Positions 1 to 41,530 of a stretch of 41,530 nt of DNA are shown piece after piece. The stretch's first letter is position 1; the number at the start of each line of letters is the position of its first letter. A program made the translations under genes and the position numbers. The notes below the pieces were generated by a model, which saw only the letters and a program-made list of their open reading frames with translations, made no database searches and was not told where the DNA came from. Origin of the DNA: Planctomycetia bacterium (GTDB lineage Bacteria; Planctomycetota; Phycisphaerae; Phycisphaerales; SM1A02); contig SXUJ01000142.1 of assembly GCA_005790565.1 (NCBI GenBank), forward strand, positions 1-41,530, in the 5' to 3' direction.

Positions 1-1665
1 ACCTTCCACACCGGCGGCGCTGCGGCACGCGATCTCGGCGAAAACGAGTACAAGGCTGCATTCGCCGGATTCGTCACGATTCGTGACTGCAACGAAGTGC
101 CCGTCCCCGGCGGTGCTCCTGGAGAGTTTGTCGTCCTCAAGCGCAACGGTGGCGAACTGTTCATCAAGGACGCGAAGGGTCGCGAGCTCGACAAGCGTAA
201 GGTCGCCTACGGCGCCATCATCAAGGCGAAGAACGGCGACGAAGTGCGTAAGGGCCAACTCCTCGTGGAGTGGGCGCCGCACGCAACCCCCGTGCTTGCG
301 GAGAAGAGTGGTACGGTCCGCTTCAAGGACATTACCGACGGCGTGACTGTGCGCACCGAAGAGAAGAAGGGCGGCGGCATTGAGCTGATCGTGACGGAGC
401 ACACGGGTGATCGTCATCCGCAGATCAATGTCGAAGACGCCAACGGCAGCATCCTTGCCTTCCATCACCTTCCCGCGAAGGCACGCATCGAGGTAAAGGA
501 CGGCGACACGATCGTCGAGGGACAAATGCTCGCCCGTACGCCGAAGGACACGGCGCGATCCGCCGACATCGTCGGTGGTCTTCCCCGCGTCACGGAGATC
601 TTCGAGGCGCGCATTCCGAAGGATGCGGCAGTGCTCGGCGAAATCCCCGGCCGTGTGGAACTCCACAATGACAAGCGCAAGGGTAAGGTCACGATCCGCG
701 TCATCAGCGATGCCGGCCTCGAGCACGATCACCATGTGGCACAAGGCCGTCAGCTGCTCGTGCACACGGGCGACTACATCAATGCAGGCGATCCGCTCAC
801 CGATGGACCCGCGATTCCCGCAGATATCCTGCGCATCAAGGGCGAAGAGGAGCTTTACACCTACCTGCTCGATGGCGTCCAGAAGGTCTATCGCGCGCAG
901 GGCGTGCCGATTTCCGACAAGCACATCGAAGTGATCCTGCGACAGATGTTGTCGAAGGTCAAGGTGAAGTCGCCTGGTGACTCAACATTGCTTCCGAATG
1001 ATGTCATCGACAAGTTCGTCTTCCGCCAAGTCAACGAGGAACTCACTCGCCGACTCCGCATCGAAGACTCGGGCGGCACAGGCCTCCCAGTTGGCGCGCT
1101 TGTGGACCGCGAGGAAATCAAGGAAGCGAACATGCGCGCGGAGGCGGAGGGCAAGTCGGGTTGCAAGACTCGCAAGCCCAAGCCTGCGAGCGGACAGACG
1201 CTGCTCTTGGGTATCACCAAGGCAAGCCTCCAGTCTGAGAGCTTCCTCTCTGGTGCGTCTTTCCAAGAGACGACCAAGGTGCTCACGGAGGCTGCGCTCA
1301 AGGGCGCCGTCGACAATCTCCTCGGTCTCAAAGAGAACGTGCTCCTCGGTCACCTGATTCCAGCAGGCACCGGATTCGATCCGTACGCGAAGGCGAAGGT
1401 CAAGCGACTCGTCGAGGAATCAACCTACGAGGACAGCGACTCGATGTACACCGACGCCGCGGACGAAGCGGAATCTCTCGGCGCAGAGCGGCGCGGCGGT
1501 GGCATGACCACTGTGGCCTCGCGATTGGCTGCGGTGACCGCGCAAGGCGGCGAGTTCAATGACGCGGCCGGCGAGTTTGGCATCGAAACGGTGACCGCTT
1601 CGCCGACGGACGCATTGCGTGAGAAGAGCGACGCGCCCTTCGCACCCGACGAAGACGCCGAGTAA
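1..1665 (+). CDS. rpoC: DNA-directed RNA polymerase subunit beta' (C-terminal part, 5' end outside window)
   Basis: The reading frame is open from base 1, so this is the last 554 codons of a longer gene. It begins in the conserved TFHTGGAA stretch that closes the trigger-loop region of beta'. It then runs through the C-terminal domain: HLPAKARIEVKDGD, IVGGLPRVTEIFEAR, then SFQETTKVLTEAALKG and LKENVLLGHLIPAGTGFDP near the end. These are hallmark RpoC segments. The protein is the catalytic-clamp subunit of RNA polymerase. A lysine-rich insert (KSGCKTRKPKPASGQ) lies before the final conserved block, and an acidic tail of about 75 residues follows it. A strong terminator starts 66 bases after the stop, so rpoC ends its transcription unit here. 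Confidence 0.98.
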   Translation, partial: TFHTGGAAARDLGENEYKAAFAGFVTIRDCNEVPVPGGAPGEFVVLKRNGGELFIKDAKGRELDKRKVAYGAIIKAKNGDEVRKGQLLVEWAPHATPVLAEKSGTVRFKDITDGVTVRTEEKKGGGIELIVTEHTGDRHPQINVEDANGSILAFHHLPAKARIEVKDGDTIVEGQMLARTPKDTARSADIVGGLPRVTEIFEARIPKDAAVLGEIPGRVELHNDKRKGKVTIRVISDAGLEHDHHVAQGRQLLVHTGDYINAGDPLTDGPAIPADILRIKGEEELYTYLLDGVQKVYRAQGVPISDKHIEVILRQMLSKVKVKSPGDSTLLPNDVIDKFVFRQVNEELTRRLRIEDSGGTGLPVGALVDREEIKEANMRAEAEGKSGCKTRKPKPASGQTLLLGITKASLQSESFLSGASFQETTKVLTEAALKGAVDNLLGLKENVLLGHLIPAGTGFDPYAKAKVKRLVEESTYEDSDSMYTDAADEAESLGAERRGGGMTTVASRLAAVTAQGGEFNDAAGEFGIETVTASPTDALREKSDAPFAPDEDAE

Positions 1666-1976
1666 TCCCTGACGACCGGTTCGCTTCGAATCCACGCACG
1701 AGGTCCGCGTGGAGAAAACCAGATTCCCTCACCCCACTGGCTCATACCAGTGGGGTTTTTCTTTTGCCCGAGGACTCGATCCGATCCCGCGGCAGCATTT
1801 CAACCGGAGGTTCGTGTGATACTGTCACGCTCGTCACGGCGCGCGATCATGCGTCGGTGCCGATGACGCGACGGAAGTACTCCGCGATTCGTTTCCCGTG
1901 CCTCCTTGGCAGCCTTCTCGTTGGATTCGGCGCACGCGAGTCCACACAGCCTGCGACCGAGCGTGAATCCACTGCC
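1666..1976 (+). other. Intergenic region between rpoC and the truncated haemoglobin gene
   Basis: About 310 bases with no supported gene. It contains the rpoC terminator (1731-1765) and then the leader of the haemoglobin gene. The haemoglobin frame stays open through 1764-1976 and contains an in-frame ATG at 1863. No clear Shine-Dalgarno or promoter consensus was found. Confidence 0.5.
1731..1765 (+). terminator. Rho-independent terminator after rpoC
   Basis: A perfect 10-bp stem (ACCCCACTGG at 1731-1740 and its complement at 1747-1756) with a 6-base loop is followed by TTTTTCTTTT. The T-run is only on the plus strand, so it serves rpoC. Confidence 0.93.
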
Positions 1977-2396
1977 ATGTCAGACCCAACGCCAAACTCG
2001 GCCCATCCCGCCCCTTCGGTCTACGCGCAAATCGGCGCCGCCCCCTTCGCAACGCTCGTGGAACTGCACTACCAGCGGATCGACAAAGATCCGCGGGTCC
2101 GTGAAATGTTTCCTGCCGACCTTGGACCCCAGAGTGAAGCAGTCCGCAATCTTCGTGAGTTTTTCATTCAGTACTTTGGCGGACCACAAGATTACTCCGC
2201 GCGCAAAGGGCATCCCCGACTTCGTGCTCGGCACATGGGATTCAAGATCGATCAAGCCGCGCGCGACGCGTGGCTTGAGCACGCGCTTGCGTCGCTTGAT
2301 GACAGTGCGGCAATGCACCACATTCCCGCTGCATGCAAGAGGGAGATCGGCGAGTACCTCTTCCGCGTTTCGCAGTTCATGATCAACACGGATTGA
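1977..2396 (+). CDS. Group II (TrHbO-like) truncated haemoglobin
   Basis: This 139-residue protein fits the 2-on-2 globin fold of truncated haemoglobins. Its haem-pocket pattern is that of group II: Tyr32 at B10 (ELHYQRI), FFIQYFGGPQDYS leading into GHPRLRARH with His86 as the proximal haem ligand, and Trp99 at G8 (RDAWLEHAL). Members bind O2, NO or peroxide and are usually tied to oxygen or nitrosative-stress handling, but the ligand here is not shown. I chose the ATG at 1977 because the globin homology starts about 14 residues later. The frame is open upstream, and an ATG at 1863 would add a hydrophobic N-terminus (MTRRKYSAIRFPCLLGSLLV) that could be a signal or anchor. The gene converges on the YkgJ pair, with 24 bases between the stops. 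Confidence 0.92.
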   Translation: MSDPTPNSAHPAPSVYAQIGAAPFATLVELHYQRIDKDPRVREMFPADLGPQSEAVRNLREFFIQYFGGPQDYSARKGHPRLRARHMGFKIDQAARDAWLEHALASLDDSAAMHHIPAACKREIGEYLFRVSQFMINTD

Positions 2397-2420
2397 TCGA
2401 ATCCGCGGTGCGCGAACGCA

Positions 2421-2921
2421 TCACTCGAGCACGCATCGCAGCGCCTCACGCCACTCCATATACCGATAGGGCAACTCGAGACGCGCGTGAAGGCCTTGCA
2501 CCTCTTTGTGCGTCGACTCGTAGAGTTGTGACTGCCATGTCTGCGCGCTTGGGTCGCAGAAGAAAATCCTGCATCCAAGCGGTCGTTCGGCATGCGCGCT
2601 GCAGAGGCCCCGCGCAAGGTAAGGACAATCGCCGCGTGCCCGTGCGGCGGCAATCTCCGCTTGCGAGATTTCCATGCCATGCAATGCTGAGAGTCGGAGC
2701 ACCGTGAACGCCGCTTCCAAGCCACTCACATACAGCAGGTGCCCGTGCTGCTCGAAGTTGCAACAACCGCCGGCCGCGAGGCAGAGTGGGCGGGATCGCC
2801 GCACCGACGCGTCAATGACCTCGCGCTGTGCGAGAAAAAAATCTCTCACCTCAGCCCGCACCGCTGCAGAGCGCCAAACTTCGGCGAGCGAAGCCATTGA
2901 GTCGGAACTTCCGGTGCCCAT
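2421..2921 (-). CDS. YkgJ-like zinc/iron-chelating Cys-cluster protein (second of a pair)
   Basis: This 166-residue protein has the Cys arrangement of the YkgJ/UPF0153 metal-chelating family in divergent form: an N-terminal cluster CLAAGGCCNFEQHGH and a later CPYLARGLCSAHAERPLGCRIFFC segment. The Arg-Pro-x-x-Cys-Arg motif of the family appears as RPLGCR. Such proteins are thought to bind zinc or iron, and their role is not established. The start ATG is 8 bases past the stop of the next YkgJ gene (2930-3433), so the two are almost certainly co-transcribed. They share domain type but not close sequence, which argues against a recent duplication. Possible alternative start: Met9. Confidence 0.8.
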   Translation of the reverse strand: MGTGSSDSMASLAEVWRSAAVRAEVRDFFLAQREVIDASVRRSRPLCLAAGGCCNFEQHGHLLYVSGLEAAFTVLRLSALHGMEISQAEIAAARARGDCPYLARGLCSAHAERPLGCRIFFCDPSAQTWQSQLYESTHKEVQGLHARLELPYRYMEWREALRCVLE

Positions 2922-2929
2922 GGAGTCCC

Positions 2930-3433
2930 TTATGGATGCGGCGCGGGCGCGGCGCCTTCGTGTCGATCAGTGTCGCGCTGAACATTGATTTGGTGCAGTG
3001 AGTACAAAGGCCCACTCCCCATGCCCGGGCAGGGTGTCACGCGCTTGGCCCCAAGCCACGCGCGTTCGCTCTCAAGCATCTCCGACCAGAATGGCCATGT
3101 CCTGCACTGGGTGGGACGCGCGTCGTACACGGAACACACCGCTTTGCCAGGAACGCTTTCGCGATCGAGAAAGATGCAATCGAACCCTCGACGACCGCCA
3201 TCCATGCCGACGGGAATCTCCTGAAGCGACCAACGGTTGCCGAGTCGTCGCGCGAATCGCGCAAGGAACTCTGAAAGTTCAAGTCCAACTTGCGCTGCTA
3301 AGCGAAGCGCTTCCGCGTCGGTCATCCACACCGCACCCGGCGGACCCGAGCAACAATTCCCACACGAAGTGCACGCGAAGCGCAATCCATCGGCGTACCA
3401 CTCGCGTTCGCGATTGACGCCCTCACCGCTCAT
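2930..3433 (-). CDS. YkgJ family Cys-cluster protein (first of a pair)
   Basis: A 167-residue protein with the classic YkgJ signature: FACTSCGNCCSGPPG near residues 19-33, then CIFLD, CSVYDARPTQCRTWPFW and a final CPGMG. These Cys residues are expected to chelate Zn or Fe. Family members often sit beside unrelated genes and have no settled function. The ATG at 3433 overlaps the TGA of the upstream unknown gene as ATGA (3430-3433), which suggests translational coupling. The C-terminal tail (HEGAAPAPHP) looks unstructured. Confidence 0.9.
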   Translation of the reverse strand: MSGEGVNREREWYADGLRFACTSCGNCCSGPPGAVWMTDAEALRLAAQVGLELSEFLARFARRLGNRWSLQEIPVGMDGGRRGFDCIFLDRESVPGKAVCSVYDARPTQCRTWPFWSEMLESERAWLGAKRVTPCPGMGSGPLYSLHQINVQRDTDRHEGAAPAPHP

Positions 3434-4452
3434 GACTCGCGGCCTGGTAGTTCAGGTCGCGCTTGCCCCTCTTCACCCCAAGGATCAACCGTCGTTGCAT
3501 GCACGGTGGCGCGGCGGCGAATGGGCGCAAGGTGCTGCAACTCGGGAGGCCGATCATCGAACGCGACTCGGTCGAACGAGTAAACACTCTCAAAGCCCCA
3601 TTCGCGTTGATCAAGCAGCGCGTCCGCGAGCAATTCCTCTGCCTGCGCGAGGCTGCCGGCGGTCAACCAGACCGAGATGTACGCCCCCTTCTGCAGATCG
3701 CCAGACATGTGCCCGGCAAGCACAATCGCATGCCAGAGCGTCATGCCGAGATGGCGCCCTCCCTCGTCAACATTCGTTTCGGGATCGACATTCAGTTCAA
3801 GCATCCAGCGCTCACGGAGGACGAGCAGAAGTTCGTCGAGGTCAGGCGAATGCTCATCGACAATCTCGAGCACTTCCCGCGCTTGTGTCTTCGGATCAAA
3901 GGCGTCCTCCTTCTCTGCCTCGGGCGACCAGGTCTCCTCCACTTCACGGAGTCCCATTCCCTCCAACATGGCCGCGACCTCATCCCGCATCTCATCGGGT
4001 ACGGAAATCAGGAGGCCCTTCCAACTATCGACGAAGACTTCCATGAATGGCTCTTCCGAGTTCGCCCCCGCCCCGATCGAAACATCCTCAAGCAGGAACT
4101 CTTCGAACTCGTACCAAGTCCGCAGAAACTCGACGAGGCTCGTGGAACCTTCCTCGGAATTGGTCACATACACATCAACGCTGCGATACGCGTCGCGCGA
4201 TCCGATCTCCACGACTGCCGTCACCGTCCGCGGAAGCAAATTGAACGCCGCATCGGTGACCGCTCTCAATCGGTCGTGGCTGACGCAGACCTGAAAAAGC
4301 CAAGTCGATGGTTCTCGATCGGTTTCCGGAACGGAAGTCAGCACAAATCCCTGAACAGGCTCAGGTAAGTCCGCGCGCTCGACGCCGAGCGGAAGCTGGT
4401 AGTCGCCCAGAGCCCGTCGCTCGATGTCTGTCCGCACTCGAAACTCACGCAT
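3430..4452 (-). CDS. Unknown acidic protein, first gene of the YkgJ set
   Basis: I do not recognise a family in this 340-residue protein. It is acidic, soluble by eye (no signal peptide, no membrane segment) and rich in Glu/Asp. The middle contains EEPFMEVFVDSWKGLLIS and a helix-like stretch VPDEMRDEVAAMLEGMGL. A second part (LELNVDPETNVDEGGRHLG, then AYISVWLTAGSLAQAEELL) may be another alpha/beta unit. The last 40 residues are Arg/Pro-rich. The stop overlaps the start of the first YkgJ gene as ATGA, so it probably works with the two Cys-cluster proteins. A 301-codon frame on the other strand (3463-4368) is treated as a shadow, since the minus-strand frame has balanced composition and fits the operon. 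Confidence 0.72.
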   Translation of the reverse strand: MREFRVRTDIERRALGDYQLPLGVERADLPEPVQGFVLTSVPETDREPSTWLFQVCVSHDRLRAVTDAAFNLLPRTVTAVVEIGSRDAYRSVDVYVTNSEEGSTSLVEFLRTWYEFEEFLLEDVSIGAGANSEEPFMEVFVDSWKGLLISVPDEMRDEVAAMLEGMGLREVEETWSPEAEKEDAFDPKTQAREVLEIVDEHSPDLDELLLVLRERWMLELNVDPETNVDEGGRHLGMTLWHAIVLAGHMSGDLQKGAYISVWLTAGSLAQAEELLADALLDQREWGFESVYSFDRVAFDDRPPELQHLAPIRRRATVHATTVDPWGEEGQARPELPGRES

Positions 4453-4522
4453 GCGCCCATCCTAGCGCAGGCACCTCGTCGAAGTCTTCGCGACTCGTCG
4501 ATTCGAAGCGATCACGGAACCA

Positions 4523-5248
4523 TCACTCACCGAGATATGCCGCCTGCACGCGAGGGTCCGAAAGCAACTCCGCTCCCGTTCCCGAAAGGACCACTCGGCC
4601 GGTCTCAAGCACATAGCCTCGGTCGGCAAGTTTGAGCGCCGCGCGCGCGTTTTGTTCGACAAGCAAGATCGTGAGTCCGCGAGCGCGAAGACTCTTCACC
4701 GCCTCGAAAATCTTGGCAACCAGAAGCGGCGCGATGCCCATGGAAGGCTCATCCATCATCAGCAGTTTCGGTCGGCTCATGAGCGCGCGACCGATGGCGA
4801 GCATTTGCTGCTCCCCTCCACTGAGCGTGCCGCCAAGCTGCGACGAACGCCCCTTGAGAATTTCAAAGAGCGCATAGACCTCTTCAAGATCGCTCTCGAT
4901 TGCCGCACGATCTGTGCGTGCATAAGCGCCCATGCGCAAGTTCTCAAGCACGGTCATGCGGGGAAAGATCTTGCGCCCTTCAGGGACCTGCACGAGGCCG
5001 CGTTTCACGATGGCGTGCGCGGCCACTCCGGCGAGCGATTCGCCCGCAAATCGCACCGCTCCCGATCGGAGGGGAACAATGCCGGAGATACAGGAGAGTG
5101 AAGTGGACTTCCCCGCGCCATTGCCTCCGATGAGGGAGACAATCTCACCGGTGTGCACTTGGATCGACACCCCGTGGAGAACTTCGATCGAGCCGTACCC
5201 AGCCGTCAGCTCGTGAATCTCCAGTAGCAAGCTATTCGAGGCGCTCAT
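4523..5248 (-). CDS. livF: Branched-chain amino-acid-type ABC transporter ATPase LivF
   Basis: This 241-residue ABC ATPase has all core motifs: Walker A GGNGAGKST (41-49), signature LSGGEQQMLAIGRAL, Walker B LLMMDEPSMG and the switch His replaced by Gln in LLVEQNA, as is usual in LivF. The length and the phrase MDEPSMGIAPLLV are typical of LivF. It energises uptake of branched-chain amino acids or related amides through LivH-LivM, paired with LivG. It is the last gene of livKHMGF. Its ATG overlaps the livG stop as ATGA (5245-5248). The substrate cannot be read from the sequence. Confidence 0.95.
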   Translation of the reverse strand: MSASNSLLLEIHELTAGYGSIEVLHGVSIQVHTGEIVSLIGGNGAGKSTSLSCISGIVPLRSGAVRFAGESLAGVAAHAIVKRGLVQVPEGRKIFPRMTVLENLRMGAYARTDRAAIESDLEEVYALFEILKGRSSQLGGTLSGGEQQMLAIGRALMSRPKLLMMDEPSMGIAPLLVAKIFEAVKSLRARGLTILLVEQNARAALKLADRGYVLETGRVVLSGTGAELLSDPRVQAAYLGE

Positions 5249-6276
5249 CCGAGTTCTTCCTTGCCGAGGTACGCCTCAATGCACTTGGGATCATTGCGGA
5301 TCTGCGTCGGCGTGCCCTGCGCGATCTTCTCCCCATGATCGAGCACCGCGATCTTCTCAGAGATGCCCATTACCACGCGCATGTGATGTTCGATGAGCAC
5401 GACCGTAGTGCCAGTGCCTTGGATCCGGCGAATGAGTTCCATGAGTTCGACGGTCTCGGTTGGATTCATCCCCGCCGCGGGTTCGTCGAGCAAGACAACC
5501 GCCGGCCGCGACGCAAGCGCGCGCGCGATTTCGAGTCTTCGCTGATGGCCATACGGTAAGTTCCGTGCGCGGACATCGACGGAGGAACCAAGGCCGACGA
5601 ACTCGATGAGTCGAGTTGCTTCTTCTCTCGCCTTCTGCCGTTCAAGCGCCGCATTCGGAAGACGAAAGAGCGACGCGAAAAATCCCGCGTGCATGCGCCG
5701 GTCCATGCCGACCATCACATTTTCTGCAAGCGACAGTTCGGGGAAGAGTCGGATGTTTTGAAAGGTCCGCGCCACGCCGGACTCCGCGACGATCTCCGGT
5801 GTTCGACGCGTACGCGACCAGATCGCCCAACGACCTGCGGCGCCCACAACTCCACCGACGAGCGCGGCCCAACCTCCATGCGCTATCACAAGGGCGCCAG
5901 CATCGCCAACTCCCTCAAGCCACGGGAAGGGTTTCAGATAGACATAGTTTTCCGTCACGGCACTCAGCCAGATTTCCTCGACATTCAGGAACACCGCGGC
6001 AAGGAACGCGGACGCAATGCCATACAGGAAAATCGACCGCCATGCCCTTGCGTCGAGTGGAACGATCGTCTCACGACCGGCGATCAGCACCCGTCCCGCG
6101 CTCGGGTCATACACGCCGGTGATCGCGTTGAAGAGCGTCGTCTTTCCAGCGCCGTTAGGGCCAATCACCGCGGTGATCGAGCCTCCATCGACGGTCAACG
6201 AAACATCGGAAACCGCGACAAGCCCACCAAAGCGCATGCTGACGGAGTCCACTTCGATGATCGGCGTCGCGCTCAT
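5245..6276 (-). CDS. livG: Branched-chain amino-acid-type ABC transporter ATPase LivG with a hydrophobic insert
   Basis: The core is a clear LivG ATPase: GPNGAGKTT (39-47), the Q-loop segment GVARTFQNIRLFPEL (Gln173), LPYGHQRRLEIARALA as signature, LLDEPAAGMNP as Walker B, and LIEHHMRVVM with the switch His. The protein is 343 residues, whereas LivG is normally about 255. The excess is one block of about 85 residues (about 72-157) between the end of the first beta-subdomain (GRVLIAGRET) and the Q-loop. The block holds two hydrophobic stretches (81-98 and 126-148), each long enough to cross a membrane, joined by an aromatic, partly acidic linker. The catalytic motifs are intact, so the ATPase should work. 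The start ATG shares its A with the livM stop (TGATG). Confidence 0.93.
   Translation of the reverse strand: MSATPIIEVDSVSMRFGGLVAVSDVSLTVDGGSITAVIGPNGAGKTTLFNAITGVYDPSAGRVLIAGRETIVPLDARAWRSIFLYGIASAFLAAVFLNVEEIWLSAVTENYVYLKPFPWLEGVGDAGALVIAHGGWAALVGGVVGAAGRWAIWSRTRRTPEIVAESGVARTFQNIRLFPELSLAENVMVGMDRRMHAGFFASLFRLPNAALERQKAREEATRLIEFVGLGSSVDVRARNLPYGHQRRLEIARALASRPAVVLLDEPAAGMNPTETVELMELIRRIQGTGTTVVLIEHHMRVVMGISEKIAVLDHGEKIAQGTPTQIRNDPKCIEAYLGKEELG
5806..6063 (-). other. Hydrophobic insert within LivG (approximate limits)
   Basis: This stretch encodes about residues 72-157 of LivG and has no counterpart in ordinary LivG proteins. The frame continues through it without a stop, and its coding look matches the flanks. 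It includes SIFLYGIASAFLAAVF and ALVIAHGGWAALVGGVVGAA, both uncharged. Confidence 0.75.
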
Positions 6277-7313
6277 CAGTGATCCTCCTCTCTCGCGGCG
6301 ACAATGCCCTTAGGGCGAAAGCGCATCATAAGGACGAGTGCAAGGCCGAACAGCAGATACTTGTAGTTGTCCGGCGCGAGATAAACGCTCGTCGTCGTGC
6401 CAATGCCCGCTTGCTGCAGTTTCTGTCCGAGGATCGGAAGCAGGATGGAGTTCATGCCCACCATGACAAGCGCGCCAACGATCACGCCGGTCATGCTCCC
6501 AATGCCGCCGACGATGACGATGCACAGCGCGAGAATGGAAATTTGAAAGTCGTAGTTTCCTGGCTCGCCTGTGCTCGAGATGAGACTTGCAAGAAGCGCG
6601 CCGCCTAATGCCGCAAGGCCCGCTCCAACCGCCAATGCGGTGAGTTTCACCTTGTCCGGACGGATCGCCATGCATCGTGCGGCGAGTTCATCCTCTCGCA
6701 CCGCAAACCACTGTCGCCCCACGCGACTGTGCTCAAGGTTACGCACAAGGATGGTGCAGAGAATGAGAATGGCCAGATAGAGGAAGTACCACGACTTCGG
6801 CGTATCACTGGCGAAAGTGAGCCCGAAAAACCACGGCGCTGGAAGTGGATTGATGCCCTGCGTGCCCTTGGTGATGGGTTCGAGGTTCTTCAATAGATCC
6901 TGCACGATTTCGCCAAACCCGAGTGTTACGATCGCAAGGTAATCCCCGCGCAATCGCAGAGTTGGAGCACCGAGGAAGGCGCCTGCGAGCGCACCGATGC
7001 AGAGTGCGGCGAACAGTCCAGGCCAGAATCCAAGCTGGAACGGGTAGATCGTGCAGGTCAGAATCGCAAAGGCGTAGGCACCGATGGCCATGAATGCGGC
7101 AATGCCAAGGTGCAGAAGTCCAGTGAAGCCCACAACAACATTGAGTCCGATTCCGACGATCGCGAATCCAAGCACGAACCTTGTGGGCGCGCTGATGCCC
7201 AAATCAAACAACAGCTCGATGCAGGGAATCAGAAGCAACGCGCCGAATAGAAGGCACTGTCCACGGGAAAGTAAACCAGCAGGCTTGTAGGTCGCGCGAG
7301 AAGTCGTGCCCAT
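6276..7313 (-). CDS. livM: Branched-chain amino-acid-type ABC transporter permease LivM
   Basis: A 345-residue polytopic membrane protein of the LivM family. Landmarks are VVGFTGLLHLGIAAFMAIGAYAFA, the LRLRGDYLAIVTLGFGEIV block that is diagnostic of LivM, GTQGINPLP, and the coupling region VREDELAARCMAIRPDKVKL. About 8-10 membrane segments are visible. It forms the channel with LivH. The ATG at 7313 gives a TGATG overlap with the livH stop. A GTG one codon upstream (7316) is an equally possible start. The C-terminal FRPKGIVAAREE is the usual cytoplasmic end. Confidence 0.95.
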   Translation of the reverse strand: MGTTSRATYKPAGLLSRGQCLLFGALLLIPCIELLFDLGISAPTRFVLGFAIVGIGLNVVVGFTGLLHLGIAAFMAIGAYAFAILTCTIYPFQLGFWPGLFAALCIGALAGAFLGAPTLRLRGDYLAIVTLGFGEIVQDLLKNLEPITKGTQGINPLPAPWFFGLTFASDTPKSWYFLYLAILILCTILVRNLEHSRVGRQWFAVREDELAARCMAIRPDKVKLTALAVGAGLAALGGALLASLISSTGEPGNYDFQISILALCIVIVGGIGSMTGVIVGALVMVGMNSILLPILGQKLQQAGIGTTTSVYLAPDNYKYLLFGLALVLMMRFRPKGIVAAREEDH

Positions 7314-8299
7314 CACACTTTCTCCCGTTGCTTAAGCCCAAGTAGTCCGGTTGGACGGAAGATCAGGATCAGGACGAGCAATGAGAAGACCACCACATTC
7401 GTCCACTCACTCCCGACATACTGATCGCTCATCGCTCGCACCAGACCGATGAGCAATCCGCCCAACATCGCGCCTGGCAAACTCCCGATGCCACCGAGTA
7501 CGGCGGCAGTAAATGCGTCCATACCCGCGCGAAACCCCATTTGAAAGGAGACGGTGCTGTTGTAGTTTGCATACAACACGCTCGCCGCACCTCCGAGGAA
7601 TCCGCCGATCGCAAAGGTCGCCGCGATCACCTTGTTGACATCCACGCCCATCAAACGCGCCGCCGTCGCGTGCTGCGCAGTCGCTCGCATCGCCATGCCA
7701 AGCTTGGTGAACTTCACAAAGAGCGTCAGCCCGATCATCAGCGGGATCGTCACGACGAAGATGACGACATCGTTCCAGGTCATCACGACAAATGACTCTT
7801 CGCCGAGCAGGTTGACATCGCTGACGAGGTGCGGAAAATCCTTCGGTGCCGCTGCGGCTCCTCCCCCACCGAGCACTTCCATCGGTAGGCCACCCCAGAA
7901 GAGGCCGAGATTCACAATGATGAAACTCACCCCAATGGCGGCGACAAGTTGCGAGAGTTTCGATGCTCGACGAAGTGGCTTGTAGGCAAAGTGGTCGATG
8001 CAGAGGTTGAGTCCCCCGCAGAATATTCCACACACGACGACAAGCGTGCCGAGCAACCACCAATGGCTTGACTCGCCCATCAACGCGGGGTCCACCAAGC
8101 CGCAGTTCATCGCCGCACCCACGAGCGTCAGCGCGAGGAAGCTGCCAAGCATGAACAGATCGCCGTGCGCAAAGTTGATCAGCTCGATGATCCCGTAGAC
8201 CATCGTGTAACCGAGCGCAATCAACGCGATGATCATGCCATTAGAAAGCCCCAACAGGAGCTGTTGCAGCAAGACATCGCTATCGAACCAATCGAACAT
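7313..8299 (-). CDS. livH: Branched-chain amino-acid-type ABC transporter permease LivH
   Basis: A 328-residue membrane permease of the LivH family: LLGLSNGMIIALIALGYTMV, then GIIELINFAHGDLFMLG, the cytoplasmic loop GMAMRATAQHATAARLMGVD that contacts the ATPases, and TAAVLGGIGSLPGAMLGGLL. LivH is usually about 290-310 residues. The extra length lies in a periplasmic-type loop (GLPMEVLGGGGAAAAPKDF) and around residues 60-85. I chose the ATG at 8299; an in-frame TTG at 8305 is possible. The stop overlaps the livM start. It lies 68 bases after livK. Confidence 0.94.
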   Translation of the reverse strand: MFDWFDSDVLLQQLLLGLSNGMIIALIALGYTMVYGIIELINFAHGDLFMLGSFLALTLVGAAMNCGLVDPALMGESSHWWLLGTLVVVCGIFCGGLNLCIDHFAYKPLRRASKLSQLVAAIGVSFIIVNLGLFWGGLPMEVLGGGGAAAAPKDFPHLVSDVNLLGEESFVVMTWNDVVIFVVTIPLMIGLTLFVKFTKLGMAMRATAQHATAARLMGVDVNKVIAATFAIGGFLGGAASVLYANYNSTVSFQMGFRAGMDAFTAAVLGGIGSLPGAMLGGLLIGLVRAMSDQYVGSEWTNVVVFSLLVLILIFRPTGLLGLKQREKV

Positions 8300-8367
8300 G
8301 GGCAAAACACTCGCAGGTCAAGGACAGCAGAACTCGGGATGAGGCATTGGGGCAACCCGCCCCTTCC

Positions 8368-9600
8368 TCAGTTGCCGATGACCTTGACAGTTTCGAAATC
8401 GCCGTTCTTCACGGTGTTCACACTCATCACCTTGTTCGTGGTGTCGCCGTTTTCGTCGAAGCTCCAAGTTCCAAGTGCCCCGCTGAACCCCTTCGTGGCA
8501 GCGATTTCCTTGAGCACAGCGGAGCGAGAGAGCGAGCCGGCCTGGGCGGCGCGCTCCATCGCCGCGAGCACGACCTTAGCCGCCTCGTAACCATAGGTCG
8601 CATACGCCTCCGGCTCCATGCCGTAGAGGCGCTTGTAGTTCTCGTAGAACACCTTGCCTTGGCCACCAAGAAGTTTCGGTTCCACGCCGCCGAAAGTGAT
8701 GTAGCAACGACCTTCGAGCGCGTTGGTTCCCGCGGCTTTGATGAATGCTTCCTCAAAGCAACCATCGGGAACAATAAGTTTTACATCGACCTTCTGCGCC
8801 AACAGATCCTTCGCCAATTGCGCCGCGTTGGTCTGGGTGGTTCCGCCGTAGAAAACAACCTCCGCCTTCGACTGCTTCACCTTGGTGGCGATCGCCTTGT
8901 AATTCGCGGCCTTGGTGTCAAGGCCGTCGAACTCGACGACTTCCATTCCGAGCGCTTTCGCACTCTTGTTGAAGACATCGGCAATGCCCTTCCCGTACAA
9001 CTCCCGATCGTGGAGAATGAATACCTTGGTTGCGTTGAGGGTCTTCGCGAACTCGGCGGCAACAAACCCCTGCACATCGTCGGTGGGCACGACGCGGAAG
9101 TAATTGATCGCACCACTAGGTCGGTAGACCATGGGCTCGTTCGCTTCGCCCGTCCCGGGCTTCGTGAGACCGGGATAAGTATTCCCAGGTGAAACCATCG
9201 CGAGTCCAGCAGCGTTCAACTTCGGCATCGAGACTTTCGCCGCACCCGAGTTGTAGGTTCCGATGTACGCGACCACCATCGCATCAGCAATGCCCTTGTC
9301 CGCGTTGGCCGCCTCGATCGCAGGGTCCCAGTTCCCGCGCTGCGGGCTCGCATCGTCCCAGTCCTCGTAGAGGACTTCGACCCCGTTCACCTTGCCTCCA
9401 GCCTCCGTCAGTGCCATGCGAATGCCGTTCACCATCGCGGTGGTCTGCGCGTTGGCGCTTCCCGTGCGAGGAAGGCTCGACACAATCTTGACGCTCGAGG
9501 GGAGTAGCGGCGCGGAGGTCTGCGCCTGCACACCGCAAGCGGCGCCTGCGAGGGTGCAAGCGGTGATCGCGGTAGTCAACAGAGTGGAGTGTCGCTGCAT
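8368..9600 (-). CDS. livK: Branched-chain amino-acid-type ABC transporter substrate-binding protein
   Basis: A 410-residue exported protein of the periplasmic-binding-protein type I (Leu/Ile/Val-binding) family. It starts with a signal peptide (basic start, hydrophobic core to about residue 25, then AQTSAPLLP). The mature part opens with VKIVSSLPRTGSANAQTTAMVNGI, has YIGTYNSGAAKVSMPKLNAAG for the first lobe, NYFRVVPTDDVQGFVAAEF at the hinge, and HDRELYGKGIADVFNKSAK in the second lobe. It binds the ligand in the periplasm and delivers it to LivHM. It is the first gene of the importer; 127 bases separate it from lpxB on the same strand, with no terminator seen in between. The exact ligand is unknown. 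Confidence 0.94.
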   Translation of the reverse strand: MQRHSTLLTTAITACTLAGAACGVQAQTSAPLLPSSVKIVSSLPRTGSANAQTTAMVNGIRMALTEAGGKVNGVEVLYEDWDDASPQRGNWDPAIEAANADKGIADAMVVAYIGTYNSGAAKVSMPKLNAAGLAMVSPGNTYPGLTKPGTGEANEPMVYRPSGAINYFRVVPTDDVQGFVAAEFAKTLNATKVFILHDRELYGKGIADVFNKSAKALGMEVVEFDGLDTKAANYKAIATKVKQSKAEVVFYGGTTQTNAAQLAKDLLAQKVDVKLIVPDGCFEEAFIKAAGTNALEGRCYITFGGVEPKLLGGQGKVFYENYKRLYGMEPEAYATYGYEAAKVVLAAMERAAQAGSLSRSAVLKEIAATKGFSGALGTWSFDENGDTTNKVMSVNTVKNGDFETVKVIGN

Positions 9601-9727
9601 GGTCGCTTTCGTTGGATGATGAAGCAGGGATTCGATCGGGTATGCATGCCCAGAATCGGGTACTCGCCGCAGGCGCGATTGGTGAGTCTATCGAAATCCA
9701 GGCACGCCATCGACACCTCGCACCGCA

Positions 9728-10945
9728 TCAATTCGTGTTGCTCGGAGCGCCTGGCAAGGTCTGTGTCTGCACAATCTCATCGAGAGCGGCATTCGTGATC
9801 GAGCCGGTCTTCGCGAGGTGCTCAACGGCAAGCGACGCGAGGAGGCCGGGGTCTCGGTCGCCAAAGGAAAGCGCGACACGGCGAAGGTCGTCAGCCGCCT
9901 GCGCTCGCTTCCGCCCATCCCCAAGGAATTCGGCTGCTGCCTGCGCGATTTTCTCCGGTCCGCCGGAGTACGGGACGAACTCAGGAACGATTTCACGACC
10001 GGCGACAATGTTGGGGAGCAGGAGATAAGGCGCCTTGATAAGGAATCGTGCGCCGAGGCGGGAAAGAAGACTCGTACGGTAGACACCGACCATTGGCTTC
10101 GCCTGTCGCGCGAGATCAAGACTGACGGTGCCACTCACGGCGAGCGCAAGTTCTGACCAGTCGATTGCGCCTTCGAGGCCGCCAACCTTCACATGCACAG
10201 CGCTAGGCAATCGCTCGAACTGATCGCGAAAGAGCCGCGCCGTGGCGTCGGTTGTGCAGACGACGGTGGCGACTGCGCTGCGATGTCGGCCCAACACCAA
10301 CTCAAACGCTCGCACCAACAGCCGGGCGTTCGCTCGAATCTCGCTCGTGCGTGAGCCGGGGAGCAGCAGGATGCGCGGGCCGCCGGGTGGTAGGCCATCT
10401 CGTTCTTGCTTCACCACCTCGAGATCGAGAGGCTTGGAGAGCACAGGATGGCCCACATACTTGGCGACGAAGCCGCGCTCGCGAAACCACCGCTCTTCAA
10501 AGGGCAGCAAACACAAGAGTGCGTCGCTTGTCCGCCGAACCATTTTCGCGCGCCAGGCTCCCCACGCCCAAAGTTGCGGGGCGACCAGATTCATCACGCG
10601 GGTGCCGCGGAGCTTCAATTGCCCGGAAAGTGGGAGATTCGCGGAGGGCGAATCGACGGCGAGATGCACCACGATCTTTCGATGTTCTCCCCATCGCAGA
10701 ATCTCCTGATGAATCTTGCGCACCTCAAGCGCACGCGTCGCACCTCGGATGCCCATCACGCCATCGGTGGCAGTGTTTCCCAATAACGTTGCGCCCGCCG
10801 CCTCCATGTGGGGTCCTCCCCACGCGACGATCTCCCAGTCCGGGCATCGGCGCTTGAGCGCCTCGATCACCGGCACCGCGTGGAGATCTCCCGAAGGCTC
10901 AAACGCGGTGAGAAGAATCAGGCGACGATCGATCGAATCTGTCAT
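9728..10945 (-). CDS. lpxB: Lipid-A-disaccharide synthase
   Basis: This 405-residue protein joins UDP-2,3-diacylglucosamine and lipid X to form the lipid A disaccharide (family GT19), at the inner face of the cytoplasmic membrane. Landmarks are AFEPSGDLHA (14-23; usually AGExSGDxxG/A), WGGPHMEAAG, LVAPQLWAWG, the GHPVL motif, LLPGSRTSEIRAN, and LALAVSGTVSLDLA toward the end. It implies an LPS-bearing outer membrane. The ATG at 10945 is chosen because conserved sequence starts 8 residues later; the frame is open to 11086 but that part has no family character. It is divergent from aspS (140 bases between starts). Confidence 0.94.
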   Translation of the reverse strand: MTDSIDRRLILLTAFEPSGDLHAVPVIEALKRRCPDWEIVAWGGPHMEAAGATLLGNTATDGVMGIRGATRALEVRKIHQEILRWGEHRKIVVHLAVDSPSANLPLSGQLKLRGTRVMNLVAPQLWAWGAWRAKMVRRTSDALLCLLPFEERWFRERGFVAKYVGHPVLSKPLDLEVVKQERDGLPPGGPRILLLPGSRTSEIRANARLLVRAFELVLGRHRSAVATVVCTTDATARLFRDQFERLPSAVHVKVGGLEGAIDWSELALAVSGTVSLDLARQAKPMVGVYRTSLLSRLGARFLIKAPYLLLPNIVAGREIVPEFVPYSGGPEKIAQAAAEFLGDGRKRAQAADDLRRVALSFGDRDPGLLASLAVEHLAKTGSITNAALDEIVQTQTLPGAPSNTN

Positions 10946-11085
10946 GCGATCCGCAGGATACGGGAATTGTGCGCGCTGCGAAGATCCTGAAGGGTCTCCG
11001 TCGCAGCGCTCGCCGCCCCCAATCGCGCTACCCTGCTCCCTCTCGATCCTCTTTCCATCAAGTCTGTCCTTCACTCCATTTCCCA

Positions 11086-12885
11086 ATGCTCAAGCGCACT
11101 CATCTGTGCGGCTCGCTTCGAACGAGCCATGTCGGTCAAGAAGTCATCGTCTCTGGATGGGTCAATACCTATCGCGATCAGGGAAAGGGGCTGATCTTCT
11201 GCGACATGCGCGACCGAGAGGGACTCGTGCAGGTCGTCTTCAACCTCGAAGAGGTTCCGGAGAATGTGATTGCGGCATCGCGCGGTCTGCGTCGTGAGTA
11301 TGTCGCGAGCATCCGCGGGCGTGTGCGACCGCGCGCCGGCGGCGCGAACCCGAAGCTTGCCACCGGCGAAGTCGAAATCGTTGCCGTGGAGGTTGAGTTG
11401 CACAACGCATCCGAACCGCCACCAATCTCCATCGACGAGTACGACGCCGTTAAGACGAACGAAGAGATGCGATTGCGCTATCGATACATTGATTTGCGTC
11501 GTCCGCGCATGCAGGAGATTCTTCGTACCCGATCGCACATCACCAAGCTCGCGCGGGACTACTTTCAAGCGAACGGCTTCCTCGAGATTGAAACCCCGCT
11601 CCTCATCAAGACGACGCCCGAGGGCGCACGCGATTTCATCGTTCCCAGCCGACTCCACGAAGGTGCTTGGTACGCACTGCCGCAAAGCCCGCAGCTCTTC
11701 AAGCAGATCCTGATGGTCGCTGGATGCGATCGATACCTGCAGATTTGCAAGTGTCTACGCGACGAGGATCCGCGCGCTGACCGGCAGGCGGAGTTCACGC
11801 AGATCGACCTTGAGATGAGTTTCGTCGAACGCGAAGAGGTCATGGAAATGGTGACCGGATTCGTTCGGTTGCTCTGGAAGGAGCTCTTCCAGTACGACAT
11901 CGGGACGCTCGCTCGCATCACCTATGCCGAGTCGATGGAGCGGTACGGCATTGATCGCCCTGATACGCGCTACGGGCTCGAGATCCGCGATGTCTCCGCG
12001 ATCGCTGCGAAGACAGAGTTCGCCGTCTTCAAGGATGCGCTCGGGCTTGACCGCCGTGGCAAAAAGGGCGTCGTGAAGGCGATTCGCGTGCCTGCGCCGA
12101 ATGAGAAGCTCACGCGCAAGGTGCTCGACGGGTATAGCGAGTTTGCGAAGGGCTTCAAGGCGGGCGGCATTCCGTTCACCAAGCTTGGCGCGAATGGCTT
12201 CGAAACCGGCGTTGCGAAGTTCGTCGAACCAGTGAAGGCTGCACTCATCGAGGCGCTCGGGCTCGTGCAAGGCGATGTCGTCCTGTTCGCCGCCGATCAC
12301 TGGGACATCGCAACGAAGGTCCTCGGCGAGTTACGGCAAAAGGTTGCCCACGATCTCGCAATCATTCCCGAAGGTCGGTGGAACTTCGTCTGGGTGGTTG
12401 ACTTCCCGATGTTCGAATACGACGAGGAAGGTAAGCGCTGGGTGGCACTGCACCATCCATTCACGAGTCCAAATCCAGACCAGTTTTCGATCCTGGATTC
12501 CGATCCAGGTGCGTGCCTCAGTGCCGGATACGACCTCGTCCTCAACGGGAGCGAAGTCGCGGGCGGCTCGATTCGTATTCACAACACGCAGGTGCAAGAT
12601 CGAGTCTTCGACCTCATTGGACTCTCGAAGGCAGAAGCATCGATGAAGTTCGGATTCCTCCTCGACGCGTTGAAGTACGGAGCGCCTCCCCATGGCGGTA
12701 TCGCGTTTGGCCTCGACCGCCTTGTGATGCATGTCGTCGGCTCCGACAACATTCGGGATGTCATCGCGTTCCCCAAAACGCAGAGCGGCATGGACTTGAT
12801 GATCGGTGCACCCGGTCCGGCGGATCAGTCACAACTGGATGAAGTCCATGTGAAGAGCACTGCTGAGGTTCCCGTCGGTGGCTGA
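11086..12885 (+). CDS. aspS: Aspartyl-tRNA synthetase, bacterial type
   Basis: A 599-residue class II synthetase of the long bacterial type. The N-terminal OB-fold anticodon-binding domain is seen as GWVNTYRDQGKGLIFCDMRD. Motif 2 is in CLRDEDPRADRQAEFTQIDLEMSF, the bacterial GAD insertion lies roughly at residues 300-420 (GVVKAIRVPAPNEKL), and motif 3 is GIAFGLDRLVMHVVGSDNIR followed by DVIAFPKTQSGMDLM. It charges tRNA-Asp. The ATG at 11086 precedes the OB-fold by the usual few residues; the longer open frame from 10969 lacks homology. The gene overlaps the next start by 8 bases, so the symporter is probably co-translated. Confidence 0.97.
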   Translation: MLKRTHLCGSLRTSHVGQEVIVSGWVNTYRDQGKGLIFCDMRDREGLVQVVFNLEEVPENVIAASRGLRREYVASIRGRVRPRAGGANPKLATGEVEIVAVEVELHNASEPPPISIDEYDAVKTNEEMRLRYRYIDLRRPRMQEILRTRSHITKLARDYFQANGFLEIETPLLIKTTPEGARDFIVPSRLHEGAWYALPQSPQLFKQILMVAGCDRYLQICKCLRDEDPRADRQAEFTQIDLEMSFVEREEVMEMVTGFVRLLWKELFQYDIGTLARITYAESMERYGIDRPDTRYGLEIRDVSAIAAKTEFAVFKDALGLDRRGKKGVVKAIRVPAPNEKLTRKVLDGYSEFAKGFKAGGIPFTKLGANGFETGVAKFVEPVKAALIEALGLVQGDVVLFAADHWDIATKVLGELRQKVAHDLAIIPEGRWNFVWVVDFPMFEYDEEGKRWVALHHPFTSPNPDQFSILDSDPGACLSAGYDLVLNGSEVAGGSIRIHNTQVQDRVFDLIGLSKAEASMKFGFLLDALKYGAPPHGGIAFGLDRLVMHVVGSDNIRDVIAFPKTQSGMDLMIGAPGPADQSQLDEVHVKSTAEVPVGG

Positions 12886-14191
12886 CCACCGAAGGATCCA
12901 GACTGCGCTCATTCTCCTCGCGCTCGCGCTAGGCATTGTGGTTGGGGAACTGTTGTTTCGCAGTCAAGGCGCGCTTCCAGCGGAGTCCGCCTGGATGTTC
13001 ACGGGAAATCTACTGCTGCTGCGACCGCTGCAGATGATCGTGATTCCGATGGTCATCGTCGCCGTGGTCCATGGCATCGCGTCCATCGGTGATCCCAAAC
13101 AACTCGGAAGACTGGGACTGCTCGTGGCAGGCTTCTACCTCGGCTGCATGTTGTGCGCGGCCACGCTCGGCACAGTCCTTGTCGAAACGATTCGCCCGGG
13201 CGACGGAGTTCCGGCAGAAGTCAGCGCCCAGTTACTCGCGGGCGGCGAAACCGCATACCAAAGTGACGCCGCACGCCTCGCGACCTTGACGGCTAACGAA
13301 TCCACCGGTGTTCTCGGCGCATTCAAGAGCATCCTCCAACAACTGCTGCCGAAGTCGCCCATCGGCGAAGCGGCTGCAGGCAACACCATCGGCGTCATCG
13401 TGTTCTCGATCCTGCTTGGCCTAGGCCTCGCATCCGGCGGGGCTCGCGCGCAGCGCGCGAGAGAGGTTGTGGAAGGACTCTTTCACGCGATGCTCTGCGT
13501 GATCCAGTGGCTTCTTTGGATGATGCCAATCGGCCTGTTCTGCTTCCTCGTCGGCATCGTGGGCCGAGTGGGACTCGCAAGCGTCGCTGGGCCGGTTGGT
13601 GCCTACATGCTGACGGTGCTGCTCGGACTCGCGATCCATGGATTCCTCGTCCTTCCGCTGCTGACCTGCTTCTTTGCTCGAACGAACGGGTGGTCATTCA
13701 TGTGGAATGTGCGAAGGGCGCTGTTCACTGGGTTCGCGACGAGCTCTTCGAACGCCACGCTTCCGGTCACCGTGCGCGAATGCACCGGCGCCGGAGGCTG
13801 CTCCAGCCGCGCGACGAACTTCGTCATTCCACTGGGCGCAACGCTGAACCTCGACGGGACCGCGCTCTACGAAGCGGTTGCTGCACTCTTCCTTTTTCAG
13901 TTGTGTGGAGTCGATCTGACGACGACTGACCTCGTCATCGCGGTGTTGACTGCAACGCTTGCTGCAATTGGGGCAGCGGGAATTCCATCCGCAGGACTTG
14001 TCACCCTCGTCATCGTCGTCACGGCGGTGAACGCAAGCCTCGAAGGGAGAGGCGTGGCACGAATTCCGGTCACGGCGATCGGCATCATTATCGGCGTCGA
14101 TCGATTGCTCGACATGGCGCGAACCACCGTCAATGTCTGGGGTGATTGCGTGGGCGCAAAGATCGTGACGCGCCTCGAACGCACGCCGTGA
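12878..14191 (+). CDS. Dicarboxylate/amino acid:cation symporter (DAACS, GltP/DctA family)
   Basis: This 437-residue inner-membrane carrier has the family's diagnostic segments: LLLLRPLQMIVIPMVIVAVV near the N-terminus, the Ser-rich hairpin FATSSSNATLPVTV, the cation/substrate site NLDGTALYEAVAALFL, GAAGIPSAGLVTL in the second hairpin, and DRLLDMARTTVNVWGD in the last segment. It couples uptake of glutamate, aspartate or C4-dicarboxylates to Na+ or H+. The usual NMDG is NLDG here. A long polar loop (about residues 108-165) contains EVSAQLLAGGETAYQSD. Translation starts with GTG at 12878 inside the aspS end, with GAGG about 10 bases upstream. It converges with trxB, 7 bases apart. Confidence 0.94.
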   Translation: MADHRRIQTALILLALALGIVVGELLFRSQGALPAESAWMFTGNLLLLRPLQMIVIPMVIVAVVHGIASIGDPKQLGRLGLLVAGFYLGCMLCAATLGTVLVETIRPGDGVPAEVSAQLLAGGETAYQSDAARLATLTANESTGVLGAFKSILQQLLPKSPIGEAAAGNTIGVIVFSILLGLGLASGGARAQRAREVVEGLFHAMLCVIQWLLWMMPIGLFCFLVGIVGRVGLASVAGPVGAYMLTVLLGLAIHGFLVLPLLTCFFARTNGWSFMWNVRRALFTGFATSSSNATLPVTVRECTGAGGCSSRATNFVIPLGATLNLDGTALYEAVAALFLFQLCGVDLTTTDLVIAVLTATLAAIGAAGIPSAGLVTLVIVVTAVNASLEGRGVARIPVTAIGIIIGVDRLLDMARTTVNVWGDCVGAKIVTRLERTP

Positions 14192-14198
14192 AGCATCG

Positions 14199-15185
14199 CT
14201 AGTGCAAATCGTGGGAGGCGAGGTAACGCTCGCAATCGATCGCGGCTTGGCAGCCCATGCCCGCCGCGCTCACCGCTTGTCGGTAGTGCGCGTCCGCGAC
14301 ATCGCCGGCCGCGAACACTCCAGTGAGATTCGTTTCGCTGGATCGGGTTCGCAGGTGGATGTACCCCTTTTCGTCCAGTTCGACCCCACTATCCTTGAGA
14401 AACTTCGTCGCGGGAGAGTGCCCGATCGCAACGAACAGCCCCGCGACGCTCACCGTCGATCGAGCCTTCGTGACAGTGTTCTCAATCTCAATCGACTCAA
14501 TCTTGTGCTCGCCCTTCACATCCACCACCGTTGTGTTCCAGAGCACCTCGACCTTCGGATGCGCGAGCACCCGAGCTTGCATCGCGCGCGAGGCGCGAAA
14601 ACTGTCGCGGCGGTGAATGATGTACACCTTCGACGCAAACTTCGTGAGGTAACTCGCCTCTTCCATCGCGGTATCGCCGCCTCCCACAACCGCGAGCACC
14701 TTGTTGCGGTACACCGGAAGCGCGCCATCGCACACCGCACACGCGCTCACACCACCACCGCTCTGCGCGAGGCGAAGTTCGTTGGGGCAGCCAATCCAGT
14801 TCGCTGTTGCACCGGTAGCGATGATGACGCTATGGGTTTCGACCACCTTCCCATCGCAAAGAGTCAAGCGCATTGGCTTCGCGTAAAAATCACACTGCAC
14901 GACATCGTTGTCGAGAATGCGTGTTTCGAATCGCACCGCCTGCTCGCGAAACTTATCCATCATCTCGGGGCCGGAAACACCATGCGGAAACCCCGGATAG
15001 TTTTCGACTTCCGTGGTCAGCATGAGTTGACCACCCGGAAGCACCGGCGCGGGAGTTGATGCGGGAATGCCAATGATGGCCAACGGGTTTAGGTTCGCAC
15101 GAGCGGCATAAATCGCGGCGGTCCACCCAGCGGGTCCCGAACCGATGATCACAACCCTCTCGGTCGATCCCGCGGTCGCAGTCAC
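14199..15185 (-). CDS. trxB: Thioredoxin-disulfide reductase
   Basis: A 328-residue low-molecular-weight flavoprotein that passes electrons from NADPH through FAD to thioredoxin. The FAD site GSGPAGWTAAIYAARA (15-30), the redox pair CAVC (Cys149, Cys152), the NADPH site VVGGGDTAMEEA and the late FAD motif VFAAGDVADAHYRQAVSAAG are all present. Length is as usual. The GTG start at 15185 overlaps the stop of the upstream exported-protein gene as GTGA, so its translation is likely coupled to it. No thioredoxin gene lies in the window. Confidence 0.96.
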   Translation of the reverse strand: MTATAGSTERVVIIGSGPAGWTAAIYAARANLNPLAIIGIPASTPAPVLPGGQLMLTTEVENYPGFPHGVSGPEMMDKFREQAVRFETRILDNDVVQCDFYAKPMRLTLCDGKVVETHSVIIATGATANWIGCPNELRLAQSGGGVSACAVCDGALPVYRNKVLAVVGGGDTAMEEASYLTKFASKVYIIHRRDSFRASRAMQARVLAHPKVEVLWNTTVVDVKGEHKIESIEIENTVTKARSTVSVAGLFVAIGHSPATKFLKDSGVELDEKGYIHLRTRSSETNLTGVFAAGDVADAHYRQAVSAAGMGCQAAIDCERYLASHDLH

Positions 15186-16696
15186 TGCCCTACTCCCGCA
15201 CTTCGCGCGGGCGACTCCCCTTCGCCGTCGCCACGGGAGAGCGCGCGAAGCGCCGGCCAGAGGACGAAGTCATCGGCAGCGCCACCGGCCGCGTGCTTGG
15301 AGTATCCACTTGGTTCGTGGTCATCATTCCGCGCAAAGAGGATGCAACCCTTCACTTCCACGCGACCAAACTCACTGTCGACAAACTTGGGGGAAGGAAG
15401 CGCGCGATAGATCAAGTGGCCATACTTCGCGTCGTAGGGGTCAAAGTCGAAACGCTTTGGAATGTAGACGGCGTATGCCTTCTCAACATCGTTGGGCCAA
15501 TCTCCAAACTGACTTCGATAGGAGCACAGACCGGCCGCAAGCACGGTGCCGTTCTGCTCCGCCACGACTCGCCGACGCAACGCGAAGAGGGACTCGATGT
15601 CCTTCACCGCAAGCGCAACGGCCGCGTAGCGCACGATGTTGAGCCGCGACATCTCCGTCGGCACGCCCATGATCGGGTCGTACTGTCGAAGGCGCCACCG
15701 ACGCCACCAGTTGTCGTAGATGCCTTTCAACTTCGCCTCGGAAGCGTCGAGCGATCCGTGCACTCCGGCAATCATTTCCCAATGCTTGCTCGAACCAAAC
15801 TGCGTCAGCGGCTCGTCGAGCGATTGCAATTGACTGAAGACCGCAGCGAATCTCTGAAGGTCGGGCTGGCCCTCGGAATCGAAAACCTCCGCGATCAAAG
15901 CCTCGGCGACGATGCGATCCCCCTCGGGCATTTCAAGTCGCTTCAATCGTTCGTTGTCCGCGGCCTTGAGATAGGAATACTCCTTCGTCGCAAGTTTGCG
16001 AGTCAGGTCGCCGGAGAGCTTGGTGTGGTAACGCCAGAGGATGTCGCGGTGGACACTCAGACTGTCGGCAAGCAAGGTCATGGCGGCGACCTTCTCTGCG
16101 AACATGGCACAGTCGCAGGCCTGTCGAAGGACGCGCAAGTGCGCGATGCCCACGCTAAACGCTGAGTCAAACTCGCCCGCTTCACAGGATCGGTACATGT
16201 CCGCAACGACCAGTGCGCTCATCGTGCGGAGCGCTTGGAGATACGGAAACGAAACCTTACGAAGTTCGCCATCCGTGCCCACAAGGGCAACGAGTCCGTG
16301 CTCGACGAAGCGAGGGTCCACGCCTTCAGTGCCGTACGGAACGCCGAGCACCTGTGCGTTCTGCACTTCACCAATCACCTTCAGGAATGCTTGGTTGGAC
16401 GATGCCCACTTCGACACCGCGTCCCAATCGTCCATCCCGGGCCAAATCGTCGTGAGGTTGAAGTCATCACTGATGGGCTGTGGCGAGGGTGTGACATCGA
16501 GGTACGCCTCGAACAACTTGGGAGCGCTCTTCCCCGCTGCGGCCACGCGCGAATTGGGCTCATTCAGTTTCGCGAGCACCGCTGCAACATCTGTTTCGGT
16601 CGCCGACGCGGGCGCTGCAACGAGCAGCCCAAGGAGAGTGGCCGAGCGAAGCCGTCGCGTCACTGCGGAGATGGTTGGATGGAGGTTCACAAGCAT
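15182..16696 (-). CDS. Unknown exported protein coupled to trxB
   Basis: I do not recognise a family. The 504-residue protein has a signal peptide (LRSATLLGLLVAAPASA, predicted cut after about residue 32). The mature part is mostly helical by eye: DWDAVSKWASSNQAFLKVIGE, FPYLQALRTMSALVVADMY, then a Trp-rich segment YDNWWRRWRLRQYDPIMG around the centre. Near the end it has an AAGLCSYRSQFGDWPNDVE stretch, a YxxDPYD-like patch (PKRFDFDPYDAKYG), and ADDFVLWPALRALSRGDGE. Such endings are familiar to me from long uncharacterised planctomycete proteins. The ATG at 16696 is chosen for the signal peptide; the frame is open upstream into purD and has no sense there. It overlaps trxB by the GTGA junction. 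Confidence 0.75.
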   Translation of the reverse strand: MLVNLHPTISAVTRRLRSATLLGLLVAAPASATETDVAAVLAKLNEPNSRVAAAGKSAPKLFEAYLDVTPSPQPISDDFNLTTIWPGMDDWDAVSKWASSNQAFLKVIGEVQNAQVLGVPYGTEGVDPRFVEHGLVALVGTDGELRKVSFPYLQALRTMSALVVADMYRSCEAGEFDSAFSVGIAHLRVLRQACDCAMFAEKVAAMTLLADSLSVHRDILWRYHTKLSGDLTRKLATKEYSYLKAADNERLKRLEMPEGDRIVAEALIAEVFDSEGQPDLQRFAAVFSQLQSLDEPLTQFGSSKHWEMIAGVHGSLDASEAKLKGIYDNWWRRWRLRQYDPIMGVPTEMSRLNIVRYAAVALAVKDIESLFALRRRVVAEQNGTVLAAGLCSYRSQFGDWPNDVEKAYAVYIPKRFDFDPYDAKYGHLIYRALPSPKFVDSEFGRVEVKGCILFARNDDHEPSGYSKHAAGGAADDFVLWPALRALSRGDGEGESPARSAGVGQ

Positions 16697-16841
16697 GGGG
16701 CAGTAGATCCAGAAGTCAAGAGAACTTGGTCGGCACGATGGATTCGCGCACGCTGATGGACATACCAATGTATCGCGATCGCGGCTCCCGTACACTCCCA
16801 ACCCTCTTTCGCATCCCGCCGCATTCAGGAACACTTCGCCC

Positions 16842-18152
16842 TTGAGTAAGCCCCCCCGCCTTCCCGAAAAAGTGAACATTCTTCTCCTCGGCACAGGAGG
16901 GCGCGAGCACGCGCTGGCTTGGAAACTCAAGCAAAGCCCGCGAATGGGTACCCTTTGGGTCGAAGCACACGCGAATGCGGGAATGCTTGACATTGGCAAG
17001 GCCTGCCCCGAACCAACGAGTGGCGATGTCTTCCGCCTTTCGCAATGGTGCGATCGAGAAAGTATCCACCTCGTCGTGATTGGACCAGAGCAGCCACTCG
17101 CCGAGGGACTCGCCACCAAGCTCGCCGCGCCGCATCGCCAAGTCTTCGGTCCCTCAAAAGACGCAGCACGATTGGAGTGGGACAAGGCGTTTGCGAAGCA
17201 GGTCATGCGTCACGGCAGCGTGCCCACGGCGGACAGCAAGGTCTTCACCGACATCGAACAAGCAAGAACATTCGCCCTCACTCGCACCGATGGGTGCGTG
17301 GTGAAAGCAACCGGACTCTGCGCGGGGAAGGGCGTGATCGTGTGCAGTAACGCAACCGAAGCGCTCGCTGCCATTGATCTGTGCCTTGGCAAGAAGGCGT
17401 TTGGTGACGCGGGGACCACCATTCTCATTGAAGAAAAACTCTCCGGCACGGAAATGAGCGTGATCGCACTGACGGACGGTCGCTCCTTCACGATTCTCGA
17501 TCCCGCGCAAGACCACAAGCGTGTCGGCGATGGCGACACCGGGCCCAACACCGGTGGGATGGGCGCATTCAGTCCCACCGCGACCACGACAAAGGAACTG
17601 TTACATCTCATCCATCGCGATGTGTTCATTCCAACGATCGACGCGATGAAACGATTGGAGATCCCGTTTCGTGGAGTGCTCTATGCCGGAATCATGCTGA
17701 CGCCCGCGGGTCCAAAGGTGTTGGAGTTCAACACTCGGTTTGGAGATCCAGAAACACAGGCCACGATCGCCCGCCTCAAGAGTGACCTCATTTCTCTGCT
17801 GTGGGCGACGACGACCGGAACCCTTGCAGATGTCGATGTGGAGTTTGACTCGCGCGCCGCGTGTTGCACCATGGTTTGTTCGAAGGGATATCCCGGCACT
17901 TTCGCAAAGGGGCTTCCAATCACGGGTCTCGGTGAAGCTCGAGCAATCGAGCGCGGACCGCGCGAGGATGTCGTGCTCTTCCATTCCGCCACGGCACGAG
18001 GGAAGGGCAACGAAGTGCTCACAAACGGGGGGCGCGTGATTGGCGTGACCGCACTCGCAGGCACCATCGCCCGGGCGGCTGAACTCTCCCGACTCGCAGC
18101 GGAAAAGATCCGATTCGAAGGCGCGTTCTATCGCACCGACATCGGCCGCTGA
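16842..18152 (+). CDS. purD: Phosphoribosylamine-glycine ligase
   Basis: A 436-residue ATP-grasp enzyme that makes glycinamide ribonucleotide in purine synthesis. Landmarks are LLLGTGGREHALAWKLKQSP (15-34), GPEQPLAEGLATKLA, GPSKDAARLEWDKAFAK, VVKATGLCAGKGV (about 153-165; the family norm is VKADGLAAGKGV, so Asp becomes Thr), AQDHKRVGDGDTGPNTGGMG and EFNTRFGDPETQ, which carries Mg-ATP ligands. I prefer the TTG at 16842, with AGGA 11 bases upstream. A GTG at 16872 sits right before the conserved domain and is the alternative. The gene is divergent from the unknown exported protein, with 145 bases between them. Confidence 0.95.
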   Translation: MSKPPRLPEKVNILLLGTGGREHALAWKLKQSPRMGTLWVEAHANAGMLDIGKACPEPTSGDVFRLSQWCDRESIHLVVIGPEQPLAEGLATKLAAPHRQVFGPSKDAARLEWDKAFAKQVMRHGSVPTADSKVFTDIEQARTFALTRTDGCVVKATGLCAGKGVIVCSNATEALAAIDLCLGKKAFGDAGTTILIEEKLSGTEMSVIALTDGRSFTILDPAQDHKRVGDGDTGPNTGGMGAFSPTATTTKELLHLIHRDVFIPTIDAMKRLEIPFRGVLYAGIMLTPAGPKVLEFNTRFGDPETQATIARLKSDLISLLWATTTGTLADVDVEFDSRAACCTMVCSKGYPGTFAKGLPITGLGEARAIERGPREDVVLFHSATARGKGNEVLTNGGRVIGVTALAGTIARAAELSRLAAEKIRFEGAFYRTDIGR

Positions 18153-18406
18153 GAAGCGCTGTCTCGGCCGACATCGGCGGGGCTTGCGTTTTTCGCATAG
18201 GCGAAATCCTTGCTGATTATTTTGCGTCTTCGTGCTCCCATTCGAAAACAGATGGCGTATATTCTCGGATGATCGCAGCCCTGCCACGATCCGTGGGAGC
18301 GCTTCGCTATTCGTCTGCGTGCCACTTGCTTGCGAAGTGACTGTCTGAAAATTCGCCGACCCGTTCGATCCTCGATCGTCGACGTCAATCTTAGGAGTTC
18401 AGCTGC

Positions 18407-21400
18407 ATGTCTTCCTTTCTTCCGAACCCGCGCTCGCTCGCAACGATCTCTCGCTTCTGCCGCGTCTCCATCGCGAACGCTTCGCTTGCGCTGGTCGCCG
18501 CATTTGGTGTGGGCATCGAAGCGGCGAAGGCCGCGCCAACGCCGCGTCCGATTCCCCCTGCGAGCACGAACGGTGGTGGCGTCGATGAACTGGGACTTGG
18601 GCCACGCGTTCGCGCACGGAAAAAGTTGGTCGAAGAGATCGTGCTTCCTCGTCACGGCGTGACCGGCGAGTTACTTCCGCTGACGGGCAAGCTCATCGTG
18701 AAGTTCAACGACGAACTCGGAGCTCGTGCGCCGATCGCGGATGGAAGCGAAGTCGCTTCTCTCACGGGCGCAGACATGCAAGTCGTGACGGAGATCCTCG
18801 CGCAGCACAAGGGCACGGTTCGGCAGTGGATCAATAAGAGTCCTGCCCGTTTGCGAGCCCTTGAGGCACGCGCGGAGGATTACAGCGGTCGCCATCAACC
18901 CGATCTCGCGAGCATTGTGGAGGTGGACAACATTCCGGCTGACCGACTGCTCGACGCGGCTCGCGCATTCCAAGCGCTCGAAATCGTGGAGTGGACGAGT
19001 ATCGACCCGCTCCCCGCGGTTCATCAACAGGGCTGTGATCCGATGAACCCGGTTACCTGCAATGAACCAAACATTGCTTGCCCCGATCCGCGTTTCTTCA
19101 ACTGCAACCCAGATCCCGGTGGGCAGAATCCGATCTACGGATGCGCCGACGCACAATGCTGTAACTTCGTGGGGACGATAGACCCGACCTGTACCGACGA
19201 TGCTTCCGCACGCGGATGGGACTTTCTCTGCGCAGCAATCGCGAACCTCCAGTGCATCGGGCAGATCTACGATCCATCCTCCAATCCGCAGTTGACTGGG
19301 TACCAGCGATACGACGCGTGCTTCACCTCGTATCTGCTGCGCGCTGAAACCCCCGATCCGGCGTGCAACGGGGGCGGCGGTTGGAGTTGCCCTGAGCCTC
19401 AGATTCCGGCGAACCCGCCAGGCTATTTCCCGGGCTCCGCTTCGATCATCGGACCCGCCTGGAGCGCCCCTGGTGTTCCAGCTGATCCGCTCGCATGGCC
19501 ATCGTGGATTATCAATAACGTCCAGCAAGGGCCGTGCTTCGAAGCCCACGGTGGGGCAGGGTGCAGCCAGCCAACGTGCTGCGCGGCGGTTTGCACTCTC
19601 GACCCGACCTGCTGCAACGGGCAGAGTGGCTGGGATGCCTCGTGTGTCACGCTCGCACTTTCCGCGCAGGCATGCGTCGGAAACGCGGTCGCTGGACCAA
19701 CGCCCGATACCTATGTGCCGTTCCCAGCGACGGGCGCACTGCAGGGCGGGGCGCAGTTCTACCTCACGAATCGGGTTGTGCCGGAGCCCGGATTCGCCGA
19801 CCCAGCGAACAACATTTGGGCGGGAATCACGAGTTTCAATGGCCGCGGCTTCGACCTCACAGGTCTGGCGACTTGGCAGCAGCAGTTCTCCGATTACTAC
19901 CAAGGCGGCACTCCTGCCATTCTCTATGGCGAGAGCGTCAAGGTTGCGGTGATTGAGTTTGCTGCCTTTGTGAAGCATGAAGAGTTTGTCCGATCGGGAC
20001 TTCCATCCGATCCCGCCGATCCAGCGCTTTGGGCCAATGTCGAATCGGGCCCCAGCTATGCAACCCCACGCGTCATTCCAGAGGCTGGCCAGACGATCGT
20101 CCTGATCCCGGATAACGAGCCACAACACGGTACTGCCACGCTCGGCGAGATCGTCGCGGGTGAGAACCAGTTCGGCGTGACCGGCATCGCGAAGAATGCG
20201 CAGGGATACTTCTTCCCCATCGTGAGCGCCGAGGAAGGCGGCCGCTCCCAGAACGCACTCACGAGTTGCTGGGAGGTTTTCGGTGCAGGAGATGTCGTCA
20301 ACAACTCATGGGGCTATCCGGGCATCGGCCCGATGGATCGTCTAGAGCCTCTCGCGACTTTGGTTCGCCTCGGTTCCGACCTCGGCATCACGCAGTGTTG
20401 CTCGGCGGGCAACGACGGTATGGCGATCGCTGACGCGCCGTTCGATACCGGCGCGATCATCGTCGGTGCGAGCGGTGCGGGCGGTGAGTATCACCCACCA
20501 GGACAGTGCTGCTTCCAGAGCTACGTTCGCCAGTCATTTAGTAACTACACAAACCCCGATGCCGAGAATGGCGATGTGCACTGTTTCGGCTGGGGCACAG
20601 CGGTTTGCACGACTGGCTATGGCGCGTTGTTCCAAGGCGCCAATTCTCCAACAGGAATTGACGCGAACGAAGACAACATGCTTCGCACGTACACCACGAC
20701 TTTCAACGGAACGAGCTCCGCGGCTCCGACGGTGGCTGGCATGGTGACGATTCTGCAAGGCTGGTCGAAACAACTCTATGGCATGCCGATCACGCCTGAG
20801 CAGATGCGTTCGTCTCTCACAGGAGCACCACAATGCGATGTGAGCCGTTCGATCGAAGCCGAAGGTGCCAACATTGGAGATTTTTGCTGCCAGACGCCCG
20901 ATGGATGCATTCCCGATGATTGCGATTGCTTCTTCAAGGTGATCAACAACTTCCCCGCGCCCATCGCGAGCGCCTACTCGATTCTTTCGAGTGGCTTCTT
21001 CGACGGCGACCAGATGGGGTTTGAGATTCTGACCGGAACGGGAACCCCACCCATCACCAACTTCAAGATCCGCGCACAAGACCTTAACTATAACAAGGTC
21101 TTGTCAACGCGCATGACGCAAGGCGATCGCGTTGAGGGGTTCACCTACCTTGGAACTGGTTGGACAACGGATGTCCGCTGCCGGGCACCCAACACGGTGC
21201 AAGACGCCGGCAATATCTATGACCTCCGCCTCGACATCGTCGCGCGCACGACCCGGACGCCCGTGATGCTACTTGCGTACATGTACGACCATGTCAACCG
21301 TCGCAACAAGTACATTGGGAATCAGGTGCTTGGAACAGCGGACAGCACGATGAACTTCACCGTTCCTGGTTACCTCGGGTACGACAACTATGTCGGCCCG

Positions 21401-21517
21401 GACAACGAGTTTGTGGTGCGCATCTATACGCTCGGTCTTGGCAATGTGAAGCAGTATGCCACTTGGTACGACCTCATCAATCTCTCGATCAATGATCCGC
21501 TGATCCCCGTTCCTTGA
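18407..21517 (+). CDS. Large exported subtilase (S8 family) with two Cys-rich modules
   Basis: A 1036-residue exported protein. Residues 1-42 are a long signal peptide ending AKA. The pro-region (about 80-210) holds LTGKLIVKFNDELGAR and ADRLLDAARAFQALEIVEW, like an I9-type prodomain. Two Cys-rich modules follow (246-283 and 386-423). The peptidase domain spans roughly 500-805: VKVAVIEFAAF with Glu517 where Asp is usual, His574 (HGTATLGEIVAG), the oxyanion region VVNNSWG (Asn632-Asn633) and Ser770 (FNGTSSAAPTVAGM). The C-terminal 200 residues are beta-rich and unknown. A good Shine-Dalgarno AGGAG lies at 18393-18397, 9 bases before the ATG. A terminator follows. It is probably secreted or surface-bound; whether the protease is active is uncertain. 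Confidence 0.9.
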   Translation: MSSFLPNPRSLATISRFCRVSIANASLALVAAFGVGIEAAKAAPTPRPIPPASTNGGGVDELGLGPRVRARKKLVEEIVLPRHGVTGELLPLTGKLIVKFNDELGARAPIADGSEVASLTGADMQVVTEILAQHKGTVRQWINKSPARLRALEARAEDYSGRHQPDLASIVEVDNIPADRLLDAARAFQALEIVEWTSIDPLPAVHQQGCDPMNPVTCNEPNIACPDPRFFNCNPDPGGQNPIYGCADAQCCNFVGTIDPTCTDDASARGWDFLCAAIANLQCIGQIYDPSSNPQLTGYQRYDACFTSYLLRAETPDPACNGGGGWSCPEPQIPANPPGYFPGSASIIGPAWSAPGVPADPLAWPSWIINNVQQGPCFEAHGGAGCSQPTCCAAVCTLDPTCCNGQSGWDASCVTLALSAQACVGNAVAGPTPDTYVPFPATGALQGGAQFYLTNRVVPEPGFADPANNIWAGITSFNGRGFDLTGLATWQQQFSDYYQGGTPAILYGESVKVAVIEFAAFVKHEEFVRSGLPSDPADPALWANVESGPSYATPRVIPEAGQTIVLIPDNEPQHGTATLGEIVAGENQFGVTGIAKNAQGYFFPIVSAEEGGRSQNALTSCWEVFGAGDVVNNSWGYPGIGPMDRLEPLATLVRLGSDLGITQCCSAGNDGMAIADAPFDTGAIIVGASGAGGEYHPPGQCCFQSYVRQSFSNYTNPDAENGDVHCFGWGTAVCTTGYGALFQGANSPTGIDANEDNMLRTYTTTFNGTSSAAPTVAGMVTILQGWSKQLYGMPITPEQMRSSLTGAPQCDVSRSIEAEGANIGDFCCQTPDGCIPDDCDCFFKVINNFPAPIASAYSILSSGFFDGDQMGFEILTGTGTPPITNFKIRAQDLNYNKVLSTRMTQGDRVEGFTYLGTGWTTDVRCRAPNTVQDAGNIYDLRLDIVARTTRTPVMLLAYMYDHVNRRNKYIGNQVLGTADSTMNFTVPGYLGYDNYVGPDNEFVVRIYTLGLGNVKQYATWYDLINLSINDPLIPVP
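19142..19255 (+). repeat. Cys-rich module 1 in the subtilase
   Basis: Encodes residues 246-283. It follows the pattern C-x4-CC-x3-[CG]-x5-C-x8-WD-x2-C-x7-C, starting CADAQCCNFVGTIDPTC. The fourth Cys position is Gly256 here and the second Cys of the second pair is Thr263. Confidence 0.8.
19562..19675 (+). repeat. Cys-rich module 2 in the subtilase
   Basis: Encodes residues 386-423: CSQPTCCAAVCTLDPTCC, then WDASC and a closing Cys423. It has the full set of Cys, unlike module 1, and matches the modules at 35978 and 36737 in the lamin-tail protein. Confidence 0.85.
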
Positions 21518-21538
21518 TCGATCCCTCTACCCAAATGT

Positions 21539-21575
21539 GCCGCCCCGCAGCAGTTCGCTGCGGGGCGGCTTTCAT
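21539..21575 (+). terminator. Rho-independent-like terminator after the subtilase gene
   Basis: A GC-rich perfect 12-bp stem (21539-21550 with 21558-21569) closes a 7-base loop and is followed by a short T-rich stretch (TTTCATT). It lies 21 bases after the stop. Confidence 0.85.
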
Positions 21576-21663
21576 TCCATCCCGCCGCGAGGTAGCTCAA
21601 AGTTTCAGTAGATTCTGAAATTGCAAATCCAAGCCCACCGATGCGTGCTATCGTCTTCCTTCC

Positions 21664-22260
21664 ATGCCCGCGCCACTCGCCGCCCTTTCCGCGCCCTCCG
21701 CGCCTCAGGTCGCGATCGATGAAGAGTTGATCGGAGCGCAGGATCGCTTCATTGCATTATGGGGCGAGATGGGAACCCGTTGGGGTGTCCAGCGCGCAAT
21801 GGCAGAAGTACACGCCCTGCTCTTCATCGCAGGCGAGCCACTGGCCGCGGAAGAGATCATGACACGATTGGGAATCTCGCGCGGAAGTGCATCGACCTGC
21901 GTGCGCCAACTCGCCGACTGGCGACTCGTGCAGTGCGTCAAGGTGCGTGGTGATCGGCGCGACTTTCACCAGGCCGAGCAGGATGTTTGGAAGCTCTTCA
22001 TCACGATCCTTCGTGCGCGGAAGCGGCGGGAGTTCGATCCCCTCCTCGAACAGTTGGCCTCTTGCCGTCCCACGAAGTCCTCGACTCGAAAATCCGAAGC
22101 ACAAGCCAACGCCCGGGCATCGCACGACAAGCGCATCGCTGAACTCCTGCAACTTTTGAAAGTCTTCGAATCGCTCTCCAATGCAATCTCCAAGTCGGAG
22201 AAGGGATTCGAGCGCGCCGTCAAGACTCTTGGCAAAGTACTGGGAGCAGTCTCGCGATGA
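21664..22260 (+). CDS. GbsR/MarR-like transcriptional regulator
   Basis: A 198-residue winged-helix protein resembling GbsR, the repressor of choline/betaine genes, and other MarR-type regulators. The helix-turn-helix is in EPLAAEEIMTRLGISRGSASTCVRQLADWRLV, with a wing ending VRGDRRDFHQAEQDVWKLF. This last stretch is typical of GbsR-type members. The C-terminal third is a helical, Lys/Arg-rich dimer or effector part (KRIAELLQLLKVFESL). No osmolyte genes are nearby, so the target is not evident. The stop overlaps the next start as ATGA (22257-22260). Confidence 0.88.
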   Translation: MPAPLAALSAPSAPQVAIDEELIGAQDRFIALWGEMGTRWGVQRAMAEVHALLFIAGEPLAAEEIMTRLGISRGSASTCVRQLADWRLVQCVKVRGDRRDFHQAEQDVWKLFITILRARKRREFDPLLEQLASCRPTKSSTRKSEAQANARASHDKRIAELLQLLKVFESLSNAISKSEKGFERAVKTLGKVLGAVSR

Positions 22261-22670
22261 GCGCACTCTCTTCAGGCGGCAGAGTCGCGGCCTCGCCGAG
22301 CACCACCGCGCTCCTCGTGGCGAAATGGCCTCTTGTTGGATCAACGCTCTGCGTGCATGTTTCGTGCCTAGAGTTCGATGATGCCACTGGGACGGGCGAG
22401 GTGTGCTTACGAATCGAACACAACACGAATGCCGGAGTTTCAACACGCATCCCTGTGCTGCGCTGGAGCGTCGAGCGCGCAGCGGATTGGCAGGAATCGC
22501 GGCTTCTCGGTTGCGAGATCGATGGGCAAAGCGTGCGAATGGAGTTGCTTGAATACAACACTTCCGCCGGCGCGCAGCGAGTGCTGCTCACGAACCTCCC
22601 CTCCATCTTGGGTCTCCTAGGCGGGACCTATGGTCAACCGGTGGTTCACTCAGCAGCGAGCGGTCAGTGA
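22257..22670 (+). CDS. Unknown small protein coupled to the GbsR-like regulator
   Basis: I do not recognise this 137-residue protein. It has no signal peptide or membrane segment and looks beta-rich: LCVHVSCLEFDDATGTGEVCL, RIPVLRWSVERAADWQE, CEIDGQSVRMELLEYN. It begins in an ATGA overlap with the regulator, so the pair is probably made together. Its 3' end overlaps the 3' end of rsmG on the other strand by 7 bases. A ligand- or partner-binding role for the regulator is only a guess. Confidence 0.6.
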   Translation: MSALSSGGRVAASPSTTALLVAKWPLVGSTLCVHVSCLEFDDATGTGEVCLRIEHNTNAGVSTRIPVLRWSVERAADWQESRLLGCEIDGQSVRMELLEYNTSAGAQRVLLTNLPSILGLLGGTYGQPVVHSAASGQ

Positions 22671-23500
22671 AAATACTTGGCGGGGGTCTTTCGGATCTTT
22701 TCCATCACGACAATCGTGTTGGTAGGCGTTCGAATCTGGTTGATGACCTGCGCATGGAGCGCGTGCAGCCGCGCCTTGGCGTCCATGACTTCCTCCGCAG
22801 CTCTGTCGCCCTTGATCGCCAGAAGCACACCGCCGATGCGAAGGTACGGAACGGCCAACTGCGCGAGTGGGCCGAAAGCTCCAACCGCGCGCGCAACCAC
22901 CACATCGAGCACCTCGCCAATGCCATTCTGGCTCGTGGTCTCCGCCCTCGCTTGTAACACCGTCACATTGGGCAAGCCGAGATGTTCGACGACCGCCGTC
23001 AGAAAGTGCGCCTTCTTCGTCGTTGCCTCCACGAGCGTCCACTCGATGTCGCTCCGGCAGATCGCGAGCGGAATCCCTGGCAAGCCACCTCCCGATCCAA
23101 GGTCCATGGCACGCGCCACTTCGAGCGCGTCGAGTGGCGCAAGCAGGCTCAGTGAATCAAGCACATGGCGATTCCACGCGTCCTCTCTGGTGATGGCAGT
23201 CAGGTTGAATCGCGCGTTTGTCGCGAACAGAAGTCCGAGATATCGCTCAAGAAGTTGCAGTTCACGCTCTTCGAGTTCGATGCCCTGCGCCTGTAGCTGC
23301 GCGAGAGTTGCGGCATCTCTCGCAATCGGTTCGGGCGCGGGCGAAAACTGAAGCCATTCGGAGAGTTCTTGCGCCCGCGCGCGCAGGCGTTCTGCTTCTG
23401 AATCAGGACTCGGTTCGCGTGGGCCGCGCGCGTTCTCCCCGCGCACCATCGGCCGAGCGGACTTCTGCGAGTGGCCGTGAGGAAAATGAAAGTCACTCAT
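22664..23500 (-). CDS. rsmG: 16S rRNA (guanine527-N7)-methyltransferase
   Basis: A 278-residue SAM-dependent methyltransferase that modifies G527 of 16S rRNA. It shows FNLTAITREDAWNRHVLDSL, the SAM site DLGSGGGLPGIPLAI (from residue 133), VEATTKKAHFLTAVVEHLGL and VVARAVGAFGPLAQL. RsmG is usually about 210 residues; the extra length is a charged N-terminal region of about 75 residues (ENARGPREPSPDSEAERLR). The ATG at 23500 lies inside the rodA end (8-base overlap), so rsmG is the last gene of the envelope cluster. It is more often found beside mnmG and parAB. Confidence 0.93.
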   Translation of the reverse strand: MSDFHFPHGHSQKSARPMVRGENARGPREPSPDSEAERLRARAQELSEWLQFSPAPEPIARDAATLAQLQAQGIELEERELQLLERYLGLLFATNARFNLTAITREDAWNRHVLDSLSLLAPLDALEVARAMDLGSGGGLPGIPLAICRSDIEWTLVEATTKKAHFLTAVVEHLGLPNVTVLQARAETTSQNGIGEVLDVVVARAVGAFGPLAQLAVPYLRIGGVLLAIKGDRAAEEVMDAKARLHALHAQVINQIRTPTNTIVVMEKIRKTPAKYFH

Positions 23501-24674
23501 CGAATCGATCTTTCTCACCACTCCCAACGCGGTGGAATCCAAGCGAGAACAGTACACCTGTCATGATCCATGATGCTACGAGGCTCGAGCCACCATAACT
23601 CACAAATGGAAGAGTCACCCCAGTAATCGGGAGGATTCCAATCGTCATTCCGGTGTTCACGAAGGTCTGCGCAAAGAGAATGGAGCCAATGCCGACTGCA
23701 ACAAGCTTCGAAAACCCATCCCGAGCACTGGCCGCCACGAGCAGCGCGCCCGCGGCGTACATCGACATCAGGACCCAGACCAACGCGCCACCAAGTAACC
23801 CGTACCGGCAGCACACCACAGCGAACACCATGTCGTTGTGCTCCTCAGGCAGCGCATTCAGTTTGACGAGTGCCTTGGCATGCGATGCTTCGTTGCCGAA
23901 GACACCGCCGCTTCCCACCAACCGCATGGCCCGCCAGCCCTGAAATCCGATGTCGTTCTCGAACCGCGTGTCGCCCCTCACCTGCGCAACAATGGCATCG
24001 ATTCTCGCCTGCTGATAGGGCTTGAGGACGGAGAAGTACGCGACTGGAACGAGGCATGCGGTCAATCCCACCGCCACTGCGATGTGTCCCAATCGTGCAC
24101 CGGATGCGAGAAGAATTCCAAGGAGCGTGGGGCCAAAGAGGAGCGCGCTGCCAAGGTCTGGTTCAAGCACGATCAATCCAACCGGTACGAGAAAGAGCAA
24201 GAGCGGCACGACGAGGTTTCGCAATCGTCGGGGGCTCTGCCGAATCGAGAGCCATTGCGAAAGGCATAAGATGAATGCGATCTTTGCAAGTTCGCTCGGC
24301 TGCAAATCGAATGCGCCGAGCGCGATCCACGCGCGAGCACCGTTGCGGGGCGTCACGAGGGATGCCGGCGCAATCGGAAGCAGGACAAAGACCAAGAGCG
24401 CGATCACGATCGCGCACAGCGCCCAACATGCAACGCGCAGGAACCTCGGATGCGGCACGATCGCGAGGGCCCCTGCCACGAGCCCAACAAAGAGAAAGAT
24501 CCCCTGTCTCGCCGCGAGTTCCGGTCGGGTCAGTGCGATCGCTTGGATCCCAATGACGCTCATGCCCGCGGCAGCGATTACAGAAAGCCACGCGAAGGTG
24601 GCGAAGCTATGGCGTTTCTTTCCAAGTTCGCTCGTGCCCCGAAAGAGTGATGCGGGTCCGATGCCGAGCGTCAC
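23493..24674 (-). CDS. rodA: Rod-shape SEDS glycosyltransferase RodA
   Basis: A 393-residue polytopic SEDS protein that polymerises lipid II into glycan strands with its cognate PBP2. Landmarks are NGARAWIALGAFDLQPSELAK, GLIVLEPDLGSALLFGPTL, EEHNDMVFAVVCCRYGLLGG and GILPITGVTLPFVSYGGSSL. The ARAWI and PSELAK segments contain the functional residues of the family. RodA and FtsW share these motifs; the assignment to RodA rests on the partner gene mrdA immediately upstream. The GTG start at 24674 overlaps the mrdA stop as GTGA. Ten membrane segments are expected. Confidence 0.93.
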   Translation of the reverse strand: MTLGIGPASLFRGTSELGKKRHSFATFAWLSVIAAAGMSVIGIQAIALTRPELAARQGIFLFVGLVAGALAIVPHPRFLRVACWALCAIVIALLVFVLLPIAPASLVTPRNGARAWIALGAFDLQPSELAKIAFILCLSQWLSIRQSPRRLRNLVVPLLLFLVPVGLIVLEPDLGSALLFGPTLLGILLASGARLGHIAVAVGLTACLVPVAYFSVLKPYQQARIDAIVAQVRGDTRFENDIGFQGWRAMRLVGSGGVFGNEASHAKALVKLNALPEEHNDMVFAVVCCRYGLLGGALVWVLMSMYAAGALLVAASARDGFSKLVAVGIGSILFAQTFVNTGMTIGILPITGVTLPFVSYGGSSLVASWIMTGVLFSLGFHRVGSGEKDRFDE

Positions 24675-27007
24675 CGCCGACCTCCATCAGCGTCCGACAA
24701 CGCCCCTGCGCGGCGAAGATATCCCTCCGCGTCGAGCGCGCGAAAAACTTGCGCCGCAACTGGGCCGGCAACTTTGCCGCCCGATCCTCCGTGCTCAAGG
24801 ATCACCGCGACGGCGTACTTCGGCTTCTCCCCGCGAGGGGCGACGAGTCCAACGAACCATGCGTGATCCGTTCGCACGTGAAGGTCAGTGTCACCATCCG
24901 CGTCATTGTCGAGCGCGAGCAGAGAAGCAGTCGCGGTCCCGGTCTTTCCCCAGACACTCAATCCCGGTATGTCGAACAACGGCTCTTTCACGCCGTTTTC
25001 CAGCGTGACATGATGGCCCGTGCCATACGACTCACGGACGGATTGACGCAGTCCCTCAAGCGCCGCGTCAACGGCCCACGGAGGAAGTCGCAGATCATCA
25101 CCACTCGGAACCTCCGATCGAAGCAAGACGGTGGGCGGGATGGAGACGCCGCCGCGGGCGATCGTCGCGAACGCGTTTGCCGCTTGCAGGGGCGTCCAAG
25201 TCATCGCGCCCTGCCCGATACCGAGCAGCACTGGGCTCGTTCGATCGCGTTTCGATTTCCAACTCGCAATCATTGACGAGTCTGGAAGCGAACCAGCGGC
25301 AACCCCGCTCCACACGCTCGCCCCATTCTCCATCACTCGTTCCACCGCGCAGTCGAGCGCGTGTGCCTGACCGAGTCCGAATGCACGCATCCACCCCACG
25401 AATCGCTCCGGCCCGAGGCGCTGCGCAAGTGTGTAGAAATAGATGTTACAGCTTCGCGCGAGTGCCTCCGACGCGAGCAGCGCTCCGTGCACACTGTCGC
25501 GTCCTTGCGCGGGACGGTAGATCCAGCATCGCACGCTCTCGGTGGCTTCTTCGAAAAAGTGTCCCCTACATTCAATGGCCTCATCCGCATGGACAAGGCC
25601 ATCCGCCGCCGCAGCGACAAAAACTAGCGGTTTGAGGATGGAGCCCGGGGGATACGCACCCTCGAAGGGACGGAAAACTTGTGGACTTTCGGCATTCCGC
25701 TGCAGCGCATCCATCGCACGACCTTGCGCAAGGGTTGGACTGCTTCCTGCGGCGAGCACTTCACCGCGTTCAATGTCAAGAATGACAAACGCTCCATTCA
25801 ACTTCCACCCGACCGGAAGCGGGCCAGCGCGCGGCGAACCCTCCGGCTCCCAGCCGCGTTGCCACTGTTGGATTTCAGCGAGACCCGACTTCTCATCAAA
25901 GAGCGCCTGCACGCGCGCTTGCAATCGGATGTCGATCGAGAGCGTCAGGTCAGCGCCCGCCACTGGGTCGAGGCGAGATTCTGTTCCGCGCTCAAGATCT
26001 CGTTCGACCACGCCACGCAAGCCTCGCAAGTGATCTTCCGCGCGCCGTTCCATGCCGCTTGAACCGATGATGTCGCGATCGGCGCGATATCCGCCCAAGT
26101 CCACGATCTCACGCGAGCCTTCCGCGAAGAGTCGGCGCCGCGCGAGATCCTCTGGAAAAACCTGCGTGCGCGTACTCCCGAGGAGGTGATCAAGAACGCC
26201 ATGCAATTCGACTTGGATGGGCGAGTCCCTCCGCGCCGGCGCAACAAAGTCCTTTCGAGCAAGGTCGAACACCACATGCTCCCAGGGTCGGACGCGCTCA
26301 CTCGCTGCGTGCACCGAGACTGTCTTGGGAAACGCATCACTCAATCGTTGAAACGCAAACGCGACCTCATCACCGACATCGGTGAGAATCACATGCGACT
26401 CACGCTGGGCCGCGACCAACTCTTGCTCAAGTCCATCAATCCGAGCATCCGCGCCGTAACGGCGAATCGCCGCATCTCGCAGGGAATCGCGTCGGGTGAG
26501 GGCCTGCCGCTCAGCGCGCGCGACGATTTCATCAAAGCGGCGTTCCAACTCGCTGCGGCTGATTCCTCCTGCATTCGCGAGCGCCGCGTAGATCTGCGTC
26601 TCGAGCGTCTCCTCCCACGCGTCAAGTCGCTGAAGCACCGCCGAAGTGCGCCGCTCGGGGCTCATCTCCATCCACGCCGGTCGACCAAGCTCCTGCAACG
26701 CCTGGGCTCGTGCGCGATTCACCGCCCATCGGCCGGTGATCGCGTCGTAGTCAACCAACACATTCCAACTTGCGCGATCACGCACCAGGACTTCGCCGCG
26801 TCGATCAAAGATGGTGCCGCGAGATGCCGGGAGCAGTCGACGGGTCGTCAGAAACCGTGCGGTTTCCTGTGCATGCACGGCATGCTCGAGGAACGCCAAT
26901 CGAAAGAGCTGCGCTCCAAGCAACAGCAGCATGACGCACCCAACGCTCCCTAGGAGGAGCAGTCGTCGCTGGAATCGATCGAGGAGTTGAGTCCCAACTG
27001 AGGACAT
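24671..27007 (-). CDS. mrdA: Penicillin-binding protein 2 (peptidoglycan transpeptidase)
   Basis: A 778-residue class B PBP that cross-links glycan strands in the elongation complex with RodA. It has one membrane anchor (RRLLLLGSVGCVMLLLLGAQL) and the pedestal motif ASRGTIFDRRGEVL. The active-site motifs are GSILK (Ser456, Lys459), SCN (Ser519, Asn521) and KTG (Lys688). CRGHFFEEATESVRCWIYRP, the PBP2-type segment, separates it from FtsI. PBP2 is normally about 630 residues; most of the excess is a charged, helical stretch at about 95-210 (RRDSLRDAAIRRYGADARID). The ATG at 27007 is preferred; a TTG at 27037 is possible. Confidence 0.93.
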   Translation of the reverse strand: MSSVGTQLLDRFQRRLLLLGSVGCVMLLLLGAQLFRLAFLEHAVHAQETARFLTTRRLLPASRGTIFDRRGEVLVRDRASWNVLVDYDAITGRWAVNRARAQALQELGRPAWMEMSPERRTSAVLQRLDAWEETLETQIYAALANAGGISRSELERRFDEIVARAERQALTRRDSLRDAAIRRYGADARIDGLEQELVAAQRESHVILTDVGDEVAFAFQRLSDAFPKTVSVHAASERVRPWEHVVFDLARKDFVAPARRDSPIQVELHGVLDHLLGSTRTQVFPEDLARRRLFAEGSREIVDLGGYRADRDIIGSSGMERRAEDHLRGLRGVVERDLERGTESRLDPVAGADLTLSIDIRLQARVQALFDEKSGLAEIQQWQRGWEPEGSPRAGPLPVGWKLNGAFVILDIERGEVLAAGSSPTLAQGRAMDALQRNAESPQVFRPFEGAYPPGSILKPLVFVAAAADGLVHADEAIECRGHFFEEATESVRCWIYRPAQGRDSVHGALLASEALARSCNIYFYTLAQRLGPERFVGWMRAFGLGQAHALDCAVERVMENGASVWSGVAAGSLPDSSMIASWKSKRDRTSPVLLGIGQGAMTWTPLQAANAFATIARGGVSIPPTVLLRSEVPSGDDLRLPPWAVDAALEGLRQSVRESYGTGHHVTLENGVKEPLFDIPGLSVWGKTGTATASLLALDNDADGDTDLHVRTDHAWFVGLVAPRGEKPKYAVAVILEHGGSGGKVAGPVAAQVFRALDAEGYLRRAGALSDADGGRR

Positions 27008-27089
27008 GCGAGAAACCACGCGTGAAAACACGCCCAAAGCACAAGGACACTTGGAGAACGCATCATAGGAAAAACGCGTGCGCGGCGAT

Positions 27090-28280
27090 TCACCGCATCT
27101 TGATCGATGCCAATGCGAGCATTCCGAAAATCGCGCAGATCACCCAGAATCGAGTCACGACTTGAGTCTCGGTCCAACCGCGTTTTTGAAAGGTGTGATG
27201 AATAGGTGTCATGAGGAAGAGCCGCCGCCCCTTCGTCAAGCGGAAGTAGCCCAGCTGCAGCATGACACTTCCGGCTTCCATCACAAACACTCCGCCCACG
27301 ATCAAGAGGAGTGCCTCCTGTCGAATCGCGACCGCGATGAACCCGAGCAAGGCGCCCAGCGGCAGCGATCCTGTGTCCCCCATGAAAACACTCGCGGGGT
27401 TGCAGTTGAACCAGAGGAAACCCATGCATGCGCCCGCCATCGCTCCCGCGACCACCATGAGCTCGGACGCCCCTGGCACATGCGGCACCATGAGGAACGA
27501 TGCCGCTTCGCGTGAGGATGACATGAAGCACAACACCATCATCACGAAACTCGCGACGGTCATGGTTCCGGCAGACAGGCCATCAAGGCCATCCGTGAGA
27601 TTGACTGCATTCGAGAAGCCGACGATCCAGATCGAACCAAGCGCCGTGAATCCGGCAAGGCCAAGGACGATCACGGAGGGATTCAGGCTCGCCCCCTCAA
27701 ATGCGCTCCGCGTCGCGAGCTCATAAGTGCGCTGAAAAGGGAGATTGAGCGATACCGCAGCAGGGTTGGTGTCCCCCTGTGAGGTGTAATACAGCCCTGC
27801 CGCGATCAGGATCGCGCCTCCGAACTGGTACGCAAGTTTCTCGATCGAGCGCAATCCGTGACGGGACTTTGTCGGCCGCCGGCTCTCTTGGAGTTTGAGC
27901 CAATCATCAAAGAGGCCAATGCCTCCAAACCACCCCAGCGTGAACAGCGTCCACAGGATGTACTTGCTGTGCACAACATCCGCGAGCAGGACCGTTGAGC
28001 CGAGAATCGCACCCACGATGACAATGCCGCCCATGGTGGGTGTGCCACGCTTTCCCTCCGAAAGCGTGTCAATGATCGCATCATCAAACTGCGGGTTGTC
28101 ACCAATCTTGCAGCGACGCAACCACGCAATCGTGCGCGGACCGACGAGCAAGACGTAGGTGAACGCAAACAGCACGGATGCAAATGCTCGGAACTCCAAC
28201 TGCGTGAACACTTGAATCACACGGTAGAGCCCGATCGAGTCGAGCCAGGATTGATACTCCTGCGTCAGAAAATACAGCAC
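27090..28280 (-). CDS. mraY: Phospho-N-acetylmuramoyl-pentapeptide transferase
   Basis: A 396-residue membrane enzyme that moves phospho-MurNAc-pentapeptide onto undecaprenyl phosphate to give lipid I. Present are KRGTPTMGGIVIV (78-90), the DD pair in GLFDDWLKL (Asp125, Asp126), SNAVNLTDGLDGLSAG, FMGDTGSLPLGALLG and PIHHTFQKRGWTETQVVTRFW, which is diagnostic of MraY. It is somewhat longer than the usual 360. Translation starts with GTG at 28280; a strong Shine-Dalgarno (AAGGA on the minus strand, 28291-28295) lies 10 bases upstream. It follows murF by 41 bases. Confidence 0.97.
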   Translation of the reverse strand: MLYFLTQEYQSWLDSIGLYRVIQVFTQLEFRAFASVLFAFTYVLLVGPRTIAWLRRCKIGDNPQFDDAIIDTLSEGKRGTPTMGGIVIVGAILGSTVLLADVVHSKYILWTLFTLGWFGGIGLFDDWLKLQESRRPTKSRHGLRSIEKLAYQFGGAILIAAGLYYTSQGDTNPAAVSLNLPFQRTYELATRSAFEGASLNPSVIVLGLAGFTALGSIWIVGFSNAVNLTDGLDGLSAGTMTVASFVMMVLCFMSSSREAASFLMVPHVPGASELMVVAGAMAGACMGFLWFNCNPASVFMGDTGSLPLGALLGFIAVAIRQEALLLIVGGVFVMEAGSVMLQLGYFRLTKGRRLFLMTPIHHTFQKRGWTETQVVTRFWVICAIFGMLALASIKMR

Positions 28281-28321
28281 GAAGTGGAGGTCCTTGGAAC
28301 GGGTTCAGTGGTTGCCTTGGT

Positions 28322-29758
28322 TCATCGGAATTCCGCGAGGAAACGCTCCATTCTCGCGCCCCTCGACCCCTTCACCAATACATGCGTCCCTGGCGTTGCG
28401 TGACTGAGCGCGGCGTCCATCGCGTCGCTTCCAAACTCCGCGAAAGCCATTGCCGCGCCGCGGCCACCCCCGTGTTGATAGGCGTCTTTGACTTCCGTCG
28501 CGAACGGGCCAACCGCAATGATTGCGTCGAGAGAGGTCGCCGCTGCTTCCTTCCCGATTTCGCGATGAAGCTGCGCGGCATCAGAGCCGAGCTCTCGCAT
28601 CTCGCCGAGGAGCGCGACGCGGCGCGATGCGTTGACGGTGAGTTCCGCGAAGGTGCGGAGCGCGGCGAGCATGGCATCAGGATTTGCGTTGTAAGTGTCG
28701 TTGAAAAAGGTCACCCCACGGTGCTCTTCCCGCACGAAGCGCATCTCCGACGGTACCACCGACGCGATGCCGCGAATCGCATCGTCCAGATCAACGCCGA
28801 GCGCCAGCGCTGCAGCCAATGCCGATGCGGCATTGCGCGCGTTGTGTTCCCCAGGCAGGGCGCAATCAAACTCCACACGCCGGTCCTTGCTGCCTTGAGG
28901 TAGGCTCGCCGCACTCACCCGTATGGAGAGCCGCTGCGAGCCTGCGCTCGACGGACGGCGCTCGATCAGTCGGACATCGGCGCGATCACAACCGCCGAAT
29001 CGGATCTGCCGGATGCCGCGATGGGCAAGGCCAATCCCCTCAATCGCATCCGAAAGCGGGCCAGCTTCACTGGGCATAACCGCGCAGCCCATGGCGGGGA
29101 GCGCAAGAAAGATCGATGCCTTTTCCTTCGCAACCGCTTCGAGCGAACCCATGCCCTCAAGGTGCGCTCGACCCGCCATGGTCACGACCGCAACACGAGG
29201 CGACACGAGTTGCGCGAGTGGCAGAATCTCGCCAGGGTGATTCATTCCTATCTCCGCCACGAGAAAACGGTGCGTGCGCCGCGCCGAAAGTAGCGTGAGG
29301 GGTACGCCGATGTCATTGTTGAAACTCTTCAGGCTCACGACAGTCTCGCCCCGCATGGCACATGCGGCTTCGATCAGTCGTCGTGTCGTGGTCTTCCCCG
29401 CGCTGCCCGTCACCGCAGAGACGGTGAGCGCCGACAGACTCTTCCGCCAAGCGGAGGCGATTTTCGCCAATGCGGTGCGCGTGTTGTCGACGCGCAGGAC
29501 GGGACCATAGCCACCATCTCGATCGCTCCAGCTTCGATCAATGACAGCTCCAACTGCACCCTTCGCGAAGGCGTCCGCGAGATAGGCATGGCCGTCGAAT
29601 CGATCACCGCGAAGTGCGATGAAGAGTTTCCTCTCCATCCACTCTCGCGTATCGGTCGCAATGCCCGTCGCATCGACTGACGGCCAACTTGACCAAGCGC
29701 CTCCGACCGCTTCCGCCATTTCGACTCGCGAAAGAAACTCCCCAACCCCGTCGCTCAT
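28322..29758 (-). CDS. murF: UDP-MurNAc-tripeptide:D-Ala-D-Ala ligase
   Basis: This 478-residue cytoplasmic Mur ligase adds D-Ala-D-Ala to UDP-MurNAc-tripeptide. It has the N-terminal substrate domain (ATDTREWMERKLFIALRGDR), the ATP loop VTGSAGKTTT (116-125), NNDIGVPLTLL, EIGMNHPGEI typical of MurF, EHNARNAASALAAAL, and FNDTYNANPDAMLAAL in the third domain. Length is normal. The ATG at 29758 overlaps the murE stop as ATGA. It acts directly after MurE and feeds MraY, in the gene order of the pathway. Confidence 0.97.
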   Translation of the reverse strand: MSDGVGEFLSRVEMAEAVGGAWSSWPSVDATGIATDTREWMERKLFIALRGDRFDGHAYLADAFAKGAVGAVIDRSWSDRDGGYGPVLRVDNTRTALAKIASAWRKSLSALTVSAVTGSAGKTTTRRLIEAACAMRGETVVSLKSFNNDIGVPLTLLSARRTHRFLVAEIGMNHPGEILPLAQLVSPRVAVVTMAGRAHLEGMGSLEAVAKEKASIFLALPAMGCAVMPSEAGPLSDAIEGIGLAHRGIRQIRFGGCDRADVRLIERRPSSAGSQRLSIRVSAASLPQGSKDRRVEFDCALPGEHNARNAASALAAALALGVDLDDAIRGIASVVPSEMRFVREEHRGVTFFNDTYNANPDAMLAALRTFAELTVNASRRVALLGEMRELGSDAAQLHREIGKEAAATSLDAIIAVGPFATEVKDAYQHGGGRGAAMAFAEFGSDAMDAALSHATPGTHVLVKGSRGARMERFLAEFR

Positions 29759-31275
29759 CGAGGAGCTCCATTGGCGCGTTGCCGCAGCGCTTCTGCTGCC
29801 TGCTTGCGGTCATCGAACGAGAACTTCTGCGAGCCGATGATCTGGTAATCCTCGTGCCCCTTCCCCGCAATCAATACCACATCGCCTTCGCGCGCCATCG
29901 AAACCGCATACGCGATTGCCTTCGAGCGATCGACTTCGATCACCACGCGCGCGAGCGAGTCACTTGGAACTCCCTCCTTGACTTCCGCGATGATCGTCTG
30001 TGGATCCTCTGTCCGTGGATTGTCACTGGTGATGACGACATCGTCTGCGCCCTCACATGCAACCTTCGCCATGCGAGGGCGCTTGGATTTGTCGCGATCA
30101 CCACCGCAACCAAACACGACGCGCAAACGACCGCCCGGCGCGAGCGTCTCGCGCAGCGTCCGGAGGACATTGGCAAGTGCATCGTCTGAGTGCGCGTAGT
30201 CCACAAGCACGCTAAACCCCGCACTGCCGGTTGCAATGGGTTGCAGTCTTCCGGGAGGAGCTTCGCAGTGCGCAAGGACCGCGAGCGCCTCGTGCAACGG
30301 AACGCCCACGCTGATCGCCGCGGCCAGCGCTTGAAGTGCGTTCATCGCGTTATGACGACCGACCAGCGGTAGTCGAATGGGATACTCCTGTCCTGCTCCC
30401 CACGGCAATCCACGCAGCGTCACGTCCATGCCGCTGGCGTTCATCGATCGAATCTCCGCAGAAAACTCAGCGCTCCGATCGAGCAGACTCGTGCGCCAAA
30501 CGCTCGCGCCCCGCGTGCGAGTTGCATCGATCATGGTGGACGCGTGCGGATCATCCGCATTGATGATCGCGATGCCGTCGACACGAAGCATCGAGAAGAG
30601 CACCGCCTTGGCTTGCGCGTAATGCTCCATCGAACCGTGGTAATCAAGGTGATCACCGGTGAGATTCGTGAAGATCGCGGTTCGGAACGGGATCGCACCA
30701 ACTCGGCGTTGCACGAGCGAGTGACTCGAAACTTCCATCGCGACCGCCGCACAACCATTGTCGAGCATTCTCGCAAAGAGATTCGACAGTTCGAACGCTG
30801 GCGGTGTCGTAAGACTCGATGGCCTCCGCACCAACCCGTCATGCGTTTCCACCGTCCCAATCAAGCCACACCGGCGAGTGCCCTTCGTCAGCAACTGTTG
30901 CAAGAGGTAACTCGTGGTTGTCTTGCCATTCGTTCCCGTCACGCCGACCACATGCAACGCCTTGGCTGGATGACCATGGAATCGCTCCGCGATGACCCCC
31001 GCAGCCGCGGCTGGATCTGCGACGAACGCAACCGCAATCTCCTGAGGCAGCCCGTCAGGAATGGACGCCCCTTCCGCCATCACGATGGCTGCCGCACCAG
31101 CTGCAACCGCCTGCGCGGCGTACTCGCAACCATCCGCCTTCGTCCCCACGCGAGCGAGAAACAAGCACTTCGGTTTCGCAAGCCGAGAGTCCTCGCAGAG
31201 GCTCCAAATCTCAGGATCCACGGTGGTCGGCGTTACAGACGAGGCGAGATCAGCGATCAGTTTCGAAAAGCGCAT
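29755..31275 (-). CDS. murE: UDP-MurNAc-L-Ala-D-Glu:meso-diaminopimelate ligase
   Basis: A 506-residue Mur ligase that adds the third stem residue. It has DSRLAKPKCLFLARVG, the ATP loop VTGTNGKTTT (112-121), VAMEVSSHSLVQRRVG, FTNLTGDHLDYHG, LVDYAHSDDAL, and TSDNPRTEDP. The DNPR motif marks enzymes that use meso-diaminopimelate instead of lysine, so the wall is of DAP type. Length is normal. The gene lies 12 bases after the AI-2E permease gene on the same strand and overlaps murF. Confidence 0.97.
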   Translation of the reverse strand: MRFSKLIADLASSVTPTTVDPEIWSLCEDSRLAKPKCLFLARVGTKADGCEYAAQAVAAGAAAIVMAEGASIPDGLPQEIAVAFVADPAAAAGVIAERFHGHPAKALHVVGVTGTNGKTTTSYLLQQLLTKGTRRCGLIGTVETHDGLVRRPSSLTTPPAFELSNLFARMLDNGCAAVAMEVSSHSLVQRRVGAIPFRTAIFTNLTGDHLDYHGSMEHYAQAKAVLFSMLRVDGIAIINADDPHASTMIDATRTRGASVWRTSLLDRSAEFSAEIRSMNASGMDVTLRGLPWGAGQEYPIRLPLVGRHNAMNALQALAAAISVGVPLHEALAVLAHCEAPPGRLQPIATGSAGFSVLVDYAHSDDALANVLRTLRETLAPGGRLRVVFGCGGDRDKSKRPRMAKVACEGADDVVITSDNPRTEDPQTIIAEVKEGVPSDSLARVVIEVDRSKAIAYAVSMAREGDVVLIAGKGHEDYQIIGSQKFSFDDRKQAAEALRQRANGAPR

Positions 31276-31287
31276 CGGAAGAAGTAC

Positions 31288-32640
31288 TCAGTCGTGATCG
31301 ATCGGAAGCGGATCAGCCACGCGGCCACGCGCCCAATCCTTCAAGCGAGGCAACACCTGTCGCTGAATCGCAATCTTCCCGCACGCTGCGGCAGGAATTG
31401 CGAGGAGCATGCCGTAGACACCGGCAATCGAGCCTCCCGCGAGAATTGCGACGACAATCGTCACTGGGTCGAGATTCGTCGCCTTGCCAGCGATGATGGG
31501 CGTGAGGATGTAGCCCTCGATGGACTGCACGATGACGAAGACGATGATCGGCCAGAGCGCAATTGCGAGGAGTCCCATGCGCTGCTCCGGCGGGAGCTCG
31601 TATTGCGAAATGAGCAGCGTGCCGATGGCGAGCGGAACGCCAATTCCCCCCAAGTACGGAACGATCGAGAGTGCGCCAGTGAGTGCGCCAAGTGCGATCG
31701 CGTAGGGAACGCCGCAGAAGTGCCATCCAATACCAAAGCCGATTCCCATCAGGACACAGATCACAATTCTTCCGCGCACAAACCCTGCGACCGCGCGATC
31801 CATGTCTGCCACAACGCTCAGCACCGCGTCCTTCTTCTCGTCGGGTATCAGTTCGCGCGCGAAAGCAAGCACGCGCGGAAACGACACACTGAAGAACCAG
31901 AAGTAGAACGGAATGAGAAAGGTCACAAGGCTGATGCGGAAGACCGCGAGCGCGAACGCAAGCATCTGGCTCACATTCGTGCCGAGCAGTGAAACCCAAG
32001 GAATCTCAATGGTCGCGAGGCCGACCGCGATTTCTTCGGCGATTGCAGGGCCTGCGCTTGGTGGAATCGGATCAGCCGTCGTTGGTACTGCGCCGGCCTC
32101 GATCGGCGGCGCGTCATTCGATGCCGAAGCCGCGCCGGTGAGCGGATGACCCAGGCGCTCGAGTAGGTCCTTCGCGCTCTGCTGATACTCCGGTGGAAGT
32201 CCATCGATCGCGCTTGCGAGCGCGCTGTCATAGCGACCACTCTGCGCGCTCTCTAGCAGTTCCACTCCCTGCCCCACCACGAGGGGAACGCCGATCGCGA
32301 GCACGACTGCAAGGACGAGCCCACTCACGAGCATGATCAGACTGACCGCGACCGGCCGCGACACAAACCGAAAGGTGCAGAGATACCGCACGATTGGTTC
32401 CATCAGATACGCCAAGGCAAGTGCAACGAGCAGCGGAACCGTGACCGTCCGCATTTGGTAACCCAAGGACAAGATCGAAAACACGACCGCTACGACAAGA
32501 ATGTCGCGGATGCCCTGGATCTGCCAGAGGTGCAACTTATGAAGATTCGGTGCGGCGCCTTGCGTTGCGCTCGGGTTCGAGGCGCTCGCGGAAGGACGAT
32601 TCGCACTCGGATCGGAATCAGTTTGTTCGGGAGTCGCCAT
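31288..32640 (-). CDS. AI-2E family (PerM-like) membrane transporter
   Basis: A 450-residue membrane protein of the AI-2E/PerM family. It has the hydrophobic start VVAVVFSILSLGYQMRTVTVPLLVALALAY in pieces, LMEPIVRYLC, a long soluble middle region (about 130-220) that includes a low-complexity patch of Ala/Pro/Ser, then SFPRVLAFARELIPDEK, VAGFVRGRIVICVLMGIGF, GALTGALSIVPYLGGIG and EGYILTPIIAGKATNLDPV. The last two are diagnostic. Members export small molecules or act as Na+/H+ antiporters; the substrate here is unknown. It is the gene before murE, separated by 12 bases. Confidence 0.93.
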   Translation of the reverse strand: MATPEQTDSDPSANRPSASASNPSATQGAAPNLHKLHLWQIQGIRDILVVAVVFSILSLGYQMRTVTVPLLVALALAYLMEPIVRYLCTFRFVSRPVAVSLIMLVSGLVLAVVLAIGVPLVVGQGVELLESAQSGRYDSALASAIDGLPPEYQQSAKDLLERLGHPLTGAASASNDAPPIEAGAVPTTADPIPPSAGPAIAEEIAVGLATIEIPWVSLLGTNVSQMLAFALAVFRISLVTFLIPFYFWFFSVSFPRVLAFARELIPDEKKDAVLSVVADMDRAVAGFVRGRIVICVLMGIGFGIGWHFCGVPYAIALGALTGALSIVPYLGGIGVPLAIGTLLISQYELPPEQRMGLLAIALWPIIVFVIVQSIEGYILTPIIAGKATNLDPVTIVVAILAGGSIAGVYGMLLAIPAAACGKIAIQRQVLPRLKDWARGRVADPLPIDHD

Positions 32641-32782
32641 CCTTGGAGCTCCAAATCAGCAGATTGCATAACAGCCAGTGACGGGCGCCATCCCGACCCC
32701 TGCATCCTACTCAACTTGCGCCGTCTGGGCGGAGCAGAGGCGCGATGCCTCCCGCATGCTGGGGGAGAGGGTGCAACGGGCC

Positions 32783-33193
32783 TCAACCGCGGCCGATGGA
32801 ATTGGTCAGTTCACGCTGAGAAAATGCCTCGTCGAACTCGAAAACGCTGGCAAAATCCTCAAGGCAATCGCGCTCGTTTCGGCTCATCAGCCCAGCCTCG
32901 ATCAGGGTGTACACCATTGTCCCAAAGTCCATCGTTCGATCGACCCCCCAGTGCCGCAGGACAACCGGAGCGAGGAACCCGTAGCGGCTGATCGCGAGGT
33001 CCCGGAGCCCGAAGCAGAGTTGCTGACCAGAGATGTGGCCGCCGCGAAAGGGCTCGCTGCTACTCGCGGCGCTCGTCTGGGAAAGTCGATGCACCGTGTG
33101 CTGCAAACCCTGCTGCAGGAACTCATAGGCTTCCAATGGGTAAGGTCCACGCGAGCGGAGGAAGTCGTGAAATTCGTCTCGTTCGAGGCTCAT
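32783..33193 (-). CDS. Minf_1886-family conserved protein of unknown function
   Basis: This 136-residue protein matches the conserved-unknown type known from planctomycetes and Verrucomicrobia as Minf_1886. Features are YPLEAYEFLQQGLQHTVHRL, HISGQQLCFGLRDLAISRYG, LAPVVLRHWGVDRTMDFGTMVY and the ending DFASVFEFDEAF. It is probably cytosolic and mostly helical. No activity is known. It lies 142 bases upstream of the AI-2E gene on the same strand and is divergent from the OmpA-type gene. Confidence 0.88.
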   Translation of the reverse strand: MSLERDEFHDFLRSRGPYPLEAYEFLQQGLQHTVHRLSQTSAASSSEPFRGGHISGQQLCFGLRDLAISRYGFLAPVVLRHWGVDRTMDFGTMVYTLIEAGLMSRNERDCLEDFASVFEFDEAFSQRELTNSIGRG

Positions 33194-33464
33194 GGGGGAG
33201 TACGAATCCTATCGACCCGACGCACCGGTTTCCCGCAACCGGAGGACTTCTCGAAGCAAGACGCGCAATTCCTGCGCGAGTTTCCACGCAAGCACGGGGG
33301 CGGACGCTACACTCGCGCCGTTCAAGGAATTGCTGCCGTTTGCCTTCGAACAGCGCATCATGGGAGACTTCTCGCAAACTCCCCTAAGTTTCACTTGGGT
33401 TTCGATCATGGAGCGATCGAAGCACGCGCTTTCAAAAATTCAACAGCAGCTCAAGGCATTACCC

Positions 33465-34319
33465 ATGCGCTTCGACCTCATCGTCCTCGGCACCTCAACA
33501 CTCGCACTCACCACGCTCACCGGCTGCATTCCACAAACGCAGTACGACGACCTGATGACGAACAATCGCAGCCTCAAGCAGCAAGTCGCGCAGTTGCAAG
33601 GTGAGCTGGATACTTCGACAGCAAACGAGGAACTGTTGCGAAAACAGCTCGCCGAAGCAGCTGCTGACCTATTGAAGGCAAAGACACTCGCCGGCGCAAG
33701 CGACGCAGACATCCAAGCGCTGACGGACCGTTACAACGCATTGCTCGGCCAAGTGAACGCGCTCGATGTGCTGCCGTCCGATGTGTCCGCGGCACTCGAA
33801 GAAATCGCCGCGAGCAGCGGCGGACTGCTCACCTTTGACAAGGCGAAGGGCATGCTGCGCTTCTCGAGCGATGTGACATTTGATTCCGGTTCTGCACAAC
33901 TCACCGACAAGGCGAAGGGAGTGCTCGCGCAAGTTGCGACGGTCCTCAATGGAAGTTCTGCGACCAGCCTCGAGGTTCAAGTCGTTGGACACACCGACAA
34001 TGTTGGCATTCGCCGCGCCGCTACCGCCGCCGCACACCCAACCAACATGCACCTCTCAGCGCACCGCGCGATCTCAGTCCGCGAGGCGCTCGTCGCCGAC
34101 GGCGTTGGCGCGAGCCGATTCATGGTCGCCGGCTACGGCGAGTTCCGCCCGGTCAGTGAAAACACGGCGAAGGGTTCACAGGCGAACCGCCGCGTCGAGC
34201 TCTACCTGAAGCCATCGACCGATTCGGGAACAACCGCCACCGCCGCGAAGACCACGGAATCAGCGACCACCGCGCCGACTCCCGTGGCAACGACGACCGA
34301 CGATGACAATGTGAAGTGA
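33465..34319 (+). CDS. OmpA-family outer-membrane lipoprotein
   Basis: A 284-residue protein with a lipoprotein signal (STLALTTLTGC, lipobox LTGC, acylation at the Cys of residue 20). A coiled coil (SLKQQVAQLQGELDTSTANE and beyond, about 30-70) follows. The OmpA-like peptidoglycan-binding domain is in the second half: SSDVTFDSGSAQLTDKAKG, VVGHTDNVGI, HLSAHRAISVREAL, GYGEFRPVSENTAKGSQ and NRRVEL. It would tether the outer membrane to DAP-type peptidoglycan. The last 30 residues are a Thr/Ala-rich tail. The ATG at 33465 is chosen for the signal peptide; an ATG at 33408 would add 19 residues. Confidence 0.92.
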   Translation: MRFDLIVLGTSTLALTTLTGCIPQTQYDDLMTNNRSLKQQVAQLQGELDTSTANEELLRKQLAEAAADLLKAKTLAGASDADIQALTDRYNALLGQVNALDVLPSDVSAALEEIAASSGGLLTFDKAKGMLRFSSDVTFDSGSAQLTDKAKGVLAQVATVLNGSSATSLEVQVVGHTDNVGIRRAATAAAHPTNMHLSAHRAISVREALVADGVGASRFMVAGYGEFRPVSENTAKGSQANRRVELYLKPSTDSGTTATAAKTTESATTAPTPVATTTDDDNVK

Positions 34320-34669
34320 GCGACGAACTCGCGCGATTCCTCAGCGAATCGTCCTCAGAAAGGTCCACCACGACGCCGCGGTAACGCGGCGTTGTGCGTT
34401 TGGTTGAAGCCTCTTCGGGGATGCTCGTGCAAGTCGTTTCGGCGCCTTGAAGTCCGTGAATTCGACTGTTTCTGAGTTGAATCGACGAACTTTCGGGACC
34501 CTCGCGGCATAAGCGTTCGCCAACTCTTCGCGCCAACAACTCGGAAACTCGTTTGGAGATTCGCCGTTCTGATCTAGACTCAAACAAATCTGCTCGACTG
34601 GGCACTCCTCGTGCGCAGCCGAGATTCTTGCTTTGCTGGTCTGCAACCCTTTCTGGAGATTGATCAAAG
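34320..34669 (+). other. Intergenic region before the lamin-tail repeat protein
   Basis: About 350 bases without a supported gene. It holds one strong hairpin (34369-34396). A weak promoter-like pair, TTGGAG at 34553 and TAGACT at 34575 with 16 bases between, may drive the next gene; this is only a candidate. A Shine-Dalgarno GGAGA lies at 34656-34660, 9 bases before the ATG. Confidence 0.45.
34369..34396 (+). terminator. Strong hairpin after the OmpA-type gene, possible terminator
   Basis: A 12-bp stem with one G-T pair closes a GTAA tetraloop, 49 bases after the stop. There is no proper T-run (CGTTTGG follows), so it may be a pause, a processing site or a terminator that does not need Us. 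Confidence 0.5.
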
Positions 34670-37642
34670 ATGCGACACGCTCTTCACGCTTGTCTTTATG
34701 TGGCGACAGGCCTCGCTTTCGCCAACTCCTCCTTCGCCCAAGTCACGCTCCATGAAGTTCGCGCGGATCAGCCGGGCTCTGATACTGAGGAATACATCGA
34801 ACTGAAGGGGTTGGCCGCCACCTCCCTCAAGGGGTACAGCCTCGTCATCGTGGGTGATGATGATGCGCAACTGCCTCCCGCCCAGAACGGGTCGATCGAA
34901 CAGGTGATTGCGCTTGGCGGCACCATCCCCGCGAGCGGCTACTTCGTCGTCGGAAAGGCAAGCCTCATGCTTGCGACTCCGAATCTCATTGCGCCTCTCG
35001 CGATCGAAAACACAGACAACGTCACGATTTTCCTTGTGCAAGGATTCACAGGCGCAGTCGGTGATGATCTCGATACAAACGATGACGGCACACTCGACGC
35101 ATTCCCGTGGACGAATCTCACCGACAGCATGTCGATGTGGAACGGACTCGCGGACGGTGTGGTCGATGACTTCATCTATTCGCTCAATCGCGTTGGTCCA
35201 GATGCTGGATTTGTCCCCTACGCTGCGTGGAAGTGCGAACTTAGCTCGCAATGGAATGTAGGAACGCAAGACGCCTACGCGCAAATAGATTCGCCTGGCG
35301 GAGCCAATGGTCTCTGCGAACCAGAGCCCGTCGTCATCAACGAAATCCGCATTGATCACCCAGGCACGGACACGGACGAATACTTCGAATTGAAGGGCGC
35401 TCCAGGCTCGTCGCTCGCCGGGCTGACTTACATCGTCATCGGCGACGGCTCGACTGCCGCGACCAAGAACGGCGTGATCGAGTGTGTTGTGCCGCTCGGC
35501 GCCTACACGATTCCTGGCGACGGATTCATTTCGGTGTCGAAGGTCGCGACCTTGGTGTTCGCCGGCAGCGTCGATGTTGGTCCGGTTGCTGCGATCAACT
35601 TCGAGAACAGCGATAATGTCACCCATCTCTTGGTGTCGGGCTTCACGGGCACCCTTCTACAAGACCTCGATACCAACGAGGATGGCGTACTTGACATCAC
35701 GCCATGGACGAGCGTCGTCGACTCCGTCGCACTCGTGAAGCCAAACACGGGCGTTCCAGCAGCTGGTGATGAGTGGTGGTACTCGACGACAACCGTTGGG
35801 CCTGACACGACCTTCGTCGCGAGCCACGCGTATCGATGCTCGCCCGCAGGAACATGGAAGATTGGTCCATTCGATGGGGCTGGCCTCGGTCGCGATTCTG
35901 CCGGCGATGCCAACGACATCTGCACAGCGTGTGGGCCAGGCACCGGCAGTTGCTTCGTCGCCGTTCTTACCCCCGGCTGCGCTGATTCGGATTGCTGCAA
36001 TGCAGTCTGCGTCGTCAACCCAGTCTGCTGCGACACGATGTGGGACGCATCCTGCGTCACCACTGCGCAAACAGCCTGCATCAACGGTGCCCCCGCACCA
36101 GTCTTGCAGATCGCTGAGTTGCGCGTCTCCGATCCAAGCGCGACCGATCTGAATGAGTATGTCGAGCTGAGTGGCGCACCCGGCGCGTCGCTCAATGGCG
36201 TCACGCTGGTGGTGATCGCATCGCAGAGCGCGGGCGTCAATCAAGGAAAGATCGAAGCAACAGTCAGCATGAACGGACTCTCGATTGCGAAGGATGGCCG
36301 CATCCTGATTACCGAGGCCTCGTTCTCTATCGACGCCGTCCCCGATGCGCTTCGCTTCCTCTCATTCAATGACTCTGGCACGAAGAACTACTACCTTGTC
36401 TACAACTTCACCGGAATCGTGGGCGACGACCTCGACACGAATGACGACTGCACCTTCGACACAACGCCTTGGCAGAGCGTCATCGATTCAGTCGCGCTGC
36501 TCGACAATGAAGTGAACTGCACGTACGCGGCCGTGAGCGTTGGTCCGGACGGGACGAATCTCGCGCCGCACTTCTTCCGCTGTGCAGATGGTTCACCGCG
36601 CATGGGTCACTACGATCCGTTTGATGTCACTGGGTACGACACGCCCGGCCTCGCGCCTGGTTCGGTCTGCCCAGCAATCGGTTCGTGCGGTGTGCCCAAC
36701 AAGACGGATTGCCGCGTTGCCGTGGCAACCCCCGGCTGCTCGGATGCGATCTGCTGCGACAGTGTTTGCGCGGGCGACCCGCTCTGCTGCGAGGTTGCGT
36801 GGGATCAGGCGTGCGCTGATCGCGCCAATTGCGCGTGCTATCCAGACGCGCTTCCCGCCGAAGTGCGGATCAACGAGATCCGAACTGATGACCTTGCCCT
36901 TGTCTCTGATCAACAGGAGTATTTCGAATTGGCCGGTGCACCTGGCACGAGCCTTTCGGGTTTCACCTATGTGGTCATCGGTGACGGCGTTGCGGTGCAA
37001 GGCTCGGGCGTGATCGAGTGCTATGTTGACCTTAACTGCACCGAGATTCCTGCAAGCGGCTACTTCGTCGCAGGTACCACGACATTCACCCTTTCCGCCG
37101 CGAACCTCGTCAGCCCCTACATCCTCTTTGAGAACAGTGACAATGTCACGCACATGTTGGTGTACGGATTCACCGGCACCATTGGCATGGACCTCGATGT
37201 TGATGATGACGGCGGACTCGACTTCACCCCCTGGAGCCATCTGGTCGACTCCGTTTCCCTCCTCGAATCGGCTGCGGTTCCTCCAGTGGGAACCGAATGG
37301 GCCTATAGCCTGAACCGTGTAGGCCCTGACACTTCCGGCACCACTCCCTCGGTCCCATTCCAATTGAGTTACTGCTCGACCACCTCCCTGTGGGCGATCG
37401 GTCTGCAAGACCCAGCCGCGGTTGGAACGCTTGACACACCGGGCGCTGTGAGTCTCGCTTGCGACAAGACGGCCAATCCATGCGTCACGGACTTCAACGC
37501 TGACGGCGTCACCGACGCTGCTGACTTGGCGTCGCTCCTGAACGGATGGGATTCTGCCGGCGCAACCGATCTCGACGGCAACGGCACCACCGATGCCGCT
37601 GACCTCGCGACGGTGCTCAACGCGTGGGGCGCCTGTCCGTAA
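34670..37642 (+). CDS. Exported four-repeat lamin-tail-like protein with Cys modules and dockerin-like end
   Basis: This 990-residue protein has a signal peptide (residues 1-24, ending SSFAQ). The body is four related units of about 200 residues, starting near 25, 221, 478 and 731. Each opens with an EIRxDxPGxDxxEYxELxG motif like the lamin-tail (LTD) fold and continues with a DNVTxxLVxGFTG strand pair. Each also carries an EF-hand-like acidic loop, as in DDLDTNDDGTLD (132-143). Cys-rich modules sit after unit 2 (437-470) and unit 3 (690-723). The C-terminus (938-990) is a doubled dockerin-like motif: DFNADGVTDAADL and DLDGNGTTDAADL, ending WGACP. It is probably a surface or cargo protein that binds calcium; no catalytic domain is seen. 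Confidence 0.85.
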   Translation: MRHALHACLYVATGLAFANSSFAQVTLHEVRADQPGSDTEEYIELKGLAATSLKGYSLVIVGDDDAQLPPAQNGSIEQVIALGGTIPASGYFVVGKASLMLATPNLIAPLAIENTDNVTIFLVQGFTGAVGDDLDTNDDGTLDAFPWTNLTDSMSMWNGLADGVVDDFIYSLNRVGPDAGFVPYAAWKCELSSQWNVGTQDAYAQIDSPGGANGLCEPEPVVINEIRIDHPGTDTDEYFELKGAPGSSLAGLTYIVIGDGSTAATKNGVIECVVPLGAYTIPGDGFISVSKVATLVFAGSVDVGPVAAINFENSDNVTHLLVSGFTGTLLQDLDTNEDGVLDITPWTSVVDSVALVKPNTGVPAAGDEWWYSTTTVGPDTTFVASHAYRCSPAGTWKIGPFDGAGLGRDSAGDANDICTACGPGTGSCFVAVLTPGCADSDCCNAVCVVNPVCCDTMWDASCVTTAQTACINGAPAPVLQIAELRVSDPSATDLNEYVELSGAPGASLNGVTLVVIASQSAGVNQGKIEATVSMNGLSIAKDGRILITEASFSIDAVPDALRFLSFNDSGTKNYYLVYNFTGIVGDDLDTNDDCTFDTTPWQSVIDSVALLDNEVNCTYAAVSVGPDGTNLAPHFFRCADGSPRMGHYDPFDVTGYDTPGLAPGSVCPAIGSCGVPNKTDCRVAVATPGCSDAICCDSVCAGDPLCCEVAWDQACADRANCACYPDALPAEVRINEIRTDDLALVSDQQEYFELAGAPGTSLSGFTYVVIGDGVAVQGSGVIECYVDLNCTEIPASGYFVAGTTTFTLSAANLVSPYILFENSDNVTHMLVYGFTGTIGMDLDVDDDGGLDFTPWSHLVDSVSLLESAAVPPVGTEWAYSLNRVGPDTSGTTPSVPFQLSYCSTTSLWAIGLQDPAAVGTLDTPGAVSLACDKTANPCVTDFNADGVTDAADLASLLNGWDSAGATDLDGNGTTDAADLATVLNAWGACP
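35978..36079 (+). repeat. Cys-rich module in the lamin-tail protein (first)
   Basis: Encodes residues 437-470: CADSDCCNAVCVVNPVCC, then WDASC and Cys470. It has the same Cys spacing as the subtilase modules (C-x4-CC-x3-C-x5-CC-x3-WD-x2-C-x7-C). Confidence 0.85.
36737..36838 (+). repeat. Cys-rich module in the lamin-tail protein (second)
   Basis: Encodes residues 690-723: CSDAICCDSVCAGDPLCC, then WDQAC and CAC at the end. The spacing matches the other three modules in the window. Confidence 0.85.
37481..37639 (+). other. Dockerin-like C-terminal domain
   Basis: Encodes residues 938-990. Two calcium-loop motifs of about 13 residues (DFNADGVTDAADL and DLDGNGTTDAADL) are each followed by a short helix (ASLLNGWD and ATVLNAWG). 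This doubled layout is that of type I dockerins. Similar ends are common in secreted proteins of Phycisphaerae. Confidence 0.85.
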
Positions 37643-37674
37643 GTCGAATCTCCATCCACTCCGCTGACTCATCG

Positions 37675-37712
37675 CAACACCCTCGGACTCTTCCGAGGGT
37701 GTTGTGCTTATT
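37675..37712 (+). terminator. Terminator-like hairpin after the lamin-tail protein
   Basis: A perfect 13-bp stem (37675-37687 with 37692-37704) and a 4-base loop are followed by a weak T-rich stretch (CTTATTT). It lies 32 bases after the stop and 29 bases before the likely mlaE start. Confidence 0.82.
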
Positions 37713-37733
37713 TGCTACGCTTGCGCGCGATCC

Positions 37734-38570
37734 ATGGCGCTCGCACTCGCTCGACTCTCTTCGCTCGGTCTCAGCGTCCGCTTGTTCTTTGACCGCATCG
37801 GCCGGTTCTCGCGATTTGCTGGACGCACTTTCGCGCTCATCGCGACGCATCCTTCCGCGTGGATGCATTGGCGCAACATCGGACCCCTGCTGTATTCCGT
37901 CGGCGCCTCGAGCGTCATCGTGGTCAGCGTCACCGGCGCTTTCATTGGCATGATCCTCGCGCTCGAAGGGTACGACCAGTTCGCCGCGCTCGGACAAGAA
38001 GCACAGATGGGCGGGGTCATCGCCGCGGCGGTGGTGAAACAAATTGGCCCGGTGCTCGCTGCGGTGATGCTCGCCGGTCGCGTCGGCGGCGCACTCGCTG
38101 CCGAACTCGGCACGATGAATGTCACCGAACAACTCGATGCCATGCGTGCCATGAGCGCTGATCCGATCAAGACGCTCGTCGTACCGCGAGTGGTCGCGTG
38201 CGTGGTGATGACGCCCATCCTCACGATCTACTCCGATCTCTTGGGAATTCTTGGAAGTTTCGGCATCATTTGCGGTCTCTACGGCGTCACGCGCGCGGAC
38301 TACTGGTACTCCACCACGCAGTTCCTGAGCGGTTGGGATCCACTCAATGGGGTACTCAAGAGCCTCGCATTCGGCCTGGCGATCGGACTCATCAGTTGCT
38401 ACCGAGGATTCCGCTGCGAAGGCGGCGCCGCTGGAGTCGGGCGCGCATCCACCCAGAGCTTTGTCGCAAGCTTTTTGACGATCATCGTCATCAATCTGCT
38501 CCTTGCACAGTTCCTGCAGTCGCTACAACGGTGGATCGATCCTGAAACCGTTCGCACCCTCGCGAGTTAG
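37734..38570 (+). CDS. mlaE: MlaE-family lipid ABC transporter permease
   Basis: A 278-residue inner-membrane permease of the MlaE/YrbE family, which moves phospholipid between inner and outer membrane. Diagnostic segments are VSVTGAFIGMILALEGYDQF, GPVLAAVMLAGRVGGALAAE and LGTMNVTEQLDAMRAMSADP. About five membrane segments are visible, as usual. The partner ATPase (MlaF) and MCE protein (MlaD) are not next to it, which is unusual. I chose the ATG at 37734; the frame is open from a GTG at 37704 inside the upstream hairpin. The transglutaminase-like gene follows after 34 bases, possibly co-transcribed. Confidence 0.92.
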   Translation: MALALARLSSLGLSVRLFFDRIGRFSRFAGRTFALIATHPSAWMHWRNIGPLLYSVGASSVIVVSVTGAFIGMILALEGYDQFAALGQEAQMGGVIAAAVVKQIGPVLAAVMLAGRVGGALAAELGTMNVTEQLDAMRAMSADPIKTLVVPRVVACVVMTPILTIYSDLLGILGSFGIICGLYGVTRADYWYSTTQFLSGWDPLNGVLKSLAFGLAIGLISCYRGFRCEGGAAGVGRASTQSFVASFLTIIVINLLLAQFLQSLQRWIDPETVRTLAS

Positions 38571-38604
38571 AACCCAGTCACGCTTGGCTCTCGGAGGAAT
38601 CCGC

Positions 38605-39876
38605 ATGCTTGAACCCCGCATTCGCACTCACACGCTCGCATCGCTCGCGGTACTGCTCGCGGTATCGACTTCGCTCGCGCAGAGCAGCGACCCGCTGCAA
38701 ACGAGTCCAGGAACTCCGCCGGTCTCGACGACTGACGAGAACGCGCCCGTCGTGCTCCTGAGGAAGTCGCCGAGGGTTTCCGAGGTTGAGTTTGAAGTGC
38801 TGGTGGGATCACTGGGAATGGTGAACCAGAACGGTTCCGTGTTCTGGCGACTCGGTCCGACCACCTTTTCCATGCCGCTCATTCAAAAGGGAACGAGCGC
38901 GGATCTCGACGCAAGCTTCGGAGGCGCACGAGTGTGGATTGAAGGCAAGGAGCTTCCGTCCGAGAAACTTTCCATCGTCATGCAACCTGCGATTTCGGGT
39001 GCCACGCGCATCGAAGTCGGCATGCCAAGCGTGAATTGCTCGAACATCCGCGTGAATGTCCGCGCGCGCATGCAGCTGTGGAAGATCGAAATCGATGAGG
39101 CGGCCGCTCGCAAGATCGCGTGGCCACGAGAGTGGCCGGAGTCGACACGCCCCTTTCTCGCCGAAGATGAGTTCATTCATCCATCCGACCCGCTCATTAC
39201 GGCATTCGTTGCGAAAACAACGAAGGGAAATCTCCGCGCAGTCACGCCCTACGACGCGGCCAAAGAACTCGTCCTCGCAACGCTCAAGTCACTCAAGGGT
39301 TACTCCGCGCAATACAGTTTGCGTGGGTGGAACGGTTCGATCCGTGGGCTGAACTTCGGTGGAACATTCTCCAATGCTGCCATGCTCGGAAGTGGAACCG
39401 CGATCGATGCTGCACTCTCTTGCGTTGCAGTCCTGCGCAACGCAGGCATTCCGGCGCGCGTCGTCTACGGTGGCACGCGAGAAAATGGCGCGATCCGAGG
39501 CGGCGAGCGCTCGAGTAGCACGACCTACATCTCGTGGTGCGAGTTCTATCTCCCAACGGCTGGATGGATCCCATTCGACCCAGCGTTCCTCAAGAGCCGA
39601 GTGAACGGCACGATGGATCTCTCCAAGCCGTGGAAGGGATTTGGCAATCTTGACTGGCTCGACGAGTGGGTCCCCTACTCCTATGCCCCGATTCCTCGGG
39701 GAAGCAACTGCGCCGATTGGCCCGCGCTGTGGGGTTGGAGCGGACCGAGTGTTGGATGGACGCCTCAAAACATGGTCAACAACAATCCGCAGAGCGCCAT
39801 TACTCATGTCACACTTCGGTTCGCGAGTCGCGGTCACGGCAAAGTCAATCAAGAGCCCGCTCCGCGATTGCCCTGA
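38605..39876 (+). CDS. Exported transglutaminase-fold protein lacking the catalytic Cys and His
   Basis: A 423-residue exported protein. The signal peptide (LASLAVLLAVSTSLA) is cut near residue 25. The N-terminal half is beta-rich and unknown. The second half has a transglutaminase-like core: AIDAALSCVAVLRNAGIPARVVYGG and ISWCEFYLPTAGWIPFDP. Aligning this to the family consensus puts Ala266 where the catalytic Cys should be and Ile309 where His should be, while Asp325 is kept. It is therefore probably non-catalytic, perhaps a binding or scaffold protein. A good Shine-Dalgarno GGAGGA ends 6-7 bases before the ATG. It converges on the next gene with 23 bases between stops. Confidence 0.82.
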   Translation: MLEPRIRTHTLASLAVLLAVSTSLAQSSDPLQTSPGTPPVSTTDENAPVVLLRKSPRVSEVEFEVLVGSLGMVNQNGSVFWRLGPTTFSMPLIQKGTSADLDASFGGARVWIEGKELPSEKLSIVMQPAISGATRIEVGMPSVNCSNIRVNVRARMQLWKIEIDEAAARKIAWPREWPESTRPFLAEDEFIHPSDPLITAFVAKTTKGNLRAVTPYDAAKELVLATLKSLKGYSAQYSLRGWNGSIRGLNFGGTFSNAAMLGSGTAIDAALSCVAVLRNAGIPARVVYGGTRENGAIRGGERSSSTTYISWCEFYLPTAGWIPFDPAFLKSRVNGTMDLSKPWKGFGNLDWLDEWVPYSYAPIPRGSNCADWPALWGWSGPSVGWTPQNMVNNNPQSAITHVTLRFASRGHGKVNQEPAPRLP

Positions 39877-39899
39877 CGAGTGCACCGACTCGATTGCGC

Positions 39900-40721
39900 T
39901 CAGCGTCGCCGTCGAATCGGGCGCTTCCCGCCAATGATGACCCGTTGATTGTCGCGTGCGCCAATGACTGTCTGAGAGCTCGTCGCGTGCCCGCCGATGA
40001 TCGTGCCAGCGATCGTGCCCTCGGCGAGAATCCCCGAGAGGGTCAGCGATGCCGAGAGCGTCGCAGCGTCATGCGCACCGACGAGATAGCGCTGGCGAAT
40101 GGCGATGGATTCACCAAACGCCGGAAGCGCGGCCTGTTCCTGCTGCTTTCGTCGGGAACTCGGTTCCAACTCGGCGACTGCGATGATCGCACGAAGCTCC
40201 GCTGCACGGCGCGGCACGGTGCGAAGGTCTGCTGGTCCAGGGAGCGCACTCGCGAATGCCACGCCATCCGCGGCAAGGCTCACCGCCTTTACGCCAGCTT
40301 CTACACCCAACATGCCTCCATCATCATCCGCGTCGAGGACGAGCTGGATTCGCCCATCAAAGGCAGAGCCAGGCGCAACGGCCCCCGGCAACGGAAACTC
40401 AAGCGTCGCATCGAACAGAATCTGCTGCGCGCTTTGATTGCGCACTGTGCACGATCCCGCGACATCGATTCGGCGAGTGCCGTTGCGATTCGCCGCCATC
40501 GGAGGAATGGCGAATTCCCACTCGAGTCGCGCGCCCAAGGACGGCGCCGTCGTGCCGCGCCACTTCCAACCTCCGTCGGCGGTGGACTCTCCTTGGCAGA
40601 CCGATTCCACCACGAGTCCATTCGGCGTCCGCACGACGATCTTCATCGGTGGAACGGCCATCGGTGGCACGGTCGCCGCGGGCGTGACTCCAAGCATGGC
40701 ATTGAGGATGAGTGCGAGCAT
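39900..40721 (-). CDS. Unknown exported protein
   Basis: I recognise no family in this 273-residue protein. A short hydrophobic start (MLALILNAMLGVTPAAT) looks like a signal peptide. The body looks beta-rich: MKIVVRTPNGLVVESVCQGE, WEFAIPPMAANRNGTRRIDV, DATLEFPLPGAVAPGSAFDG and IQLVLDADDDGGMLGVEAG. A Lys/Arg-rich stretch (SRRKQQEQ) comes late and the C-terminus is very basic (GGKRPIRRRR). A Shine-Dalgarno GAAGGA (minus strand, about 40733-40738) sits 11 bases before the ATG. It lies 120 bases after the dehydrogenase gene on the same strand. Confidence 0.68.
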   Translation of the reverse strand: MLALILNAMLGVTPAATVPPMAVPPMKIVVRTPNGLVVESVCQGESTADGGWKWRGTTAPSLGARLEWEFAIPPMAANRNGTRRIDVAGSCTVRNQSAQQILFDATLEFPLPGAVAPGSAFDGRIQLVLDADDDGGMLGVEAGVKAVSLAADGVAFASALPGPADLRTVPRRAAELRAIIAVAELEPSSRRKQQEQAALPAFGESIAIRQRYLVGAHDAATLSASLTLSGILAEGTIAGTIIGGHATSSQTVIGARDNQRVIIGGKRPIRRRR

Positions 40722-40841
40722 GAGAAGTCGCCGTCCTTCAATGTCCCATGCAATCCCGCCTCGCGAGCGTCGAGATGACGCGCGAACGAAATGCCGACGA
40801 CTGCGCAGGAGGGTCGTAGGGGTTATGCCAGCGCGACGAAA

Positions 40842-41530
40842 TCAGAGGCGGGCGATCAACGCATCGGCAAAGGAAACTGTCCCGAGCTTGCCTCCGATGT
40901 CGGCGGTGCTTTCGCCAGCCGCGAGTGCGCCGTCGTAGGCATTGCGAATGCGCGCTGCAGCCGAGGCAAAGCGCGCGTCGCCTCGGGACTGCGTCATCCA
41001 GTTGAGCATCATCACTCCAGACATGCTGAGCGCGAGCGGAGTGGCAATGCCCTTCCCCGCGATGTCAGGCGCGGAACCGTGCACCGCCTCAAAGACCGCG
41101 CCCTTCTCACCGATGTTCGATCCGGGGGTGACGCCGAGTCCACCCACCAGGCCCGCGCAGAGATCGCTCATGATGTCGCCGTAGAGATTCTCCGCGAGGA
41201 TTACATCGAAGCGGCTCGGGTCTTGCACCATGCGCATGCACGCGGCGTCGATGATGAGCTCTTCGTAGCCAACCTCTGGAAACTCCGCATCGTGCACTTC
41301 GCGCGCGCATCGAATGAACATGCCGTCGGTGAGTTTCATGATGTTCGCCTTGTGGAACACGCTCACCTTCTTTCGGCCGCGTTCGCGTGCGTAGCGAAAG
41401 GCAAACCTCGCAATTCGCTTCGACGCGGCCTCGGTCGTGAGCTTGATGCTCGTCGCAACCTCCGGCGTAAGCTGATTCTCGATGCCCACATAAAGGCCCT
41501 CGGTGTTCTCGCGCACAATCACAAGATCCA
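40842..41530 (-). CDS. NAD-type isocitrate/isopropylmalate dehydrogenase family (5' end outside window)
   Basis: The frame is open to the window edge, so this is the C-terminal 229 residues of a longer enzyme. DLVIVRENTEGLYVGIE contains the substrate-loop region; FHKANIMKLTDGMF carries the catalytic Lys; IIDAACMRMVQDPSRFDVIL and ENLYGDIMSDLCAGLVGGLG hold the metal-binding Asp residues; AVFEAVHGSAPDIAGKGIA is the cofactor end. It oxidatively decarboxylates a beta-hydroxy acid. The NTEGLY loop and KLTDGMF resemble NAD-dependent isocitrate dehydrogenase more than LeuB, but the part needed for a firm choice is outside the window. Confidence 0.92.
   Translation of the reverse strand, partial: DLVIVRENTEGLYVGIENQLTPEVATSIKLTTEAASKRIARFAFRYARERGRKKVSVFHKANIMKLTDGMFIRCAREVHDAEFPEVGYEELIIDAACMRMVQDPSRFDVILAENLYGDIMSDLCAGLVGGLGVTPGSNIGEKGAVFEAVHGSAPDIAGKGIATPLALSMSGVMMLNWMTQSRGDARFASAAARIRNAYDGALAAGESTADIGGKLGTVSFADALIARL

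Follow-up and report, generated by a model that had tools for sequence, protein, structure and literature searches.

A ten-cysteine domain expanded in one family of planctomycetes and shared with some phages

In a genome assembly of an uncultured planctomycete (order Phycisphaerales), two proteins of different layout carry the same short Cys-rich repeat. This raises the question of what the repeat is, where else it occurs and what it does for the proteins which carry it. The window analysed here is the whole stretch of 41,530 nucleotides (contig SXUJ01000142.1), and the genome it belongs to is called the home genome (G000). The repeat is a domain family which is expanded in one planctomycete family and is common also to some phages.

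Cysteine modules of the window

The first of the two proteins, P1, is a subtilase in which a signal-like N-terminus and an I9-like prosegment (recognised by inspection) are followed by two Cys modules and the S8 domain. The second, P2, has a signal-like N-terminus, four similar units of about 200 aa, two Cys modules and a dockerin-like C-terminus, also assigned by inspection. Judging by their N-termini, both proteins look exported. The features are as follows (cysteines of the module are called C0 to C9).

18407..21517, + strand: P1, subtilase of 1036 aa, open reading frame
19112..19267, + strand: P1 module 1, degenerate, without C5 and C7 (profile 57.8 bits)
19532..19681, + strand: P1 module 2, with no C0 in the linker (profile 56.1 bits)
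20111..20815, + strand: Peptidase_S8 domain of P1, aa 569-803 (Pfam E 1.1e-15)
34670..37642, + strand: P2, 990 aa, open reading frame
35927..36088, + strand: P2 module 1, complete ten-Cys unit, used for AlphaFold2 (profile 61.2 bits)
36683..36844, + strand: P2 module 2, linker Cys present (profile 56.6 bits)
37490..37639, + strand: dockerin-like duplicated EF-hand-like motif at the C-terminus of P2, ending ACP (read from the translation)

The sequence-only reading had reported four copies in these two proteins, and all of them are where it placed them. Its pattern matches four times, at 19142-19255, 19562-19675, 35978-36079 and 36737-36838. When all six frames of the window were scanned, the core pattern and a looser one found those four sites only. 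The core did not occur once in 40,000 shuffles (20,000 per protein, P1 and P2). The degeneracy of the first P1 copy, which lacks C5 and C7, is also seen in the first copies of several related proteases.

Besides S8, P1 has no Pfam or NCBIfam match at E 1. No significant Pfam family was found in P2, the only hit being Per1 at E 0.55, under its cut-off. The units of about 200 aa look lamin-tail-like by inspection and have no Pfam match, and the P2 C-terminus has no dockerin match in Pfam or NCBIfam. Elsewhere in the home genome, other module proteins do end in a match to Dockerin_1 or dockerin_GC.

A separate observation concerns the P1 active site. Residues 513-527 (window 19943-19987) include VAVIEFAAF, with Glu at the likely place of the catalytic Asp of a subtilase. 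Among seven aligned homologues the residue at this position is Glu in five and Asp in two. The His (HGT) and Ser (GTS) motifs are retained in P1, which may be an unusual Glu-His-Ser subtilase variant.

The full unit and its conservation

The boundaries first drawn around the module hold for the sites of the four copies and not for their extent: the unit had been cut short, to about two thirds of a domain of approximately 54 residues with ten Cys. It also includes a Cys located nine residues further upstream (C-x3-H) and, in the majority of copies, a C-G in the linker, so that the full consensus reads C-G-x5-C-x3-H-x4-C-x-D-x2-CC-x2-VC-x2-DP-x-CC-x3-WD-x2-C-x7-C. An alignment of 20 modules (the four of the window and 16 from a tandem protein of the home genome) gave SCxxxHxxPGCxDxxCCxxVCxxDPxCCxxxWDxxCVxxAxxxC with eight invariant columns, and the same consensus is kept in 576 unique modules. 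In these, W and C8 reach 100% (rounded), a His is conserved in 67% and two Asp in 73% and 80%. Most of the other non-Cys positions are free to vary, unlike the Cys and W. The pattern used to collect the named loci demands C3-C8, and consensus frequencies from those loci are inflated accordingly. The tenth Cys, that of the C-G motif, is present in 101 modules with linker, rows which were picked for having it. A count that does not depend on this choice finds a Cys 3-14 residues ahead of C1 in 440 of 456 full modules.

Searches against known families and structures

That the module belongs to no named family had been suggested without any search, and nothing convincing was found in Pfam, NCBIfam, PHROGs or solved structures. 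No single module out of 101 matched NCBIfam at E 0.1. Three Pfam families matched one of the 101 modules each (best E 0.013-0.059), with the curated cut-off not reached, and two PHROGs families matched one each (best E 0.0076 and 0.074). For the home-genome protein with 17 modules, neither Pfam nor NCBIfam gave a match at E 10. In a sequence-profile search of the PDB, profile A2 found nothing at E 10 and the best match of profile A1 had an E of 0.53 over 15 positions. The best Foldseek match in the PDB had an E of 7.2, which is weak evidence as small domains are hard for Foldseek. The fold search in VIA gave no match; that in BFVD gave four weak ones, the best (E 0.83, prob 0.72) to a peptidase of an 'uncultured virus'. 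No title or abstract among those listed in a search of the open-access literature describes the module. The repeats are almost certainly one real, unnamed domain family.

Predicted fold and cysteine pairing

AlphaFold2 was run with the sequence of P2 module 1 and an alignment of 101 rows. It predicted a confident helical fold (mean pLDDT 91.1, the five models ranging over 84.9-91.1; pTM 0.74), with helices at residues 21-30, 33-36 and 41-51. A full-length model of the 17-module protein was set aside (pLDDT 45, pTM 0.19).

Cysteine losses were counted in 522 unique modules whose flanks were long enough, reduced to 396 or 389 representatives by thinning, which lessens the relatedness among modules and does not remove it. 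In the set of 389, C5 and C7 were both lost nine times and C7 alone once (p=2e-17). C0 is missing in 19 of the 23 modules without C4 (p=1e-13), C9 is missing or shifted in 10 of the 13 without C3 (p=4e-6), and C1 is missing or shifted in all six without C2 (p=1e-5). For C1 and C9 a single spacing was scored, so that shifts are counted among their 'losses'. There were no losses of C6 or C8 among the 389, and three degenerate modules of the 576 were scored without C6. Read in the other direction, C4 is kept in 41 of 60 modules without C0, and C3 in 60 of 70 without C9 at the standard spacing (389 representatives). Ten phage copies, which are outside this count, have C0 in 3/3 cases with C4 and in 2/7 without it (the count leaves out L213, truncated upstream).

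Because Cys tend to disappear in pairs, these data suggest a map of five disulfides: C0-C4, C1-C2, C3-C9, C5-C7 and, by elimination, C6-C8. An antiparallel hairpin would accommodate this map, with C3 lying close to where helix 1 begins and C9 at the end of the last helix. Cysteines which behave as pairs are what a disulfide-rich extracellular module would show, and here they do, with further associations between C0 and C1 (28 modules with both absent, p=1e-10) and between C3 and C4 (7 with both lost, p=1e-6) in the same 389 representatives. The latter two are as strong as some of the accepted pairs and the bond map does not explain them; the C0/C1 association perhaps arises partly because C1 was scored at one spacing. 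Of the two options initially offered, a disulfide-bonded or a metal-binding fold, paired loss favours the former and disfavours the latter. The module is very probably held by disulfides.

The home genome has a DsbB match. The oxidation machinery and the module do not go together in any simple way: no match to DsbB or VKOR was found in 15 of the family's 37 genomes, including one with 111 modules. A correlation with these oxidases was dropped, as there was no clean link to the module.

Distribution among planctomycetes

With its 2.66 Mb in 177 contigs, the home genome contains 33 module copies by profile search. One module gene appears to be split over the ends of contigs C97 and C166, where the end of the C166 reading frame repeats the start of the C97 frame. 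Among 61 relatives scanned, 35 of the 37 genomes of the same family (f1) carry 1-111 copies, and none of the 24 genomes from other families of the order has the module. In a draw of 392 genomes from the whole phylum it was present in 8 of the 10 f1 genomes listed. The 382 others yielded one match only, a stretch of 22 residues with three stops (G360), which was counted spurious. The scoring in this draw covered no more than 17 candidates per genome, and the 363 genomes without a match are not itemised. The proposal that the module is a building block of secreted planctomycete proteins in general is therefore not supported: the profile detects it in one family-rank group, and the 382 other genomes of the phylum yield no convincing case.

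A search of the named genome collection with the DNA pattern returned at least 119 stretches, 116 of these with a profile module (L091, L104 and L182 had none). Thirteen titles say only 'bacterium' and five have non-planctomycete names; two of these five loci (L091, L104) are among those without a module. Locus L171 comes from a MAG labelled Limnohabitans with 28 modules in its genome, which is probably a mislabelled planctomycete. The 'proteobacterium' locus L160, possibly misbinned, lies on a short contig with a single module.

Copies outside planctomycetes

Outside planctomycetes the module was detected, among the matches listed, in phage contigs and in one gammaproteobacterial MAG, 'Wenzhouxiangella' (L078).

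L078:2293-2676: module protein of 127 aa with a signal-like N-terminus, one module and an IPTL-CTERM tail

The tail scores 22.1 bits against TIGR04174, over the cut-off of 20.5. The gene adjoins an M13-like peptidase and an FG-GAP-like protein (both named by inspection). Within the family of this MAG one genome of 43 has the module, namely the MAG itself. A draw of 398 genomes from its phylum, scoring no more than 16 or 17 candidates in each, found that genome and one marginal match (G764, 28 residues, 23 bits). The L078 copy looks like genuine horizontal transfer.

In viral contigs, two stretches matched the full pattern, of which one contains a module, and 17 matched a looser pattern. Of all 18 viral loci, 11 have a profile module. 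The module sequence is identical within two pairs of loci (L214/L226 and L224/L225). The PHROGs assignments were as follows for neighbouring genes in L195, L211, L219, L220, L221 and L225 and for the module protein in L224:

L221:6802-10710: neighbours are a tail sheath and a head maturation protease
L219:10496-12355: neighbour is a baseplate wedge
L220:5187-5837: neighbour is a baseplate wedge
L225:3683-7333: neighbour is a head-tail adaptor
L224:1-3393: module protein without a PHROGs match
L195: neighbour is an exonuclease
L211: the single neighbour tested matches a PHROGs family of unknown function

The L221 module protein itself matches PHROGs families of RCC1-type repeats and a tail protein. 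Phages carry one or two copies near structural genes; by inspection they are T4-like. GC content is 0.33-0.39 in six of the contigs (L211, L219, L220, L221, L224, L225), 0.43 in L213, 0.60 in L226 and 0.68 in L217; that of the window is 0.60. A tblastn search of phage and plasmid records with the 17-module protein of L181 gave no match at E 0.001.

The tandem protein and partner domains

A pattern search of the home genome uncovered a regular train of CC-x3-C on contig C19. Overall, the search pattern is no commoner in this genome than its reversed control. The C19 protein (992 aa) consists of a signal-like N-terminus and 17 tandem modules, and arrays of 17 copies are found in the home genome and six named loci. 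The gene directly upstream in the home genome matches Reprolysin_3, _4, _5 and FG-GAP_2, and its stop codon is overlapped by the start of the 17-module gene (ATGA). A homologue is located upstream on the same strand in six of eight cases (G000, G001, G300, L181, L095, L172) and is not found there in L137 or L187; L148, L166 and L151 were left out of this check as the sequence is too short. The L181 homologue matches FG-GAP_2 only. Ahead of the array, both L137 and L166 have a stretch of lamin-tail-like appearance, and that of L137 is also weakly dockerin-like (E 0.028, under the cut-off).

Of the eight arrays compared, four retain much of the module order. The best match is at the same position for 14 of the 17 home modules in L172, L095 and L181 and for 13 in L148; it is so for 8 in L166, 5 in L137, 1 in L151 and 0 in L187.

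Module proteins are otherwise very different from one another, with 1-19 copies each. The commonest Pfam partners in 60 of them (E up to 0.01) are Dockerin_1 (18), Peptidase_S8 (11) and GBD_T9SS_assoc (9), followed by PPC (5), LTD (3), C-type lectin (3), P-domain (2) and TSP3 (2); other domains have fewer or single matches. The GC-type dockerin (NF041540) is the C-terminal neighbour in 8 of the 60. Apart from S8, peptidase matches are limited to M43 (one) and the reprolysin models (one each), and most of the proteins have none. Keratin_B2 and Dicty_CTDC were each matched in one protein, probably through Cys content. The module is, as first proposed, a building block of exported-looking proteins, being found in subtilases, dockerin-tailed proteins and others.

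In the home genome, dockerin_GC is matched 51 times and the Pfam cohesin model not at all; cohesin matches were found in 9 of the 61 genomes, six of them over the cut-off. In the sister family (f2), the dockerin_GC matches of six genomes range from 52 to at least 81, and none of these genomes has a Cys module. Genome G007, of the same family, has 33 dockerins and no module.

Possible role

Taken as a whole, the best explanation is a disulfide-locked extracellular bead for binding and spacing, a reading which could equally well prove right or wrong. Its functional part, a role in binding or adhesion, is plausible and falls just short of probable. The domain would be a helix hairpin with a Cys-linked loop before it, locked by the five disulfides. 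Cys oxidation would follow export, given that the carrier proteins look exported by inspection. The module could then act as a protease-resistant binding and spacing bead, holding peptidases, dockerin-tailed proteins and other exoproteins on a surface, a matrix or a partner. The 17-bead protein would be the multivalent form, presumably made together with the metalloprotease.

The main rival is a passive spacer, which would stiffen and protect exported proteins and bind nothing. It would suit a module that is present in 1-19 copies across very different proteins and varies freely at most positions other than Cys and W. However, the His and both Asp are conserved outside the Cys set, the 17-bead protein is nearly all modules with their order largely kept in half of the arrays compared, and phages have one or two copies near their structural genes. 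A purely passive role is rather unlikely. An inhibitor-like or prodomain-like module keeping a peptidase latent is improbable: it could explain the S8 domain in 11 of 60 module proteins, the position of the P1 modules between the N-terminal region and the S8 domain, and the metalloprotease gene preceding the 17-bead gene, but in most of the 60 no peptidase is matched.

As ten Cys, plus one His and two Asp that are often present, fall within approximately 54 residues, the module could also be imagined as a Cys/His metal-binding cluster. Yet export favours oxidation, the Cys tend to vanish two at a time and not as a whole site, and the His is replaced in one third of copies. A metal site was rejected as the leading reading because Cys tend to go in pairs, and it is very improbable. 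A genome with 51 dockerin_GC matches and no Pfam cohesin also invites the idea that the 17-module protein substitutes for cohesin, docking the GC-type dockerins of the same cells. This is scarcely credible, as the f2 genomes and G007 are rich in dockerins yet lack the module and some proteins carry both dockerin and module; it was rejected on the sister family, with its dozens of dockerins and no module.

The binding bead could be extended further, to a more speculative and on balance unlikely scheme. The bead would be a shared attachment currency, exchanged horizontally, through which exoproteins of one aquatic planctomycete family and proteins of low-GC tailed phages attach to the same kind of surface or glycan, and the 17-bead protein would be the multivalent form keeping a secreted metalloprotease on the particle. 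What the phages or the bacteria attach to could be approached through the copies near tail and baseplate genes, which offer a handle on it. In one uncultured planctomycete family, probably the SM1A02 / CL500-3 group of lakes and seas, a genome can have up to about a hundred copies of this domain, which is unnamed in the libraries searched, and naming it would let annotators recognise such exoproteins.

Comparison with known systems

EGF, LDLa and TIL are small disulfide-rich animal modules, short, often in tandem and spread over many exported proteins. The present module is similar in being a short, tandem, probably disulfide-locked bead across many exported proteins. It differs in its predicted helical hairpin, its ten Cys with a spacing of their own and the lack of a Pfam or solved-structure match. 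The myxo_disulf_rpt (TIGR02232) and DUF4215 (PF13948) families are likewise Cys-rich repeats of bacterial exoproteins, and each has a match in one of the 60 module proteins, but none of the 101 modules matches either at E 0.1. The GC-type dockerin (NF041540) is a separate domain which is found in the sister family without any module. Cohesin (PF00963) is a beta domain of about 140 residues, whereas the module has no Pfam match to it and its model is helical.

The closest described system is the proposed cellulosome-like 'planctosome' for peptide breakdown in Nemodlikiaceae / CL500-3 (PMC6461901, Andrei et al. 2019), which in the available text comprises lamin-tail, P-domain, TSP3, cohesin, dockerin and a reprolysin-like peptidase. 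Lamin-tail, P-domain, TSP3, dockerin and reprolysin-like matches all occur in or beside module proteins, and the link of a reprolysin-like peptidase to the system has a counterpart in the home-genome gene that immediately precedes the 17-module gene. Cohesin is a difference, with 0 matches in the home genome. As this genome combines 51 dockerin_GC matches with no cohesin, the planctosome model does not carry over simply. The MAG ZH-13MAY13-plancto70 of that study, for which the available text implies Phycisphaerae/Nemodlikiaceae and does not state it outright, carries modules (L097, L111). The string 'cystein' has 0 occurrences in the main text of PMC6461901, and the module is not described in the available text.

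PMC7029141 reports 17 peptidases from the proteome of a population of Phycisphaera type within the SM1A02 group, in keeping with a proteolytic lifestyle; its available text does not mention the module. Tandem Cys-rich secreted peptides in general are treated in PMC6262176, whose available text links tandem copies with avidity.
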